Assembly: GCF_003428645.1 (NCBI RefSeq)
Contig: NZ_QVQH01000007.1
Location: 124,001-188,000, forward strand
Source of the DNA: Geodermatophilus marinus
Lineage (GTDB): Bacteria > Actinomycetota > Actinomycetes > Mycobacteriales > Geodermatophilaceae
Direction of reading: 5' to 3'
Length of the DNA: 64,000 nucleotides
The notes under the pieces were generated by a model. It saw nothing but the letters and a program-made list of their open reading frames with translations. It searched no databases and was not told the DNA's origin. Below are positions 1-64,000 of this stretch, piece after piece; positions within the stretch are counted from its first letter, which is position 1; each line of letters begins with the position of its first letter. A program made the position numbers and the translations under genes.

Positions 1-1364
1 ATCGTCCCGTTCTGGTGCGCCACCCCGCCGATGCCGAGCTGGCCGCCGGCGTAGGTGCGGTTCTCGTGCACGTCGGACTCGCAGCGCATCGCGTCCAGCA
101 GGCCCTCCAGCCGCATCCGCAGCCGGGCCACCTCGGCCGCGTTGGTCCGCCGGTAGTGCAGGCTGATCCGCCCGTCGCGGTCGACGGTCACCCGGTTCTC
201 GTCCAGCGGCAGGTCCTCGGTGGTCAACCAGAAGTCGATCGAGTGCCGGGCCAGGTCGGCCGGGTCCCGGGCGTCGGGGACGTCGAAGCCGATGAGGACG
301 GCGTCGCTCTTGCCGTTCATCTGGATGGAGCCGACCGGGTACTCCCAGCCGGGGTCGAACGGGTCGGACCAGTAGAAGTCGTTGACCCCGAGCGTCTTCT
401 GGAACCGGGTCGGGTTCGGCGTCCGCGAGAACGCGACCAGGCCCGAGTTGTTGTGCAGCATCAGGTGCCGGCCGACGTGCCCGGAGCCGTTGCCCAGGCC
501 GGCCGGGTGCCGGTCCGACGTCGAGGACAGCAGCAGCGCCGCCGAGTTGATCGCCCCGGCGGCGAGGACGACGACGTCGGCGGTGTACTCCTCCCGCTCG
601 CCGTCCCGGTCGACGACGACCCGCGAGACGCTGCGCCCGGTCGGGTCGGTCTCCAGCCGGACGACCCGGGCGCGGGTCCGCAGCTGCACGTCCGGGTACC
701 GCAGCGCGGGCTCGACGGTCATCACCTGCGCGTCGGCCTTGCCGTTGACCAGGCACGGGAACCCGTCGCAGGTCGCGCAGCGGATGCACGCCGACAGGTG
801 CGGTCGGGCCTCGTCGAGCAGGATGCCGTTGGGCAGGGAGAAGGGGTGCAGCCCGGCCGCGGTGAGGTCGGCACGCAGCTGGGCGATGCGCGGCTCGTCG
901 CTGATCGCCGGCCACGGGTAGGGCCCGCTCGCCGGCGGGTCGTCCGGGTCCTCGCCGCGGGTGCCGTGCACCTGGTACAGCGCCTCGGCGCGGTCGTAGT
1001 ACGGCGCGAGGTCGGCGTAGGAGATCGGCCAGGCCGGGGAGACGCCGTCCACGTGCTGCACGGGGCCGAAGTCGCGCTCCCGGAAGCGGTAGAGGATCGC
1101 GCCGTAGAACTTGGTGTTCCCGCCGACGTAGTAGTGCTGCTTCGGGGTGAACCGGCGGCCGTCGGCGCCGTCGGTCCACTGCCCGCTGTTGGCGTAGCGC
1201 TTGTCCGCCCACAGCGCCTGCGGGTCCCAGTTCTGCGGTTCGCGGCGCAGCCGGTCGCCGCGCTCCAGCAGCAGCACCCTCTTCCCGGTCGGGGCGAGCG
1301 CCCAGGCGACGGCACCACCGCCGGCACCCGACCCGATGACGACGACGTCGGCGTGCTCGCTCAT
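1..1364 (-). CDS. GMC-family FAD-dependent oxidoreductase (C-terminus cut by window edge)
   Basis: About 454 residues are visible and the C-terminus lies beyond the left edge. The N-terminus carries a dinucleotide-binding Rossmann motif (VVVIGSGAGGGAVAWAL), then the GMC-type flavin attachment region (YYVGGNTKFYGAILYRFRERDF) and a Cys-rich stretch (CIRCATCDGFPC) seen in the long-chain alcohol/sugar dehydrogenase branch. Such enzymes oxidise an alcohol or sugar hydroxyl with FAD; the substrate is not readable here. The ATG start is preceded by GGAGAGG, and the upstream cyclase gene ends 13 bases before it. It is the last visible gene of a four-gene operon. Confidence 0.9.
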   Translation of the reverse strand, partial: MSEHADVVVIGSGAGGGAVAWALAPTGKRVLLLERGDRLRREPQNWDPQALWADKRYANSGQWTDGADGRRFTPKQHYYVGGNTKFYGAILYRFRERDFGPVQHVDGVSPAWPISYADLAPYYDRAEALYQVHGTRGEDPDDPPASGPYPWPAISDEPRIAQLRADLTAAGLHPFSLPNGILLDEARPHLSACIRCATCDGFPCLVNGKADAQVMTVEPALRYPDVQLRTRARVVRLETDPTGRSVSRVVVDRDGEREEYTADVVVLAAGAINSAALLLSSTSDRHPAGLGNGSGHVGRHLMLHNNSGLVAFSRTPNPTRFQKTLGVNDFYWSDPFDPGWEYPVGSIQMNGKSDAVLIGFDVPDARDPADLARHSIDFWLTTEDLPLDENRVTVDRDGRISLHYRRTNAAEVARLRMRLEGLLDAMRCESDVHENRTYAGGQLGIGGVAHQNGT

Positions 1365-1377
1365 GGCGGACCTCTCC

Positions 1378-2310
1378 TCAGGTGATCGCGAGCGGGGTGA
1401 CCCAGGCGCCGGTGGCGCCGAGCAGCTTGGCGTGGCTGACCACGAGGCAGAACTCGCGCAGCCCGGCGGCGGCCGCCTCGGCCAGCCGCAGGTTCTCCAG
1501 CACGACCACGCCGTGCCGGACGTTCAGCGTCTGAGGGACGACGAACGGCTCATCGGGGTCCTCCGGAGGCACCGGCCCGTAGCTCCAGGTGTCGCACCCG
1601 GTGAGCGCGACCCGCTGCGCGGCCAGCCACCCCGCCAGCTCCAGGCCCGGGCCGGGCTCGCCCGCGCCGTAGCCGGCCGGGTCGTCGTCCCAGAGCCGCC
1701 CCCAGCCGGTGTGGAACAGCACGGCGTCCCCCGGCCGCAGCCGCCGGCCGCCGAGCGCGGCCTCGGCGTCGGCGACGGTGACCACGTCGCCGGGCTCGAG
1801 GGCGGCGACCCCGCGGGCCGCGGCCACGTCGAGCAGCAGCCCGCGGGTGACGACCTGCGGCAGGGAGTCCACGCCCAGCCGGCTGGTGCCGTGCTCCTCG
1901 GCGATGTCGGCCAGCCGGTGGCCGTTGTACGTGCGGTCGCCGACCTGCAGGTGGTTGAGCGCGTCCAGGTGCGTGCCCATCTGCTGGGTGGCGGTGACCT
2001 GCTCGACCACCCAGTTGACCGCGTTGCGGCCCCAGCCCTCGGGGGTCCCGCCCGGCCGGCGGCGGTTGACGGCGTGGGCGTTGGTGGTCAGGTACGAGCG
2101 GTAGGTGCGGCCGGGGAACGCCGGCACCCCGGCGTGCAGCACGTGCGCCAGGTCGAGCACCCGGCCGGTGCGGACCAGCGACACCGCCGCCAGCACCGTC
2201 GCCGGCGTGATCTCGTTGAGCGCGCCGGCCTGGTCGTCCGCGCCCCACCGCGAGGGGAACCACCCCGCCGTCCGCTCCGCGACGGGCGGCGAGGTGCCGA
2301 CGGCGGTCAC
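1378..2310 (-). CDS. Cyclase / kynurenine-formamidase-like metal hydrolase
   Basis: 310 residues. The metal-binding signature of the cyclase family is visible as QMGTHLDALNH, with a later VLFHTGW segment typical of the fold. The family hydrolyses amide, ester or lactone bonds, for example N-formylkynurenine or isatin; the substrate here is not known. I chose the GTG start at 2310 because it overlaps the stop of the upstream SDR gene as GTGA, implying translational coupling. Co-transcription with an SDR and a GMC oxidase suggests that a cyclic intermediate made by oxidation is opened by this enzyme; that is inference. Confidence 0.88.
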   Translation of the reverse strand: MTAVGTSPPVAERTAGWFPSRWGADDQAGALNEITPATVLAAVSLVRTGRVLDLAHVLHAGVPAFPGRTYRSYLTTNAHAVNRRRPGGTPEGWGRNAVNWVVEQVTATQQMGTHLDALNHLQVGDRTYNGHRLADIAEEHGTSRLGVDSLPQVVTRGLLLDVAAARGVAALEPGDVVTVADAEAALGGRRLRPGDAVLFHTGWGRLWDDDPAGYGAGEPGPGLELAGWLAAQRVALTGCDTWSYGPVPPEDPDEPFVVPQTLNVRHGVVVLENLRLAEAAAAGLREFCLVVSHAKLLGATGAWVTPLAIT

Positions 2311-3128
2311 TCCGAGGACCAGGTGGTCTCGAACGACGGGTAGAGCGTCAGCCCGCCGTCGACGAACAGCGTCTGGCCGGTGATGTAGGCGGCCTCGTCG
2401 GAGCACAGGAACGCGGTGACCGCGGCCATCTCCTCGGCGTCGCCGGCCCGGCGCATCGGGATGTGGCTCTCCACCATGCGCCGCTTGACCGGGTCGTCGA
2501 TCCACGAGCGGTTGATCGGCGTGACCGTGGCGCCCGGGCCGACGCCGTTGACCCGGATGCCGCGGGCGGCGTACTCCAGCGCCAGGGTGCGGGTCAGGTT
2601 CTGCATGCCGCCCTTGGACACCGAGTAGCCCACGAACCGCGGCTTCGGGATCACCTGGTGCACGCTCGAGACGTTGACGATGCTCCCCGGCCGGTCCGCC
2701 CGCAGCCACGCGCGGATGGCCTGCTGGCTGCACAGGAACGCCCCGCGCAGGTTGACCGCCAGCACCTTGTCGAAGGCGGCGACGTCGAGCTCGTCGCTGT
2801 CGGCGGCGACCTGGATGCCGGCGTTGTTGACGAGCAGGTCGACCCGGCCGTACTCGCCGAGCACCCGGTCGAACATCGCGGCGACCTGGTCCTCCTGCGA
2901 GACGTCGGCGGCGACCAGCAGCGGCCGGGTGCCGGCCGCCGACATCTCCTTCATGCAGATCTCGACGCCGTGCTCGATGGCCTCCCGGGTCTCCTCCGCG
3001 CCCTGCGGCGGGCCGACGTAGTTGATCGCCACGTCGACGCCCTCCTGGCCCAGCCGGATGGCGATGGCCTGGCCGATGCCGGAGCTCCCGCCGGTCACCA
3101 GCGCCGTCCTGCCCTGCAGTCCCTTCAT
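2307..3128 (-). CDS. SDR-family oxidoreductase (glucose 1-dehydrogenase-like)
   Basis: 273 residues with a classical SDR layout: cofactor motif TGGSSGIG near residue 12, NNAG near residue 90, catalytic Ser (NVSSVHQV) and YSVSKGG, and a C-terminal TGQTLFVDGGLTLYPSF. It probably oxidises or reduces a hydroxyl/keto group with NAD(P)(H). The annotation glucose 1-dehydrogenase is common for this subgroup but does not fix the substrate. The ATG overlaps the stop of the preceding gene as ATGA, and its own stop overlaps the next start, so it sits in the middle of a translationally coupled operon. Confidence 0.92.
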   Translation of the reverse strand: MKGLQGRTALVTGGSSGIGQAIAIRLGQEGVDVAINYVGPPQGAEETREAIEHGVEICMKEMSAAGTRPLLVAADVSQEDQVAAMFDRVLGEYGRVDLLVNNAGIQVAADSDELDVAAFDKVLAVNLRGAFLCSQQAIRAWLRADRPGSIVNVSSVHQVIPKPRFVGYSVSKGGMQNLTRTLALEYAARGIRVNGVGPGATVTPINRSWIDDPVKRRMVESHIPMRRAGDAEEMAAVTAFLCSDEAAYITGQTLFVDGGLTLYPSFETTWSSE

Positions 3129-3847
3129 GACCTGCTCCTGTCGGTGCGTGCTGCCTCGGTCCGTGCCTCGTCGATGCGTGCCTTGGCCTGGAGGAAGAAG
3201 TCGAGGACGTCGTCGGCGGCGGGGACCTGCGCGGCGGTGCGCACGGCGCCGAACGGCGCGGTCCAGAAGTCCCGGTCGACGTCGGGGCCGGCGGGCCGGC
3301 CCTCGTGCGGGCCGGCGTAGGCGTAGGGCTCGGGGACGGCGTCGTCGCCGGGGGAGACGCCGTAGTTCACCGCGTCGTGCGTGATGCCGAGGTCGAGGTG
3401 CTCGGGCCACAGCACCGGCTCCTGCGGGCTGCCGAGCGCGGCGGCCAGCCGGCGCAGGGCGGCGTCGCCGAGGGCGTACCAGGCGGCCAGGGTCGCGGCC
3501 GCCTCGAGGTCGACGGGCAGCGGCGCGTCCGGGTCCGACGAGGTCGCCGGGGTGTAGCTGCCGGTCAGGCCGGGCCGGACGCCGGCGGCCGCGGCGACCT
3601 CGCGCAGCGTCGTCAGCGGCGTCCCGCTGCGGCCGTCGGGGCCGGTGACCACCAGCCGGTCACCGACGACGGCGAGCTGCCGGCCGTCGACGCCGGCGGT
3701 GGTGCCGAACCCGCCGGGGAGGGCGCGCAGCCGGATCGTCCCGGCGGCGGCGTACTGGCCGGCGGCGAGGACGTGCTCGGCCACCCGGTGCCAGCTCTCC
3801 CGGGTGGCGGGGGCCGCGGATCGGTCTCGGGTCTCGGTGGGTGTCAC
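3125..3847 (-). CDS. Conserved actinobacterial protein of unknown function
   Basis: 240 residues, soluble, with no signal peptide or membrane segment. I do not recognise a named domain. The stretch [23 protein letters not shown], followed by [11 protein letters not shown] and DFWTAPFGA, looks like a conserved actinobacterial family core, with a helical C-terminus. It is the first gene of the operon with the SDR, cyclase and GMC oxidase. Its start is only about 55 bases from the divergent RNase Z start, so the two promoters must be back to back. Confidence 0.75.
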
Positions 3848-3890
3848 GAGGCTGTGGTCTGCCGCGGCGGCGGGACGTTACGCCCCCGCC

Positions 3891-3903
3891 TACGGTCGGC
3901 GGG
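3891..3903 (+). promoter_or_regulatory. -10 element for a leaderless rnz transcript
   Basis: TACGGT at 3891-3896 fits the actinobacterial -10 consensus TANNNT and stands 7 bases before the GTG start of rnz. That leaves no room for a ribosome-binding site, so the transcript probably begins at the start codon. Confidence 0.55.
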
Positions 3904-4821
3904 GTGACGGTCCGCGAGCTCGTCGTCCTCGGCACCGCCAGCCAGGTCCCGACCCGCACTCGCAACCACAACGGGTACCTGCTGCGCTGGGACGGGCAGG
4001 GGCTGCTGTTCGACCCCGGGGAGGGCACGCAGCGGCAGATGCTGCTCGCGGGCGTCCCGAGCAGCGCGGTCACGCGGATCTGCCTGACCCACTTCCACGG
4101 CGACCACTGCCTCGGCCTGCCGGGCGTGGTGCAGCGCATGTCGCTGGACGGCGTGACCCGGCCGGTACCGGTGCACTCCCCGGCGTCCGGGCGGCCCTTC
4201 CTCGACCGGCTGCTGGCCGCATCGGCCTTCCGCGACGTCACCGACCTGCGCCCCGAGCCGGTGCGGGAGGACGGCGTCCTCGACCCCGGCCCGCCCGTGC
4301 TGGAGGCATGCCGCCTGGACCACGCGGTCGACGCCGTCGGCTACCGCCTGGTCGAGCCGGATGGCCGCCGCATGCTGCCCGACCGGCTGGCCGCGGCGGG
4401 GATCGCCGGTCCCGACGTCGGCCGGCTGCAGCGCGAGGGGGTGCTCGACACCGGCGGCCGGACGGTGCGGCTGGCGGAGGTCAGCGCGCCGCGGCCGGGT
4501 CAGCGGTTCGCCTTCGTGATGGACACCCGGCTCTGCGACGGCATGCACACCCTCGCCGACGGCGCCGACCTGCTCGTCGTCGAGGCCACCTTCCTGCACG
4601 AGGACGCCGCCCTCGCCCACGAGTACGGGCACCTCACCGCCCGCCAGGCGGCCGGGGTGGCCGCGGAGTGCGGGGTGCGCCGGCTGGTGCTCACCCACTT
4701 CTCGCAGCGCTACCCCGACCCCCGGGCGTTCCGCGACGAGGCGGCCGCCGTCTTCGCCGGGGACCTGGTCGTCGCCGAGGACCTCGCGACCGTGCCGCTG
4801 CCCCCGCGCCGGGCCCCGTAG
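3904..4821 (+). CDS. rnz: Ribonuclease Z (tRNA 3'-end endonuclease)
   Basis: 305 residues of the metallo-beta-lactamase fold. RNase Z hallmarks are present: NxGYLL near the N-terminus, [11 protein letters not shown], the zinc motif [13 protein letters not shown] (residues 62-74), GHLTARQAA and the C-terminal [10 protein letters not shown]. The enzyme removes 3' trailers from tRNA precursors. The GTG start at 3904 is supported by a -10 box just upstream and by the alignment of [11 protein letters not shown] with the usual family N-terminus. The stop codon is TAG, relevant because UAG appears to encode selenocysteine elsewhere in this window. Confidence 0.93.
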
Positions 4822-4829
4822 ACGCGGGC

Positions 4830-4860
4830 GGGCCGGCACCGGTGTTCCCGGTGCCGGCCC
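4830..4860. terminator. Bidirectional terminator hairpin between rnz and dctA
   Basis: A perfect 13-bp inverted repeat (4830-4842 and 4848-4860) with a 5-base loop lies between two convergent genes. Confidence 0.75.
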
Positions 4861-4882
4861 CGGCCCGTGCGGGCGGTGCGGG

Positions 4883-6292
4883 TCAGCGCAGCGACGCCTG
4901 CGCCAGCTCCCGCTCCTCGGCCGCGGCGTCGCGGTCGCCGGGCCCGGCGGCGGTCGCCGAGGTCGGCAGCTCCGCGGCGCCGTGCTCGTCGTCGAGCATG
5001 GTGGCCTCGTCGAACGGGGCGCTGCCGGAGAGCGCGGCCGACAGCTGCTCGCGGTCCAGCTCGCGGGTCCAGGTGGCGACCAGCACGGTGGCCACCGCGT
5101 TGCCGGCGAAGTTGGTCAGCGCCCGGGCCTCGGACATGAACCGGTCGATGCCGACGATGAGGCCGACGCCGTCGAGCAGGTCCGGCCGGTGCGCCGAGAG
5201 CCCGCCGGCCAGGGTGGCCAGACCCGCGCCGGTGACGCCGGCCGCGCCCTTGGAGGCGACGATCATGAACAGCAGCAGGCCGACCTGCTCGCCGACCGAC
5301 AGCGGGTCGCCCAGCGCCGTGGCGATGAACAGCGAGGCCATCGTCAGGTAGATGGCGGTGCCGTCGAGGTTGAACGAGTACCCGGTCGGGACGACGATCC
5401 CGGCGACCGGCTTGCTCACGCCGGCGTGCTCCATCTTCGCGATCAGCCGGGGCAGCGCGGTCTCCGAGGAGGAGGTCGACACGATGAGCAGGAACTCCCG
5501 GCCGAGGTAGCGCAGCAGGCTGAAGAGGTTGACCCCGGCGACCAGACGCAGCAGCAGGCCGAGGACGACGACCACGAACAGGCCGCAGGTCGCGTAGAAG
5601 CCCAGCATGATCACCGCGAGGCTCTTCAGCGCGTCGACGCCGGTCTCGCCGACGACGGCGGCGATCGCCCCGAAGGCGCCGACGGGGGCCGCCCACATGA
5701 TCATGGCGAGGATGCGGAAGACCAGCTTCTGCAGGTGCCCGACGCCGCGCAGCAGCGGCTCACCGGCCGGCCCCATCGCCTGGATGGCGAACCCGACGAG
5801 CAGCGCGACGAGCAGCGCCTGCAGCACCGAGCCGTCGGTCAGCGCCGACAGCAGCGAGGTCGGGATGAGCCCCAGCAGGAAGTCCGTCGTCCCCCCGCTC
5901 TCGTGCGCGGTGGCCGCCAGCTCGGCGCCCTCGCCGCGCAGGTCCGCAGAGATCTGCAGCCCGTCGCCCGGGTGCAGCAGGTTGCCGACCACCAGGCCGA
6001 TGGCCAGCGCCACCGTCGACATCAGCAGGAAGTAGCCGAGCGCCAGCCCGCCGACCCGGCCGACCTTGGCCGCCTGCCGGATCGAGCCGATGCCCAGCAC
6101 GATGGTGCAGAAGATGACCGGCGCGATGATCATCTTGATCAGGCCGACAAACGCCGTCCCGATCCACTTGAGCCCGGCGGCGAACTCGGGGAACAGCAGG
6201 CCGACGCCGATGCCGGCGAGGACGGCGGCGATCACCGCGAGGTAGAGCCAGTGGGTGCGGTCGCGCCGGGCGACCGCTGCGGGGTGGGCCAT
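4883..6292 (-). CDS. dctA: Dicarboxylate/amino acid:cation symporter (DctA/GltP family)
   Basis: 469 residues with about eight to ten hydrophobic segments, the family signature GYSFNLDGTAIYLTMASLFIA and a later EARALTNFAGNAVA helix. It imports C4-dicarboxylates or acidic amino acids with cations. The C-terminus is a long hydrophilic tail (RELDREQLSAALSGSAPFDEATMLDDEHGAAELP) absent from minimal family members. It is divergent from a CitA/DctS-type sensor kinase and its response regulator, which supports C4-dicarboxylate or citrate uptake under control of that pair. Confidence 0.92.
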   Translation of the reverse strand: MAHPAAVARRDRTHWLYLAVIAAVLAGIGVGLLFPEFAAGLKWIGTAFVGLIKMIIAPVIFCTIVLGIGSIRQAAKVGRVGGLALGYFLLMSTVALAIGLVVGNLLHPGDGLQISADLRGEGAELAATAHESGGTTDFLLGLIPTSLLSALTDGSVLQALLVALLVGFAIQAMGPAGEPLLRGVGHLQKLVFRILAMIMWAAPVGAFGAIAAVVGETGVDALKSLAVIMLGFYATCGLFVVVVLGLLLRLVAGVNLFSLLRYLGREFLLIVSTSSSETALPRLIAKMEHAGVSKPVAGIVVPTGYSFNLDGTAIYLTMASLFIATALGDPLSVGEQVGLLLFMIVASKGAAGVTGAGLATLAGGLSAHRPDLLDGVGLIVGIDRFMSEARALTNFAGNAVATVLVATWTRELDREQLSAALSGSAPFDEATMLDDEHGAAELPTSATAAGPGDRDAAAEERELAQASLR

Positions 6293-6360
6293 GGGTGCTC
6301 CTGGGGATCGGCTGCGGGGAGTCGACCGGGAGGGCGACGCGGATCACGGTGCGGGATGCG

Positions 6361-6374
6361 GTGACCGCGGTCAC
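6361..6374. promoter_or_regulatory. Perfect 14-bp palindrome, candidate operator of the dctA/sensor-kinase divergent promoter
   Basis: GTGACCGCGGTCAC is a perfect palindrome in the 136-base divergent region. It lies 69 bases upstream of the dctA start and 55 bases upstream of the kinase start, so it is placed to bind the response regulator encoded at 8045. Binding is inferred from position only. Confidence 0.45.
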
Positions 6375-6428
6375 GGATGCGTTCATTCCGTTCACGCCCC
6401 GCGCGCGGCAGCGCGGGACACTCGCTGC

Positions 6429-8048
6429 GTGCCCGCCTCCGCCCGTCCCCGCCCTCCGGGGGGCACCCGGCCCCGGGAGACCAGCCTGGCCCGCCGGCTG
6501 CTGGTGCTGCAGGCCGCGGTCGTCGGCGTCCTCGTCCTGGCGATGACCGTGGTGGCCTGGCTGGACGCGCGGGAGGCCGTGCGGGACACGGCCGAGGAGC
6601 AGACCGTCGCGGTCGTGGAGAGCATCGCCGACTCGCCGCTGGTGGCCGACGCGGTGGCCGGCCCGGACCCGACCGCGGTGCTGCAGCCCTACGTCGAGCA
6701 GGTCCGCGCCGACACCGGCATCTCCTTCGTCACCGTCCTCGCCCCCGACCGCACCCGCTGGACCCACCCCGACCCGGCGGAGATCGGCCGGCCGTTCCTG
6801 GGCACGATCGCCCCGGCGCTGGCCGGCCGGACCTTCACCGAGACCTACACCGGGACCCTGGGGCCCTCGGTGCGGACGACGGGCCCGGTGTTCGGCGCCG
6901 ACGGCGAGGTGGTCGCGCTGGTGTCGGCGGGGGTCACCGTCGAGGCGATCGGCCGGGACCTGGCCGCCGCCGTCCCGGGGATCGCGGGCACCGCCGCGGC
7001 GACGGTGGCCGCCGGCGCGCTGGGCAGCTGGGCGCTGGCCCGCCGGCTGCGCCGGCAGACCCACGGGCTCTCCCCGGAGGCGCTGGCGCGGATGGTCGAG
7101 TACCACCACGGCGTGCTGCACGCCGTCCGGGAGGGCCTGCTCCTGGTGGACGCCGACGCGCGGGTGCAGCTGGTCAACGACGAGGCGCGGCGGCTGCTCG
7201 ACCTCCCCGGTGACCCGACGGGGTGCCGGGTCACCGAGCTGGGCCTGCCCGCGGAGCTGGCCGAGGTGCTGGCCAGCCGCCGCACCGCCGTCGACGAGGT
7301 GCACCTGACCGGCAGCCGCGTGCTCGTGGTCAGCCAGGCCCCGCCGTCGGGCGCCGGCGGCGGCACGGTGGTGACCCTGCGCGACCGCACCGAGCTGCAG
7401 CGGCTGACCGGCGAGCTGGACAGCGTGCGCTCCTTCGCCGAGTCGCTGCGCGCGCAGGCGCACGAGGCGGCCAACCGGCTGCACACCACGGTCTCGCTCG
7501 TCGAGCTCGGCCGCACCGACGAGGCGGTCGAGTTCGCCACCGAGCAGCTGCGCACCGCGCAGGAGCTCACCGACCGGGTGGTCTCGGCGGTCGAGGAGCC
7601 GGTGCTGGCCGCGCTGCTGCTCGGGAAGGCGGCCACCGCGGCCGAGCGGGGGGTGCGGCTGGAGATCGACGCCGGCAGCGTCGGGGCGACCGGGCTGCCC
7701 GGCGGGGACCTGGTCACGGTGGTCGGCAACCTGCTGGACAACGCGATCGAGGCCGCGCTGGCCGGCGACCCGCCGCGGGAGGTCGAGGTCGGCCTCGAGG
7801 TGGTCGGGGGCGCGCTGGAGGTCCGGGTCGAGGACACCGGCCCCGGGATCGCTGCGGCCGACCTCGGGCGGGTGTTCCGGCGCGGCTGGACGACGAAGGC
7901 CGCCGACGGCGCGCCGCACGGGCTGGGCCTGGCGCTGGTGGCCGCCGTCGTGCGCCGGCACGGCGGCGAGCTGAGGGTGCGCCCGGGCCCGGGGGCGGAG
8001 TTCCGCGTGACCCTGCCGCTGCGGTCGCCGGCCGGGGCGGCGCCGTGA
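6429..8048 (+). CDS. Sensor histidine kinase, CitA/DcuS/DctS type
   Basis: 539 residues. A first membrane segment (about residues 22-44) is followed by an extracytoplasmic sensor of about 130 residues, a second membrane segment near 180-200, a PAS-like region and a kinase module. The phospho-acceptor His is near residue 345 in HEAANRLHTTVSLVELG, which matches the CitA/DcuS subgroup. The ATPase boxes are NLLDNAIEAA, DTGPGI and HGLGLALV. The GTG at 6429 places the first membrane helix at the expected distance; longer versions would read into the promoter. It overlaps the response regulator gene as GTGA. Confidence 0.9.
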   Translation: MPASARPRPPGGTRPRETSLARRLLVLQAAVVGVLVLAMTVVAWLDAREAVRDTAEEQTVAVVESIADSPLVADAVAGPDPTAVLQPYVEQVRADTGISFVTVLAPDRTRWTHPDPAEIGRPFLGTIAPALAGRTFTETYTGTLGPSVRTTGPVFGADGEVVALVSAGVTVEAIGRDLAAAVPGIAGTAAATVAAGALGSWALARRLRRQTHGLSPEALARMVEYHHGVLHAVREGLLLVDADARVQLVNDEARRLLDLPGDPTGCRVTELGLPAELAEVLASRRTAVDEVHLTGSRVLVVSQAPPSGAGGGTVVTLRDRTELQRLTGELDSVRSFAESLRAQAHEAANRLHTTVSLVELGRTDEAVEFATEQLRTAQELTDRVVSAVEEPVLAALLLGKAATAAERGVRLEIDAGSVGATGLPGGDLVTVVGNLLDNAIEAALAGDPPREVEVGLEVVGGALEVRVEDTGPGIAAADLGRVFRRGWTTKAADGAPHGLGLALVAAVVRRHGGELRVRPGPGAEFRVTLPLRSPAGAAP

Positions 8049-8728
8049 CCCCCGGGGCCGGGATCTCCGTGCTGGTGGTGGAGGACGAGCCGGTCGCCGC
8101 GGAGGCGCACCGGGCCTACGTGGCCCGGACCCCGGGGTTCGCCGCGACCGCGGTCGCCGCCACCGGCGCGCAGGCCCTCGAGGCGCTGGCCCGCGGCCCG
8201 GTCGACCTGGTGCTGCTGGACATGAACCTCCCCGACACGCACGGCATCGAGCTGTGCCGGCGGATCCGCGCGGCGGGCGCGGACGTCGACGTCCTGGCGG
8301 TGACCTCCGCCCGCGAGCTGTCCACCGTGCGCGCGGCCGCGGCGCACGGCGTGGTCGGCTACCTGCTCAAGCCGTTCACCTACCCGGCGCTGCGCGACCG
8401 GCTGCTCGCCTACGCCGAGTACCGGGCGCGGCTGCGCGGCGGCGGCGACGCGGCCGGGCAGGACGAGGTGGACCGGGTGCTCGACGCGGTGCGCCCGTCC
8501 CGGTCGGCGCCGCTGCCCAAGGGGATGGGGCGGGAGACGCTGGACGCGGTGGTGGCCGCCGTCCGCGCCGGGGACGGGCTGTCGGCGGCCGAGACCGGGC
8601 AGGTGATCGGCGCGTCGCGGATCACCGCCCGGCGCTACCTGGAGTACCTGGCGGACACCGGGCTGGTCGAGCGCGCGCCGCGGTACGGCGGCACGGGCCG
8701 CCCGGAGCTGGAGTACCGCTGGCGCTGA
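8045..8728 (+). CDS. Response regulator of the CitB/DcuR/DctR family
   Basis: 227 residues. The receiver domain (about 1-125) has an acidic pocket (VVEDEP), the phosphorylatable Asp59 in LVLLDMNLPDTHG, and the Lys in LLKPF. The C-terminal region (ETLDAVVAAVRAGDGLSAAETGQVIGASRITARRYLEYLADTGLVERAPRYGGTGRPELEYRW) is the helix-turn-helix of the CitB type. It is coupled to the kinase gene by a GTGA overlap and probably activates the divergent dctA. Confidence 0.9.
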   Translation: MTPGAGISVLVVEDEPVAAEAHRAYVARTPGFAATAVAATGAQALEALARGPVDLVLLDMNLPDTHGIELCRRIRAAGADVDVLAVTSARELSTVRAAAAHGVVGYLLKPFTYPALRDRLLAYAEYRARLRGGGDAAGQDEVDRVLDAVRPSRSAPLPKGMGRETLDAVVAAVRAGDGLSAAETGQVIGASRITARRYLEYLADTGLVERAPRYGGTGRPELEYRWR

Positions 8729-8765
8729 GGAGCTGCGCCACCCACGGCACCCGCGCCCGCCGGGG

Positions 8766-10520
8766 TCACCCGGCCGGGCCGGGCCCGTAGTCGCCGAACG
8801 GGGCCGACGGCGCGGCCGCCACCGCCACCTCGGCGAGGGCCGCTCCCGTGGCGTCCCGGGTGCGCACCGTGCGGGCGCCCTCGGGCAGGGGCAGGGCCGC
8901 GCTGCCCCCCTCCAGCGGCGCGGTGCCGAGCACGGCCCCGCGCCGGTCCAGCACGGCCATCGACGCGGCCGCGTCCGGTGCGGTGACCACCAGCCAGCGC
9001 CCCGCGGGGGAGGGCTCGCGCTCGGGTTCGGAGAGGTCGCACACGCGGGCGACGACCAGCCGGGAGACCTCCGTGGTGCCGGGCGGGGTCTGCACACCGC
9101 AGGGCACCGCGCGGCCGGCCCCCGCCGGGCCCACCTGCGCCGCCCACGTGGTCACGACCAGCCCGCCCCCGGGGCTGCGGCCCACCACGACCACCGCCGT
9201 CCCGGGGACCTCGTCCAGAGGGAACCGGCCGGCCCACAGCAGGACCGGCTCCAGGACCTCGGGTTCCACGCCCAGGGGGACGGCGATCTCGCGCAGGGCC
9301 TGGGCGAGCACCCGATCGGCGGGCGGGGTGCCGCCGGGCCGCAGCGGCTCCAGGTCGGGCGCCTCCGGCGGCGGCAGCTCGCGGGGCCCGCCGACCCCCG
9401 AGCGCCACACCTCCCGGCCGTCCCGGGTCACGCGCACGCTCACGCCCGTGCCGCCGGCGGTGGTGGTCACCGGGACGACGGCGACCCCGGCCGCGTCGGC
9501 CACCGGCCGGTAGGTGCGCCCGACGGTCCCGCGCGGGCCGACCTGCAGCCGGTCGGAGACCTCCACCGCGTCACCGGGCGCGGCGACCACGACCAGCGAC
9601 GCCGGCCCGGGCCCGCCGAGCAGCAGCGGGGCCGGCCGGCCGGGCCCCAGCGCCGGCGGCTGGAACGGGGCCAGCTCCGCGGGGTCGGCGCCGGGCGGCC
9701 CGGTGAGCCACACCCCGCGCAGGTCGTCGTCCACCCGGCCGACCAGGAGGGCCGCCCGGCCGTGCGGGGTGTCACCGGCGTACACCACGGTGCGGCGGTC
9801 CGGGGACGGCGCCACCCGCGCCCCCCAGCCGGCCTCCCGCACGGCGGCGAGGAAGGCGGCGTCCCCGGCGAGCGAGCCGCGGGTGGGGCCGGCGAGCACC
9901 GGCACCGACGGGTCCGGCGGCGCGGACGGGCCCGCCGGGGCGGCCGCGGTCGCCCCGGCGGGAGGACCCGGTGGGGTACCGCGCCCGGGTGCGACCAGCA
10001 GGGCGCCGACCGCCAGGGCGGCGACGGCCGCGCCCGCGACGCCGACCCGCCACCGCCGGGTGCGGCGGCGCCGGCGGAGCAGGTCGGCGACCGCGGCCTC
10101 GTCGGACAGCCGCCACCGCGCCGGCCCCGCGCGGGGACCCGCGGCCGCCCGGCCGAGCACGTCGGCCCGCCGGTGCGGCGGGAGGTCGGGCAGCACCCGC
10201 GCGAGCGGGCCGCCCGCGACGCCGTCCCCGACCCCGCCCGTGAGCCCGCCGTCCGGGAACCCGTCGTCCGCGGGCACCAGCGCCTGCCCGGCCCGCCCCC
10301 GCCGGCCGGCCGCGGCGTCGAGCAGCGCCTCCAGCGCGGCCCCCTCGGCCAGCCGGCCGCGGGTGACCGCCCGGGAGAGCGCGACCTGTACCAGCTCCTC
10401 GGCGCGCCCGGTGTCCCCGGTCAGCAGCCAGGCCGTGCGCAGCAGGGCCGGGAGCTCGGCCGCCACGGCCCGCTGCAGGTCGCCGTCCGCCGCGGTCCCG
10501 CGCGCCGCCCGCCGGCCCAC
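8766..10520 (-). CDS. Membrane protein with degenerate ECF sigma-like N-terminus and large extracytoplasmic domain
   Basis: 584 residues from a GTG start. Residues 20-52 (AELPALLRTAWLLTGDTGRAEELVQVALSRAV) resemble region 2 of SigE-family ECF sigma factors, but the recognisable region 4 DNA-binding helices are missing. A basic stretch (RRRRRTRRWR) leads into one membrane helix at about 159-178. About 400 residues follow, beginning with a Pro/Ala linker and containing beta-rich repeats. The topology resembles an anti-sigma factor or a membrane-anchored sensor rather than a working sigma factor. Function unknown. It lies 15 bases after the glycolate-oxidase-like gene and is probably co-transcribed with it. 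Confidence 0.7.
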   Translation of the reverse strand: MGRRAARGTAADGDLQRAVAAELPALLRTAWLLTGDTGRAEELVQVALSRAVTRGRLAEGAALEALLDAAAGRRGRAGQALVPADDGFPDGGLTGGVGDGVAGGPLARVLPDLPPHRRADVLGRAAAGPRAGPARWRLSDEAAVADLLRRRRRTRRWRVGVAGAAVAALAVGALLVAPGRGTPPGPPAGATAAAPAGPSAPPDPSVPVLAGPTRGSLAGDAAFLAAVREAGWGARVAPSPDRRTVVYAGDTPHGRAALLVGRVDDDLRGVWLTGPPGADPAELAPFQPPALGPGRPAPLLLGGPGPASLVVVAAPGDAVEVSDRLQVGPRGTVGRTYRPVADAAGVAVVPVTTTAGGTGVSVRVTRDGREVWRSGVGGPRELPPPEAPDLEPLRPGGTPPADRVLAQALREIAVPLGVEPEVLEPVLLWAGRFPLDEVPGTAVVVVGRSPGGGLVVTTWAAQVGPAGAGRAVPCGVQTPPGTTEVSRLVVARVCDLSEPEREPSPAGRWLVVTAPDAAASMAVLDRRGAVLGTAPLEGGSAALPLPEGARTVRTRDATGAALAEVAVAAAPSAPFGDYGPGPAG

Positions 10521-10535
10521 GCCGCCCGCCGCGCC

Positions 10536-11903
10536 TCAGCAGAGGGCGCCGGGGTTCATGATCCCCAGCGGGTCCAGCGCGGCGCGCACCCGGCGGTTGA
10601 GCTCGAGCACGTCGGGCCCGAGCTGCTCGGGCAGGGCGGCCCGCTTGGTCCGCCCGACCCCGTGCTCGCCGGTGATGGTGCCGCCGCAGGCGATCGCCTC
10701 CCGCATGATGTCGGCGAAGGCGGCCTCCGCGCGGCGCACCGAGTCCGGGTCGCCGGGTTCGTAGCGGATCGCCGGGTGCAGGTTGCCGTCGCCGGCGTGG
10801 GCGAACACCGGGACGTCGACGCCGTGCCGCCGGGCCAGCTCGGCGATCCGGTCGAGGACGTCGGGGACGAGGTGCACCGGCACGCAGACGTCCTCGGCCA
10901 TGAACGCGCCGAGGGCGTCGAGGGCCGGCCCTGCGGCCCGGCGGGCCTCGAGGAACATGTCGCCCTCGGCGGGGTCGTCGGTGCTGAGCACCTCCCGCGC
11001 GCCGGCCTCCCGGCAGCAGGCGGCCATGACCTCGACCTCCTCGGCGCGGGCGGCCCCGGGGGCGTCGGACTGCCCGACCAGCAGCGCGCCGGCGGTGCGG
11101 TCCAGGCCCAGGGGGCGGAAGTCCTCGACCGCGTTGACCGTCGCGCGGTCCATGAGCTCGAGCATCGCCGGGCGGACCCGCGCCCCCATCGCGGCCACGG
11201 CTGCCCCGGCCTGCTGCGGGGTGTCGAACCAGGCGACGACGGTGGCGGCGGGCGGCTGGGCGGGCAGCAGCCGGAGGACGACGCGGGTGACCACGCCCAG
11301 GGTGCCCTCGCTGCCCACGAACAGCTTGAGCAGCGGCAGCCCGGCGACGTCCTTGACCGTCGTCCCGCCGAGGGTGACCAGCCGGCCGTCGGGGAGCACG
11401 ACGTCGAGGCCGAGGACGTAGTCGGTGGTGACGCCGTACTTCACGCAGCAGATGCCGCCGGCGTTGGTCGCCACGTTGCCGCCGACGGAGCTGATGCGGA
11501 ACGAGCCGGGGTCCGGGGGGTACCACAGGCCGTGGACGGCGGCGGCCTCCTTCACCGCGACGTTGAGCGCGCCCGCCCCGGCGACGGCGATCCGCTGGAC
11601 CGGGTCCACCTCGATCGCGGTCATCCGCTCGGTGCTGACCACCAGGCAGCCCTCGACCGCGGTGACGCCCCCGGCCAGCCCGCTGCCCGCACCGCGGGGC
11701 ACCACGGGCACCCGGTGCTCGGCGGCCCAGCGCACCGCGGTCTGCACGTCGGCGGCCGACCCGGCCCGCACCACGGCCGCCGGGCGGCCGGCCGCGGGGG
11801 AGCGGGTCCAGTCGTCCCGGTAGGACTCGGTGAGGTCGGGTTCGGTGAGGACCGTGCCCGCGGGCAGGGCGTCGATGAGCTGGGCGAGAACGGCGTCGTC
11901 CAT
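10536..11903 (-). CDS. FAD-linked oxidase of the GlcD / D-lactate dehydrogenase type
   Basis: 455 residues. The PCMH-type FAD-binding domain is clear (VVPRGAGSGLAGG, then DPGSFRISSVGGNVATNAGGICCVKYG), and the C-terminal oxidase domain has VFAHAGDGNLHP and GGTITGEHGVGRTK with catalytic His residues. The enzyme oxidises a 2-hydroxy acid such as glycolate or D-lactate. No iron-sulfur partner subunit (GlcF) is adjacent, so it is probably the single-subunit D-2-hydroxyacid type. The ATG is at 11901-11903. Confidence 0.92.
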   Translation of the reverse strand: MDDAVLAQLIDALPAGTVLTEPDLTESYRDDWTRSPAAGRPAAVVRAGSAADVQTAVRWAAEHRVPVVPRGAGSGLAGGVTAVEGCLVVSTERMTAIEVDPVQRIAVAGAGALNVAVKEAAAVHGLWYPPDPGSFRISSVGGNVATNAGGICCVKYGVTTDYVLGLDVVLPDGRLVTLGGTTVKDVAGLPLLKLFVGSEGTLGVVTRVVLRLLPAQPPAATVVAWFDTPQQAGAAVAAMGARVRPAMLELMDRATVNAVEDFRPLGLDRTAGALLVGQSDAPGAARAEEVEVMAACCREAGAREVLSTDDPAEGDMFLEARRAAGPALDALGAFMAEDVCVPVHLVPDVLDRIAELARRHGVDVPVFAHAGDGNLHPAIRYEPGDPDSVRRAEAAFADIMREAIACGGTITGEHGVGRTKRAALPEQLGPDVLELNRRVRAALDPLGIMNPGALC

Positions 11904-11932
11904 ACCCGTAGCCAACCACCGCCGGCCCGCGC

Positions 11933-12394
11933 TCAGCGCACGAGGACGACGGCCTCCACCTCCACGGCGATGTCGAAGGGCAGCGCGGCCACGCCCACCG
12001 CGGAGCGGGCGCCCCGGCCGGCCTCGCCGAGGACCTCGACGAACAGGTCGGAGCAGCCGTCGACGACCGCGGGGGTCGCGGTGAAGCCCGGGGCGGTGTT
12101 CACCATGCCGAGGGTCTTCACCACCTGCCCGACCCGGTCGAGGTCGCCGAGCTCGGCGCGCAGCACGGCGAGGACCTGCAACCCGGTCAGGCGGGCCGCG
12201 CCCCGCGCGGTGTCCAGGTCCAGCCCGCCCGGGCCCACCTTGCCGGTGACCAGGCCCCCGTCGGGCAGGACCGGGCCCTGCCCGGACACGAAGAGCAGGT
12301 CGCCGGCGCGGGCGGCCGGCCGGTAGGTCCCCCCGGGGGCCATCGGCGCGGGCAGCTCGATGCCCAGCTCGCGCAGTCGCTCGTCGACGGTCAT
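11933..12394 (-). CDS. RidA-family (YjgF/YER057c/UK114) protein
   Basis: 153 residues, close to the usual length of the longer RidA subfamily. Visible features are LLFVSGQGPVLPDGGLVTGKVG near the N-terminus, VVKTLGMVNTAPGFTATPAVVDGCSDLFVEVLGEAGRGARSAVGVAALPFDIAVEVEAVV at the C-terminus, and the conserved RSAVG arginine. Canonical RidA hydrolyses reactive enamine/imine intermediates, but the longer subgroup is less well characterised. It lies divergent from the thioredoxin-like gene at 12482 with an 87-base spacer. Confidence 0.9.
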   Translation of the reverse strand: MTVDERLRELGIELPAPMAPGGTYRPAARAGDLLFVSGQGPVLPDGGLVTGKVGPGGLDLDTARGAARLTGLQVLAVLRAELGDLDRVGQVVKTLGMVNTAPGFTATPAVVDGCSDLFVEVLGEAGRGARSAVGVAALPFDIAVEVEAVVLVR

Positions 12395-12469
12395 CCACCG
12401 ACCCTGGCCGCGCGGGGCGCCCGGCGGAAGACCTCCCGGGGCGGGTCGTGCCCGACCGGCCCCGGGCGC

Positions 12470-12481
12470 TAGCGTCGACCC
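12470..12481 (+). promoter_or_regulatory. -10 element for a leaderless transcript of the UGSC operon
   Basis: TAGCGT at 12470-12475 stands 6 bases before the GTG start at 12482, and no Shine-Dalgarno sequence precedes it. Confidence 0.5.
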
Positions 12482-13876
12482 GTGCAGCTGCCCGACGGCC
12501 TGGTCGCCGTGGTCAAGCGCGACTGCCCGACGTGCGTGCTGGTGGAGCCGGTGCTCCGCGGCCTGGGCGCCGCCGTCTGGTGCCAGGACGACCCGGGTTG
12601 GTTCGCCGGTGACGACACCTCGCTGGAGCTGTCCTGGCGGCTGCGGGTGGAGACCGTCCCGACCCTGCTGCGCGTCGAGGGCGGCGCCGAGACGGCCCGG
12701 GTGGTCGGCTGGAGCCGGCCGCAGTGGGAGGAGCTCAGCGGGGTGAGCGGGCTGGGCGCCGGGCTGCCCGAGCACCGGCCCGGCTGCGGGTCCCTGTCGG
12801 TGGACCCCGACCGGGTGGACGCGCTCGAGGCCCGCTTCGGCGACGGGCTGGCCAGCCGGCGGGTGGAGCTCGCCGACCGCGAGGACGAGCACGAGGCGGC
12901 GTTCGCCCGCGGCTGGACCGACGGGTTGCCCGTCGTCCCGCCCACGCCCGAGCGGGTGCTGGCGATGCTGCGCGGCACCTCGCGGGACCCGGGTGAGGTG
13001 GTGGCCGTCGTCCCGCCCGACCTCGTGCCGTGCACGGTCGAGAAGGTCGCGGTCAACGCGGTGCTGGCCGGCTGCCGGCCCGAGCACCTGCCGGTGGTGC
13101 TCGCCGCGGTCGAGGCCGCCTGCGCCGACGAGTTCGCCCTGCACGGGCTGCTGGCCACCACCTACTTCTCCGGCCCCGTCGTCGTCGTCAACGGCCGCAT
13201 CACCCGGCGGATCGGCATGAACAGCGGGGTGAACGCGCTCGGCCAGGGCAACCGGGCCAACGCCACGATCGGGCGGGCCCTGCAGCTCGTCGTCCGCAAC
13301 GTCGGCGGCGGCCGGCCCGGTGAGGTGGACCGCGCGACGCTGGGCAACCCCGGCAAGTACACGTTCTGCTTCGCCGAGCGCGAGGAGGGCAGCCCGTTCG
13401 CGCCGCTGGCCGCCGACCGCGGGGTACCGGGCGACGCGGTCACCGTGTTCGCCGGCGCCGGGGTCCAGCCGGTGGTCGACCAGCTCAGCCGGGACCCCGG
13501 GTCGCTGGCCCGCACCTTCGCCGCCTGCCTGCGCTCGGTCGCCCACCCCAAGCTGGTGCTCGCCTTCGACGCGCTGCTGGTGGTCTCCCCGGAGCACGGC
13601 CGGGTGTTCCGCGGGGCCGGCTGGGACCGCGCCCGCCTGGTGGCCGAGCTGGAGCAGCTGCTCACCCTGCCGGTCGGGGAGCTGGTCCGCGGGGCCGGGG
13701 GGATGGCCGAGGGGATGCCGGCCGGGTCGGGTGCCGACGAGCTGCCCAAGTTCCGGCCGGGCGGGCTGCTGGTGGCGCACGCCGGCGGGGACGCCGGGCT
13801 GTTCAGCGCGGTGATCGGCGGCTGGGTGTCGGGGACCTCGGGCAGCGCGCCCGTGACCAGGGAGGTACGGACATGA
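12482..13876 (+). CDS. Thioredoxin-like protein fused to a large conserved domain, partner of the UGSC selenoprotein
   Basis: 464 residues. The first 100 residues look like a thioredoxin fold with a CxxC motif (Cys15-Pro-Thr-Cys18 in VVKRDCPTCVL) and a cis-Pro-like VETVPTLLRV. The remaining 350 residues form a conserved domain starting at WTDGLPVVPPTPERV, with VAVVPPDLVPCTVEKVAVNAVLAG, NSGVNALGQGNRANATIGRALQLVV and NPGKYTFCFAE. I cannot assign a reaction to this domain. Its stop overlaps the start of the UAG-containing UGSC gene as ATGA, so the two are produced together. A redox relay between the CxxC and the Sec/Cys centre of the partner is plausible but inferred. Confidence 0.8.
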   Translation: MQLPDGLVAVVKRDCPTCVLVEPVLRGLGAAVWCQDDPGWFAGDDTSLELSWRLRVETVPTLLRVEGGAETARVVGWSRPQWEELSGVSGLGAGLPEHRPGCGSLSVDPDRVDALEARFGDGLASRRVELADREDEHEAAFARGWTDGLPVVPPTPERVLAMLRGTSRDPGEVVAVVPPDLVPCTVEKVAVNAVLAGCRPEHLPVVLAAVEAACADEFALHGLLATTYFSGPVVVVNGRITRRIGMNSGVNALGQGNRANATIGRALQLVVRNVGGGRPGEVDRATLGNPGKYTFCFAEREEGSPFAPLAADRGVPGDAVTVFAGAGVQPVVDQLSRDPGSLARTFAACLRSVAHPKLVLAFDALLVVSPEHGRVFRGAGWDRARLVAELEQLLTLPVGELVRGAGGMAEGMPAGSGADELPKFRPGGLLVAHAGGDAGLFSAVIGGWVSGTSGSAPVTREVRT

Positions 13877-14391
13877 GGACGGTCCTCGACCCGACCGGCG
13901 AGCGGGCGCCGGCGTCCCGGCAGCTGCGGCCACGGCCCGACGGGCTGGCGGGCCGCACGGTGGGGCTGCTGGACATCTCCAAGGCCCGCGGGGACGTCGT
14001 CCTCGACCGGCTGGCCGAGCTGCTCGAACGCGAGGGCGCGCGGGTGCTGCGCTTCCGCAAGCCCACCTTCGCCCGGCCGGCGCCGGTGGACCTGCGGCAG
14101 GAGATCGCCGAGCGCTGCGAGGTGGTCATCGAGGCACTGGCCGACTAGGGCTCGTGCACGTCGTGCAGTGTGCACGACATCGCCGACCTCGAGGCCCGCG
14201 GCGTGGTGGGGGTGTTCCTGGCCAGCGAGGCCTTCGCCGAGGCCGCCCGGGTGCAGGGGGAGTCGCTCGGCTTCCCGGCGCCGGTCGTCCTGGTGCCGCA
14301 CCCGGTGCAGGACCGCACCGACGAGGAGCTGCGCGCCGTCGCCGAGGCGGTCGCGCCCGCGGTCGTGGCGGCGGTGACCGGACCCGCGTGA
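13873..14391 (+). CDS. UGSC-family selenoprotein with selenocysteine encoded by in-frame TAG (codon 92)
   Basis: Read through the TAG at 14146-14148, the gene encodes 172 residues. The 91 residues before it end in VVIEALAD. The 80 after it begin GSCTSCSVHDIADLEARGV and run on in the same frame to a TGA. The family is named for the motif Sec-Gly-Ser-Cys, and here the stop codon sits exactly at the Sec position (U92-G-S-C95-T-S-C98). The base is TAG rather than the usual TGA. UAG-decoding tRNA-Sec has been reported in Geodermatophilus and Blastococcus. A hairpin resembling a bacterial SECIS begins 3 bases after the codon. The gene overlaps its neighbours on both sides (ATGA upstream, GTGA downstream), which argues against a dead gene. 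The alternative is a nonsense mutation in a Cys version. The biochemical role of the family is unknown to me. Confidence 0.85.
14149..14180 (+). promoter_or_regulatory. SECIS-like hairpin downstream of the in-frame UAG
   Basis: A perfect 8-bp inverted repeat (TCGTGCAC at 14152-14159, GTGCACGA at 14170-14177) closes a 10-base loop that begins with G-U. It lies inside the coding sequence immediately 3' of the recoded codon, where bacterial SelB binds. It also encodes the conserved SCTSCSVHD residues, so coding constraint contributes to its shape. Confidence 0.7.
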
Positions 14392-14951
14392 CGGTCGCCG
14401 GCAAGCCGCTCCGGGACGTCGTCGCCCCGGACCTCGACGTCCTCTTCTGCGGCATCAACCCCTCGCTGCGCTCGGCGGAGGTCGGGCGCCACTTCGCCCG
14501 GCCGGGCAACCGCTTCTGGCCCGCCCTGCACCTGGCCGGGCTGACCCCGCGGCGGCTCACCCCCGCCGAGGACGGCGAGCTGCCGCGGTACGGCCTCGGC
14601 GTGACCAACCTGGTGGCGCGGCCGACCCGCACCGCGGCGGAGCTCACGCCCGCCGAGCTGGCGACGGGCGCGGAGCTGCTGGCGGCGCTGGTCGACACCT
14701 GGCGGCCCCGGGTGCTGGCGGTGCTGGGCATCACCGCGTACCGCACCGGGTTCGGCCGGCCGCGGGCGGTGCTGGGCCGTCAACCGGAGCGGATCGGCGG
14801 CGCCGAGACGTGGGTGGCGCCCAACCCGAGCGGGCTGAACGCGCACTTCCAGCTGCCGGACCTGGCGCGCGCCTACCGGGAGCTGCGGCCGGACGGGTGC
14901 CCGGGGCGTGCCGGGACCCCTCCTCCCGGTGCGCCCGCGGGTGGCTGCTGA
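14388..14951 (+). CDS. mug: Mismatch-specific uracil/thymine DNA glycosylase (Mug/TDG family)
   Basis: 187 residues. The uracil-DNA-glycosylase fold is shown by LDVLFCGINPSLRSAEVGRHFARPGNRFWPALHLAG, which contains the family motif GINPS, and by the minor-groove loop VAPNPSGLNAHF. The enzyme removes U or T from G:U and G:T mispairs, relevant to cytosine deamination in a very GC-rich genome. The GTG start overlaps the selenoprotein stop (GTGA). The low-complexity C-terminal tail (GCPGRAGTPPPGAPAGGC) is probably not part of the fold. Confidence 0.9.
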   Translation: MTVAGKPLRDVVAPDLDVLFCGINPSLRSAEVGRHFARPGNRFWPALHLAGLTPRRLTPAEDGELPRYGLGVTNLVARPTRTAAELTPAELATGAELLAALVDTWRPRVLAVLGITAYRTGFGRPRAVLGRQPERIGGAETWVAPNPSGLNAHFQLPDLARAYRELRPDGCPGRAGTPPPGAPAGGC

Positions 14952-15076
14952 CGGGGACGACGACCGCCGGCGAGGCCGTGCGGGTCCGCGGGTGCGGCCT
15001 GTTCGACCTGCCCCCGGACGGGCGGATCCGGCGCAAGGACTCCTACTGGGAGATCGTCGGGTGCCCACCCGGGTGA
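14940..15076 (+). pseudogene. C-terminal remnant of a SnoaL/NTF2-like protein
   Basis: In the frame ending at 15076, the translation WLLTGTTTAGEAVRVRGCGLFDLPPDGRIRRKDSYWEIVG matches the last two strands of a SnoaL/NTF2-like fold (VRG...DG.I..KDSYW). The upstream half is missing because the frame runs into mug. It looks like a truncated remnant fused end to end with mug by deletion. Confidence 0.55.
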
Positions 15077-15124
15077 CGGCGGGCCGGCCGCCGCCCCCGG
15101 TGGCCGGGCCGTCGCCCGCCGCGG

Positions 15125-15268
15125 TCAGCGGCGGGTGGCCAGGGTGCGCAGCTCGTGGGCGGACTCCAGCGTCGGCGCGGCGGCCGCCCACCGCTCGAGG
15201 GCCCGCTCCTCGCGGAGCCGGGCGCGGTCGCGGCGGTGGGCGCTGAGGGCGGTGCGCAGGCGGGACAT
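15125..15268 (-). CDS. Small basic protein (47 residues), unknown function
   Basis: The translation MSRLRTALSAHRRDRARLREERALERWAAA continues to a C-terminal LATRR. It is rich in Arg and Ala and predicted to be helical. A strong ribosome-binding site (GGAGGT) stands 7 bases before the ATG, which is the main reason to call it. It is 17 bases downstream of the acetyltransferase gene and probably shares its transcript. Confidence 0.6.
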   Translation of the reverse strand: MSRLRTALSAHRRDRARLREERALERWAAAAPTLESAHELRTLATRR

Positions 15269-15285
15269 GGTCGGACCTCCGGTGG

Positions 15286-15801
15286 TCAGGCGCCGACGGG
15301 CGTCGGCGCCGGGGTGGGGGCGGTGCGGCGGACGGCGGGGCTGCGCAGGGCCTGGACCCCGCCGTCGGGGGTGAGGGAGGCGTGGGGCAGCAGCCGCCGG
15401 GCCAGCCCGAGGGCGCGCTCGTTGTCCGCCTGGACGCTGGCGGTCAGCGTGGCGACGCCGCGCCGGGCGGCGAGGTCGGTCGGCTCGGCGAGCAGCTGGC
15501 GGCCCACCCCGACGCCCTGCCAGGCGTCCTCCACCACCACCGCCAGGTCGGCGGTGGCCGGGTCGGCGGGGGAGCGGTCGTAGCGGGCCACCCCGACGAC
15601 CTCACCGCCGACGACGGCGACGAGGGCCTCGCGGCGGTCGTGGTCGACGTGCACCAGCCGGTGCAGCCAGCCCGCCGGCAGGCAGCGCAGCGGGGCGTGG
15701 AAGCGGCGGTACACCGTGTCGGGCGAGAGCCGCCCCCACAGCCGCCGGAAGGGCTCGGCGTCCTCGGGTCGCACCGGCCTGGTCGCCACCGCGATGTCCA
15801 T
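15286..15801 (-). CDS. GNAT-family N-acetyltransferase
   Basis: 171 residues. The acetyl-CoA binding motif A is visible as VVVEDAWQGVGVGRQLLAEPTDLAARRG near residues 88-115, preceded by the usual beta strands (EVVGVARYDRS). The N-terminus RPVRPEDAEPFRRLWGRLSPDTVYRRF is typical of the GNAT domain that is often fused to acyl-CoA synthetases. The substrate is unknown. It is divergent from the HxlR regulator, with two operator-like repeats between them, and may be its target. Confidence 0.88.
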   Translation of the reverse strand: MDIAVATRPVRPEDAEPFRRLWGRLSPDTVYRRFHAPLRCLPAGWLHRLVHVDHDRREALVAVVGGEVVGVARYDRSPADPATADLAVVVEDAWQGVGVGRQLLAEPTDLAARRGVATLTASVQADNERALGLARRLLPHASLTPDGGVQALRSPAVRRTAPTPAPTPVGA

Positions 15802-15812
15802 CCCGACCTCCT

Positions 15813-15862
15813 GAGTTCGTGAGGTGAACTCTGCCCCGGTCGAGTGAGTTCGTCAAGCGAAC
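15813..15862. promoter_or_regulatory. Two operator-like inverted repeats between the GNAT gene and the HxlR regulator gene
   Basis: GAGTTC-N7-GAACTC lies at 15813-15831 and GTTCG-N5-CGAAC at 15848-15862. Both contain the half-site GAGTTCGT. The second overlaps the expected -35 region of the regulator, whose -10 TAGACT is at 15872-15877, 6 bases before the ATG. Confidence 0.55.
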
Positions 15863-15883
15863 CCAGCGTCGTAGACTGGGGGC

Positions 15884-16354
15884 ATGAGCGAGGCGCGGTG
15901 GGACCGGTCCCGGTGCTCGGTCGCCGGCACGCTGGCGATCGTGGGGGAGAAGTGGAGCCTCCTGGTGCTCCGCGAGGCGTTCCTCGGCGTCCGGCGCTTC
16001 GCCGACCTGCAGCGCACCCTGGGCGCGCCGCGGGCGGTGCTCACCGACCGGCTGGCCACCCTCGTCGACCAGGGGCTGCTCCGGCGCGTGCCGTACCAGG
16101 CCGAGGGTGAGCGCCAGCGCCACGAGTACCGGCTGACCCGCAAGGGCGTCGACCTCTACCCCGCCCTGGTGGCGCTCATGGAGTGGGGCGACCGCTACCT
16201 CGCCGAGGACGGCGTGGCCCCGTTGGAGCTGCGGCACCGCGACTGCGGGGAGCCGGTGCACCTCGCGCTCGTGTGCGACGGCGGGCACCGGCTCGACGGC
16301 GCGCGGGAGGTCCGCCCGGTGCCGCACCCCTCCGTGCGCACGGCGGAGGCCTGA
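15884..16354 (+). CDS. HxlR-family winged-helix transcriptional regulator
   Basis: 156 residues. The N-terminal winged helix-turn-helix has the family features: CSVAGTLAIVGEKWSLLVLREAFLGVRRFADLQRTLGAPRAVLTDRLATLVDQGLLRR, followed by the wing YRLTRKGVDLYPALVALMEWGDRYL. Many members sense electrophiles or aldehydes through a Cys near the N-terminus; a Cys is present at residue 11. The extended C-terminus adds another Cys-containing segment (HRDCGEPVHLALVCDGG) that could bind metal; this is inference. It is probably autoregulated through the repeats upstream. Confidence 0.9.
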   Translation: MSEARWDRSRCSVAGTLAIVGEKWSLLVLREAFLGVRRFADLQRTLGAPRAVLTDRLATLVDQGLLRRVPYQAEGERQRHEYRLTRKGVDLYPALVALMEWGDRYLAEDGVAPLELRHRDCGEPVHLALVCDGGHRLDGAREVRPVPHPSVRTAEA

Positions 16355-16379
16355 GCCGGCCCCCCGGTGGTACCCCCGG

Positions 16380-16700
16380 TCAGTGGACGCCGAGCGCGCG
16401 CAGGCCGGCGGTCACCAGCACGGCGGCGAGGACGGCGACCAGCACGTGCGCCCGCCGCCAGAGCAGCACCCCGGCCGTCGCCACACCGGCGGTGTCGGCC
16501 CCGACGCGCCACTCGCCGCCGTCGGCCAGGGCCGCGGTGACCACCAGCGCCGCCAGCAGCGCCGACGACAGCAGCACGACCACCCGGACGGCGGCCGGCG
16601 GCAGCTGCCGTGCCCCGGTCAGCGCCGGGCCGGCCCCGCGGATGGTGACCAGCACGGCCGCGCAGAGCAGCACCAGCAGCCACGCCGTCCCCGCGGTCAC
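16380..16700 (-). CDS. azlD: AzlD-family branched-chain amino acid exporter subunit
   Basis: 106 residues with three to four hydrophobic segments and the family-typical RGAGPALTGARQLPPAAVRVVVLLSSALLAALV. AzlD is the small partner of AzlC in branched-chain amino acid (or azaleucine) export. The GTG start overlaps the azlC stop (GTGA). Confidence 0.88.
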   Translation of the reverse strand: MTAGTAWLLVLLCAAVLVTIRGAGPALTGARQLPPAAVRVVVLLSSALLAALVVTAALADGGEWRVGADTAGVATAGVLLWRRAHVLVAVLAAVLVTAGLRALGVH

Positions 16701-17353
16701 CCCGACCTCCGCAACCCGGCCAGCGCGGCCGTGCTGGCCGCGAGCACGGGCAGCCCCGGCGCGGCGACCGGGACCAGGGCCAGCGCGATCGCCGCGCCGG
16801 CGAGCGCGACGCCGAGGCGCAGCCGGTCGCGCACCTCGCCGGCGAGGATCGCCAGGAAGAAGGCGGGGAAGACGACGTCGAGGCCGAGCACCCGCACGTC
16901 GACCGACGCCGGGACGACGACGCCGAGGAGGGTCCCGAGGACCCAGAGCACGTACTGCGCCGCGGAGTGCCCGAACAGGTACTCGCGGTCGAAGGTCCCG
17001 TCACCGCGGGCGGCCATGGCCCAGGAGGCGTCGACGGTGGCCTGCCCCTCGAGCGCCCGCCGTGCCCGGCTGCCCCGCAGCGAGGGCCCGAGCGCCAGGC
17101 CCATGGGGAGGAACCGGGAGCTGACCAGGGCCGCCGCGCCGGCGGCCGCCAGCAGCCCGCCGCCGGCGCCCACGATGCCGAGCGCGGCCAGCTGCCCCGA
17201 GGCCGAGTACACGACCGCGGACATCACCACGGCCGCCGCCGGGGGCATGCCGAGGTCGGTCGCCACCACCCCGAACGAGACGGCCAGCACGAAGACCGCG
17301 CCCCCGTAGGGCGCGCCGTCCCGCAGACCCGCCCGGAAACCCCGCTCCGCCAC
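16697..17353 (-). CDS. azlC: AzlC-family branched-chain amino acid exporter subunit
   Basis: 218 residues with about five to six membrane helices. Family features include GFRAGLRDGAPYGGAVFVLAVSFGVVATDLGMPPAAAVVMSAVVYSASGQLAALGIV near the N-terminus and SSRFLPMGLALGPSL after it. Together with AzlD it forms an LIV-E type exporter. The GTG at 17353 is chosen because a GGGAGG box precedes it by 8 bases. Confidence 0.9.
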   Translation of the reverse strand: MAERGFRAGLRDGAPYGGAVFVLAVSFGVVATDLGMPPAAAVVMSAVVYSASGQLAALGIVGAGGGLLAAAGAAALVSSRFLPMGLALGPSLRGSRARRALEGQATVDASWAMAARGDGTFDREYLFGHSAAQYVLWVLGTLLGVVVPASVDVRVLGLDVVFPAFFLAILAGEVRDRLRLGVALAGAAIALALVPVAAPGLPVLAASTAALAGLRRSG

Positions 17354-17463
17354 CCCGCCGACCTCCCGTCCCCGCCAGACCCTGGCAGAGGGGTGATCCG
17401 GGCGGGCGGGCGGGGCGCGGCGGCGGCGCGCGGAGCGGCGCGGAGGGGCGCGGCCGCGGGTGC

Positions 17464-17679
17464 TCAGGCGGCCGGGGCGGCGAGCTCCGTGCCGGGTGCG
17501 CGGCGCAGCGACCACCGCAGGTCGAGCAGCTCGTTGACCCGTGCCTCGGCGACCTCGCAGGCCAGGGCGTCCTCGCCGCACGGCGCGGAGTCGAAGCGGC
17601 GGCGCAGTTCGGCCAGGGCGCGGAAGGCGTCCAGGATCGAGCGGTCGAGATCGGGGAGGCGGGGGGCGTGAGCGGTCAT
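17464..17679 (-). CDS. Small hypothetical protein (71 residues)
   Basis: The protein is soluble and helix-rich, with LDRSILDAFRALAELRRRFDSAPCGEDALACEVAEARVNELLDLRWSL. A GGAAGG box stands 6 bases before the ATG. I do not recognise the family. It stands alone between azlC and the cold-shock gene, on the same strand. Confidence 0.65.
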   Translation of the reverse strand: MTAHAPRLPDLDRSILDAFRALAELRRRFDSAPCGEDALACEVAEARVNELLDLRWSLRRAPGTELAAPAA

Positions 17680-17798
17680 GGCGGCCTTCCGGCGGGGTAC
17701 GGGGCCGGTGGCTGAGGCCGACGTCCCAGAGGTGGTGCGTCCCTACCCCGGAACGCGCCCCTCCAGTCCGCCCGCCGTCGACCACCTGCCCCCAGCGT

Positions 17799-17847
17799 GA
17801 CCCGGCCCCGTTCCGCCGCCGTGTCGGCGGCGTGACGGGGCCGGGTC
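17799..17847 (-). terminator. Long two-part terminator hairpin after the cold-shock gene
   Basis: The outer 13-bp perfect stem is 17799-17811 with 17835-17847. Inside it a 7-bp stem (17814-17820 with 17826-17832) closes a 5-base loop. It starts 22 bases past the cold-shock stop codon. Confidence 0.75.
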
Positions 17848-17869
17848 GGGCCGTACCGCGCTCAGGCCG

Positions 17870-18718
17870 TCACTCCGGCTCGACGGCCTCCGCCTGCACG
17901 CCGCGCTGTCCCTCGGCGGGGCTGAAGGAGACCCGCTGGCCCTCGTCGAGCGAGCGGTAGCCGCCGGTGTCGGCGATCGCGGAGAAGTGCACGAACACGT
18001 CGGCGCCGCCGTCGTCCGGGGAGATGAAGCCGAAGCCCTTCTCGGCGTTGAACCACTTCACGGTGCCGCCGACGCGGTCGCCGCCGCCGCGCGGGGCCGG
18101 GCGCCGGGCACCGCCGCGCGGGCCGCCGCCATGGCCGCCGGAGTCCCGGCCGCCGCCGTAGCCGCCGCGCGAGCCGCCGTCCCGCCCGCCGTACCCGCCG
18201 CCGTAGCCGGAGCCGCCGCCGGGGCCACCACCGAGGGGCCGGACGTTCTCCGCCTGCGGGCCGCGCTGGCCCTGGGTGGCCTCGTACTGCACGACCTGGC
18301 CCTCGTCGAGCGAGCGGTAGCCGCCGGTGTCGGCGATCGCGGAGAAGTGCACGAACACGTCGGCGCCGCCGTCGTCCGGGGTGATGAAGCCGAAGCCCTT
18401 CTCGGCGTTGAACCACGACACGGTGCCGGTGGCCACGCCCGCGGCGGCCCTGCCCCCGGTGCTGCCGCCCGGCCCGCGGTCGCGGCCGCCGGACGGGCGG
18501 GCCGGCGCCTCACCGGTCGGCCGGACGGTGTCGGCCTGCAGGCCGCGCTGGCCCTGGCTGGCCTCGTACTCCACCCGCTGCCCCTCGTCGAGGCTGCGGT
18601 ACCCCCCGGTGTCGGCGATGGCGGAGAAGTGCACGAACACGTCGCGTCCACCGTCGTCGGGCTCGATGAACCCGAACCCCTTGCCTGCGTCGAACCACTT
18701 CACGGTGCCCTGCGGCAT
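17870..18718 (-). CDS. Protein with three cold-shock domains joined by Gly/Arg-rich linkers
   Basis: 282 residues. Three CSDs are seen at about 1-67 ([15 protein letters not shown]), 95-160 ([15 protein letters not shown]) and 215-282 ([15 protein letters not shown]). Each has the RNP1 and RNP2 nucleic-acid motifs ([15 protein letters not shown]). Domains 2 and 3 are joined by a 50-residue [15 protein letters not shown] linker resembling RGG-type RNA-binding segments. Usual bacterial Csp proteins have one domain of about 67 residues. The DNA of domains 2 and 3 is almost identical, indicating recent internal duplication. A role as a single-stranded RNA/DNA chaperone is likely. Confidence 0.9.
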
Positions 18719-19164
18719 GTCCCTCGTCCACTCCTGCACTGTCGAGCCGGCGCGGGGTTCCTCTCCCGCCGCCGGTGCGAGGGTGCCCCTCCGGCCGGGC
18801 CGGGACGCGGGCACCCCCGCACCGATGCTCCCAGGCCCGCGGCCCGGGTGGGGGTGCCCCCCGTCACGGGCCCCCGTCACGGGCCCGGACGGCGCGCGAC
18901 CGCTGGGCGCACGCGTCCGGTCAGTGCCCGGGTCCGGTAGGCGCAGCAGGACGACGAACCGCTCCGGCTGGTGCGGGTGGCTGCCTTCCCGGCCGGCGTC
19001 CCTGTCGCGGCGGGTCCGTACCGCTGTGCGCCGACGTGCGCGGGACTGGTTGTCCGCTTCCGGAGCTGGGTCACCGGTCCGGCGGACGCCGCCCTGCACT
19101 GACTGTGCGCGCACGGCTCCGGACCCGTCCGGTGCCGCCTTCCGCCCGTGGCGCGGGCAGCCCG
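18719..19164. other. Long intergenic stretch upstream of the cold-shock gene
   Basis: No convincing gene was found here; the cold-shock reading frame stays open upstream but without family similarity. The stretch holds an inverted repeat (GGCACCCCC at 18810-18818 with GGGGGTGCC at 18850-18858) and a tandem CCGTCACGGGCC at 18861-18884. Both could belong to a long structured cold-shock leader. The promoter was not located. Confidence 0.4.
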
Positions 19165-19198
19165 CGGACCCGGCGCACGCGGGGGTGCGCCGGGTCCG
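19165..19198 (-). terminator. Terminator of the HNH endonuclease gene
   Basis: A 14-bp perfect stem (19165-19178 with 19185-19198) has a 6-base loop and lies 25 bases past the stop codon. Confidence 0.75.
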
Positions 19199-19222
19199 TG
19201 GTTCTCGCTCTGGCCGTCCGGT

Positions 19223-20431
19223 TCAGGCGGCGAGTGGTGGGGCCGGGATGTGGATCTGGGTGCCGTCGGGGCGCCAGGTGCGCCAGGTGCCGTCGGGTTG
19301 CCGTTCGACGCGGAAGCCGTGGTGGACCTTGGTGTGGTGCCGCTCGCACAACAGCGCGCTGTTGGCGAGGCTGGTCTCTCCGCCGAGGGCCCATGCGAGC
19401 AGGTGGTGCACGTCGCACCAGTGGGTGGGAGCCCCGCAGCCGGTGAACACGCACCCGCGGTCGCGCCGCTCCACCGCCCGGCGCAGGTGCGGGGGCACCA
19501 CCCGGTGGGTGCGCCCGACGTCCAGGGGGGCGCCGTCGGGGCCCAGCACGATGCGGGTGACCGCCCCGTCGCAGGCCAGCCAGCGGGCCCGGGCGGCGGA
19601 GATCGTGGCGCCGAAGCCCAGCTCCGCCGCACCCGGGCCGGTGCCGGGGTCGACCAGGTCGGCGGCGCCGAGGACCACGGCGACGTGCGGCTTGACCGTA
19701 CGCAGCACCGGCAGGGTGCCGGCGGCGAGCTGGAGATCGCACAGCTGGACCAGGGCGTCGGCCTGCGCCTGGGGGCGGGTGCGCTCGTCGCCGGCGCACC
19801 GCCCGGCCTGCAGGAGGCTCTCCAGGGTGGCCTGCAGCCTCTCCCCGCCGGCGGCATCCAGCTCCAGCCGGCCGGTGAGCGACCCGTCGGCGTGCCGGAC
19901 GAGGGAGAGCCGGCGGCCCTCGGTGGGGTCGGGCTCGGGCCCGTCGGGGTCCAGGCCGGCCAGGTAGTGCCGCACCACCTGCACCAGGTCGGCGTGCGGG
20001 CGCGCGGCGGCCAGGTCGGTGAGCAGCCGGTCGACCTCGGCCAGGTCCACGCCGGCGGCCGCGGCGGCGGCCAGGTTCTCCTCCCGGGTGATCGGGGCGA
20101 TCGTCGCCACGGCCTCGGCCGACACCGCCCCGGCGGCGTGCGCTTCGGCCAGGGCGGGGAGCGCCTCCAGGGCCCGGCCGGCGCGGACCAGCCCGGCCGC
20201 GGTCAGGGTCGACATGCGCCCGTGCCCGCGCAGCCAGCCGGCCATGGTCTTGAGCCCGTCGAACTCGGGTGCGCCGGCCAGCTCGCAGGCCCGCACGGTG
20301 CGGGCCACCTCGGCGGCCAGCCGGTGCTGGGCGACCAGCAGCCCACCCAGGCGGGCCAGCAGCTCCGGGCCGAACGCCGTGGCCAGCTCGGCGCCGGCCA
20401 GCTCGTCCAGCGCGCTCGACAGCTGCTCCAC
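19223..20431 (-). CDS. DUF222 (13E12-repeat) HNH endonuclease
   Basis: 402 residues. The N-terminal DUF222 region (about 15-230) is followed by a C-terminal HNH nuclease with RDRGCVFTGCGAPTHWCDVHHLLAWALGGETSLANSALLCERHHTKVHH. It contains two zinc-type Cys pairs and the catalytic HH...N...H. These genes are multi-copy in many actinobacteria (the mycobacterial 13E12 repeat family); their role is unresolved. The GTG at 20431 is preceded by GGGAGGT at 8 bases. The open frame extends 102 bases further upstream, so a longer start at 20533 is possible. Confidence 0.85.
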   Translation of the reverse strand: MEQLSSALDELAGAELATAFGPELLARLGGLLVAQHRLAAEVARTVRACELAGAPEFDGLKTMAGWLRGHGRMSTLTAAGLVRAGRALEALPALAEAHAAGAVSAEAVATIAPITREENLAAAAAAGVDLAEVDRLLTDLAAARPHADLVQVVRHYLAGLDPDGPEPDPTEGRRLSLVRHADGSLTGRLELDAAGGERLQATLESLLQAGRCAGDERTRPQAQADALVQLCDLQLAAGTLPVLRTVKPHVAVVLGAADLVDPGTGPGAAELGFGATISAARARWLACDGAVTRIVLGPDGAPLDVGRTHRVVPPHLRRAVERRDRGCVFTGCGAPTHWCDVHHLLAWALGGETSLANSALLCERHHTKVHHGFRVERQPDGTWRTWRPDGTQIHIPAPPLAA

Positions 20432-20710
20432 CGCCGGGTCACCTCCCGCTCCACCGTCTCGAACGTGTGTACGGACATTACCGCCGCGCGAGGTCGCCGG
20501 TGTCGCGAATCCCCAGGTCGACGTCCTGTCCACACATTGCCGGTGCGGCCTTGACGGACCGCGGCGGCAGCCCGCTCCCGTGTGCCGGCGGCCGAAGATG
20601 GTCAGTTCTGGTCATGACCGCCGCCACGGACCGCGGCACGCTCACGGGCGACCCGGCCGGGCGGCCGGGTCCCCGCCGCGAGTGGCGGGAGCGTCGTCCG
20701 GAGGTCATCC

Positions 20711-21730
20711 ATGGCTCCAGCCAGCCCCTGCGCCGCGCCGTCCCGGCCGGCGGCGCCGAGCCCTGAGCGGGCGGGGGTGCTGACCGGCACCAGGGTCCTG
20801 CTGGGGGCCTTCGTCGGGCTGACCGCGCTCGCCGTCGTCGCCCTGCTGATGCGGCCGGCGCAGGCGCACGAGGAGTTCGCCTGGCCGATCCACATGCCGA
20901 TGACGGCGGCCTTCCTGGGTGCGGCCTACGCGGCGGGCTGCCTGCTGTCGGCCGCGGCGCTGCGGGAGCGGTCCTGGGACCGGGTCCGCGTCACCGTGGT
21001 GACCGTCGGCGTCTTCACCGCCCTGGTGCTGTGCGCCTCGGTGCACCACGCCCACCGCCTCAGCCTGGCCGACGGGGGACCGGTCGCGCGGTTCGCCGCC
21101 TGGCTCTGGCTGGGCGTCTACCTCGCCGTCCCGGTGGCCTGCCTGGCCGTGACCGTCCGGCAGGGCAGCGAGGCCGTCCGGCAGGGGGGCGCCGTGCGGC
21201 ACGCGGTCGTCCGCCCGATGCCGACCTGGCTGGCCCGGACCGTCGCCGTGCAGGGCGCGGTCCTGGGCGCGGCCGGTGCGGTGCTGTTCGTCGGCGGGCT
21301 CGGGGAGCACCACCACACCACGCTGGTGATCGGGGTGCTGCCGTGGGACCTCACGCCGCTGTCCGCGCAGGTGGTCGGGTCGTGGTTGCTGGCTTTCGGC
21401 GTGGCGGCCGCCCTCGTGGTCCGCGAGCGGGACCTCGCCCGGCTGCGGGGGCCGGCGGCGGCCTACGCCGTCTTCGGGGCCCTGGAGCTGGCCGTGCTGG
21501 CCCGCTACCGGGCACAGCTCGACCACGGCGACCCGCGGCTGTGGGCCGCCGTGCTGCTGCTCCTGGGCATCGTCGCGGCCGGGGCCTGCGGGTGGTGGCT
21601 CGGCCGGTGGCGCGGGCCCGGGACCGGTGGGGTCCCGGGCCCGCGCCGGCCGGCGGCCACGTCGGAGAGCGGGAGCTCCCGCAGCACCAGGGCGAGCAGC
21701 AGCGTGACCGCCTGGAACGGCAGCAGGTAG
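20711..21730 (+). CDS. Multi-pass membrane protein of unknown function, with anomalous 3' end
   Basis: The frame has 339 residues. About eight hydrophobic segments lie between residues 28 and 302, with a His-rich loop (HEEFAWPIHMPM, SVHHAHRLSL, GGLGEHHHTTLVI). An excellent GGAGGT box stands 7 bases before the ATG. I do not recognise the family. The last 35 or so residues, after the final helix (LLLLGIVAAGACGWWLGRW), are low-complexity, span a perfect 17-bp hairpin and read antisense through what looks like an MFS fragment. The native C-terminus may have been lost. Confidence 0.7.
   Translation: MAPASPCAAPSRPAAPSPERAGVLTGTRVLLGAFVGLTALAVVALLMRPAQAHEEFAWPIHMPMTAAFLGAAYAAGCLLSAAALRERSWDRVRVTVVTVGVFTALVLCASVHHAHRLSLADGGPVARFAAWLWLGVYLAVPVACLAVTVRQGSEAVRQGGAVRHAVVRPMPTWLARTVAVQGAVLGAAGAVLFVGGLGEHHHTTLVIGVLPWDLTPLSAQVVGSWLLAFGVAAALVVRERDLARLRGPAAAYAVFGALELAVLARYRAQLDHGDPRLWAAVLLLLGIVAAGACGWWLGRWRGPGTGGVPGPRRPAATSESGSSRSTRASSSVTAWNGSR
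21609..21647. terminator. Perfect 17-bp hairpin inside the 3' end of the membrane-protein frame
   Basis: Arms are 21609-21625 and 21631-21647 with a 5-base loop. This is the strength of a terminator, yet it lies about 80 bases before the stop codon of the frame. Confidence 0.6.
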
Positions 21731-21740
21731 CCGGGCACGG
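21652..21740 (-). pseudogene. Possible C-terminal scrap of an MFS-type transporter
   Basis: The minus-strand translation VPGYLLPFQAVTLLLALVLRELPLSDVAAG looks like the last membrane helix and tail of a multidrug MFS transporter. It then runs into the hairpin without a stop codon. There is no upstream portion, so it would be a remnant left by deletion; only about 30 residues support it. Confidence 0.3.
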
Positions 21741-21876
21741 GCCGGCGCGGCGGCGCAGGTGATGCCTGCGGCGCGGGACGGCCGCCAGAAATCCGGTGGC
21801 GGTGCCGGCGCCCGGGCGCGCAGATTCTGTCGGTGGGTCGCGGGACGCTGCGGCCCTGCCGAGGAGGGGATGCCCC

Positions 21877-22851
21877 GTGCCACGTGAACTCGCGATCGAG
21901 GCCACCGGGCTGGTCAAGGCCTTCGGTGCCACCCGGGCCGTCGACGGCGTGGACCTCGCGGTGCCGGCCGGGGCGGTCTACGGCGTCCTCGGCCCCAACG
22001 GCGCCGGGAAGACGACGACCATCCGCATGCTGGCGACGCTGCTGCGACCCGACGCCGGCAGCGCATGCGTGCTCGGCCACGACGTGGTCGGCGAGGCCGA
22101 CGCCGTCCGCGGTGCGATCAGCCTGACCGGCCAGCTCGCCTCCGTCGACGAGGAGCTCACCGGCCGGGAGAACCTGGTGCTGATCGCCCGGCTGCTCGGG
22201 CTGGGCCGGGCCGCCGCACGGGCCCGCGCCGACGAGCTGCTGGAGGCCTTCGGCATCAGCGGGGCCGCCGGGCGGCTGGTGAAGAACTACTCGGGCGGAA
22301 TGCGCCGCCGGCTCGACATCGCGGCGAGCCTGGTGGTGACCCCGCCCCTGCTGTTCCTCGACGAGCCCACCACCGGCCTGGACCCGCGCTCGCGCACCCA
22401 GGTCTGGGAGATCGCCCGGGCGCTGGTCGCCGAGGGCACGACGATCCTGCTGTGCACCCAGTACCTCGAGGAGGCCGACCAGCTGGCCGACGGCCTCGTG
22501 GTGATCGACCGCGGCCGGGTGATCGCCGAGGGCACCCCGGGGCAGCTGCGGTCGTCGGCGGGCAGCGGGTCGCTGCACGTGCGGCTCATCGACCCCGAGC
22601 AGCGCCCCGAGGCCGCCCGGGGGCTCGAGCAGGCGGTGGGCCCGGTGGTGCTGGAGCCGGACGGCGCCGCGCTGTCGGCGGCCTGCGAGGACGCCGCGCG
22701 GGCCGCCGCCGGGGTCGCCGAGCTGGCCCGGGCGGGGGTGGCCCTCGCCGACTTCTCCCTCGGCCGGCCGAGCCTGGACGAGGTCTTCCTGGCCCTCACC
22801 GGCCACCTGGCCGCCGACGCGGCCCCCGTTCCCGAGGAGCAGCCGTCGTGA
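21877..22851 (+). CDS. ABC transporter ATP-binding protein, DrrA family
   Basis: 324 residues. Walker A is [10 protein letters not shown] near residue 41, the signature is [11 protein letters not shown], Walker B is [16 protein letters not shown] and the H-loop region follows ([16 protein letters not shown]). The C-terminal extension ([12 protein letters not shown]) is typical of the daunorubicin-resistance DrrA branch of drug and lipid exporters. The GTG at 21877 follows GAGGAGGGG by 8 bases. It overlaps the permease gene as GTGA. Confidence 0.93.
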
Positions 22852-23684
22852 CCGCCACCAGCGCCGCGTCCGGCACCACCGACACCGTCGCCGTCCGGAG
22901 GGCCATCGCCTCCACGCCGCGACCGCCGCGGCCGGGCCGGCTGGCCACCGCGCTGACCTTCGGCTGGCGCGGCATCCTCAAGATCAAGCACGTGCCCGAG
23001 CAGCTGCTCGACGTCACCCTGACGCCGGTCATGTTCGTGCTGATGTTCACCTATCTGTTCGGCGGCGCCATCGCCGGCTCCACCGGCGCGTACCTGCAGT
23101 ACGTGCTGCCGGGGATCCTCGTCATGTCGGTGCTCTTCACGACCGTCTACTCCGGCGTCACGCTGAACACCGACCTCACCAAGGGCGTCGTGGACCGGTT
23201 CCGCTCCCTGCCGGTGTGGCGGCCGGCCCCGCTGCTCGGAGCGCTGCTCGGCGACAGCGTCCGCTACGTCATCGCCGGCACGGTCATCCTGGTGCTGGGG
23301 TTCGTCCTGGGCTGGCGGCCCGACGGCGGCCTGCCCGGCGCGCTGGCCGCCCTCGGGCTGGTCGTGGTCTTCTCGTTCGGCCTGTCGTGGGTCTTCACGG
23401 TGATGGGCCTGCTCCTGCGGGCGCCGAACGCCGTCCTCAACGCCGGGTTCACCGTGCTGTTCCCGCTGACCTTCCTGTCCAACGTCTTCGTCGACCCGGC
23501 GACGCTGCCCGGGCCGCTGCGGGCCTTCGTCGAGGTCAACCCGATCTCGGTGCTGGTCACCGCGACCCGGTCCCTGGTCGACGGGGCACCGGACGGCACG
23601 GCCGTCGCCGTGTCCCTCGCGGTCGCTGCGGCGCTGGCCGCGGTGTTCCTCCCGATCACCACCCGCCTCTACCGCAGCCGCTGA
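22848..23684 (+). CDS. ABC transporter permease, DrrB / ABC-2 type
   Basis: 278 residues with six hydrophobic segments. The ABC-2 signature region [28 protein letters not shown], the [38 protein letters not shown] loop and [33 protein letters not shown] are all family hallmarks. With the ATPase it forms an exporter of a hydrophobic substrate. No biosynthesis genes are adjacent that would name the substrate. Confidence 0.93.
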
Positions 23685-23708
23685 GCCGCTCCCGGTCCCG
23701 GGACGGGG

Positions 23709-23745
23709 CCGGCGGCCGTCGGGCCAGGCGTCCGGGGGCCGCCGG
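23709..23745. terminator. Probable terminator between the ABC permease and the convergent MFS gene
   Basis: CCGGCGGCC (23709-23717) pairs with GGCCGCCGG (23737-23745) around a 19-base loop, immediately before the MFS stop codon. Confidence 0.5.
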
Positions 23746-26361
23746 TCAGGTGCTACCGGTGCCGGTCGCGGCGGTGGTCCCCGCCGGCGCCTCGGTGGTG
23801 GCCGGCGCCTCGGTGGTGGCCGGTGGCGGGGTGGTGGCCGGTGGCGGGGTGCTGGCCGGTGGCGGGGTGGTGGCCGGTGGCGGGGTGGTGGCCGGTGGCG
23901 GGGTGGTGGCCGGTGGCGGGGTGGTGGCCGGTGGCGGGGTGGTGGCCGGTGGCGGGGGGGTGGTGACCGGCGAGGGTGCCGTGGTGGTCCCCGGCGCCGT
24001 GGTCGTCCCGGGTGCGGTCGTCGTCCCTGGTGGCGTCGTGGTGCCGGGGCTCGTGGTGCCGGGGCTCGTGGTGCCGGGGCTCGTGGTGCCGGGGCTCGTG
24101 GTGCCGGGGCTCGTGGTGCCGGGGCTCGTGGTGCCGGGGCTCGTGGTGCCGGGGCTCGTGGTGCCGGGGCTCGTGCTGCCGGGGCTCGTGGTGCCGGGGC
24201 TCGTGGTGCCGGGGCTCGTGGTGCCGGGGCTCGTGCTGCCGGGGCTCGTGCTGCCGGGGCTCGTGCTGCCGGGGCTCGTGGTGCCGGCGCTCGTGCTGCC
24301 GGGACCAGGCGTCCCCGCGGCCGCGGTCGTCGGCGGGGCTGCGGCGGTCGTGCCCGGCGCGGCCAGCGGCTGGCGGGCCGCGGAGGCCCCACCGGCCGGG
24401 GTGCCCCCGGCGACGACCGCGGCCGGGGAGCCGGCCACGGGTGGCGCCAGCAGGGCGCCGCCACCGCCGCCGCCGCCACCGCCGCCGCCACCGCCGCCAC
24501 CGCCGTCGGCGGGCGACTCCGCCTCGGGCAGCGCCTCGCCGATCTCGCCGCCCGGGGCCGGCGTCGGGGCGGCATCGGACTCGCGGATGGCCAGTGACGC
24601 CGCGCGACCGCTGGCCTCGGTCTCCCCGACGCCCTCGCGCAGCACCGAGGCGAGGACGCCCATGCCGACGAGCACCGCGAGCGCCACCGCAGCAGTGGCC
24701 GCGCGCTCTGCCCAGGCCGGCAGGCCCCGGCCCGGCCCGGCCGGCACCGGGGTGGCCGACCGGGCCACGGCCGGGGCCGGGACGGTGGTCGCCGGCGCGG
24801 GAGCGGCCGCGGCGGGAGCGGCACCTTCGGCCGGCCGGCGGCCTGCCGTCGCCCGCAGCCGCCCAGCCGTGCCGGGGCGGAGCAGGACGCAGGCCAGGAC
24901 GCCGGCCGCGAGGACCGCGGCGCCCACGAGCATCGCGATCGCCTGCCCCGCGGCGAAGGCGTCCCGCGCCCCTTCGGCGACGGCGGCCCCGCGGACCCCG
25001 AGCCCGCCGGCCACCTCGACCGCCGGGGTGACCCCGCCCTGCACCTGCGCGGCCGCGTCGGCGGGCAGGCCGCGGACGACGCCGGCGACCTCGCCCGCGT
25101 AGCCGGTCAGCAGCGCACCGGCCGCCACGACCGCGCCGAGCGCCGCCCCCACCTGCCGGCCGGCGGCGCCGACCGCGGCCGCCCGGAGCTGTGCGTCGGC
25201 CGGCAGGTCGTCGGTGACCAGCGCGGCGGCCGGTCCGAGCGCCAGGCCGCTGCCCGCCCCGCAGAGGAGCAGCGCGACCCCGACCTGCCACAGCGGCGTC
25301 CCGACGCCGGCGAGGACGGCCAGCAGCACGAAGCCGGCGCCCAGCACCGCGAGGCCGCCGGCCGCGACCGCCCGGGCTCCCGCCTGCCGCACCAGCACCG
25401 GCACGAGCGCCGCCGCGAGCGCGAACCCCGGCGCGATAGGGGTCAGCCACAGCGCGGCCGCCAGCGGCCCGAGGCCCTGGACGTGCACCAGCCACTGGGG
25501 GAGGAGGAAGAGCAGGCCGGAGAGGGCCAGGAACAGCAGCAGGACCACCAGGTTCCCGGTGGCCGTCCCGCGGGACCGCAGCAGCCGGAGGTGCAGCAGC
25601 GGGGTGCCGCTGCGCAGCTGCCGGCGCACGAAGGTGATCAGCAGACCCGCGGCGGCGGCCCGCGCGGCGATCGTGGCCGGGTCGATCCAGCCGCGCGTCG
25701 GGGACTCGACGACCCCGAAGGCCAGCGCCCCCAGCCCGAGCAGCAGGAGCAGGGCGCCCACCGGGTCGACGGGGAGGTCCGGATCGCGCGCCGGCGGGAC
25801 GACGAGCGCGCTCAGCCCGAGGACGACGGCGGCCGCCGCGCCGAACGCGGCCGGCACGCTGCCCCACCACGAGAACTCGAGCAGCACACCGGCGAGCAGC
25901 AGCCCGAGCAGCGCGCCGGCGCCCGTGACCGCCAGCCACCACCCGATCACGCCCGGCCGGCGTTGCCGGGGGACGGCGTCCAGCAGCACCGCCAGCGTCA
26001 CCGGGAGCACGACGGCGGCACCGACCCCGGTCAGGGCACGCAGCGCCACGAGCTGCCAGACCTGGTCCACGAGGGCGGTGGCGATGCTCGCGACGGCGAC
26101 GAGCCCGAGCCCGGCCAGCAGCGCCTCGCGGCGGCCGAACCGGTCCGCGGCGACCCCGAGGGGGAGCAGCAGGCCGGCGACGACCAGGGGGTGGGCGATG
26201 ACCACCCAGGTGAGCGCGGTCTGGCCCGCCCCGGTCGCGGCCGCCAGCTCCGGCAGCGCCAGGGTGAGCGACGACCCGGCGCCGACCACCAGCGCAGCCG
26301 CCGTGCACATCACCGCCAGCAGGGCGCCGCGCCCCGCGATGGCCGTGGGAGTCCCCCGCAT
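23746..26361 (-). CDS. MFS drug exporter (EmrB/QacA-like) with a long Gly/Thr/Pro repeat tail
   Basis: 871 residues from the ATG at 26361 (GGAGGGG 4 bases upstream). About 14 membrane helices occupy residues 10-510, with DRFGRREALLAG as the first cytoplasmic-loop signature. An extra helix at roughly 565-585 (ATAAVALAVLVGMGVLASVL) is followed by a run of about 18 Gly, about 17 five-residue repeats (GTTSP/GSTSP) and about 8 six-residue PPPATT repeats. Normal family members stop near 500 residues. The tail would be extracytoplasmic if the extra helix is real, and resembles O-glycosylated wall-spanning stalks; this is inference. Confidence 0.85.
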   Translation of the reverse strand: MRGTPTAIAGRGALLAVMCTAAALVVGAGSSLTLALPELAAATGAGQTALTWVVIAHPLVVAGLLLPLGVAADRFGRREALLAGLGLVAVASIATALVDQVWQLVALRALTGVGAAVVLPVTLAVLLDAVPRQRRPGVIGWWLAVTGAGALLGLLLAGVLLEFSWWGSVPAAFGAAAAVVLGLSALVVPPARDPDLPVDPVGALLLLLGLGALAFGVVESPTRGWIDPATIAARAAAAGLLITFVRRQLRSGTPLLHLRLLRSRGTATGNLVVLLLFLALSGLLFLLPQWLVHVQGLGPLAAALWLTPIAPGFALAAALVPVLVRQAGARAVAAGGLAVLGAGFVLLAVLAGVGTPLWQVGVALLLCGAGSGLALGPAAALVTDDLPADAQLRAAAVGAAGRQVGAALGAVVAAGALLTGYAGEVAGVVRGLPADAAAQVQGGVTPAVEVAGGLGVRGAAVAEGARDAFAAGQAIAMLVGAAVLAAGVLACVLLRPGTAGRLRATAGRRPAEGAAPAAAAPAPATTVPAPAVARSATPVPAGPGRGLPAWAERAATAAVALAVLVGMGVLASVLREGVGETEASGRAASLAIRESDAAPTPAPGGEIGEALPEAESPADGGGGGGGGGGGGGGGGALLAPPVAGSPAAVVAGGTPAGGASAARQPLAAPGTTAAAPPTTAAAGTPGPGSTSAGTTSPGSTSPGSTSPGSTSPGTTSPGTTSPGTTSPGSTSPGTTSPGTTSPGTTSPGTTSPGTTSPGTTSPGTTSPGTTSPGTTTPPGTTTAPGTTTAPGTTTAPSPVTTPPPPATTPPPATTPPPATTPPPATTPPPATTPPPASTPPPATTPPPATTEAPATTEAPAGTTAATGTGST
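23821..23964. repeat. 18-bp minisatellite encoding PPPATT
   Basis: Seven units of CGGTGGCGGGGTGGTGGC and a degenerate eighth lie in the 3' end of the MFS gene. One unit differs by a base (GCTGGC). Confidence 0.9.
24038..24302. repeat. 15-bp minisatellite encoding GTTSP/GSTSP
   Basis: About 17 tandem units of GTGGTGCCGGGGCTC occur, with a recurrent G-to-C variant (GTGCTG) that turns Thr into Ser. The array is highly homogeneous, implying recent expansion or homogenisation. Confidence 0.95.
24459..24508. repeat. CCG/CCA triplet run encoding poly-glycine
   Basis: A near-pure run of CCG and CCA triplets on the plus strand encodes about 18 consecutive Gly on the minus strand. It is a likely spot for length variation. 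Confidence 0.9.
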
Positions 26362-26551
26362 CAAGCCCCTCCAGCCGCGCCCCGTCGGGCGCCCGGCGCC
26401 GAGCGCCCGGCACCGGTCGCGCGCCAGCATGGTCCGCCCCGGTCGGGCGGCGCAACCTCCTCGCTCGCCCTTCCCGGCCGGGGCCCTCCGGGTTGTGGGC
26501 TCCGCCCGCGGCGCGCGAGCATCGCAGCGGCAGCGGCGCGAGGAGGCGGCG

Positions 26552-26755
26552 ATGACGAGGCACGGGACTCCCGGCGACGGGACGGCCGGGGGCGACCTCG
26601 GCTACGACACGGTGCACGAGGGGGCGGCGCAGCAGGGGGCGCACCAGGAGCGGGAGTACCCGCCGGCCGGGTCCGGCCGCGGGCCCGTGCCGCCGCGGCC
26701 GGAGGACGTCGGCGGCGACCTCTCCTACGACGAGAGCCACGACTTCCGCCGGTGA
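26552..26755 (+). CDS. Small acidic protein (67 residues) with duplicated GGDLxYD motif, translated ahead of kynA
   Basis: The protein is hydrophilic and probably disordered. The motif GGDLGYDTVH near the N-terminus recurs as GGDLSYDESHDF at the C-terminus, so the protein is an imperfect internal repeat. The ATG follows GAGGAGG by 5 bases. Its stop overlaps the GTG of kynA (GTGA), so kynA translation depends on it. I do not recognise the family. Confidence 0.75.
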   Translation: MTRHGTPGDGTAGGDLGYDTVHEGAAQQGAHQEREYPPAGSGRGPVPPRPEDVGGDLSYDESHDFRR

Positions 26756-27597
26756 GCGCGCGGACCCCCGGGGGGGACGGCGGTACGGAGGGCCGGGGCC
26801 CGGTCACCGGGTACGCCGAGTACCTCGACCTGCCCCAGCTGCTCGGCGCCCAGCACCCGCGCAGCTCGCCGGTCCACCACGACGAGCTGCTGTTCATCGT
26901 CCAGCACCAGACCAGCGAGCTGTGGTTCAAGCTGGTGCTGCACGAGCTCACCGCCGCCTGCCGGTACCTGGGCGGGGACGAGCTGGCGCCGGCCCTCAAG
27001 TGCCTGGCGCGGGTGAAGAACGTGCAGCGCACCCTCATCGAGCAGTGGTCGGTGCTGGCCACGCTCACGCCGCGCGAGTACGCCCAGTTCCGCGGCGCGC
27101 TGGGCACCGCCTCGGGGTTCCAGTCGCACCAGTACCGGGCGGTGGAGTTCGTCCTGGGCAACAAGGACGCCGGGCTGCTCCCGGCGTTCGCCGCCGACCC
27201 GGCCGCGCACGACCTGCTGGCCGGCCTGCTGGAGGCGCCCACCCTCTACGACGAGTTCCTGCGGCTCATGGCCCGGCAGGGCGTCGCCGTCCCCGCCGAG
27301 GTGCTCGACCGGGACGTGCGGGAGGCGTGGACGTACCGCCCCCAGCTGGTGCCGCTGTTCCGCGCCGTCTACGAGGACCCCGGTGCCCCGTGGGGCTTCT
27401 ACGAGGCCTGCGAGAGCCTGGTCGACATCGAGGACAACCTGCAGATGTGGCGCTTCCGCCACCTGCGCACCGTGCAGCGGACCATCGGGGACAAGCGGGG
27501 CACCGGCGGGTCGGCCGGGCTGGCCTTCCTGCGCCGGGCGCTCGACGTCACCTTCTTCCCCGAGCTCTACGCCGTCCGCACCGTCATCGGCACCTGA
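26752..27597 (+). CDS. kynA: Tryptophan 2,3-dioxygenase
   Basis: 281 residues, the usual bacterial length. Family signatures are HHDELLFIVQHQTSELWFKLVLHEL near the N-terminus (distal His and substrate contacts), ASGFQSHQYR, and the C-terminal RHLRTVQRTIGDKRGTGGSAGLAFLRRALD containing the proximal heme His. The enzyme opens tryptophan to N-formylkynurenine. No kynureninase or formamidase is adjacent, although a cyclase-family hydrolase occurs at 1378-2310. Confidence 0.95.
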   Translation: MSARTPGGDGGTEGRGPVTGYAEYLDLPQLLGAQHPRSSPVHHDELLFIVQHQTSELWFKLVLHELTAACRYLGGDELAPALKCLARVKNVQRTLIEQWSVLATLTPREYAQFRGALGTASGFQSHQYRAVEFVLGNKDAGLLPAFAADPAAHDLLAGLLEAPTLYDEFLRLMARQGVAVPAEVLDRDVREAWTYRPQLVPLFRAVYEDPGAPWGFYEACESLVDIEDNLQMWRFRHLRTVQRTIGDKRGTGGSAGLAFLRRALDVTFFPELYAVRTVIGT

Positions 27598-27626
27598 GCC
27601 GCGGCCCCCCGGCGGGGAGCCGCGGC
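27598..27626. terminator. Bidirectional terminator between kynA and the Spo0M-like gene
   Basis: GCCGCGGC at 27598-27605 and again at 27619-27626, each self-complementary, pair across a 13-base loop directly after the kynA stop codon. Confidence 0.6.
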
Positions 27627-27634
27627 GCCGGACC

Positions 27635-28414
27635 TCAGAGCCAGCCGCGCCGTGCGCCGAGCTGGCGGACGACCTCGTCCAGCCGGGCGGCCACCGCGTG
27701 CAGGTCGGTGTCGGAGTGCGCCAGGCGCAGCCGGCCGCTCACGTCGCGGCCCTCGGTGAGCAGGCCGCCGCGCCGGTCGACCTCCAGCACCACCTCGACC
27801 CCCTGCGGGTCGGCCAGGAAGGTCACCTCCACCTCGTTGACCCGGCCGCGCAGGGACATCGGCGGGGCGAACTCGACCTCCTGGTAGAAGGGCAGCGCGC
27901 TGCCGGGCAGGTGGCCCTTCTCCACGTCGGCGCCGCGGAAGGAGAAGCCGAGGCCGTCGAGGGCCTGCAGCACGGTGCGCTGCACCGGCAGCGGGGTGAC
28001 GGTCACCGGGTCGAGGTCACCGGGGTCGACGGCGCCGCGGACGTCGACCCGGGTGCGCAGGCCGACCCGCATGCCGCGCAGCGTCCAGCCGTCGATGCTG
28101 GTGATCGGGCACTGCCACGGGACGGCGAGACCGAACGGGATGGCGTGCCGGGCGCCCGGCTCGATCCGGCCCGCGCCGGCGACGGTGGCCGTGCCGAAGG
28201 CGACGTTCTCCTTCCAGGAGTTGTCCCCGCGCTCCACCTCGACGGTGGCCTCGAGGGCCACGCGGATCTCGGTGATCTCCTGGGCGACGTCGCCGCCGGT
28301 GAGGTGGACGGTGCCGGTGACGGTGCCGCCCGGGGTGGTGGTGGGGGTGTCGAGGACGGCGTCGACCGACGCGTTGCCGCCGCCGAGCTTGGCCATGAGG
28401 TCGCGGAAGCCCAC
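27635..28414 (-). CDS. Spo0M-like sporulation-control (arrestin-fold) protein
   Basis: 259 residues. The N-terminus (FRDLMAKLGGGNASVDAVLDTPTTTPGGTVTGTVHLTGGDVAQEITEIRVAL) and the central GARHAIPFGLAVPWQCPITSIDGW match the Spo0M family, which adopts an arrestin-like beta-sandwich. In Bacillus it affects sporulation control, but in actinobacteria the role is unknown. The GTG at 28414 follows GGAGGAG by 8 bases. Confidence 0.88.
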   Translation of the reverse strand: MGFRDLMAKLGGGNASVDAVLDTPTTTPGGTVTGTVHLTGGDVAQEITEIRVALEATVEVERGDNSWKENVAFGTATVAGAGRIEPGARHAIPFGLAVPWQCPITSIDGWTLRGMRVGLRTRVDVRGAVDPGDLDPVTVTPLPVQRTVLQALDGLGFSFRGADVEKGHLPGSALPFYQEVEFAPPMSLRGRVNEVEVTFLADPQGVEVVLEVDRRGGLLTEGRDVSGRLRLAHSDTDLHAVAARLDEVVRQLGARRGWL

Positions 28415-28512
28415 GGGGGTGCTCCTCCAGGGGTGGGGTCGGGTGTGCCGCGGCATGATGCACGCCGGCCGGTCGCGGCGGAACCTCCGGGCGCGCCGTC
28501 CAACGCGGTGCG

Positions 28513-28541
28513 TTGACGTGACGTGGGTCACTGATTACCGT
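28513..28541 (+). promoter_or_regulatory. Sigma-70-type promoter of the 96-residue protein gene
   Basis: TTGACG (28513-28518), a 17-base spacer and TACCGT (28536-28541) fit the actinobacterial housekeeping consensus. It would give a leader of about 150 bases before the ATG at 28703. Confidence 0.6.
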
Positions 28542-28702
28542 GACGCCGACCCGAACGACCCCGCGGCCGGGCGCCGCGGCCGTCCGGCGCTGGGGCGAGC
28601 CCGCTCGACGACGACGAGCCGCCGCCGGCCTGCTCGAGCGGGCCGGCAGGCTGCCGGGTGCCGCCGGTGGATCCGGGCCGCACCCCCAGGAGAGGCGACC
28701 CG

Positions 28703-28993
28703 ATGACCGCGAGTCCGGCGGTGTCCCCGGCCGACGACCCCCGCCACGCGTCGGCGCGTTCCGTGGCACGGCCCGTCCCGGCCGCGGTGGCGGCCCCGTC
28801 CGCGCCGCCGCGGAGCCCGGCGGTCACCACCGGCCGGCCCGTCCCCGCCGGCATGTTCACCGCGATCTGCGCCGAGCTCGGCTACGACCCCTACGCGGTG
28901 CTGTCGGTCCGGCTCAATGCGCGGGAGGTCGTCGTCACCCGCTCCGACGAGCACGGGGGCCTGGGCACGGTGACCCACCCGGTCGAGCCGTAG
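28703..28993 (+). CDS. Small hypothetical protein (96 residues)
   Basis: The first 48 residues are Ala/Pro/Ser-rich and probably disordered. The last 48 (GMFTAICAELGYDPYAVLSVRLNAREVVVTRSDEHGGLGTVTHPVEP) look like a compact alpha-beta domain with coding-like composition. AGGAGAGG lies 7 bases before the ATG and a good promoter lies upstream. The stop codon is TAG. The family is not recognised. Confidence 0.65.
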   Translation: MTASPAVSPADDPRHASARSVARPVPAAVAAPSAPPRSPAVTTGRPVPAGMFTAICAELGYDPYAVLSVRLNAREVVVTRSDEHGGLGTVTHPVEP

Positions 28994-29035
28994 GGGCCGC
29001 CCGGCGGGGCGGGCGCGCGGGCGGACCGCGCGTCC

Positions 29036-30235
29036 TCAGGCTCCTCCGGGCGCCCGCACGGTCAGCGTGACCCCGTCGGCGAGCCGGTAGGGCCGGGTGT
29101 CGACCAGGCCGCCGACCGCCCGCCGCAGCCGCGACACCTCGGCGCGGGCGGTCACCCGGTGCGCGTCGTCCCCGAACAGGGCCGTGCTGAGCCCGGCGGC
29201 GCTCACCCCGGCCCGTCCCGCGCGGTGCAGCAGGACCAGCAGCTCGGCGTGCCGGCGGGTCAGCGGCGTCCGCCACGGCTCGCCGTCCCCGGGGTCCAAC
29301 CGCAGCACCGGCGCGCCGGTGAGGTCCAGCTCGGCGCGCAGGTCGGTGGCCCGGTCCGGCGGGCGGACCAGCCAGCCCTCGCCGAGCCGCTCCGGCGTGC
29401 AGAGGCCCAGCCCCGGCACGGCGATGAGCCGGTCGGCCCGCGGGACCTCGAGCCGGTCCCGGACGGCGATGCCCGCCTGGTGGGCCACCCAGCCGTCGTC
29501 GTCGACGAGCAGCACCGGGCCGCGGACGGTGGCCAGCACGCCCTGCGCGGACCGGCGCACCCGCTCCAGGTGCTGCTGGTGGTGCCGCCACAGCCGGGAC
29601 TCGGCCAGCCGCACCGCCGTCTCGACCAGCGCGCCGATCAGCGGGTGCAGGGTGAGGGCCGGGCCGCTGACGTCGACCACGCCGAGCAGCTCCCCGGTCG
29701 CCGGGTGGTGGATCGGTGCGGCCGTGCAGTACCAGGGGTGCTGGGCCTGCTCGAAGTGCTCGGCGGAGAACAGCTGCACCGGCGCCGCCTCGGCCAGCGC
29801 CGTCCCGATCGCGTTGGTGCCGACGACGCCCTCCGTCCACAGCGCGCCGGGGGTGAAGCCGAGGGCGTCGGCGCGCAGCTGCACGGCCGCCGATCCCTCG
29901 CGCCAGAGGATGACCCCGTCGGCGTCGGTCACCACGACGAGGAAGCAGGAGGCGTCGGCGGCGCTGACCAGCACCTGCCGCAGCTCGTCGACCACCAGCG
30001 ACAGGGCCGAGCGGGCCCGCCGCGCCTCCAGCTCGGCCAGCGGCAGCGGCCGGCGGGTGTTGGCCCGGGACGGGTCGAGGCCCAGGCCGAGCACCCGGGA
30101 CCAGGAGCGGGCGACCACGTCCCGCGGCTGCGCCGGCGGGCGCCCGCCGCCGATGACCGCGTCGTGCACGCGGACCAGGACGCGGGCGTGCTGCGAGAGG
30201 TCCGTGCCCGGGGTGATCGCCGAGAAGCCGGGCAC
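29036..30235 (-). CDS. GAF-domain transcriptional regulator with C-terminal winged-helix-like domain
   Basis: 399 residues. The N-terminal helix bundle (VARSWSRVLGLGLDPSRANTRRPLPLAELEARR) and GAF domain (LVVVTDADGVILWREGSAAVQLRADALGFTPGALWTEGVVGTNAIGTALAE) match the sensor part of AcoR-like activators. There is no sigma-54 ATPase. The end (LTRRHAELLVLLHRAGRAGVSAAGLSTALFGDDAHRVTARAEVSRLRRAVGGLV) looks like an OmpR/SARP-type winged helix. It is divergent from the monooxygenase and is its likely regulator. A start at 30241 is an alternative. Confidence 0.85.
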   Translation of the reverse strand: MPGFSAITPGTDLSQHARVLVRVHDAVIGGGRPPAQPRDVVARSWSRVLGLGLDPSRANTRRPLPLAELEARRARSALSLVVDELRQVLVSAADASCFLVVVTDADGVILWREGSAAVQLRADALGFTPGALWTEGVVGTNAIGTALAEAAPVQLFSAEHFEQAQHPWYCTAAPIHHPATGELLGVVDVSGPALTLHPLIGALVETAVRLAESRLWRHHQQHLERVRRSAQGVLATVRGPVLLVDDDGWVAHQAGIAVRDRLEVPRADRLIAVPGLGLCTPERLGEGWLVRPPDRATDLRAELDLTGAPVLRLDPGDGEPWRTPLTRRHAELLVLLHRAGRAGVSAAGLSTALFGDDAHRVTARAEVSRLRRAVGGLVDTRPYRLADGVTLTVRAPGGA

Positions 30236-30301
30236 GGGCACCTCCAGGTCGGCACCGCGGGATGCAACCGGCTGCAACCCTCCCGCGCCGGCCCCGGGTG
30301 C

Positions 30302-30321
30302 GGTGTGCTCCCCATCACACC
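30302..30321. promoter_or_regulatory. Inverted repeat upstream of the monooxygenase gene, candidate operator
   Basis: GGTGTG-N8-CACACC lies 29 bases before the monooxygenase start. A direct repeat TGCAACC-N3-TGCAACC at about 30263-30279 is closer to the regulator start. Confidence 0.4.
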
Positions 30322-30349
30322 ACGCCCGAACCCCCCGGGAGGAGACGCG

Positions 30350-32173
30350 ATGACGCAGACCCTGGACGCCCCGCCCACCACCGCCGAGCAGCGCGCGCAG
30401 ACCTGGCTGACCGGGTTCGAGGACGCCCTGCGGGCCCGCGACGTCGGCCGCGCCGCCGGCATGTTCGCGACCACCAGCTTCTGGCGTGACCTGGTCTCGT
30501 TCACCTGGAACCTCACCACCGTCGAGGGGCGCGCGGGCGTCACCGGCCTGCTCGAGGGGACGCTGGAGAGCACCGACCCGTCGTCCTTCGCGCTGGAGGA
30601 GCCGCCCGAGGAGGCCGACGGGGTGACCACCGCGTGGTTCACCTTCGAGACCGGGCCCGGCCGCGGCCGCGGTCTGGTGCGGCTGGTCGAGGAGGACGGC
30701 GAGACCCGGGCGTGGACCCTGCTCACCACGCTGCACGAGCTCAAGGACCACGAGGAGCCGCGCGGGCCGCGCCGGCCGATGGGTGCCGAGCACGGCGCCG
30801 ACCGCGAGCGGCTCACCTGGGCCGAGCGCCGGGAGCGGGAGGAGGCCGAGCTCGGCGTCACCGTGCAGCCCTACGTGCTCGTCGTCGGCGGCGGGCAGGG
30901 CGGCATCGCCCTCGGCGCGCGGCTGCGGCAGATGGGCGTCCCCGCGCTGGTGGTCGACAAGCACCCGCGGCCGGGCGACCAGTGGCGCGGCCGGTACAAG
31001 TCGCTGTGCCTGCACGACCCGGTCTGGTACGACCACCTGCCCTACCTGAAGTTCCCCGACAACTGGCCGGTGTTCTCGCCGAAGGACAAGATCGCCGACT
31101 GGCTGGAGTCCTACGTCCGGGTCATGGAGATCCCCTACTGGGGGAGCACGGAGGCCAGGCGCGCCACCTACTCGCCGGAGGCGGGGGAGTGGACCGTCGA
31201 GGTCGAGCGCGAGGGCGCGCCGCTGACGCTGCGCCCGAAGCACCTGGTGCTGGCCACCGGCATGAGCGGCAAGCCGAACGTGCCGGTGCTGCCGGGGCAG
31301 GACGTGTTCCGCGGGGACCAGCACCACTCCTCGGCGCACCCGGGCCCGGACGCCTACGCGGGGAAGCGCTGCGTGGTGATCGGGAGCAACAACTCCGCGT
31401 TCGACATCTGCGGCGCGCTGTGGGAGGCCGGCGCCGACGTCACGATGGTGCAGCGCACCTCGACGCACATCGTCAGGAGCGACAGCCTCATGGAGATCGG
31501 CCTCGGCGCGCTCTACAGCGAGCAGGCCGTGGCCGACGGGGTCACCACCGAGAAGGCCGACCTCGTCTTCGCCTCGATCCCGTACCGGATCATGCACGAG
31601 TTCCAGATCCCGCTGTACGAGCAGATGAAGGAGCGGGACGCCGACTTCTACCGGCGGATGGAGGCCGCCGGCTTCTGGCTCGACTGGGGGGACGACGGCT
31701 CCGGGCTGTTCATGAAGTACCTGCGCCGCGGCTCCGGTTACTACATCGACGTGGGCGCCGCCGACCTGGTGGCGAACGGGGACGTGCGGCTGGTGCACGG
31801 CCAGGTCGACCACCTCACCGAGGACGCCGTCGTCCTCGAGGACGGCACGACGCTGCCGGCCGACCTGGTCGTCTACGCCACCGGGTACGGGTCGATGAAC
31901 GGCTGGGCGGCCGACCTGATCAGCCAGGAGGTCGCCGACCGCGTCGGCAAGGTGTGGGGCCTGGGCTCGGACACCACCAAGGACCCGGGCCCGTGGGAGG
32001 GCGAGCAGCGCAACATGTGGAAGCCCACCCAGCAGGAGGGGCTGTGGTTCCACGGCGGCAACCTGCACCAGTCGCGGCACTACTCGCTCTACCTCGCACT
32101 GCAGCTCAAGGCCCGCCACGAGGGGATCCCGACGCCGGTGCACGGGCTGCAGGAGGTGCACCACCTCTCCTGA
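30350..32173 (+). CDS. Flavin-containing monooxygenase with N-terminal NTF2-like domain
   Basis: 607 residues. Residues 10-130 form an NTF2/SnoaL-like module (WLTGFEDALRARDVGRAAGMFATTSFWRDLVSFTWNLTTVEGR). FAD binding begins near residue 176 (VLVVGGGQGGIALGARLRQMGV), the FMO/BVMO-like fingerprint is FRGDQHHSSAHPG, and the NADPH Rossmann motif is near 340 (CVVIGSNNSAFDICGAL). The C-terminal YATGY is present. The enzyme probably inserts oxygen into a ketone, amine or sulfide. The ATG follows GGAGGAG. Confidence 0.92.
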   Translation: MTQTLDAPPTTAEQRAQTWLTGFEDALRARDVGRAAGMFATTSFWRDLVSFTWNLTTVEGRAGVTGLLEGTLESTDPSSFALEEPPEEADGVTTAWFTFETGPGRGRGLVRLVEEDGETRAWTLLTTLHELKDHEEPRGPRRPMGAEHGADRERLTWAERREREEAELGVTVQPYVLVVGGGQGGIALGARLRQMGVPALVVDKHPRPGDQWRGRYKSLCLHDPVWYDHLPYLKFPDNWPVFSPKDKIADWLESYVRVMEIPYWGSTEARRATYSPEAGEWTVEVEREGAPLTLRPKHLVLATGMSGKPNVPVLPGQDVFRGDQHHSSAHPGPDAYAGKRCVVIGSNNSAFDICGALWEAGADVTMVQRTSTHIVRSDSLMEIGLGALYSEQAVADGVTTEKADLVFASIPYRIMHEFQIPLYEQMKERDADFYRRMEAAGFWLDWGDDGSGLFMKYLRRGSGYYIDVGAADLVANGDVRLVHGQVDHLTEDAVVLEDGTTLPADLVVYATGYGSMNGWAADLISQEVADRVGKVWGLGSDTTKDPGPWEGEQRNMWKPTQQEGLWFHGGNLHQSRHYSLYLALQLKARHEGIPTPVHGLQEVHHLS

Positions 32174-32179
32174 CCGCCC

Positions 32180-32211
32180 GGCCGGGGCGGCGAGGCCCTC
32201 CCGCCCCGGCC
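32180..32211 (+). terminator. Terminator after the monooxygenase gene
   Basis: An 11-bp perfect stem (32180-32190 with 32201-32211) has a 10-base loop and starts 7 bases after the stop codon. Confidence 0.7.
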
Positions 32212-32340
32212 GCGGCCGCGCCCCGGCGGGCGGTTGACCTGCGGTTCTGGTACGCAGGGAGCCGAACCGGGGCGGGCGTCGCCCCAGGGGGACGGCACGA
32301 GGTCGACGCCACGCCCTCCGACACCCACGGAGAGGCCCCC

Positions 32341-34296
32341 ATGGACCGTCGTCGCGCGGCGTTGCTGCTCAGCCCCCTGCTCGTCCTCGCCGCCTGCGGC
32401 GGATCCGGAGGGGAGGGCGCCGGGCAGGACGTCGCGGCGGCCGCCTCGGCCACCCCGGCCGGGCCTCCTCCGGAGGTGGAGTGGGGCGCCTGCGGGTTCC
32501 AGGTCCCCGCCGGTGTGCAGATCGACTGCGGGACCCTCCCGGTCCCCGCCGACCGCGCCGACCCCGGGGCCGGGACCGTCGACCTGGCCTTCGGCGTGGT
32601 CCGCACCCCGGACCCGGACCCGGCCGCGACCCCGGTCGTCTACCTCTCGGGCGGGCCGGGCCAGAGCACGCTCGAGCTGGTGCCGCAGGCCTACGGGCAG
32701 CTGTACGAGCCGCTGGCCCGGGGCCGCGACCTGGTGCTGCTCGACCAGCGCGGCACCGGCCTGTCGCAGCCCTCCCTGGCCTGCGAGGAGTACGGCTCCT
32801 GGGTCCGCGAGTCCCTGGGGGCCGGCCTGTCACCGGAGGAGCTGCGCACCCAGGCGCTGGACTCGCTGGAGCAGTGCCGGGCGCGGCTGGTCGAGGAGGA
32901 GGGCGTCGACCTGGACGACTACGACAGCGTCGCCTCGGCCGCCGACCTCGACGACCTCCGCCGGGCCCTGGGTCACGAGCAGTGGGACCTCTACGGCATC
33001 TCCTACGGCACCCGGCTGGCGCAGACGGTCCTGCGCGAGCACCCCGAGGGCGTGCGGTCGGCGGTGCTCGACGCGGCCTACCCGGTCGACGCCGACCTCT
33101 ACGAGGAGACCCCCAGCAACGCCGTGCGGGCCATGGAGGCGCTGTTCGACGCGTGCGCGGCCGACCCCGCGTGCGCCGAGGCCCACCCCGACCTCGGCCG
33201 CACCGTCCGCGACCTGGTGGCCGAGCTCGACGCCGAGCCGGCGCCCCTCACCGTCGTCGACCCCGCCACCGGCCAGCGGGTGCAGGACGAGCTCAGCGGG
33301 GCCGCCCTCGCCGGGTTCCTGTTCCAGAGCCTCTACTCGACCGAGCTGGTCGACCACCTGCCCGAGATCATCGCGGCCGCCGACGAGGGCCGGTACGACA
33401 CCATCGGGCTGCTCCTGGGCGCCCTCTCCCAGCAGCTGGACCTGGTGGCCGTCGGCCAGCAGCTGGCCGTGCAGTGCGAGGAGGAGGTCGCGTTCAGCTC
33501 CCGCGAGGCGGTCGCGGAGGCGGCGGCCGAGCACCCGCTGGTCGAGGGCTTCCTGGACGGCGCGGTGACCCTGGGGCCCGGCGTCTTCGAGGTCTGCGAC
33601 GCCTGGGCCGCCGGCCGGCCGGACCCGGCGGCGGACGAGGCCGTCAGCAGCGACGTCCCCGTGCTCGTGTTCGCCGGCGAACTCGACCCGATCACCCCGC
33701 CCCGGTGGGGTGAGGACGTCGTGGCGGGCCTCTCCGACGCGCGGCTCGTGCTGTTCCCGCACACCGGGCACGGCTCCCTGCCGTCCCACGACTGCGCCGT
33801 CCGCATCGCCACCGAGTTCCTCGACGACCCGGGCACCGAGCCGGGCACCGGCTGCGTCGACGAGGTGCCGCCGCCGACCTTCACCGCGGCCGGCGTGGAC
33901 GTGGCGATGACGCCCTTCGAGAGCGAGGAGCTGGGCCTGGCCGGCATGCGACCGGAGGGCTGGACGGAGGTCCTGCCCGGCGCCCACCAGGAGTCGGCGC
34001 TGGTGTCGCTGGTGCAGCGGGTGGTCCCGGGGGCCACCGCGGAGCAGCTGCTGCAGCAGCTCGCGGCCCAGCTGGGCACCGGGCAGCCGCCGCAGCCGGT
34101 CGAGCAGCTGCAGACCGGAGCCCTGTCGTGGGACCTGTACCGCCTCGACGACCTCGGCCAGCGGGTCGAGCTGGCGCTGGCCGACAGCCCGCAGGGGCTG
34201 GTGCTCGTCCAGCTGACGACGACGCCGGAGCGCGCGGACGTCCACCGCGAGCAGGTCTTCCTCCCGGCGGTCGAGGCGCTGACCCCGGCGCCCTGA
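32341..34296 (+). CDS. Secreted alpha/beta-hydrolase lipoprotein (TAP-like tripeptidyl aminopeptidase)
   Basis: 651 residues. The signal peptide ends in a lipobox (LLVLAAC, Cys19). The hydrolase core has GGPGQSTLELV (oxyanion region), DQRGTGLSQPSL, the nucleophile elbow YGISYGTRLAQTVL, the Asp in LVFAGELDPITPP and the His in FPHTGHGSLP, followed by the TAP C-terminal domain. An extra 150-residue C-terminal region (from AAGVDVAMTPFESEELGLAGMRPEGW) is beyond the usual TAP length. The protein probably trims tripeptides from secreted proteins at the outer face of the membrane. Confidence 0.9.
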   Translation: MDRRRAALLLSPLLVLAACGGSGGEGAGQDVAAAASATPAGPPPEVEWGACGFQVPAGVQIDCGTLPVPADRADPGAGTVDLAFGVVRTPDPDPAATPVVYLSGGPGQSTLELVPQAYGQLYEPLARGRDLVLLDQRGTGLSQPSLACEEYGSWVRESLGAGLSPEELRTQALDSLEQCRARLVEEEGVDLDDYDSVASAADLDDLRRALGHEQWDLYGISYGTRLAQTVLREHPEGVRSAVLDAAYPVDADLYEETPSNAVRAMEALFDACAADPACAEAHPDLGRTVRDLVAELDAEPAPLTVVDPATGQRVQDELSGAALAGFLFQSLYSTELVDHLPEIIAAADEGRYDTIGLLLGALSQQLDLVAVGQQLAVQCEEEVAFSSREAVAEAAAEHPLVEGFLDGAVTLGPGVFEVCDAWAAGRPDPAADEAVSSDVPVLVFAGELDPITPPRWGEDVVAGLSDARLVLFPHTGHGSLPSHDCAVRIATEFLDDPGTEPGTGCVDEVPPPTFTAAGVDVAMTPFESEELGLAGMRPEGWTEVLPGAHQESALVSLVQRVVPGATAEQLLQQLAAQLGTGQPPQPVEQLQTGALSWDLYRLDDLGQRVELALADSPQGLVLVQLTTTPERADVHREQVFLPAVEALTPAP

Positions 34297-34305
34297 GCCG
34301 GCCCC

Positions 34306-34348
34306 GCCGCGCGCCCGACCCGTCGGCCGAGGGGGGCGGGCGCGCGGC
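34306..34348 (+). terminator. Terminator after the TAP-like lipoprotein gene
   Basis: A 12-bp perfect stem (34306-34317 with 34337-34348) has a 19-base loop. Confidence 0.6.
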
Positions 34349-34363
34349 CCGGTCGCCGGACCG

Positions 34364-34392
34364 TTGCCGCCGGTGGCCGGCGTCACTAGCGT
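34364..34392 (+). promoter_or_regulatory. Promoter of the frameshifted esterase
   Basis: TTGCCG (34364-34369), 17 bases, then TAGCGT (34387-34392). Confidence 0.5.
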
Positions 34393-34431
34393 CCGGGCAC
34401 CGCGGGGGCCCGACGAACGCCAGGAGGAACC

Positions 34432-35563
34432 GTGACCACGACGTCCGAACCCGCCGCGGCCCCCGCGTCGCCCACCGCCGGGCCGCGGCTGCCCGGCCGA
34501 CTCGGGGACCCCACCGCCGAGTACCGCACCGACCCCCGGGCGGCCCGTGCGCTGCGGGAGGCACTGGCGCGGGTGGGGCTGGACGCGCCGGCCGCCGAGC
34601 CGCCGCTGGACCGCGAGGCCCCGCTCGAGGCGCGGATGCAGTTCATCCGGGGGGGCGCACGACGCGTTCGAGGGCCTGTACGCCGCGCTCGAGGCCGGGC
34701 GGCCGCCCCGCGACGACGTGACCCGCACCGAGCGCGCGGTGCGGGGCCGCGGCGGGCACGACATCCCCCTGCACGTCCTCCGCCCCGCCGGCGCCGACCG
34801 GGCGCTGCCGGGGGTCGTGTACGTGCACGGCGGGGGGATGACGATCCTGGAGTGCGCCAACCGCGTGCACCTGCGCTGGTGCGAGGACCTCGCCGCGCAC
34901 GGGCTCACCGTCGTCGCGGTCGACTTCCGCAGCGCCGGCGGGCCGGCGGGGCACTTCCCGTTCCCCGCGGGGCTCGAGGACTGCTGCGACGCCGTCGACT
35001 GGATCGCCGCGCACCGCGACGAGCTGGGGATGTCCTCGGTCGTCCTGCAGGGGGAGTCCGGCGGGGCCAACCTCGCGATCGCCACCACGCTGGCGGCCAA
35101 GCGGGCCGGGACCGTCGGGGCGATCGCCGGGGTGTACGCGGCGGTCCCGTACATCTCCGGCGGCTACGGCTGGTCGCGGGAGGAGAAGCTCGCCGAGCTC
35201 CCCTCGCTGGTGGAGAACGAGGGCTGGTTCCTCAACACCGCGATGATGGACCTGCTGGTCAGCGGCTACGACCCCGACGACGCGCACCGGCGGGACCCCC
35301 TGGCCTGGCCGTACTTCGCGACCGAGGAGGACCTCGCCGGGCTGCCGCCGCACGTCGTCACGGTCAACGAGCTGGACCCGCTGCGCGACGAGGGCATCGC
35401 CTACTACCGCAGGCTGCAGGCCGCCGGCGTCCCCTCGACCGGGCGGGTCAACCTGGGTCTCACCCACGCCGCCGAGCTGATCTTCAAGGAGGCCGTGGGC
35501 GACGTGTACGACTCGACGCTCACCGACATCGCACGGTTCACCCGGGCGGTGTCGACCGCCTGA
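34432..35563 (+). pseudogene. HSL-type alpha/beta-hydrolase (esterase) with a frameshift in a G7 run
   Basis: The N-terminal 75 or so residues (from MTTTSEPAAAP to EARMQFIRG) lie in one frame. The rest, beginning GAHDAFEGLYAALEAG, lies in another. The switch is at the G run 34649-34655; six instead of seven G would give one continuous protein of about 376 residues. The catalytic features are intact after the shift: oxyanion motif YVHGGGM, elbow GESGGAN, Asp in NELDPLRDEG and His in LTHAAELIF. It is either a recent inactivation, a phase-variable gene or a sequencing error. The downstream part shows no decay. Confidence 0.8.
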
Positions 35564-35574
35564 GCAGCCCCGCG

Positions 35575-35620
35575 GCACGACGCGGCCCGGCCCCCGTGGG
35601 GGTGCCGGGCCGCGTCGTGC
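35575..35620. terminator. Very strong hairpin after the esterase gene
   Basis: A 17-bp perfect stem (35575-35591 with 35604-35620) has a 12-base loop that can itself pair CCCC with GGGG. It serves the convergent small gene as well. Confidence 0.8.
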
Positions 35621-35626
35621 GCCGGC

Positions 35627-35746
35627 TCAGGCCGCGCGCCGGAGCGGCGCCGCGGCCGGGCAGGTCCACCGCATCTCCAGGTGCCGGTGACCGGCGGCGT
35701 CGACGACGGGCACCCAGCGCAGCTGCGGGCGGGGCTGCGTGTTCAT
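35627..35746 (-). CDS. Very small protein (39 residues) with RWVPVVDAAGHRHLEMRW core
   Basis: The translation is MNTQPRPQLRWVPVVDAAGH followed by RHLEMRWTCPAAAPLRRAA. The core resembles short actinobacterial proteins of unknown function that carry a W-x-P-V-V-D...EMRW pattern. AGAGG stands about 9 bases before the ATG, and a direct repeat GTTCACCTG (35764-35772 and 35775-35783) lies upstream. Confidence 0.6.
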   Translation of the reverse strand: MNTQPRPQLRWVPVVDAAGHRHLEMRWTCPAAAPLRRAA

Positions 35747-35913
35747 GCGTGTGGCCACCTCTCGTTCACCTGTTGTTCACCTGGTGACCGACCATCGTCC
35801 ACCTCGTGCCGGAAGCGCAGCGACCGTGACCGAACCGTGACCCGTGCTGTCGCGGTTGGCCGCACCGGGCGGCGGGCATGCCGGGGCCAGCCGACCGCCG
35901 GAGGACAGCTGCC

Positions 35914-36558
35914 GTGACCCGCCCCGACCGCCCGACCTCGTCCCCCCGCGTCCCGCCCACCCGGGTGGACGCCAACCGGCTGTGGGTCGACTCCCGGCCG
36001 CGGGCCCTCCTGCAGCGCCGGGTCGAGGCCGCCGAGCTGCGCCGGCTCGGCGGGCCGCAGACCGGCGGGCGGGTGCTGGAGCTGGGCACCGGGCGGCGCG
36101 GGACGGGGCTGCGGCTGGCCCTCGAGGCCTTCGGGGCGGCGCACGCCGACGGGGTCGAGCTGCACGACGGCAGCGTGCGGGCCTGCCGGGCCGCGGTGGC
36201 CGACCTCGGGGACCGGGTCACCGTGGCGCAGGGCGACGCCACGCGGCTCGACGCGCCGGACGGCAGCTACGACGCGGTGTTCGGCTACCACGTGCTGCAC
36301 CACGCGGAGGACTGGCGCGCCGTGCTGGCCGAGGCCGCCCGGGTGCTGCGGCCCGGTGGCCGGCTCTACTCGTGCGAGATGACCGCCCGCTTCGTCGACA
36401 GCCGGCCGCTGCGCGCGGTGTCCTTCCACCCGGCCGACGGCGACCGGCCCACGCCGGAGGGCCTGGCGGCCGCCTGCCGTGCCGCCGGCCTCGACGTCAC
36501 CGGGCAGGCCACCCGGCTGGCCGGCTGCTGGACGGCGCTGGTCGCCGCCCGCCGGTGA
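35914..36558 (+). CDS. Class I SAM-dependent methyltransferase
   Basis: 214 residues. The SAM-binding motif I is VLELGTGRRGTGLRLAL, followed by the acidic end of strand 2 (GVELHDGSV), GDATRLDAPDGSYDAVFGYHVLHHAEDW (motifs II/III) and the post-motif EAARVLRPGGRLY. The substrate is unknown. The GTG at 35914 follows GGAGGA by 8 bases; an ATG at 35878 is possible but has no ribosome-binding site. It overlaps the next gene as GTGA. Confidence 0.87.
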   Translation: MTRPDRPTSSPRVPPTRVDANRLWVDSRPRALLQRRVEAAELRRLGGPQTGGRVLELGTGRRGTGLRLALEAFGAAHADGVELHDGSVRACRAAVADLGDRVTVAQGDATRLDAPDGSYDAVFGYHVLHHAEDWRAVLAEAARVLRPGGRLYSCEMTARFVDSRPLRAVSFHPADGDRPTPEGLAAACRAAGLDVTGQATRLAGCWTALVAARR

Positions 36559-37133
36559 CCCGCCCGGCCCCGGACGCCGCCCGGCCCGGGCCCACCGTCC
36601 GCTCCGCCCTGCGGCTGCTGCGCCGCCACGCGGGGCCGGCCTACCTCGCCGCCGTCGGGGCGACGCTGGTCAACACGGTCCCCGACGTCGTCCGCCAGCT
36701 GCTGGTGTACGACGACCCGCGGCTGTCGGCCGCCGTGGTCGTCGACGCCGTCGGCCTCCTCACCGGCCTGGTCGCCCAGCTCTGGGTGACCGGGGCGCTC
36801 GCCGGGCTGCCGCGCGACGGCCGGCTGCGCGCCCGGGGTGCCCTGGGCCGGGGGACGGCGCTGGCCTGGCGGGCGGTGCGCACGGCGCCGGCGACCGTGC
36901 TGGCCGGCGTGCTGCTCGGCGGCGCGGTGTCGGCCCTGCTCACCGTCCCCGCCACGGTGGCCGCGCTCGGGGTGGGCGGGATGATCGGCCCGCTCGACGC
37001 CCCGTCGGCGGCCGCGTTCACCGTCGCCACGGTCAGCGACGTCGTCGCCAGCGCGGTCACGCTGCCCTTCCTGGCCCTCGTCCTGGTCCTGGCCGGTTCG
37101 AGCGGGCGCCGCGCGGGCACGGGGGAGCCGTGA
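36555..37133 (+). CDS. Small membrane protein, unknown function
   Basis: 192 residues with four to five hydrophobic stretches (AYLAAVGATLVNTV, AAVVVDAVGLLTGLVAQLWVTGALAG, ATVLAGVLLGGAVSALLTVPATVAALGVG, and a C-terminal TLPFLALVLVLAGSS). It resembles glycerophosphoryl-diester-like membrane domains only in general layout. It is coupled by GTGA overlaps to both the methyltransferase gene and the next gene. Confidence 0.7.
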   Translation: MTRPAPDAARPGPTVRSALRLLRRHAGPAYLAAVGATLVNTVPDVVRQLLVYDDPRLSAAVVVDAVGLLTGLVAQLWVTGALAGLPRDGRLRARGALGRGTALAWRAVRTAPATVLAGVLLGGAVSALLTVPATVAALGVGGMIGPLDAPSAAAFTVATVSDVVASAVTLPFLALVLVLAGSSGRRAGTGEP

Positions 37134-37507
37134 GCGAGGAGTGGGACGTCAGCCGCAAGGGCGTCGGGACGCTGTCGATCTGGCTGGGCACGGCCGCCCT
37201 GGTCGCCCCGCGGGCGATCACCCGGTGGCTGGGGGTGCGCGAGCCCGCCCCGCGGGGCGACCGGGCGCTGCCCCTCCTGGTCCGGCTGGTGGCGGCGCGC
37301 AACATCGCCATGGGGGCGGCGCTGCTGGTCAGCCCGGCCCCGCAGGCGCGCCGCACGACGGAGGTGACCCTGCTGCTGACCGCCCTGGACGCCGCCGCCG
37401 TGCTGGTGGCGCGCCGCGGCGGGGACGTCGCCCCGCGCAGCGCCGCCCTGTCGCTGGCCGTGCTGGGGACCGCGGCGGCCGGGGCGGTGCGCTGGCACCG
37501 GCGCTGA
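37130..37507 (+). CDS. Small membrane protein (DUF4267-like layout)
   Basis: 125 residues with three to four hydrophobic segments (VGTLSIWLGTAALVAPRAITRWLGV, LLVRLVAARNIAMGAALLVS, EVTLLLTALDAAAVLVARRGG). The pattern of an N-terminal helix, a VRLVAARNIAMG turn and a C-terminal helix pair is common in short actinobacterial integral membrane proteins of unknown function. It is the last gene of the three-gene operon. Confidence 0.7.
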   Translation: MSEEWDVSRKGVGTLSIWLGTAALVAPRAITRWLGVREPAPRGDRALPLLVRLVAARNIAMGAALLVSPAPQARRTTEVTLLLTALDAAAVLVARRGGDVAPRSAALSLAVLGTAAAGAVRWHRR

Positions 37508-37564
37508 CCGCGCCAGGGCCGACCGTGCACCGGCGCTGGCCGCGCGCACCGGCGGGCGGTGACC

Positions 37565-37577
37565 TACGGTCGGCGCC
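37565..37577 (+). promoter_or_regulatory. -10 element for a leaderless transcript of the flavin reductase gene
   Basis: TACGGT (37565-37570) stands 7 bases before the GTG at 37578, the same arrangement and nearly the same sequence as at rnz. Confidence 0.5.
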
Positions 37578-38957
37578 GTGGTCAAGCGCCTGGTCGTCGT
37601 GGGAGGGGACGCCGCCGGTGGCAGCGCGGCGTCGCAGGCCAGGAAGCGGGACCCCGGGCTCGACGTCGTGATGTTCGAGCGCGGCCGGGCCACCTCGTAC
37701 TCCGCCTGCGGGATCCCCTACTGGATCGGCGGGGCGGTCGACAGCGAGGCGCAGCTCATCGCCCGCACGCCCGAGCAGCACCGCGCGGCCGGCATCGACG
37801 TGCGGATGCGCACGGAGGTCGTCGGCGTCGACCTCGACCGCCGGGTGGTGCACTGGCGCGAGCTGGACGGCGACGGGCAGGGCCGGGAGCCCTTCGACGA
37901 CCTGGTGCTGGCCACCGGCAGCGTGCCGATGCGGCCACCGGTGCCGGGCATCGACGCCGAGGGCGTGCACGGCGTCCAGGTGCTCGACGACGGGGTCGCG
38001 CTGCGCGAGCAGCTCTCCCGCGAGGGCGTGCGCCGCGTGGTCGTGGTGGGCGGCGGCTACATCGGCCTGGAGATCGCCGAGGCCTGCCGGGTGCGCGGGC
38101 TGGACGTGACGGTCGTCGACCTCTCGGCCACCCCGATCGGCACCTTCGACCCGGACGTCGGCGCGCTGATCGCCGACGCGGTCCGCCGCGAGGGCATCCG
38201 GCTGGTCCTCTCCGACCCGGTCACCGCCATCGAGGTCGACCGCACCGGCCGGGCGCGCGCCGTGCTCACCCGCAGCGGTCTGGAGCTGCCGGCCGACGTC
38301 GTCGTCCTCGGGCTGGGGGTGCGGCCGGACGTGCGGCTGGCCCGGGAGGCCGGCGTCCCCCTCGGGACGTCGGGCGGCATCGCGGTGGACGCCCGCATGC
38401 GCACCGAGGCCGAGGGGGTGTGGGCCGCCGGTGACTGCGTGGAGTCCCGGCACCGGCTGTCGGGCCAGCGGGTCGTGGTCGCCCTCGGCACCCACGCCAA
38501 CAAGCAGGGCCGGGTGGCCGGCATCAACATCGGCGGCGGCTACGCGACCTTCCCGGGCGTCATCGGGACGGCGATCACCAAGATCTGCTCCCTGGAGGCC
38601 GCCCGCACCGGGCTCTCCTCGGAGGAGGCGGAGCTGGCCGGCTACTCCTTCGTCACCGCGGCGGTGGAATCCACGACGAAGGCCGGGTACTTCCCGGGCG
38701 CCCAGCCGATCCGGGTCAAGATGATCGCCGAGCGGCGCAGCGGCCGGCTGCTCGGTGCCCAGGTGATCGGGGACGCCGGGTCGGCCAAGCGGATCGACGC
38801 GCTGGCGATCTGCATCTGGAACGAGATGACCGTCGACGAGGTCCTCTCCCTCGACCTCTCCTACGCCCCGCCGTTCTCCCCGGTGTGGGACCCGGTCCTC
38901 ATCGCGGCGCGGAAGGCCTTCGAGGCCGTGGAGGAGGACATCCGCGGCCTGCTGTGA
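37578..38957 (+). CDS. FAD-dependent pyridine nucleotide-disulfide oxidoreductase (CoA-disulfide reductase/NADH oxidase type)
   Basis: 459 residues. The FAD motif VVVGGDAAGGSAASQARK is at the N-terminus, and the single redox Cys near residue 41 lies in SYSACGIPYWIGG as in CoA-disulfide reductases. The NAD(P) motif is VVVVGGGYIGLEIAEACRVRGLDVTVV. The second FAD motif is GVWAAGDCVESRH and the dimerisation domain follows. It probably uses NAD(P)H to reduce a thiol disulfide or oxygen. No rhodanese domain is fused. Confidence 0.93.
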   Translation: MVKRLVVVGGDAAGGSAASQARKRDPGLDVVMFERGRATSYSACGIPYWIGGAVDSEAQLIARTPEQHRAAGIDVRMRTEVVGVDLDRRVVHWRELDGDGQGREPFDDLVLATGSVPMRPPVPGIDAEGVHGVQVLDDGVALREQLSREGVRRVVVVGGGYIGLEIAEACRVRGLDVTVVDLSATPIGTFDPDVGALIADAVRREGIRLVLSDPVTAIEVDRTGRARAVLTRSGLELPADVVVLGLGVRPDVRLAREAGVPLGTSGGIAVDARMRTEAEGVWAAGDCVESRHRLSGQRVVVALGTHANKQGRVAGINIGGGYATFPGVIGTAITKICSLEAARTGLSSEEAELAGYSFVTAAVESTTKAGYFPGAQPIRVKMIAERRSGRLLGAQVIGDAGSAKRIDALAICIWNEMTVDEVLSLDLSYAPPFSPVWDPVLIAARKAFEAVEEDIRGLL

Positions 38958-38967
38958 CGGCCCGCGC

Positions 38968-39939
38968 TCAGCGGGACGGGTCGGCGGCGTACCACCGGGC
39001 CAGCCGGGCGAACCCCTCGTCGAGGGGCACCCGCGGGGCCCAGCCCAGGGCCTCCCGGGTGCGCCGCTGGTCGAACCAGTGCGCAGTGGCCAGCTGCCCG
39101 GCGAGGAAGCGGGTCAGCGGCGGGGTGTCCCGGCGGCCGGTCGCGGCCCACACGCCCTCGGCCAGCGCGCCGGCCGCCCAGGCCGCGGGCAGGGGCACCG
39201 ACCGGCGCGGCGGCGGGGCGCCCGCCGCGCGGCACAGCGCGGCGATCACCTCGCCGACCGGCCGGGGTTCGCCGTTGGACACCACGAGGGCCTCGCCGTG
39301 CACGGGCGCCTCGACGGCGGCGACGAGGGCGTCGGCGGCGTTGTCGACCCAGGTGGTGTCGACCAGGGCGGCTCCGGTGCCGACGACGGGCAGCCGGCCG
39401 GTGCGGGCCCGCGCGACGATCCGCCCGACCAGCTGCGGGTCGCCCGGCCCCCACACCAGGTGCGGGCGCACGGCCACCACCGCGGTCGGGCCCCCGTCGG
39501 CGGCCAGGGCCAGCCGCTCGGCCAGCGCCTTGGACCGGGAGTAGGCGCCCCGGGCGGCTGCCGGGTCGGCCGGGCCGGCGCCCACCCCGACCAGCGCCGC
39601 GCCGGCGTGCGCCACCGACGGCGAGGAGACGTGCACCAGCCGGCCGACGCCGGCCCCGCGGCAGGCGTCGACCACCGCCCGGGTGCCGGTGACGTTCGCG
39701 TGCAGGTACTCCCGCCAGGGGCCGGTGACGTCGACCTTGGCGGCCAGGTGCACGACGGCGTCCTGACCGCGCGCGGCGCGCCCGACCGCGTCCGGGTCGG
39801 CGACGTCGCCGAGCACCTCGCGCAGCGGCAGCCCGGCCGGCCGGCGCTGGAGCACGGTGACCTCGTCCCCGCGGGCGGCCAGGGCGGTGGCGGTCGCCCG
39901 GCCGAGCATGCCGCTGGCCCCGGTGACCAGCACCCTCAC
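38968..39939 (-). CDS. oleD: OleD: 2-alkyl-3-oxoalkanoate reductase (NAD-dependent epimerase/dehydratase family)
   Basis: 323 residues of the extended SDR fold. The cofactor motif is VTGASGMLGRATA, with DVADPDAV and VVHLAAKVDVTGPW after it and the catalytic pair in YSRSK. OleD reduces the beta-keto acid made by OleA to a beta-hydroxy acid in long-chain olefin synthesis. The GTG start overlaps the oleBC stop (GTGA), so assignment rests on both the family and the operon. As a stand-alone sequence it could also be called a 3-beta-hydroxysteroid dehydrogenase-like protein. Confidence 0.88.
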   Translation of the reverse strand: MRVLVTGASGMLGRATATALAARGDEVTVLQRRPAGLPLREVLGDVADPDAVGRAARGQDAVVHLAAKVDVTGPWREYLHANVTGTRAVVDACRGAGVGRLVHVSSPSVAHAGAALVGVGAGPADPAAARGAYSRSKALAERLALAADGGPTAVVAVRPHLVWGPGDPQLVGRIVARARTGRLPVVGTGAALVDTTWVDNAADALVAAVEAPVHGEALVVSNGEPRPVGEVIAALCRAAGAPPPRRSVPLPAAWAAGALAEGVWAATGRRDTPPLTRFLAGQLATAHWFDQRRTREALGWAPRVPLDEGFARLARWYAADPSR

Positions 39940-42536
39940 GGCCGGCGGGACCCGGCCAGGTGGGCCGCCGCCCGGCGGGCCACGAGCGTGCGGTCGACCT
40001 TGGACTGGTGGCGGACGTCGACCGGCAGCCGGTCGGTGACGAGCACGGCGGCCACCGGGGACCCGGCCGCCGCCCGCACCGCGGCGGCGAGATCGGCGCC
40101 GGCCAGCCGCAGCCGGCCCGCCCGCCGGCCCGGGGGCCGGGCCTCCCCGGAGGGGACGACGACGGCGACCAGCGCCTGCGTCCCGGCCGGGCCCACCCCG
40201 ACGGCGGCGCAGGCGGCGACCCCGGCCAGCCGCTCCACCCGCTGCTCCACGCCGACCGGCGCCACGGGGCCGGCCGCGGTGGTGACCACGTGCGGCAGCC
40301 GGCCGGCGACCCACAGCCGGCCCTCGGCGTCCAGGGCCCCGACGTCCCCGGTGCGGTGCCAGCCCGGGTCCCGGGAGGCGGCCCGCTCGGTCAGCCAGAG
40401 CGCGTCGTAGCGGTCCTTGACGTGCGCGCCGCGGACGCAGACCTCGCCGAGCACGCCGGGCTCGGCGGTCAGCGGGCCCGCCGCGCGGCCGCGGTCGTCG
40501 AGGGGGCTGACGCTGACCTCGACCCCGGCCAGCGGGCGCCCGACGCACACGCCGTCCCCCTCCCCGGCGGCCTCGACCTCGGCCAGGGAGACGTCGGTGA
40601 CCGGCAGGGCCTCGGTCATGCCGTACGGGGTGTGCGGCTCGGCCCGGGGGAGCACGCTGCCGGCCGCACGCAGCAGCGCCGCGGGGACCGGGGCGCCGGC
40701 GCTGAGCAGCAGCCGGACCCGGCCCAGCGCCGTCCGCTGCGCGGTGGTGAGGTCGCCGGCGGTGGCGACGACGCGGCGCAGCGCGGCCGGCGAGGCGAAC
40801 ACGGCGGTGGCGTCGACGGCGGCGACCGCGTCGGCGAGCGCGGCGGCGGTCAGCGACCCGGGCGCGGTGACGTCCACGTCGGGGATCGCGGTGCCGATGC
40901 CGAGGCCCGGCCCGAGCAGCGCGAACGGCGCGAAGGCGGCGACGAGCCGGTCCGCGGGGGTGAGCCGGTAGGTGGCGCGGACCAGCTCGAGCTGGGCGCG
41001 GGCCTGGCGGTGGGTGTAGACGACGCCCTTGGCCGGCCCGGTCGCGCCGGAGGTGAAGAGCACGGCGCAGTCGGCGTCCGGGTCGGCGACGGGCGGCGGG
41101 GGGGCGCCCCGGCCCCGGGCGGCCAGCTCGTCGAGGGTGGCCTCGACGCGCAGCGCGCGGCGGGCGGCCACGGGCAGCGGGCCGGCGGCGATGCGTCGGC
41201 CGGGCAGCCGCATGAGGCGGGCGGCGGCCAGCCCGGCCCGGCTGCCGACGACGACCGCCGGGGCGGCGCTGCCCAGCGCCCGCCGCATGCCGCCCAGGCC
41301 CAGCCCCTTGTCGGCCACGACGACGACCCCGCCGGCCCGCCACACCGCGTAGACCACGGCGGTGAGGTCGGCCGACGGCTCGACCAGCAGCGCCACCCGC
41401 GACCCGGGCCCCACCCCGGCCGCGGCCAGCCCGGCGGCGAGCTCGGCGACGCGGCGGGCGAGGACGTCCCAGCCGGTGGCCCGGCCCCCGGCCTCGACGA
41501 CGGCGGGGGAGGGGTCGCCGGCCCGCTCCTCCAGCGCCGCCCAGAGCGGCCGGTGAGCGGAGTGGATCCCGGGGCGGGACGCCGACGGGTCCACTCCGCT
41601 CCCGAGCCCGGTGACCCAGTCGGCGACGGCCTCGGCGTACTGGGGGGCGTCCTCCGGCAGCAGGTGCGAGGCGCCCTCGAAGCGGTGCAGGGCCGCGTGC
41701 GGCAGCCGCCCGCGCAGGTCGGTCAGGTAGCGCTCGCCGAACACCGGGTCGCGCGGCCCCCACAGCAGCAGGGCCGGGACGTCGAGGCCGCAGACACCCT
41801 CGGCGATCTCCTCCTGCACGGGGCGGGAGGGGTGCCCGGGCGCGAACGGGATGTCGGCGACGAAGTCGCCGACGGCGCGGCGCCGGGCGGCGGTCCGGTA
41901 GGGGGCGGCGAAGGCGTCGCGGACGGCCGGCGGCAGCGGTGGCCGGGACAGCGCGGTGGTGGCCCGCACGAAGACCGGGGTGCCGACGGTCACCGCCGAG
42001 CGGACGCCGGGTGCGTGCGCCATGCGGATGAGCGCCGGGCCGCGGTCGCCCTCGGGCATGGCGACCGCCGTGTTGGCCAGCACGACGCCGCGCAGCTGCT
42101 CCCGGTGCGCCAGCGCCCAGCCGAGGGAGACGATGCCGCCCCAGTCGTGGCCCACGGTGACCACCGGGCCGGTCAGCCCCAGGGCGGCGCTGAGGTCGCC
42201 GAGGTCGGCCACCCGCTCGGCGAGCGTCCGCGGCCGGTCCAGGCGCTGCGACCAGCCCATGCCGAGCTGGTCGGGGGCGATCACCCGCCAGCCGGCCGGC
42301 CGCGCGGCCAGCAGGCGCCGCCACAGGTAGGACCAGGTGGGGTTGCCGTGGACGCACAGCAGCGTCCCGGCCGCCGCGTCCCCGGCACCGGCCCCCTCCG
42401 TGCCGGTGGCCGGCCCCGTGTCGAGGACGTGCCAGACGTGCGTGGCGCCGGTCCGGTCGGTGACCGGGACGTGCCGGGACCAGGCCGGGTCGAGCCCGGG
42501 GAGGTCGGTCTCGGGGCGCGGGGGTGCCGCCGTCAC
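39936..42536 (-). CDS. oleBC: OleBC fusion: beta-lactone decarboxylase (OleB) joined to beta-lactone synthetase (OleC)
   Basis: 866 residues. Residues 1-310 are an alpha/beta hydrolase of the haloalkane-dehalogenase type, with HGNPTWSYLWR (64-74), nucleophile Asp131 in GHDWGG and a late His in EGASHLLPEDAP. Residues 330-866 are an acyl-AMP-ligase-like domain with LFTSGATGPAKGVVYTHRQ, HTPYGMTEALPV and WHRTGDVGALDAEGRLWVAGR. OleC forms a beta-lactone from the beta-hydroxy acid using ATP, and OleB removes CO2 to give the cis-olefin. Fused OleBC proteins are known in actinobacteria. GTGA overlaps link it to oleA and oleD. Confidence 0.92.
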   Translation of the reverse strand: MTAAPPRPETDLPGLDPAWSRHVPVTDRTGATHVWHVLDTGPATGTEGAGAGDAAAGTLLCVHGNPTWSYLWRRLLAARPAGWRVIAPDQLGMGWSQRLDRPRTLAERVADLGDLSAALGLTGPVVTVGHDWGGIVSLGWALAHREQLRGVVLANTAVAMPEGDRGPALIRMAHAPGVRSAVTVGTPVFVRATTALSRPPLPPAVRDAFAAPYRTAARRRAVGDFVADIPFAPGHPSRPVQEEIAEGVCGLDVPALLLWGPRDPVFGERYLTDLRGRLPHAALHRFEGASHLLPEDAPQYAEAVADWVTGLGSGVDPSASRPGIHSAHRPLWAALEERAGDPSPAVVEAGGRATGWDVLARRVAELAAGLAAAGVGPGSRVALLVEPSADLTAVVYAVWRAGGVVVVADKGLGLGGMRRALGSAAPAVVVGSRAGLAAARLMRLPGRRIAAGPLPVAARRALRVEATLDELAARGRGAPPPPVADPDADCAVLFTSGATGPAKGVVYTHRQARAQLELVRATYRLTPADRLVAAFAPFALLGPGLGIGTAIPDVDVTAPGSLTAAALADAVAAVDATAVFASPAALRRVVATAGDLTTAQRTALGRVRLLLSAGAPVPAALLRAAGSVLPRAEPHTPYGMTEALPVTDVSLAEVEAAGEGDGVCVGRPLAGVEVSVSPLDDRGRAAGPLTAEPGVLGEVCVRGAHVKDRYDALWLTERAASRDPGWHRTGDVGALDAEGRLWVAGRLPHVVTTAAGPVAPVGVEQRVERLAGVAACAAVGVGPAGTQALVAVVVPSGEARPPGRRAGRLRLAGADLAAAVRAAAGSPVAAVLVTDRLPVDVRHQSKVDRTLVARRAAAHLAGSRRP

Positions 42537-43558
42537 CAGGCGATCTCGAGGCAGGAGGCGTTCAGGCCCGAGCCGATGCCCATGAGCAGCACCCGGTCCC
42601 CGGAGACCAGCGACTGCGCCTCACCGGCGAGGGTCACCGGCACCGAGGCCGGGCCGAGGTTGCCGCGGGTCGGGAACGTGCGGGGCACCAGGTCGGGGTC
42701 GACGCCGAACCGGTCGCACATCGCCTGGGTGTGCACCCTGGACACCTGGTGCATGACGTAGCGGCTCATCCCGTCGGCCCAGTCGAACTGCTCGCGCGCC
42801 TCCTCCCACATGTCGAGGGAGAGGGCGATGCCGGCGTCGAGCAGGCCCTTGAGGTCGGTGCGCATCTCGTCGTTGTCACCGGTGCACAGCTCGTGGTGCT
42901 CGGTGCCGGCGCGGCTGACCGAGCCGACCAGCCGGTGCCCCTCGGGGTGCAGGTCGCTGCGCCCCAGGACCATCGCCACCGCGCCCGAGCCGAGGGTCAG
43001 CGTGGCGAACTGGGCGAGCACGTCCCGCGACACCGTCTCCGGCCGGGACAGCCGCTCGATGGTGCGCTCCTGCACGGGCCGGGAGTCCTCGCCGTTGACG
43101 ACGAGGGCGTACTGCACCCGGCCGGAGTCGATCATCGCCGCGGCGAGCTCCATGCCGTTGACGAAACCCAGGCAGGCGTTGGTGATGTCGTAGTTCTGGC
43201 AGGACCGCGGCAGGCCGAGCGCGCTGTGCACGGCCACCGCGGTCGAGGGCTCCAGCCAGCGGCGGCTCACCGAGGTGTTGACCATGAGGCCGACCGCGGC
43301 GGGGTCCACCCCGCTCTCGCTGATCGCCTTGGCCCCGGCCATGGCGGCGCCGTCGACGAAGGTCACCCCGTCGGCCCACCAGCGCCGCTCGCGGATGCCG
43401 GCCAGGCGCTCCAGCAGCCCCGGCCGCAGGCCCACCTGCCGGTAGGTGCCGGCCAGGCGCTCGTCGATCTCGTCGGAGGTCACCACGCGGGTGGCGTCCT
43501 CGGTGGCGACCGAGAGGACGGAGGTGTTGGCGAAGTGGTGGGTGGCGTTGCCGGTCAC
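42533..43558 (-). CDS. oleA: OleA: thiolase-fold enzyme for head-to-head acyl-CoA condensation
   Basis: 341 residues of the KAS III fold. The catalytic residues known for OleA are in place: Cys129 (ITNACLGF), His270 (YVMHQVSRVH) and Asn300 (TRGNLGPASV), with Glu103 (RRWLEPST) as the extra base. OleA joins two fatty acyl-CoAs to a 2-alkyl-3-ketoacid, the first step of long-chain olefin synthesis. The GTG start follows GGAGG by 8 bases and begins a three-gene operon. Confidence 0.92.
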   Translation of the reverse strand: MTGNATHHFANTSVLSVATEDATRVVTSDEIDERLAGTYRQVGLRPGLLERLAGIRERRWWADGVTFVDGAAMAGAKAISESGVDPAAVGLMVNTSVSRRWLEPSTAVAVHSALGLPRSCQNYDITNACLGFVNGMELAAAMIDSGRVQYALVVNGEDSRPVQERTIERLSRPETVSRDVLAQFATLTLGSGAVAMVLGRSDLHPEGHRLVGSVSRAGTEHHELCTGDNDEMRTDLKGLLDAGIALSLDMWEEAREQFDWADGMSRYVMHQVSRVHTQAMCDRFGVDPDLVPRTFPTRGNLGPASVPVTLAGEAQSLVSGDRVLLMGIGSGLNASCLEIAW

Positions 43559-43693
43559 GCGTGGCCTCCAGGGCGTTCTGAGGAGGGCCGACCCGGGTGC
43601 GTGCCGCCCTGTCCGGTCGGCGCTACCCCGTCACGCCGCCGCTATGCGGCGTCCTCGCCGCGCCGGACCAGCGTAGCCGCCCGATCCCGCACG

Positions 43694-46585
43694 TCACGCC
43701 GGGACGGCGGGAGCGGGCACCTCCCCGGCCAGCCGCCCGACGAGGGCGCAGGCCGCCCCGGCGTCCATCCCGGCCCCCTCGGCGAGGGCCGCCTCGTACG
43801 CGGCGGCGTCGAGGCCGGCGCGGGCGGCGGCGACGTAGCGCTGCCCGTCCAGCGGGTCCATCCGCAGCGGGTCGTAGCCGATCAGCCGCGCCGAGGCCTG
43901 CACCGCCCCGAGCAGGACGGCGGCGTCGGTGTGCCGGCCGGCCGCGGCGGCGGCCCCGACGGCGGTGAGCAGCCCGGCCAGGGTGCCGGTGGCGTCGCCC
44001 TCCCGGTGGGTGAGGTCGACCATCTGCCACAGGTCGGCCAGCGCCGCACCCGGCCGACCGGTGTCGACGAGCACCTTGGCCCGGATCCAGAGCACGGAGG
44101 AGTGCGCCCACGAGTGGCCGAGGTCGAGGGCCAGGCGCTCGGCGGCGTCCAGGTGGGCCAGCGCCCCGTCGACGTCACCGGCGACGCGGGAGAACTGGCC
44201 GAGGGTCATGGCGATCTCGACCTGCACCCACTCGATGCCCGAGGCCTGCGCCAGCTCGATGCCGCGGGCGATGTCGCTGGTGACGGCGCCCTCCTCGTCG
44301 GGCCGGCCGAGCAGCGCCCGGACGAAGCCGCGCAGCACCAGGGCGAGCGCCAGGACGCCGTCCCGCTCGTCCTGCGCCGCGGTGACGATCTCGTCGGTGC
44401 GGGCGAAGATGGCCGGCACGTCACCGGAGAGGTAGGCCAGCAGCGCGTCGCCCAGGAGCGCGCCGCTGCGCACCTGCGGCGCGGCGTCCGGGGTGGCCTC
44501 GAGCGCGGCGGCCAGCCAGCGGCGGCCCTCCTGCACGTGCCCGCGGCGGTACCACCACCAGGCCAGGGCGGCACCGATCCGCAGCGCGGTCTCGCCCTGG
44601 CCGGTGGCCAGGGCGTGCGCGAGCGCCGCCCGGATCCCGGGTTGCTCGGCGTCGAGCCGGCGGGCGCTCGCGGTCCACTCCGGCCGGCGCAGCGTCGGCT
44701 CCAGACGCTCGGTGAGGGCGAGCACGAAGGCGGCCTGGCGGTCGCGCAGCAGGCGGCCGGTGGCCGCGTCCAGGCCCTGCTCGGCGTACTGCCGCAGGGT
44801 CTCCAGCATCCGGTACCGCCCGGCGGCGTGGTCGAGCTCGACCAGCGACTTGGCGACCAGCTCCCGCAGCAGCTCCAGGGTGCGGCCCGCGACGTCCGGG
44901 CCGGCGACGGCGTCGACCGCGTCGGGGCCGAAGCCGCCGGGCAGCACCGACACCGCGCGGAACACCGCGAGCTCGGCCGGGCCGAGCAGGTCGACGCTCC
45001 ACTGCACCGTGGCCGCCAGCGTGCGCTGGTGCGGGTGGGCGGTGCGCCGGCCGCCCGACAGGAGCGCGAACCGGTCGTCGACCCGGCCGGCGACCTCCGC
45101 CAGCGGCAGGGTGGTCAGGCAGGCGGCGGCGAGCTCGACCGCGAGCGGGAGCCCGTCGAGGGCGGCACACAGCTCGCGGACCTGCCGAAGCTCCTCGGGG
45201 GAGGGGTCGGCCAGGTGCGGCGCGGCGAGGCGGGCCCGGTCGAGGAAGAGCTGCTCGGCGTCACTGCCCGGGGTGCCGGCCGGCATGGGCCCGCACGGCA
45301 GCACGGCCTCACCGGGCAACCCGAGCGGCTCGCGCGAGGTGGCGAGCACCCGCAGGTCGGGGCAGCGGGGGAGCAGCGCGGCGCAGACCTCCGCGGCGGC
45401 CTCGACGACGTGCTCGCAGTTGTCGAGCAGCAGGAGCAGCGGGCGGTCCTGCAGCGCGGTCGCGACCGCGGCGAGCGGGTCGCCCGCGGTGAGGCTCACC
45501 CCGAGCACGGTGGCCACCTGGGTGGCGACCAGGTCGGGGTCCTCCACCCCGGCGAGCTCGACGAGCGCGGCCGGCGGCGCGTCGGCCGTCCGGCGGCGCG
45601 CGGCCTCCAGCGCCAGCCGCGTCTTGCCGCTGCCGCCGGGGCCGACGAGGGTCACCAGCCGCTGCGCGGCCAGGGCGCCGTCGAGGACGCCGAGCTCCCG
45701 GGCGCGGCCGACGAAGGTGGTCAGCGGCACCGGCAGCGGCGGGGGTGCCGGCGCGGCGGGCGCCGCGGGCGGGGCCGGCGCGGGTGCGGGTTCCGGCGCC
45801 GGGGCGGCCGGGGGCGCCGGGGCGGCCAGGCCGGGGTCCTGGCGGAGGATCCGCTCGTGCAGCTCCTGCAGCGGGCGGCCGGGGTCGACCCCGAGGCCGT
45901 CGGCCAGCAGCCGGCGGCCCTCCGTGTAGGTCTCCAGCGCCTCGGCCTGCCGGCCGGCCCGGTAGAGCGCCAGCACCAGGGAGGCGCGCAGCCCCTCGCG
46001 CAGCGGCTCGGCGCGCACCAGCTCCCGCAGGTCGTCGACCAGCTCGGCGTGCCGGCCCAGCCGCAGGTCCAGCTCTGCGGCCAGCTCCCGCGCGTCGAGG
46101 CGGGCCTGCTCCAGCCGCTCGGCCTCCTCGACGGCGAAGGTGGCGGCCACGTCGGCGTAGGCGGGGCCGCGCCACAGTCCCAGCCCCTCGGCGACCGCGG
46201 CCCGCGCGCCGGCGACGTCCCCCCGGGCGGCGAGCTCGCGAGCGGTGCGGACCAGGCGCGAGAAGCGGACGGCGTCGACGTCCTCGGGGTCGACGGCCAG
46301 CCGGTACCCCGGCTCCCGGGTGAGCAGCAGCGTCCACGCGCCGCCGGCGTCGGGCTCGAGCTCGCGGCGCAGCCGCGAGATCACCGCCTGCAGGGTCGCC
46401 GAGACCGCGGTGGGCGGCTGCCCGCTCCACACCCGGTCGGCGAGCACGTCGACGGCCACGGTGCGCCCGGCGTCGACCAGCAGCGCCGCCAGGACGGCGC
46501 GGTGGCGGGGCGTCTGCGCGGCCAGGGGACGACCGTCGCGCCAGACCTCGACGGGCCCGAGCACGCGGAACGAGGTGACGGACAT
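43694..46585 (-). CDS. AfsR/SARP-type regulator: winged helix, BTAD, NB-ARC ATPase, TPR
   Basis: 963 residues. The OmpR-type DNA-binding domain covers 1-95 (RHRAVLAALLVDAGRTVAVDVLADRVWSG), the BTAD domain 100-245 (LREGLRASLVLALYRAGRQAEALETY) and a Pro/Ala linker 250-290. An ATPase has its P-loop GPGGSGKTRLALE near 311 and LLLLLDNCEHV after it, and helical TPR-like repeats run to the C-terminus. Such proteins activate secondary metabolism genes. It lies 135 bases upstream of oleA in the same orientation and divergent from an FAD oxidase. Either could be a target. Confidence 0.92.
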   Translation of the reverse strand: MSVTSFRVLGPVEVWRDGRPLAAQTPRHRAVLAALLVDAGRTVAVDVLADRVWSGQPPTAVSATLQAVISRLRRELEPDAGGAWTLLLTREPGYRLAVDPEDVDAVRFSRLVRTARELAARGDVAGARAAVAEGLGLWRGPAYADVAATFAVEEAERLEQARLDARELAAELDLRLGRHAELVDDLRELVRAEPLREGLRASLVLALYRAGRQAEALETYTEGRRLLADGLGVDPGRPLQELHERILRQDPGLAAPAPPAAPAPEPAPAPAPPAAPAAPAPPPLPVPLTTFVGRARELGVLDGALAAQRLVTLVGPGGSGKTRLALEAARRRTADAPPAALVELAGVEDPDLVATQVATVLGVSLTAGDPLAAVATALQDRPLLLLLDNCEHVVEAAAEVCAALLPRCPDLRVLATSREPLGLPGEAVLPCGPMPAGTPGSDAEQLFLDRARLAAPHLADPSPEELRQVRELCAALDGLPLAVELAAACLTTLPLAEVAGRVDDRFALLSGGRRTAHPHQRTLAATVQWSVDLLGPAELAVFRAVSVLPGGFGPDAVDAVAGPDVAGRTLELLRELVAKSLVELDHAAGRYRMLETLRQYAEQGLDAATGRLLRDRQAAFVLALTERLEPTLRRPEWTASARRLDAEQPGIRAALAHALATGQGETALRIGAALAWWWYRRGHVQEGRRWLAAALEATPDAAPQVRSGALLGDALLAYLSGDVPAIFARTDEIVTAAQDERDGVLALALVLRGFVRALLGRPDEEGAVTSDIARGIELAQASGIEWVQVEIAMTLGQFSRVAGDVDGALAHLDAAERLALDLGHSWAHSSVLWIRAKVLVDTGRPGAALADLWQMVDLTHREGDATGTLAGLLTAVGAAAAAGRHTDAAVLLGAVQASARLIGYDPLRMDPLDGQRYVAAARAGLDAAAYEAALAEGAGMDAGAACALVGRLAGEVPAPAVPA

Positions 46586-46593
46586 CGCGCGGG

Positions 46594-46599
46594 ATCCTA
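46594..46599 (-). promoter_or_regulatory. -10 element of the AfsR-like gene
   Basis: TAGGAT on the minus strand lies 8 bases before the ATG, so the transcript is probably leaderless. Confidence 0.5.
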
Positions 46600-46631
46600 G
46601 GGCCGGGACGTGCGATCCAGGGCTCCGCCGC

Positions 46632-46700
46632 ACGTCACCGGCCCGCGAGCGCCTCGTCCGGCGTACGTCACCGGGGGCGCAAGCGCCCGACAAGGTGACG
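46632..46700. promoter_or_regulatory. Direct repeats in the divergent AfsR-like / FAD oxidase promoter, candidate SARP sites
   Basis: ACGTCACCGG occurs at 46632-46641 and 46665-46674, exactly 33 bases apart (three 11-bp steps). An inverted GGTGACG follows at 46694-46700. SARP proteins bind direct repeats spaced in multiples of 11 bp. A further GGTGACG at 46574-46580 falls within the first codons of the regulator gene. Confidence 0.5.
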
Positions 46701-46756
46701 CCAAGGGCCGGCGGCGACCCTCCGGGTGACCGATCCCCGCCGCCCGGAGACGCCCC

Positions 46757-48046
46757 GTGAACCCTGCTGCCGCCGTCCTGCCCCCCGACCTGGCCGTCCT
46801 GCTGCGCGGCCGCCTCTCCCCGTCGGCCGGGTTGACCGACGGCGCGGTGGTCCGCCCGGCCAGGCCCGAGGACGTGGTCGCCGCCGTCCGGTTGGCCGGC
46901 CGGCACGGCGTCGCGGTCGCGGTGGACGGGGACGGCGTCCCCCCGGGGGCGGGGCGGCTGCTGCGCGTCGACCCGTCGGCGCTCGACGATCTCGACGTCT
47001 CCGCCGGCGGGTGGGCGCGGGTGGGGGCCGGGGTCCGGTGGCAGCGGCTGCTCGACGCGGCGGCGCCGCTGTCCCTGGCCCCGGTGACCGGCGCCTCGCC
47101 GGCCGAGCGGGTGGTGGACTCGGTCGCCGGGGGCGGGGTGGGGCCTCTGGCCCGCACCTACGGGCTGGCCTCCGACCGGGTGCGCGCGGTGGAGCTGGTG
47201 ACCGGGGACGGCGTGCTGCGGCGGGTGACGCCGGAGGGCGAGCCGGAGCTGTTCTGGGCGGTCCGCGGCGGGGGCACCGCCCTCGGGGTGCCGACCGCGG
47301 TGGAGGTCGACCTGCTGCCGGTCGGCCCGCTGTACGCCGGGACGCTGCGCTGGCCGGCGTCCGACGCCGCCGCCGTGCTGCACGCCTGGGGCGGCTGGGC
47401 GGCGACCCTGCCGATCCAGGCGGGCACGGCCGCGGTGCTGCACCGGCCGCGGCGCGGGGCGGCGGGCGTGGCGGTGCGCTTCACCTGGGCCGGCGAGCCC
47501 GACGACGGCGCCGCCGTGCTCGCGCCGCTGCGGGCGGCCGCCCGGCCCGCGGGCGACGACGTGGGGGTGCGGACCCCCGCGCAGCTCGAGGTGACCCCGG
47601 CGGGTCCGCGGCGCGGGGTGGAGTCCTCGCTGCTGCTCGACGCGCTGCCCGAGGGGGCCGTGGGCCCGCTGCTGCGCGCGGCCCGCGGGACCCCGCCGCG
47701 GCTGCTGGAGCTGCGGCTGCTCGGCGGGGCGGTGTCCTGGCTGCCGCAGCGGCCGAGCGCGGTCGGGTACCGCGACGCGCGGCTGGCGCTGCGGGTGGTC
47801 GGCGGGGCCGGGGCCGACGAGCGTGCGGCGACCCGGGCCTGCGCCGACGAGCTGGTCGCGGCGTTCGGGCCGCTGACCGGCGGGCGGGCGCCGGCGCACG
47901 GCAGCGGGCCGAGCCCCGACGTCCTGGCGCGCACCCCTCGTCCCGCCGTCCGGGAGCGGCTGGCCGCCGTCGCCGCCGCGACCGACCCGCACCGCATCCT
48001 CGAGGGGGCGCGCCCCGGGCTGCCGGTCCTGCGGGGGACCCGCTAG
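46757..48046 (+). CDS. FAD-binding (PCMH/VAO-type) oxidase
   Basis: 429 residues. The N-terminal FAD domain includes VVRPARPEDVVAAVRLAGRHGVAVAVDGDGVPPG, GASPAERVVDSVAGGGVGPLARTYGLASDRV and a strand pattern typical of berberine-bridge-like oxidases. The usual His/Cys attachment motifs for covalent FAD are not obvious, and the canonical RGGGHN is replaced by VDGDGV. The end (DPHRILEGARPGLPVL) resembles the berberine-type C-terminus. It is divergent from the AfsR-like gene and ends with TAG. Confidence 0.85.
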   Translation: MNPAAAVLPPDLAVLLRGRLSPSAGLTDGAVVRPARPEDVVAAVRLAGRHGVAVAVDGDGVPPGAGRLLRVDPSALDDLDVSAGGWARVGAGVRWQRLLDAAAPLSLAPVTGASPAERVVDSVAGGGVGPLARTYGLASDRVRAVELVTGDGVLRRVTPEGEPELFWAVRGGGTALGVPTAVEVDLLPVGPLYAGTLRWPASDAAAVLHAWGGWAATLPIQAGTAAVLHRPRRGAAGVAVRFTWAGEPDDGAAVLAPLRAAARPAGDDVGVRTPAQLEVTPAGPRRGVESSLLLDALPEGAVGPLLRAARGTPPRLLELRLLGGAVSWLPQRPSAVGYRDARLALRVVGGAGADERAATRACADELVAAFGPLTGGRAPAHGSGPSPDVLARTPRPAVRERLAAVAAATDPHRILEGARPGLPVLRGTR

Positions 48047-48133
48047 GAGCCGGCTGCGAGCTCGGCGCGGCCGGGCCGGGGCGGGTCGGGGCCGGTCGCG
48101 GGGCCGGGCGCGTGCGAGGAACAGGAAGCTCTG

Positions 48134-48160
48134 CCCACGTCCGCGGCCCGCCGACGTGGG
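48134..48160. terminator. Hairpin between the convergent FAD oxidase and transglycosylase genes
   Basis: CCCACGTC (48134-48141) pairs with GACGTGGG (48153-48160). Confidence 0.5.
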
Positions 48161-48169
48161 TGAAGCCTC

Positions 48170-49969
48170 CTAACCCCCGGGGGTGGGTGGGCAGTCCGGG
48201 GTGCTGGCCGGGACCAGGGCGGCGGCGAGCGCGGCGGGGTCGGGCGCCGGGGCGGGGACGTCCGGGCCCAGGGTCAGCGTCAGGTGCGGGACGTCGCCGG
48301 CCGCGGTGGCGACCGCGAGGACGTCGGCCAGCGCCGCGGCCACCGCCTCCTGACCGGGCGGGTGCAGGAGGACCGTGGGCGTGCCGTCCGCGGTGGTGCG
48401 CACCCCGCCCACGTCGGCCCCTCCGCCGGCGAGCGCGGCGGCGAGCGCGGCGGCAGGGGCCGGGTCGCCCGTCGTGCTGACCACGTCGACGACCACGGGG
48501 GCCGGCTCGGCGGGGCAGGCCTCGGCGCTCTCGACGGGTTCGGCCGGTTCGGCGGGCGGCGCCGGTTCGGTCGTGAGCGGGGCCTGCGTGGTCGGCGCAG
48601 CCTCGGTGGTCGGTGCCGGCTCGACCGGCGCCTCGGTGGTCGGCGGTGCCTCGGTGGTCGGTGCCGGGTCGGTGGTCGGCGGCGCCTCGGTGGTCGGGGG
48701 TGCCGGCTGGGTGGGGGTGGGCGCGGGGACCTCGGTGGTCGGTGCCGGGTCGGTGGTCGGCGGTGCCTCGGTGGTCGGTGCCGGGTCGGTGGTCGGCGGG
48801 ACCTCGGTGGTCGGGGGTGCCGGCTGGGTGGGGGTGGGCGCGGGGACCTCGGTGGTCGGTGCCGGGTCGGTGGTCGGCGGTGCCTCGGTGGTCGGTGCCG
48901 GCTCGGTGGTCGGCGGGACCTCGGTGGTCGGGGGTGCCGGCTCGGTGGGCGTGGGTGCCGGGACCTCGGTGGTCGGCGGTGTCTCGGTGGGCGTAGGCGC
49001 CGAGTCCGTGGTCGGCGCGGCGGGGGGCACGGGGTCCGGGGCCGGTGCGGCGGGCGCCGGGGGGTCGGGCAGCGTCGGCGGTGTCGTCCCGGCGTAGGTG
49101 GCGGCGAGGGCCAGCACCGTGGCGACGTACTCGGTGGAGTGGTTGTAGGCGAACACGGCCCGCGCCCGGTCGGCCGCCGTCGTCAGGTCCCGCCCGCCGG
49201 CGCAGAGGTAGGCGGCCGCGCCCGCGGCGGCGTCGTGGACGTCGAAGACATCCCGCAGGCCGTCGCGGTCGCCGTCCCGCCCGAAGAGGGCCCAGGTCGA
49301 CGGGATGAACTGCATCGGGCCGACCGCCCGGTCGTACGTGGTGTCGCCGTCGTAGCGGCCGTCGTCGGTGTCGGGGATGACGGCGGTCCCGTTCCCGTCG
49401 AGGGCCACGCCGATCACGCGCGGCGTCGAGCGGCCGTCGGTGTGCAGCACCGCCCCGCCGAAGCGGCCGTGGTTGGACTCCACCCGCCCGATCGCCGCCA
49501 GCAGGGCCCAGTCGATGCCGCAGCCGGACGGCGCCCCGTCGGCCGCTGCCCGGTAGGCCTCCATCGCGGTGGCCGGGATGCCCCGCCCGGCGAGCGCCGA
49601 GACGTCCGGTGGTGCGGTGGTGGCCGGCTCGGGGCCCACCGGGTTGCCCGGCGCGGGTTCCGCGGGTGCCGCGGTCGGTCCCGGGGCGGGCGGCGTGGTG
49701 GACGGTGGCTGCTCCGACGGACGGGCGTCGGTCGGAGGGGCGTCGGACGGCGCGGTGCCGGACGGCGGTGCCGCCCGCAGCCCGGGGGCCGGCAGGTGCC
49801 CGGCCCGGAGCCGGTGCAGCACGGGCAACTCCGTCGGGGGCGCGGGCGAGACCGTCCCCCCGTCCGGGCGGGTGTCGGCGGAGGGCGCCCCCGAGTGGGG
49901 GACCACGGCCAACGCGACCGCGGTGACCCCCGCGGCCAGCCCGAACGGGAGGTGCCGGCGCCTCCTCAT
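48170..49969 (-). CDS. Secreted MltB-type lytic transglycosylase with Pro/Thr repeat tail and extra C-terminal domain
   Basis: 599 residues. A basic N-terminus and signal helix (RRRRHLPFGLAAGVTAVALAVVPHSG) come first, then a Pro-rich linker to about 130. The transglycosylase domain follows (IDWALLAAIGRVESNHGRFGG with catalytic Glu, DGDTTYDRAVGPMQFIPSTW, GRDGDRDGLRDVFDVHDAAAGAAAYLC, FAYNHSTEYV). Then come about 150 residues of PTTE/PAPT repeats and a final domain of about 100 residues (VVVDVVSTTGDPAPAAALAAALAGGG) that I do not recognise. It should cleave peptidoglycan glycan strands at the wall. The stop codon is TAG. Confidence 0.87.
   Translation of the reverse strand: MRRRRHLPFGLAAGVTAVALAVVPHSGAPSADTRPDGGTVSPAPPTELPVLHRLRAGHLPAPGLRAAPPSGTAPSDAPPTDARPSEQPPSTTPPAPGPTAAPAEPAPGNPVGPEPATTAPPDVSALAGRGIPATAMEAYRAAADGAPSGCGIDWALLAAIGRVESNHGRFGGAVLHTDGRSTPRVIGVALDGNGTAVIPDTDDGRYDGDTTYDRAVGPMQFIPSTWALFGRDGDRDGLRDVFDVHDAAAGAAAYLCAGGRDLTTAADRARAVFAYNHSTEYVATVLALAATYAGTTPPTLPDPPAPAAPAPDPVPPAAPTTDSAPTPTETPPTTEVPAPTPTEPAPPTTEVPPTTEPAPTTEAPPTTDPAPTTEVPAPTPTQPAPPTTEVPPTTDPAPTTEAPPTTDPAPTTEVPAPTPTQPAPPTTEAPPTTDPAPTTEAPPTTEAPVEPAPTTEAAPTTQAPLTTEPAPPAEPAEPVESAEACPAEPAPVVVDVVSTTGDPAPAAALAAALAGGGADVGGVRTTADGTPTVLLHPPGQEAVAAALADVLAVATAAGDVPHLTLTLGPDVPAPAPDPAALAAALVPASTPDCPPTPGG
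48596..49015. repeat. Degenerate tandem repeats encoding PTTEAP/PTTDPA/PAPTPTQPA
   Basis: Repeats of TCGGTGGTCGG followed by variable 4-10 bases make up the array. A larger unit of about 126 bp is duplicated around 48680-48930. They encode the stalk of the transglycosylase. Confidence 0.85.
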
Positions 49970-50259
49970 CGGGCCGGCAGTCCCACGCCGCCGACCCGTG
50001 GGCCGTTCCCGGTCCGCGTCCGTCCCTCGACCATGGCCGTCCCCCGTGTCGCCGTGCCGCCGGCACCCCGGTTCCCTGCGCGAGGCCACCCAACTCCGGC
50101 CGTGGGGCGTCGGGAAGGCCCTCCGCCGCGGCCAGGGGCCGTCCCGTCGGTCGTGCCGGTGGGTGATCGGCCGTGCGCGGTGAGTCCTGGGAGCTGCTGC
50201 GCGCGGCGCCGGGAGCCGGGCGGCGAGGTGGCCACGAGCGCGGCGGCCGGCGCTCCGGG

Positions 50260-50673
50260 TCAGTAGTAGGGGTAGCCCGGGTAGGTGTAGCCCGGTCCCC
50301 AGAACGGCGGGTGCCCCCACCAGCCGTAGAGGCCGGCGTAGTAGCCGGGGTCGTCCCCGAGGTCGGGGTCGTAGGGCGGCACCGACGCCATCTCGTCGCG
50401 GTTCCGGCCGATCCGCACGCGGTCGGCCTCCAGGGCGACGACGGCGTCGACCGGGACGAGGTAGTGCCGGGCGCCGATGCCCAGGACGCCGCCCTCGCTC
50501 ACGCGCAGGAAGCGCACCCGGCCCTCCCGGTCGTCCACCAGCAGGTCGTCGACCCGGCCGAGGTCCTGGTCGAACGGGTCCACGACGCGGCGGCCGCGCA
50601 CGTCGGCCTCGGGGTCGGTGACGGTCCGGTCGGTGTCGGTGAGCCGGACCAGCCGGCCGATGTCGTCGGTCAT
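50260..50673 (-). CDS. PRC-barrel domain protein with Tyr/Gly/Pro-rich C-terminus
   Basis: 137 residues. The PRC-barrel (about 20-95) is seen in VRGRRVVDPFDQDLGRVDDLLVDDREGRVRFLRVSEGGVLGIGARHYLVPVDAVVAL. The C-terminal 35 residues are rich in aromatic residues (DPGYYAGLYGWWGHPPFWGPGYTYPGYPYY), as often seen in stress-related PRC-barrel proteins. GGAGGAGGAG precedes the ATG. The function is unknown. Confidence 0.85.
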   Translation of the reverse strand: MTDDIGRLVRLTDTDRTVTDPEADVRGRRVVDPFDQDLGRVDDLLVDDREGRVRFLRVSEGGVLGIGARHYLVPVDAVVALEADRVRIGRNRDEMASVPPYDPDLGDDPGYYAGLYGWWGHPPFWGPGYTYPGYPYY

Positions 50674-50821
50674 CGCTCCTCCTCCCGGGACGGCTTCCCG
50701 CAGCCCTACCCCGACCCGGGGGGCGGGCACGCCCGCGGCGTCCGCCTGGTTCACTGGTGGTTGAGCGTTGAACGGCCACCTCGGCCGGGCGGCGACCCGC
50801 ACCCACCCAGGAGGACGCACC

Positions 50822-51850
50822 GTGCACCTCGGCGTCGACAGCTTCGTCTCGGCCGTGACCGACCCGCGCTCCGGCCACGTCGTCGGCCCGCAGGAGCGCA
50901 TGGCCCACCTGCTCGAGGAGATCGAGCTCGCCGACCGGGTGGGCCTGCACTCCTTCGGCATCGGCGAGCACCACCGGCCCGAGTACTACGACTCCGCGCC
51001 GCCGGTGATCCTCGGGGCGGCGGCCGCGCGGACCTCCCGCATCCGCCTCGGCAGCGCGGTGGCCGTGCTCTCGGCCGCCGACCCGGTCCGGGTGTTCCAG
51101 CAGTTCGCCACGCTGGACCTCATCAGCGGCGGGCGGGTCGACCTGGTGGTCGGGCGCGGGTCGTTCGTCGAGGCGTTCCCGCTCTTCGGCCTGTCGCTGG
51201 CCGACTACGACGAGCTCTTCGAGGAGAAGCTGGACCTGCTGCTGCGGATCCGTGCCACCGAGCAGGTCACCTGGTCGGGCCGGCACCGCCCGCCGCTCAC
51301 CGGGCAGGGGGTGTACCCGCGGCCGGTGCAGGACCCGCTGCCGGTGTGGGTCGGCGTCGGCGGGACGCCGGAGTCCTTCGTGCGCGCCGGGCTGCTGGGC
51401 CTGCCGCTCATGGTGGCGATCATCGGCGGTGAGCCGCGCCGCTTCGCCCCGCTGGTGGACCTCTACCGCCGGGCCGGCGAGCGCGCCGGGCACGCTCCCG
51501 AGCGGCTGCGGGTCGGGCTGCACGTCTTCGGCTTCGTCGCCGAGAACACCCGGGCTGCGGCCGACACCATCTACCCGGGCTGGCACGAGATGTTCACCAA
51601 GGTCTCCGCCGAGCGCGGGTTCGCCCCGCCCACCCGCGCGCAGTTCGACGCGACCAGCGGCCCGGACGGCGCCTTCTTCATGGGCGACCCCGACACCGTG
51701 GCCACCAAGCTGCGCCGGGTCTCCGAGCAGCTCGGCGGGGTGGACCGGGTGGCGCTGCAGATGACCAACCCACGCCTGGCGCACGCGGACCTGCTGCGCG
51801 GCATCGAGCTGCTGGGCACCGAGGTCGCCCCGAAGGTCGCCGACCTCTGA
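50822..51850 (+). CDS. LLM-class flavin-dependent oxidoreductase (luciferase-like monooxygenase)
   Basis: 342 residues. Family features are LLEEIELADRVGLHSFGIGEHHRPEYYDSAPPVILGAAAARTSRIRLGSAVAVLSAADPVRVFQQFATLDLISGGRVDLVVGRGSF and LPVWVGVGGTPESFVRAG. It uses reduced FMN or F420; the cofactor and substrate cannot be read from the sequence. The GTG start follows AGGAGGA by 8 bases, and the gene is divergent from the PRC-barrel gene. Confidence 0.9.
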   Translation: MHLGVDSFVSAVTDPRSGHVVGPQERMAHLLEEIELADRVGLHSFGIGEHHRPEYYDSAPPVILGAAAARTSRIRLGSAVAVLSAADPVRVFQQFATLDLISGGRVDLVVGRGSFVEAFPLFGLSLADYDELFEEKLDLLLRIRATEQVTWSGRHRPPLTGQGVYPRPVQDPLPVWVGVGGTPESFVRAGLLGLPLMVAIIGGEPRRFAPLVDLYRRAGERAGHAPERLRVGLHVFGFVAENTRAAADTIYPGWHEMFTKVSAERGFAPPTRAQFDATSGPDGAFFMGDPDTVATKLRRVSEQLGGVDRVALQMTNPRLAHADLLRGIELLGTEVAPKVADL

Positions 51851-51857
51851 GGGCGGC

Positions 51858-53390
51858 TCAGCCGCCGGCGAGGAGCGCCCGGACGGCCTCGATCGTGTCG
51901 GCCTCCGCCGCCGTCTTGTCCGGCCGGTAGCGCACCACCCGCGCGAAGCGCAGCGCGACCCCGCCCGGGTAGCGGGGGCTGCGCTGGGCGCCGTCGAGGG
52001 CGACCTCGACGACCAGCTCGGGGCGCAGCTCCAGCCCCCACGGCGCCTCCGCGCGGGCGTGCTCGGGGAAGGTCCGGGTCTGCCACCCGAGCAGTTCGTC
52101 GGTCATCCCCTTGAAGGTCTTGCCCACCATGACCGGCTCCCCGCCGTCCGGGTCCCGGGCGCCGAGGTGGATGTTGGACAGCGTGCCGGTGCGCCGCCCG
52201 TACCCCCACTCGGCACCGAGCACGACCAGGTCGAGGGTGTGCACCGGCTTGACCTTCTGCCAGGCCCGGCCGCGCCGGCCGGCCGCGTACGGGGCGGTGA
52301 GGTCCTTGACGACGACGCCCTCGTGCCCGGCGGCCAGCGCCTCGTCGAGCACGCCGGCCGCCTGCTCGGGCGTGGGGCGCCGGATGCCGGGCATGCGCAG
52401 CGGCGCGTGCTCCGCCCCGGCCAGCAGCCCGGCGAGGGCGTCGAGGCGGACGTCGAGCGGTTCGTCGAGCAGGTCGCGCCCGTCGAGGTGCAGCAGGTCG
52501 AAGAAGAACGGGCTGAGCAGGACCCCGGCGTCCGGGGCGTCGCTGCCGAACCGGCTCATCGTGTCCTGGAAGGCCCGCGGGCGTCCGTCGTCGTCCAGGG
52601 CCAGGGTCTCGCCGTCGAGGACGGCGGTGCGGCACGGCAGCGCGCGGACCCGGTCGACCAGCTCGGGCACCCCGCCGGTCACCTCCCGCAGGCTGCGGGT
52701 CCAGACCCGCACCGCGGCGCCGTCCCGGTGCACCTGGATGCGGGCGCCGTCGAGCTTGTGCTCGACGGTCACCGCGGCGCCGAGGTCGGTCAGCGCCGCA
52801 TCGAGCGACGCGCCGGGGGCGGCGAGCATCGGCCGGACCGGCCGGCCCACCTCCGGCCGGGCCGCGGCCAGCGCCGGCTCCCCGCCGGCGAGGGCGGCCG
52901 CCGCCGTGCCGGGCAGGCTGCCGGTGAGCATGAAGGCGCGGCGGGCGGCTGCGGGCGGGACGTCGGCGGCCGCGGCCACCGCGTCGAGCACCACCCCCTC
53001 GAGCGCCCCCTGCCGGAGCTCGCCGGTGAGCAGCCGGACGAGGAAGCGCTGCTCGTCGGCGGTGGCGGCGCCCAGCAGCTCCCCGAGGGCCGCGTCCCGG
53101 CGGGCGGCCGACCCGGTGCCCGCCGTCCCGGCCAGCGCGGTGAGGGTCGTGTGGACCGCGGCGACGGTGAGCGAGGCGGCGGGGGCGGGGGCCGGGGCGT
53201 GCCGCGAGAGCGTCCGCCACCCGACGCCGAGCCGGCCCTGCAGCGGCTCGCCGGCCAGCCACGCGGTGACCGCGGGCACCTCGTCGGCGCCGGCCCGGCG
53301 CAGCACCCCGGCGATCGCCGCGGTCTTCGCCGAGCGGGCGCGGGTGGCGGCGACCGCGGCGGAGGCGGCGACGACCTCGGCGAGCAGCAC
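51858..53390 (-). CDS. ATP-dependent DNA ligase (LigB/LigC type)
   Basis: 510 residues. The N-terminal helical DNA-binding domain (about 1-180) precedes the nucleotidyl-transfer domain, with the adenylated Lys in VEHKLDGARIQVH, then VLDGETLALDDDGRPRAFQDTMSRFG, GHEGVVVKDLTAPYAAGRRGRAWQKVKP (motifs IV and V) and a C-terminal OB domain. It seals nicks with ATP and is accessory to the NAD-dependent LigA in actinobacteria. The GTG at 53390 is chosen for the family-typical VLLAEVV start. Confidence 0.92.
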   Translation of the reverse strand: MLLAEVVAASAAVAATRARSAKTAAIAGVLRRAGADEVPAVTAWLAGEPLQGRLGVGWRTLSRHAPAPAPAASLTVAAVHTTLTALAGTAGTGSAARRDAALGELLGAATADEQRFLVRLLTGELRQGALEGVVLDAVAAAADVPPAAARRAFMLTGSLPGTAAAALAGGEPALAAARPEVGRPVRPMLAAPGASLDAALTDLGAAVTVEHKLDGARIQVHRDGAAVRVWTRSLREVTGGVPELVDRVRALPCRTAVLDGETLALDDDGRPRAFQDTMSRFGSDAPDAGVLLSPFFFDLLHLDGRDLLDEPLDVRLDALAGLLAGAEHAPLRMPGIRRPTPEQAAGVLDEALAAGHEGVVVKDLTAPYAAGRRGRAWQKVKPVHTLDLVVLGAEWGYGRRTGTLSNIHLGARDPDGGEPVMVGKTFKGMTDELLGWQTRTFPEHARAEAPWGLELRPELVVEVALDGAQRSPRYPGGVALRFARVVRYRPDKTAAEADTIEAVRALLAGG

Positions 53391-53499
53391 GCGGCCATGG
53401 TGGCAGCCGGGGGTGACACCCCGCCCGCTCGCCGTGCCGACGGCCCGGGCCGGGGCCACCATGCAGGTGCACGGCCACGCACCGGCCCAGGGAGGCACC

Positions 53500-54906
53500 A
53501 TGGCCGACACCGGCACCGAGGGGTTCGTCCGGACGCTGGGGCGCTGGGACGTCCTCGCCGTCGCCTTCGGGGCGATGATCGGTTTCGGCTGGATCGTGCT
53601 CACCGGCGGCTTCCTCGAGGACGCCGGGACGCTCGGCGCGGCGCTGGCGTTCCTTATCGGCGGGGTCGTCGTGGCCCTCGTCGGGCTGACCTACGCCGAG
53701 CTGGTGTCGGCGATGCCGCACGTCGGCGGGGAGCACAACTACGTGCTGCGCGCCCTCGGCAGCCGGCCGGCCTTCGTCACCTCGTGGGCGCTGGTGCTCG
53801 GCTACGTCTCCGTGGTCGCCTTCGAGGCGGTGGCACTGCCGCAGACGGTGCTGTACCTGTTCCCCGACATGCTCGCCGGCCGGCTGTGGACGGTCGCCGA
53901 CTACGACGTGTACGCCAGCTGGGTCGCCGTCGGTGTCCTGGCCGCGGTGGTGATGACCGGCCTGAACTACGTGGGCGTGCGGCCGGCCGCGGTGTTCCAG
54001 GCGATCGCGGTGCTCTTCCTCCTGGCCGTCGGGCTGGCGCTGGTGCTGGGCAGCTTCCTCGGCGGGGACACCGCGAACATGCGGCCGCTGTTCACCGGCG
54101 GCGCGGCGGGCCTGATCGCGGTGCTGGTGGCCACGCCCTTCCTGTTCGTCGGGTTCGACGTCATCCCGCAGTCGGCCGAGGAGATCCACCTGCCGTACCG
54201 GAAGATCGGCCAGCTGCTGCTGCTCGCGGTCGGGATGGCGGTCGCCTGGTACGTGCTGATCATGCTGACCGTGGGGTCGGCGCTCCCGGCGTCCGAGCTG
54301 GCCGCCTCGGAGCTCGCCGCCGCCGACGGCATGGCGGCGCTGTGGGGCAGCGGGCTCATGGGCGACGTGCTGGTGCTCGGCGGGATCGCCGGCATCCTCA
54401 CCAGCTGGAACGGCTTCCTCATCGGGGCCAGCAGGCTGCTGTTCGCCATGGCCCGCTCGGGCATGCTGCCGGCCTGGTTCGGCCGGCTGCACCCCCGCTA
54501 CCGCACCCCGGGCAACGCGCTGCTGTTCATCGGCGGGCTCTCCGTGCTCGCCCCCTTGTTCGGCCGGCCGGCGCTGGTGTGGATGGTCGACGCCGGCGGC
54601 CTGAGCATCGTGATCGCCTACGTCATGGTGGCGCTGTCCTTCGTCGTCCTGCGCCGCCGGGAGCCGGCGATGGAGCGTCCCTTCCGCGCGCCCGGCGGGG
54701 CGGCGACCGGTGTCGTGGCCGGGCTGCTCGCGCTCGGGCTGGGCACGCTCTACCTGCCCGGCATGCCCGCCGCCCTGGTGTGGCCCTACGAATGGGTGGT
54801 CGTCGCGGCGTGGTGGCTGCTGGGCCTGGTCTTCGTGCTCCGGGTGCCGTCGGTGGACCCCGGGCCGGACGCCGAGCAGCGCGTGCTCACCGCCCGCGCC
54901 CGCTGA
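53500..54906 (+). CDS. APC-family amino acid permease
   Basis: 468 residues with about 12 membrane helices. The first helix carries LAVAFGAMIGFGWIVLTGGF with the unwound G-x-G substrate site, followed by the AELVSAMPHVGGEHNYVLRALG loop and PFLFVGFDVIPQSAEEIHLPYRKIG in helix 6. The substrate is not known. The ATG at 53500 has GGAGG 5 bases upstream; an in-frame ATG at 53461 is a less likely alternative. It is divergent from the ligase gene. Confidence 0.92.
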   Translation: MADTGTEGFVRTLGRWDVLAVAFGAMIGFGWIVLTGGFLEDAGTLGAALAFLIGGVVVALVGLTYAELVSAMPHVGGEHNYVLRALGSRPAFVTSWALVLGYVSVVAFEAVALPQTVLYLFPDMLAGRLWTVADYDVYASWVAVGVLAAVVMTGLNYVGVRPAAVFQAIAVLFLLAVGLALVLGSFLGGDTANMRPLFTGGAAGLIAVLVATPFLFVGFDVIPQSAEEIHLPYRKIGQLLLLAVGMAVAWYVLIMLTVGSALPASELAASELAAADGMAALWGSGLMGDVLVLGGIAGILTSWNGFLIGASRLLFAMARSGMLPAWFGRLHPRYRTPGNALLFIGGLSVLAPLFGRPALVWMVDAGGLSIVIAYVMVALSFVVLRRREPAMERPFRAPGGAATGVVAGLLALGLGTLYLPGMPAALVWPYEWVVVAAWWLLGLVFVLRVPSVDPGPDAEQRVLTARAR

Positions 54907-54922
54907 GCGCCGCGGCGGGCGG

Positions 54923-55654
54923 TCAGCCGGCGACGGCGGCGACCCGCTCGGCGACGAGGGCGGCGACGTCGTCCGGGCGGCTCACCGGGGGGCAGTGCCC
55001 CCCGGCCCACTCCAGGCGCCGGGTCGCCCGCGCGGCCATGGCCCGCTGCAGCGCGGGGTGCACCACCTCGTCGGCCGTGCAGACCACGTAGGTCGAGGGC
55101 ACCGTCCGCCAGGCGACGGCCTCGGGCGTGCCGCGGAACACCGCCCGCCCGACCGGGCGCAGCCGGCCCGCCGCCGCGGCGGCCGCGCCGGGGGAGGCGT
55201 CCGGGTAGAGCAGCGCGGGACCCAGCTCCGGGTCGAGGGCCACCTCCCCGCGCTCGCGGTCCACCCGCAGCGCCTCGCCCAGCCGGGTCTCCGGGTGCTC
55301 CTCGCCCGGCAGGACGCGGCTCACCGACTCGCCCTCGTCGAGGCAGAAGGCCGCCAGGTAGACCAGCTCCCGCACCGCCGGGTGCACGCCGGCCGCGGTG
55401 ATCACCGCGCCGCCGTAGGAGTGGCCCACCAGCACCGCGGGGCGGCCCAGGCCGTCGAGCACGTCGCGCACCACCCGGGTGTCGGTGGCGAGGTCGGTGA
55501 GCGGCAGCTCCACGGCGACGGCGTCCACCCCCCGGCCGGTCAGCGCGGCCTGCACGGCGTCCCAGCTCCAGGCCCCGTGCCAGAGCCCGTGCACCAGCAC
55601 GGCCACCGGGCTGCCCGTCGTCGCGTCGTCCGTCCGGTCGTCCACGGGCCCCAT
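54923..55654 (-). CDS. Alpha/beta-hydrolase (esterase)
   Basis: 243 residues. The oxyanion motif is LVHGLWHGAWSWD, the nucleophile elbow VGHSYGGAVI, the acid is in VVCTADEVVHP and the His in WAGGHCPPVSRPDDVA. It resembles the plant-type methylesterase/SABP2 and bacterial salicylate-esterase-like group. The start is uncertain, as a GTG four codons downstream is also possible. Confidence 0.88.
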   Translation of the reverse strand: MGPVDDRTDDATTGSPVAVLVHGLWHGAWSWDAVQAALTGRGVDAVAVELPLTDLATDTRVVRDVLDGLGRPAVLVGHSYGGAVITAAGVHPAVRELVYLAAFCLDEGESVSRVLPGEEHPETRLGEALRVDRERGEVALDPELGPALLYPDASPGAAAAAAGRLRPVGRAVFRGTPEAVAWRTVPSTYVVCTADEVVHPALQRAMAARATRRLEWAGGHCPPVSRPDDVAALVAERVAAVAG

Positions 55655-55763
55655 CCAACGCCACCGGCCCGCGCGGCCGGCGCAGGTGGCTCCTCAGGTG
55701 GGCCGTCCGCCGCCGGCGTCCGTGCCCGGAACGGGCGGTGCGGACCGCGGCCGGGGCGGCGAC

Positions 55764-55793
55764 CGGCCGGGCGCCGGCGCAGGCGCCCGGCCG
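55764..55793 (-). terminator. Terminator after the small membrane protein gene
   Basis: A 12-bp perfect stem (55764-55775 with 55782-55793) has a 6-base loop. Confidence 0.65.
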
Positions 55794-55799
55794 CCGGAT

Positions 55800-56129
55800 T
55801 CAGCGGACGTGCTGCTCGACGGCGTACACGACCAGCAGCAACGGCCCGAAGGAGCCGAGGACCCCGCAGACCAGCCCGGCGGTCGCCCACCGCGCCCGGC
55901 GCCCGCGCCGGCGGCGCAGCACCAGGGCGACCGCGCTGAGCGCGGCCCCGAGCGCCGAGACGAGCAGCCCGAGGGTGAACGCCGCCAACAGCACCCCCGA
56001 CCAGAAGCCGATCACCAGCAGCAGCCCGGTCAGCCCGGTGGCGAAGCCGGCGACCTCCAGCCCCGATCCCTGGGGCCGCGTGGCCCGACCGGGCCGGGTC
56101 CCCGCGGGCTCCGGCCCGTCGTGCGCCAC
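55800..56129 (-). CDS. Small membrane protein (DUF4190-like)
   Basis: 109 residues with two to three membrane segments (FATGLTGLLLVIGFWSGVLLAAFTLGLLVSALGAALSAVALV and WATAGLVCGVLGSFGPLLLVVYAVE), separated by a basic RRRRGRRARW loop. The layout is that of DUF4190-type proteins. The GTG at 56129 lies 14 bases downstream of the DUF5709 gene, so the two are probably co-transcribed. Confidence 0.7.
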   Translation of the reverse strand: MAHDGPEPAGTRPGRATRPQGSGLEVAGFATGLTGLLLVIGFWSGVLLAAFTLGLLVSALGAALSAVALVLRRRRGRRARWATAGLVCGVLGSFGPLLLVVYAVEQHVR

Positions 56130-56143
56130 GTGACCGGCTCCGG

Positions 56144-56590
56144 TCAGCGCTCGCCGGTCACCAGGTGGACGGCGGCCTCCTCGGCGGACGCGGCGCCGCC
56201 GGCGTACCCGCGGTCGCGGGCGTGCAGCTCCGGCTCGTCGTCCGGACCGCTGCCCTCGTCGTCCTCGGTGAGCCGGCCGGCGCGGACGTCCCCGACCTCG
56301 TCGTCGAGCAGCTCCCCGTCGGTGTCGGTGGCGTCGCCGAGCCCGTCGCCGTCCTGCGGGGCCTCGTCGGGCAGCTCCCGCGCCAGGCGGGCGGCCAGGC
56401 CCTCCCCGGCCGACTCCTCCGCACCGGTCGTCCCCCAGTCCTCGACCGCCCAGGGGCGCTCGGCCGGGGACCACCCCTCGTCCAGCGGGTCGACGCCCCG
56501 GTCGGCGAGGCTGTCCTCGGGGTCGAGGACGCCGGAGTCGTTCTCGCCGTCGAGGTCGTCGGGGGTCAGCTCGCCCGGCTGCGTGTCCAC
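56144..56590 (-). CDS. DUF5709 family protein
   Basis: 148 residues, strongly acidic and without hydrophobic segments. The family core is visible as DSGVLDPEDSLADRGVDPLDEGWSPAERPWAVEDWGTTGAEESAGEGLAARLARELPDE, followed by a C-terminal GYAGGAASAEEAAVHLV. The function is unknown; the family is widespread in actinobacteria. Confidence 0.85.
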   Translation of the reverse strand: MDTQPGELTPDDLDGENDSGVLDPEDSLADRGVDPLDEGWSPAERPWAVEDWGTTGAEESAGEGLAARLARELPDEAPQDGDGLGDATDTDGELLDDEVGDVRAGRLTEDDEGSGPDDEPELHARDRGYAGGAASAEEAAVHLVTGER

Positions 56591-56723
56591 GGGGCGCTCC
56601 TCTCGGGGTGGCGGGGCCGTGCCAGGTGCCCGGCGGGCCCGTGCCGTCGTCGTCGACGACCCCGCCGATCATGGCGGAGGACCGCACCGGGCGGGTGCCC
56701 CTCCGACGCGGGTGCCGCGGTGG

Positions 56724-56888
56724 GCGTGCGACGGGTGCGCGTGCTGTTCGTCTGCACGGGGAACACCTGCCGATCGCCCACCGCGGAGGGGGGTGGTGCG
56801 CCACCTGCTGGCCGAGGAGAGGACGGTCGGCGCCGTCGAGGTCGACAGCGCCGGCACCGGCGGCCGGCACGCCGGCGGGTACGCCTGA
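56724..56888 (+). pseudogene. Truncated, frameshifted low-molecular-weight protein-tyrosine phosphatase
   Basis: The first half reads VRVLFVCTGNTCRSPTAEG, containing the phosphatase loop C(X)5R. The continuation VVRHLLAEERTVGAVEVDSAGTGGRHAGGYA is in the next frame. The frames join if the G run at 56788-56793 is one base shorter. Even when corrected, the product is only about 55 residues against the usual 150, and lacks the catalytic Asp loop. It is a decayed 5' fragment. Confidence 0.7.
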
Positions 56889-56955
56889 CCCCGTCCGCCC
56901 CCACCCGCCACTCGCGTGACACGGGGCCGACACGAGCCCGTGGCACTGTGGGATC

Positions 56956-59685
56956 GTGCCTCCCGCAGTCCCCGGCGCTCCGTTCGAGCCGCGCACCGCC
57001 CCTCCCGGCCCCCAGGACGCGGGCGGTCCCCGCAGTGCCGAGCACGCCCGCCTGGCCGGGTCCGCCGACATGTCGGCGCCGTGGCGGCTGTGGGGGCCCT
57101 ACCTCGCCGGCCGCCAGTGGGGCACGGTGCGCGAGGACTACTCCGGGGACGGCGACGCGTGGTCGTCCTTCCCGTTCGACCACGCGCACGCCCGCGCCTA
57201 CCGGTGGGGTGAGGACGGCCTCGGCGGCATCTGCGACCGCTACGGCTTCCTCAACTTTTCGGTCGCCCTCTGGAACGGGAAGGACCCCGTCCTCAAGGAG
57301 CGGCTGTTCGGCCTCACCAACGAGGAGGGCAACCACGGGGAGGACGCCAAGGAGTACTGGTGGGCCGTCGACGGCACGCCCACCCACTCCTGGATGCAGT
57401 GGCTCTACCGCTACCCGCAGGCCGAGTTCCCCTACGAGGAGCTGCGCCGCGTCAACGCCGAGCGGTCCCGGCTGGAGCGCGAGTACGAGCTGGCCGACAC
57501 CGGCGTCCTCGACGAGGACCGCTTCTTCGACGTCCAGGTCACCTACGCCAAGGCCGCCCCGGACGACGTCTGCATCGTCGTCACCGCCACCAACCACGGC
57601 CCCGACCCCGCACCCCTGCACCTGCTGCCGCAGGTGTGGTTCCGCAACACCTGGTCGTGGGGCGGGGACAAGCGGCAGGGCGTGCTCACCCAGCTCCTGG
57701 CGCCGACGCTCACCGTCTCCGGCCTGGAGGCGGTCGAGGCCGAGCACGGCTTCCTGGGCCGCTACCACCTGGCCGCAGAGGGCGACCCCGTCGTCCTCTG
57801 CTGCGACAACGAGACCGACGCCGTGACGCTCTTCGGCGCCGAGCGCAACGCCAGCCGGTACCCCAAGGACGGGATCGACCGCCGGGTCGTGCACGGCGAC
57901 GAGTCGCGGATCAACCCCTCGGACTCCGGCACCAAGGCCGCCTTCTGGTACCGGTGGGACGCCGTCGGGCCGGGGGAGAGCGTCAGCGTGCGGCTGCGGC
58001 TGCGCCGTGCGGCCCCGGACGAGGACGTCTTCGGCCCCGGGTTCGACGCGGTGCTGGCCGACCGCCGCGCCGAGGCCGACGACTTCTACGCCTCGGTCAT
58101 CCACGAGAGCCTCTCCGACGAGGACCGGCACGTCGCCCGCCGCGCCTACGCGGGCCTGCTGTGGACCAAGCAGCTCTACCGCTTCGACGTCGCGCAGTGG
58201 CTCGACGGCGATCCCGACTTCCACGCCCCGGAGGCGCGGCGCCGGCGGGGACGGCGGAACACCGGCTGGCGGCACCTGGCGCTGGCCGACGTCATCTCCA
58301 TGCCCGACGAGTGGGAGTACCCGTGGTTCGCCGCGTGGGACACCGCCTTCCACTGCATCCCGCTGGCCCACGTCGACCCGGACTTCGCCAAGGAGCAGCT
58401 GGTGCTCATGTGCCGGGAGTGGGCGATGCACCCCAACGGCCAGCTGCCGGCCTACGAGTGGGCCTTCGGCGACGTCAACCCGCCGGTGCACGCCTGGGCG
58501 GCCTGGCACGTCTACCGCATCGACGGCTACCGCGACCAGCAGTTCCTGGTCCGGGTGTTCACCAAGCTGCTGCTCAACTTCTCCTGGTGGGTCAACCGCA
58601 AGGACGCCGGCGGGTCGAACGTCTTCGAGGGCGGCTTCCTCGGGATGGACAACATCGCCCTGTTCGACCGCTCGGCGCCGCTGCCCCCGGGCTACCGGCT
58701 CGAGCAGTCGGACGCGACGAGCTGGATGGCGTTCTACTGCCAGCAGATGCTCAAGATCGCGCTGGAGCTGTCCCGGTTCGACCAGGCCTGGGACGGGACG
58801 GCGACCAAGTTCTTCGAGCACTTCCTCGCCATCGCCCAGGCGATGAACGCCTTCGGCTCGCACGAGGTGTCGCTGTGGCACGAGGAGGACGGCTTCTTCT
58901 ACGACGTCCTCGTCGCCCCGGACGGCACGGCCGAGCCGCTGCAGGTGCGCTCCATGGTCGGGCTGCTGCCGATCCTGGGGGTCACCGAGATCCCGCGGTG
59001 GGTGGCCCAGCTGCCCGACGTCGCGGAGCGGGTGCGCTGGCTGCAGCGGCGCCGGCCCGAGCTGATGCGGCCGCTGCGCAGCCGGTCCGGGCCCGAGGGG
59101 CGCAAGATGCTGCTCTCGCTGGTCGGGGAGGAGCGGCTGGCGCGCATCCTGCAGCGGATGTTCGACACCGACGAGTTCCTGTCGCCCTACGGCATCCGGT
59201 CGCTGTCCAAGGCCACCGGTCAGGTGTTCGCCCAGGTCGGCGGCCGGGACGTCTCCATCGAGTACGAGCCGGGGGAGTCACGCACCAAGCTCTTCGGCGG
59301 GAACTCGAACTGGCGCGGCCCGGTGTGGTTCCCGGTCAACGTGCTGCTCGCCGACAAGCTGCGCACGCTCGGCCGGTACTACGGTGACGCGTTCACCATC
59401 GAGATCCCGACCGGGTCCGGCCACCGCTGCACCCTCGTCGAGGCCGCCGACCTCGTCGACAACAGCCTCACCGCGCTGTTCCGGCCGGTGGGCGGCAAGC
59501 GACCGGCCGACGGCAAGCGGATCGAGTCCAGCGACTCGGACCTCTGGCGGGAGCACCCGACGTTCAGCGAGTTCTTCGACGGCGACACCGGCGAGGGCCT
59601 GGGCGCCACCCACCAGACCGGCTGGACGGCGCTGGTGGCGCACCTGCTCAACCCGCGGCTGCCCCCGGACCCGCGCTTCACCTGA
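56956..59685 (+). CDS. GH63-like / MGH1-like alpha-glucosidase-type glycoside hydrolase
   Basis: 909 residues, cytoplasmic. The N-terminal beta-rich region (SAPWRLWGPYLAGRQWGTVREDYSGDGDAWSSFPFDHAHARAYRWGEDGLGG) and the catalytic (alpha/alpha)6 barrel (WEYPWFAAWDTAFHCIPLAHVDPDFAKEQL, GQLPAYEWAFGDVNPPVHAWAA, GNSNWRGPVWFPVN, THQTGWTALVA) match the bacterial glucosidase family related to GH63. Acidic residues in AAWDT and YEWAFGDVNPP are the likely catalytic pair. It probably acts on a mannosylglycerate-, glucosylglycerate- or kojibiose-like substrate; the exact substrate is unknown. Confidence 0.88.
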   Translation: MPPAVPGAPFEPRTAPPGPQDAGGPRSAEHARLAGSADMSAPWRLWGPYLAGRQWGTVREDYSGDGDAWSSFPFDHAHARAYRWGEDGLGGICDRYGFLNFSVALWNGKDPVLKERLFGLTNEEGNHGEDAKEYWWAVDGTPTHSWMQWLYRYPQAEFPYEELRRVNAERSRLEREYELADTGVLDEDRFFDVQVTYAKAAPDDVCIVVTATNHGPDPAPLHLLPQVWFRNTWSWGGDKRQGVLTQLLAPTLTVSGLEAVEAEHGFLGRYHLAAEGDPVVLCCDNETDAVTLFGAERNASRYPKDGIDRRVVHGDESRINPSDSGTKAAFWYRWDAVGPGESVSVRLRLRRAAPDEDVFGPGFDAVLADRRAEADDFYASVIHESLSDEDRHVARRAYAGLLWTKQLYRFDVAQWLDGDPDFHAPEARRRRGRRNTGWRHLALADVISMPDEWEYPWFAAWDTAFHCIPLAHVDPDFAKEQLVLMCREWAMHPNGQLPAYEWAFGDVNPPVHAWAAWHVYRIDGYRDQQFLVRVFTKLLLNFSWWVNRKDAGGSNVFEGGFLGMDNIALFDRSAPLPPGYRLEQSDATSWMAFYCQQMLKIALELSRFDQAWDGTATKFFEHFLAIAQAMNAFGSHEVSLWHEEDGFFYDVLVAPDGTAEPLQVRSMVGLLPILGVTEIPRWVAQLPDVAERVRWLQRRRPELMRPLRSRSGPEGRKMLLSLVGEERLARILQRMFDTDEFLSPYGIRSLSKATGQVFAQVGGRDVSIEYEPGESRTKLFGGNSNWRGPVWFPVNVLLADKLRTLGRYYGDAFTIEIPTGSGHRCTLVEAADLVDNSLTALFRPVGGKRPADGKRIESSDSDLWREHPTFSEFFDGDTGEGLGATHQTGWTALVAHLLNPRLPPDPRFT

Positions 59686-59725
59686 CCGGGCCCTGGCGGT
59701 GACCCCTGCTCGACCAGGACGGTGA

Positions 59726-61468
<1,743 letters not shown>

Positions 61469-61545
61469 CGCGTCCCCGTGCGGGCACCCCCGCGCAGACG
61501 TCCTAGACATCTGTTGCGGCGCCGATCCGGTACCCGCATGCTTCA

Positions 61546-61590
61546 GGCGGGCGGGGCCCTGGGCGTGGTCCCGGGTGAGCCCCGCCCGCC
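61546..61590 (+). terminator. Terminator after the Rpf gene
   Basis: A 12-bp perfect stem (61546-61557 with 61579-61590) encloses 21 bases that can form an inner CCTGGG/CCCGGG stem. Confidence 0.65.
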
Positions 61591-61786
61591 AGACGGCAGC
61601 GGATCGATGTGTGGGGCGCATCGCTCCGGGTAACCATGAGCATGAAACCGGCCCCGGCGTGGTCGTGCAGTCCCCGCGCCGGGGCCGTGCCGTGTCCGGG
61701 GTCTGCCGGGGCCAGGGCCTGCCGGGGCCGGGGCCTGCCGCCGGGCGGGCCCGACGGCCACCCCCGGCGCCCCCGCGGCCCGCCGC
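61591..61786. other. Intergenic stretch between the Rpf terminator and the HhH-protein promoter
   Basis: No supported gene was found. The HhH reading frame is open back to an ATG at 61636 (MSMKPAPAWSC), but the added residues lack family character. Confidence 0.4.
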
Positions 61787-61800
61787 TAGGGTCGGTGCCC
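61787..61800 (+). promoter_or_regulatory. -10 element for a leaderless transcript of the HhH protein gene
   Basis: TAGGGT (61787-61792) lies 8 bases before the ATG. Confidence 0.45.
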
Positions 61801-62424
61801 ATGCCGTCGAGTCCACCGCGCGAGGCCACCGCGGACACCGTCCGGGACCTCGGGCTGCCCACCCGGACGGTCAGCGCGCTGACCCGGGCCGGGGTGACCC
61901 GCACCGAGCAGCTGGCCGCGCTGACCCGGCGGGAGCTCGCCGCCATCGACGGCGTCGGCCCGGGGGCGATCGCGGCCATCCGCGCCGTCGTCCCCGAGCC
62001 GCCCGGCCGGCTCGCCCCGGGAGGCCGGCCCGCGCCGCTCCCCGGCATGCCCGGCGCCGCGGACGACGGCCCGGACGACGGCCCCGACGACGGCCCGGCC
62101 TCGCCGGCCATCCCGTCGTTCGCGTCGCTGCGCGGCTCGTGGCGGCCGGCGGTCGACGCGCTCGTCGGCGGCGGCCCGGCGCCCGCGCCGCCATCGGGGG
62201 AGCGGGGTGCAGGGGAGCCGGGCCCGCCCGAGCCCCGGGCGCAGGAGCAGGACCCGCCCGGGCCCGGTGCGGGGCAGCGGCGTCCGCAGGCACCCCGGCC
62301 GCCGGAGTACGCCGACCTCGTGGTGCTCGGCGTGCGCCTGGTCCAGGCCGCCGCGGCAGTGCCGTTCCGGGTCGTGCGGTGGTCGGTGTGCGCCCCGGTC
62401 CGGTGGCTCGGCGCGCGCCGCTGA
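61801..62424 (+). CDS. Protein with N-terminal helix-hairpin-helix (RpoA-CTD-like) domain and basic C-terminus
   Basis: 207 residues. Residues 10-60 (TVRDLGLPTRTVSALTRAGVTRTEQLAALTRRELAAIDGVGPGAIAAIRAVV) have the tandem helix-hairpin-helix pattern shared by RNA polymerase alpha C-terminal domains and DNA-repair proteins. A disordered Pro/Asp-rich middle (GPDDGPDDGP) and an amphipathic C-terminus (YADLVVLGVRLVQAAAAVPFRVVRWSVCAPVRWLGARR) follow, possibly membrane-associated. The precise role is unknown; DNA binding is inferred. Confidence 0.75.
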   Translation: MPSSPPREATADTVRDLGLPTRTVSALTRAGVTRTEQLAALTRRELAAIDGVGPGAIAAIRAVVPEPPGRLAPGGRPAPLPGMPGAADDGPDDGPDDGPASPAIPSFASLRGSWRPAVDALVGGGPAPAPPSGERGAGEPGPPEPRAQEQDPPGPGAGQRRPQAPRPPEYADLVVLGVRLVQAAAAVPFRVVRWSVCAPVRWLGARR

Positions 62425-62489
62425 CGCCGGCGCCCGGACCGGAGCGGAACACCGCGACGACCGTCACTTGACGAATCGACGATCGCCGA

Positions 62490-62518
62490 TTGTCACGAGT
62501 CGATAACGCGTCTACGGT
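62490..62518 (+). promoter_or_regulatory. Promoter upstream of the second c-di-AMP riboswitch
   Basis: TTGTCA (62490-62495), 17 bases, TACGGT (62513-62518). The region just upstream is unusually AT-rich for this window (TTGACGAATCGACGATCG from 62468). Confidence 0.65.
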
Positions 62519-62567
62519 GAGCCGGTCCGGTCGGTCGATCCGTCCCCATCCGGGGGCCCGGCCGGGC

Positions 62568-62696
62568 GCCGCCGAGTCGCCCCCCGGGGCGAGCCGGGGA
62601 CCCACCGCAGTTCTGGGGTGAATCCGCCCCGGGCGTCCCGCCCGGGCCGGTAGGGCCGCTTCCCGCCCGAACCCGTCAGCTAACCCGGTAGGCGGC
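62568..62696 (+). promoter_or_regulatory. Second c-di-AMP (ydaO/yuaA) riboswitch
   Basis: Conserved elements are GGGGACCCACCGCAG from 62596, GGGGTGAAT at 62615-62623, TAGGGCCGCTTCCCGCCC and GAACCCGTCAGCTAACCC from 62669. The outer stem is GCCGCC (62568-62573) with GGCGGC (62691-62696). It controls the paralogous wall-hydrolase gene downstream. Confidence 0.9.
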
Positions 62697-62720
62697 TCCA
62701 GGGAGAAGGAGAGCCGCCCG

Positions 62721-62777
62721 ATGGCGTGCCCGCGCACCGCACCAGCCCGTCGTACCCGGGTGGCCCCCCGCCACTGA
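62721..62777 (+). CDS. Possible 18-residue leader peptide after the riboswitch
   Basis: The translation MACPRTAPARRTRVAPRH then meets TGA. AAGGAG lies 10 bases before the ATG, the best ribosome-binding site in this leader. It is in frame with the main gene at 62955, and this TGA is the only stop between them. It could be a leader peptide, or the true N-terminus of a gene carrying a point or frameshift mutation. Confidence 0.45.
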   Translation: MACPRTAPARRTRVAPRH

Positions 62778-62954
62778 CCCGGCGCGACCGGCCCGGCCTC
62801 TCCACCGCACCCGAGCACCCCCGCTCGACCGGCTCCCCCCGGCTGCCCCGGTGGGCCCGTGCCCGAGGACGGTCGCCGCCTCCGCCCGACCGCACCCCGC
62901 CGCAGCGGCGCGCCCCTGCCCGCCGCTGCGCCCGCACCCCCGGAGCACCCCCGC

Positions 62955-63878
62955 ATGGACCCCCGCACCACCACCATCGGACGTCGGCGCCGCGCCCTGC
63001 GCCGCCCGCCGGTGCGCCGCCGTCCCGCCCTGCTGCTCGGCGTCGCCGCCGCCGGCGCGCTCACCGTCAGCGTGCTCACCGGCACCGGCCCGGCCGCGCA
63101 GGCCGAGGCCGGGACGGCGGAGACCGCCAGCAGCCGCTCGGTCGACGTCGCCGAGGAGCTCGGGCTGCCCGGCGAGGCCGCGCCCCCCGCCGAGGCCGTG
63201 CCCGCGCCCGACCTGGAGGCGCTCGAGCAGCTCACCGCCAGCCGCAGCACCCGGCAGGCCGACCGCAGTGCCGCCCAGCAGGCCCAGGCCGCGGCCGACC
63301 AGGCCGAGCTGGACCGCCGGGCCGCCGAGGAGGCCGCCCGCGCCGCCGAGGCCGAGGCGGCCGCGCAGGCAGAGGAGGCGGCCGCGCAGGCCGCGGCGCA
63401 GGCGCAGGAGGCCGAGGCGCAGCAGTCCGGGGAGCAGGAGGCCCAGGCGCCGGCCGCGAGCACCCCGGCACCCGCCGCGGCTCCGCCGCCGGCCGCGTCG
63501 GGCACCGCCGCGCCGGCCGGGGCCGCGCGCGTCACCAACACCGCCGGGGTGATCAAGCCGGTGGCGCAGGCCGCCGCCGACGCCGTCGTCACCCACGTCC
63601 CGGGCGCCGCCGGCATCACCATCGGCGGCACCCGCGCCAGCGCGGCCGACCCGGGCGGGCACCCCTCGGGTCTGGCCCTGGACTACATGTGCACCCCGGC
63701 CCTCGGTGACGCGATCGTCGCCTACCACCGCGCCCACTGGGACGAGCTCGGCGTCGACTACCTCATCTGGCAGCAGCGGATGCTCAGCTCGCCGGACGGC
63801 GCGTGGAAGCCGATGGCCGACCGCGGCAGCGCCACGGCCAACCACCTCGACCACGTCCACGTGAACTACGTGGGCTGA
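62955..63878 (+). CDS. Secreted coiled-coil protein with M15-like C-terminal domain, paralogue of the Rpf C-terminus
   Basis: 307 residues from the ATG at 62955. A basic stretch (RRRRALRRPPVRRRPALLLG) and signal helix end near AAQA. A long Ala/Glu/Gln coiled coil (about 90-175) is followed by a Pro/Ala linker and the same 115-residue domain as the Rpf protein ([25 protein letters not shown] ... [12 protein letters not shown]). It is a likely peptidoglycan peptidase or wall-binding protein. A GTG at 62859 is an alternative start; the ribosome-binding site is weak for both. Confidence 0.82.
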   Translation: MDPRTTTIGRRRRALRRPPVRRRPALLLGVAAAGALTVSVLTGTGPAAQAEAGTAETASSRSVDVAEELGLPGEAAPPAEAVPAPDLEALEQLTASRSTRQADRSAAQQAQAAADQAELDRRAAEEAARAAEAEAAAQAEEAAAQAAAQAQEAEAQQSGEQEAQAPAASTPAPAAAPPPAASGTAAPAGAARVTNTAGVIKPVAQAAADAVVTHVPGAAGITIGGTRASAADPGGHPSGLALDYMCTPALGDAIVAYHRAHWDELGVDYLIWQQRMLSSPDGAWKPMADRGSATANHLDHVHVNYVG

Positions 63879-63902
63879 CCCACCACCGGGCCCCGGCGGC
63901 GG

Positions 63903-64000
63903 TCAGTCGACCAGGTCCAGCGCCACGCCCACGACGGTGTCGGTGTCCAGGCCGTGCCAGCGGTAGACGGAGGCGAGGTCGCCGCTCTGCCCGAAGGACG
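63903..64000 (-). CDS. C-terminus of a thiamine-diphosphate-dependent dehydrogenase/transketolase-type enzyme (partial)
   Basis: Only the last 31 residues are inside the window: SFGQSGDLASVYRWHGLDTDTVVGVALDLVD. The F-G-x-S-G-x-x-x-x-V-Y...H-G-(I/L)-D-x-D pattern is the C-terminal signature of transketolase-like C-domains, for example pyruvate-dehydrogenase E1-type enzymes. The exact enzyme cannot be named from this fragment. Confidence 0.6.
   Translation of the reverse strand, partial: SFGQSGDLASVYRWHGLDTDTVVGVALDLVD

Follow-up and report, generated by a model that had tools for sequence, protein, structure and literature searches.

Does an amber codon inside an otherwise open gene mark a lesion, or does it specify an amino acid? 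The question is raised by a reading frame in the 64,000-nucleotide stretch of Geodermatophilus marinus DNA analysed here (the window, on contig C67 of a 5.23-Mb draft in 71 contigs, completeness 100, contamination 0.02), in which TAG occupies the selenocysteine (Sec) position of a UGSC-family protein. Mukai et al. (2016) are said to have described UAG-coded selenocysteine in Geodermatophilaceae, and the original prediction for this locus invoked a UAG-reading tRNA-Sec reported for Geodermatophilus and Blastococcus. The available part of PMC5330540 confirms that precedent: it gives a CUA tRNA-Sec in three Geodermatophilaceae, credits formate dehydrogenase (FDH) and UGSC-motif selenoproteins to Mukai et al. 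2016, and adds the AhpC gene of Blastococcus saxobsidens to the UAG selenoproteins. On the strength of that text UAG-coded Sec in this family, UGSC included, is in print, so that the window gene taken alone is a further case of something known; what is new lies on another contig of the same genome.

The UGSC frame and its neighbours

The frame (Table 1) opens with ATG, reads ...EALAD-TAG-GSCTSCSVHD... and closes with TGA; the TAG is its sole interruption and is followed by 80 sense codons. Its read-through product matches NCBIfam NF041046, 'UGSC family (seleno)protein', over residues 27-168 (146.8 bits, cut-off 125) and Pfam UGSC over residues 3-169 (153.7 bits, cut-off 25). It thus has both marks by which we assign proteins to the family, a profile match over most of the length and a U/C-G-S-C motif, here residues 92-95. 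Frame and profiles together bear out the placing of TAG at the Sec position with an 80-residue continuation, as originally predicted. The four-base overlaps foreseen at the two ends are also seen: ATGA (13873-13876) with the upstream open reading frame and GTGA (14388-14391) with the glycosylase frame, whose GTG start is our choice, an earlier in-frame GTG being present. The protein model has a pLDDT of 92.6 and sets residue 92 between a strand (84-90) and a helix (93-108).

Table 1. Positions of the features discussed, in the window unless a contig is named
Feature	Position	Strand	Basis or remark
Upstream overlapping gene, 464 aa	12482..13876	+	N-terminal thioredoxin-like part (CPTC), rest without family
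UGSC-family gene, predicted selenoprotein of 172 aa with Sec92	13873..14391	+	Read-through frame and profile matches
In-frame UAG at Sec position, codon 92	14146..14148	+	Reading frame; family and phylum codon counts
SECIS-like hairpin, 8 bp (14160-14167 with 14171-14178), loop GUG	14160..14178	+	11 nt after UAG
Downstream overlapping gene, G/U mismatch-specific DNA glycosylase (mug-like)	14388..14951	+	NF007570 164.8 bits (cut-off 144)
CUA tRNA-Sec	G000:C11:15836-15927		Rfam tRNA-Sec 65.3 bits (cut-off 47); ARAGORN anticodon cta
UAG in formate dehydrogenase	C70 (L195), codon at 60432	-	ENQARI-TAG-HSATVPGL
Second tRNA-Sec, anticodon UCA	C17 (L009) 1169-1263	-	Rfam 81.8 bits (G000:C17:1173-1263); ARAGORN
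AhpD-like gene, in-frame UGA at CxxU position	C17 (L009) 1579-2157 including stop	+	Open frame

Sequence on the far side of the TAG behaves like that on the near side. Codon-usage scanning of the in-frame stops of the window and of the C17 and C11 stretches ranked the UGSC TAG first of 1499 when training had included the UGSC gene itself; trained without that gene, the scan gave the TAG the top score (0.44, listed second) among 583 window stops jointly with one other stop, which marks where two genes meet. A previous model, whose training was poor, had put it third of 1315. Compared with 35 family orthologs, substitutions at codon positions 1, 2 and 3 number 209, 304 and 619 upstream of the TAG and 282, 293 and 735 downstream of it, in comparisons that share one reference and so are not independent; their concentration on third positions on both sides indicates that both parts evolve as coding sequence. 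Close relatives with TGC or TGT at this codon, which the original prediction had named, together with a strain making no full-length product, as grounds for abandoning it, did not turn up among the orthologs compared: all 35, chosen among TAG-bearing family loci by the GSCTSCSVHD motif, carry TAG.

The upstream 464-aa protein is 96% identical to a 'thioredoxin family protein' of Geodermatophilus sp. SYSU D00758, and a profile built from 11 relatives matches PDB thioredoxins from E 1.9e-4; against Pfam Thioredoxin_2 it reaches only E 0.017 (15.9 bits, under the cut-off of 27), and its structural model, at pLDDT 41.6, is too poor to be read for function. Homology of UGSC to the glycine reductase component GrdB, which we take to resemble it in U-G-x-C and P-H-P motifs, was considered and not established: Pfam GRDB is absent from the 12 families matched by 31 UGSC members, and no chain described as GrdB stands among the matches listed for UGSC.

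Codon and hairpin at the Sec position

UGSC proteins are encoded in 54 of 112 genomes of the family, by 95 matches of which 72 contain one TAG, 23 no stop, and none a TGA or TAA. Every one of the 72 TAG matches is covered by the loci compared, and 17 of the 23 stop-free ones are represented there in their own right; at the Sec column, the 91 rows drawn from these 89 loci read TAG (72), TGC (14), TGT (2), TCG (2, one gene counted twice) and CAC (1, a stray partial match). The family members with a Cys codon belong to other UGSC types. A sample of 396 genomes from the phylum, our own among them, yielded UGSC matches in 29. Outside our genome there are 44 matches, all in genomes labelled as the same order or the same phylum: a single TGA occurs in 34 and no stop in 10, and TAG is not found in any. 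The Sec column of 29 phylum loci is TGA in 22 and a Cys codon in four, the remaining three being unplaceable. Read together, the two sets of counts indicate that the family has UAG where other actinobacteria have UGA.

The hairpin that follows the UAG reads GUCGUGCA-GUG-UGCACGAC. Among distinct UGSC sequences, a hairpin with 6 bp or more whose loop begins with G is found at the same place in 31/31 with TAG, 19/21 with TGA and 0/20 with a Cys codon, and the loop codon AGT has the same distribution (31/31, 19/21 and 0/20). The mean number of pairs formed, of eight, is 7.35 for TAG, 7.38 for TGA and 4.25 for Cys forms, though only six form in 10 of the 31 TAG sequences, a number that one Cys form also reaches. 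An alignment of 52 Sec-form sequences has 93.5% of its hairpin cells paired, two-sided change in 32 cells and a covariation score of 0.277, values that none of 500 shuffles attained for any of the three; the other two of the five measures are unexceptional, pairs with two-sided change being matched in 100 of 500 shuffles and pair types in 97. When the hairpin columns are slid by 1-3 positions, just 13.5-64.3% of cells pair. Folding of the single sequence is only moderately better than that of shuffles, with z -2.35 over 45 nt and z -1.19 over 71 nt; in a 30-nt piece a rival hairpin is favoured (z -1.26). We take the hairpin of the alignment for the SECIS of the bacterial pathway, to which SelB would bind.

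These data bear directly on a rival explanation of the locus, that it is a nonsense pseudogene, its Cys or Sec codon turned into a stop by mutation and its 3' half in decay. A stop inside an otherwise normal frame has that look, and database proteins end there, 86 of the 88 short UGSC homologs among 120 listed having LAD as their terminus; set against this are the identical TAG in 72 of the 95 family matches, the gene-like codon-position pattern downstream, a hairpin that accompanies TAG or TGA and not Cys codons, and a UAG at the Sec site of FDH as well (below), and we regard decay as extremely improbable.

A CUA tRNA-Sec and a second UAG gene

The original prediction proposed a search of the genome for selA, selB, selD and a CUA-anticodon tRNA-Sec; all four are present in one cluster on contig C11: selB, selA, the CUA tRNA-Sec and a divergent selD. 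The proteins score above their cut-offs (selA 406.5 against 267.9, selB 268.8 against 242.25, selD 379.8 against 125), and the tRNA has a long variable arm. A second selB over the cut-off was looked for in the genome and not found; one passes. The cluster is nearest to Geodermatophilus loci, with the best score, among 80 named records compared, to G. pulveris (84% over 4.3 kb). As to the anticodon, the expected CUA is there and the feared case of UCA alone does not apply, but an additional tRNA-Sec with UCA, described in the next section, had not been foreseen.

ARAGORN labels the CUA tRNA 'tRNA-Pyl', presumably because of its anticodon. The label is the point in favour of UAG being read as pyrrolysine, or of a CUA suppressor tRNA inserting some other amino acid there. 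We give this reading very little credence, given the Rfam tRNA-Sec score and long variable arm, the adjoining selA, selB and selD, and the TGA or Cys codon at the matching position in most other members.

Our own genome was searched for selenoproteins with UGSC, FDH and AhpD-like queries. The FDH gene on C70 has a TAG at what we take to be the position of Sec in E. coli FdnG, and after it comes an 8-bp hairpin with a GGUC loop. UAG thus stands at conserved Sec positions in more than one gene, UGSC and FDH. FDH is found at E <= 1e-60 in 48 of 57 sampled family genomes. Where a listed FDH row contains a stop, the stop is TAG in 51 of 52 cases; its position was confirmed in our own copy and eight others. 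The TGA in the FDH row of genome G107 (L305) was rejected as a Sec codon: this damaged copy lacks the Sec region and has two TGA side by side at the break.

Anticodons across 41 tRNA-Sec loci of the family are CUA in 33 and UCA in eight. Seven of the eight UCA loci (L027, L031, L032, L085, L086, L087 and L090) belong to genera g5, g8 and g10, in whose genomes no second tRNA-Sec match was found at E 1e-12; their UCA tRNA-Sec suggests that the switch to UAG took place inside the family. In one other family genome, G095, tRNA-Sec matches occur at C168 and C25 (66.7 and 66.5 bits), the first of which (L108) is CUA; the twin matches may stem from duplication or from the assembly.

Scanning named genomes for the CUA tRNA-Sec pattern gave 98 stretches, of which 80 were listed. 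Seventy of these carry genus or family names that we take to be those of Geodermatophilaceae. Three of the other ten (L210, L218 and L248) have a CUA tRNA that ARAGORN gives as of tRNA-Sec type; L218 and L248 are tRNA-Sec by Rfam also and resemble Blastococcus contigs over kilobases at 77-85%. Rfam tRNA-Sec is absent from the remaining seven. A 90-nt CUA tRNA in the Erysipelotrichaceae MAG RUG12586 (L263:2779-2868) is an ordinary tRNA by Rfam (57.9 bits), and is possibly an amber suppressor.

The intact read-through frame, the CUA tRNA-Sec, the selA/selB/selD cluster and the conserved hairpin thus make it very probable that the UGSC gene encodes a selenoprotein with Sec92 specified by UAG, and the original interpretation gains further support from the codon counts and FDH. 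By the established bacterial pathway, SelA would convert Ser-tRNA(Sec,CUA) using the selenophosphate made by SelD, and hairpin-bound SelB would deliver the Sec-tRNA at UAG in competition with RF1. The product would be a redox protein in which Cys95 and Cys98 lie near Sec92, and the thioredoxin-like protein encoded upstream perhaps serves it. Like the UGSC-containing selenoproteins of PMC2398784, as far as the available part describes them (PF24696, NF041046), it has the Sec-Gly-Ser-Cys motif and a full-length family match.

A second tRNA-Sec and a UGA gene on contig C17

Contig C17 carries the UCA tRNA-Sec, whose score of 81.8 is the best tRNA-Sec score listed for the family, and, starting 315 bp from it, an AhpD-like frame of 192 codons with one TGA, at 1870-1872 (...LNRCFY-TGA-MESHAEF...). 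Its protein scores above the cut-offs of TIGR01926, peroxidase-related enzyme (112.6 against 81.8), and of Pfam CMD (28.2 against 23), and below that of NF041238 AhpD_rel_CFYUT (51.8 against 175). Ours is the only family genome seen with both CUA and UCA tRNA-Sec, in a search in which 82 of 112 family genomes pass E 1e-12 and the limit hides slightly lower-scoring CUA tRNAs. An AhpD-like homolog occurs in 73 of the 112, with a stop in our own copy only.

Elsewhere in the phylum the UGA has counterparts. AhpD-like homologs occur in 51 of the 396 sampled genomes, and at the 29 other loci that could be placed the codon is TGA in 15, TGC in 13 and TGT in one. Among 120 listed of 233 protein homologs the residue at this position is Cys in 60, Trp in 59 and Leu in one; the Trp homologs of this listing (P0002-P0121) include the closest listed (P0002, 59% identical), and Trp here probably reflects a TGA that the gene caller translated with a different code. 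Genome G244 (L329:1501-2970) has a UCA tRNA-Sec at a distance of about 1 kb from an AhpD-like homolog that contains UGA, a proximity suggesting that the pairing may recur. Ten nt after our TGA is a 7-bp hairpin with loop GUU, of a quality met at about 0.4% of positions and of no special folding energy (z 0.04 and -1.24); hairpins of at least 6 bp are found in 7 of 16 UGA forms, our own included, against 1 of 14 Cys forms.

The tRNA and the gene lie in a low-GC island at the contig end: GC content is 0.687 over the opening 17 kb of C17, compared with 0.761 for the remainder of the contig and 0.776 for the window. The island is rich in insertion sequences, with transposases of ISAs1, IS110 and IS30 type by Pfam. 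Beyond it, C17:16001-34000 matches the same genus, at up to 3.7 kb and 80% (G009). A 770-base stretch of the island, C17:11786-12555, is 88% like C17:16551-17320, copies of which are found at 81-90% in most same-genus genomes searched. Near-identical plasmid DNA was sought and not found (seven records, each covering at most 12% of a 7-kb query, with two short matches on the tRNA); a plasmid tblastn for the UGA cassette returned 333 records, all below 60% identity; no viral-contig relative was found. No donor thus appeared among the plasmid and viral sequences searched.

Two tRNAs, both sorts of gene and one selB are present, and the likeliest reading of them is that the genome uses two Sec codons: an inherited UAG (UGSC and FDH, with the CUA tRNA-Sec) and an acquired UGA, in an AhpD-like gene that would have been imported with its own UCA tRNA-Sec, be expressed, and be decoded by that tRNA once charged, through the host's SelA, SelB and SelD. 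We consider this probable, judging from gene content. Alternatively UAG would be the only Sec codon, and the UCA tRNA-Sec and UGA gene silent passengers of an IS island or an assembly artefact. The low GC, transposases and contig end would suit such an origin, as would the other searched family genomes, with neither a UCA beside a CUA tRNA-Sec nor a stop-bearing AhpD homolog, the unremarkable folding of the AhpD-like hairpin and the failure to find a donor. Against it stand the best tRNA-Sec score listed for the family, an AhpD-like frame intact over 192 codons, with the four closest listed homologs 54-59% identical over 99% of the protein, and the match of the other part of C17 to the same genus; we consider this alternative unlikely.

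Use of both codons would set this genome apart from the systems to which its parts belong. With the published Geodermatophilaceae (PMC5330540) it shares the family, a CUA tRNA-Sec and UAG at FDH and UGSC-motif Sec sites; the available part of that source names no UCA tRNA-Sec or UGA selenoprotein beside CUA, and here there are both. A table there of genomes with two tRNA-Sec has eight bacteria, none of them Geodermatophilaceae. The island gene, with C-F-Y-UGA and its TIGR01926 match, is like the AhpD-like CxxU selenoproteins (PMC2398784, in the part available; TIGR01926), and differs in lying in a UAG-Sec genome beside a UCA tRNA-Sec and in failing NF041238. Aeromonas salmonicida, in the available accounts of Sec on a Cys codon (PMC10778597, PMC5756416), likewise has a tRNA-Sec with a changed anticodon, but its codon is UGU and its one tRNA-Sec has the anticodon ACA (PMC5756416). 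We found no report of a genome using both UAG and UGA for Sec in the open-licence literature searched, a scope outside which Mukai et al. 2016 falls. What is new, as read from the assembly, is a UCA tRNA-Sec and a predicted UGA AhpD-like selenoprotein gene alongside the CUA system in one genome of the family.

For the family, UAG stands at the very sites where other actinobacteria have UGA, with the downstream hairpin kept, an exchange implying that the fixed element of the signal is the hairpin, not the stop codon. The LAD ends of the short UGSC homologs, just before the Sec codon, expose a gap in annotation. If the second cassette works, G. marinus offers a natural test of whether one SelB can serve two tRNA-Sec isoacceptors and two stop codons, and of how a recoded lineage can regain its old codon; a tRNA-Sec and one selenoprotein gene would then be a minimal, portable Sec cassette, able to restore a codon that had been replaced.
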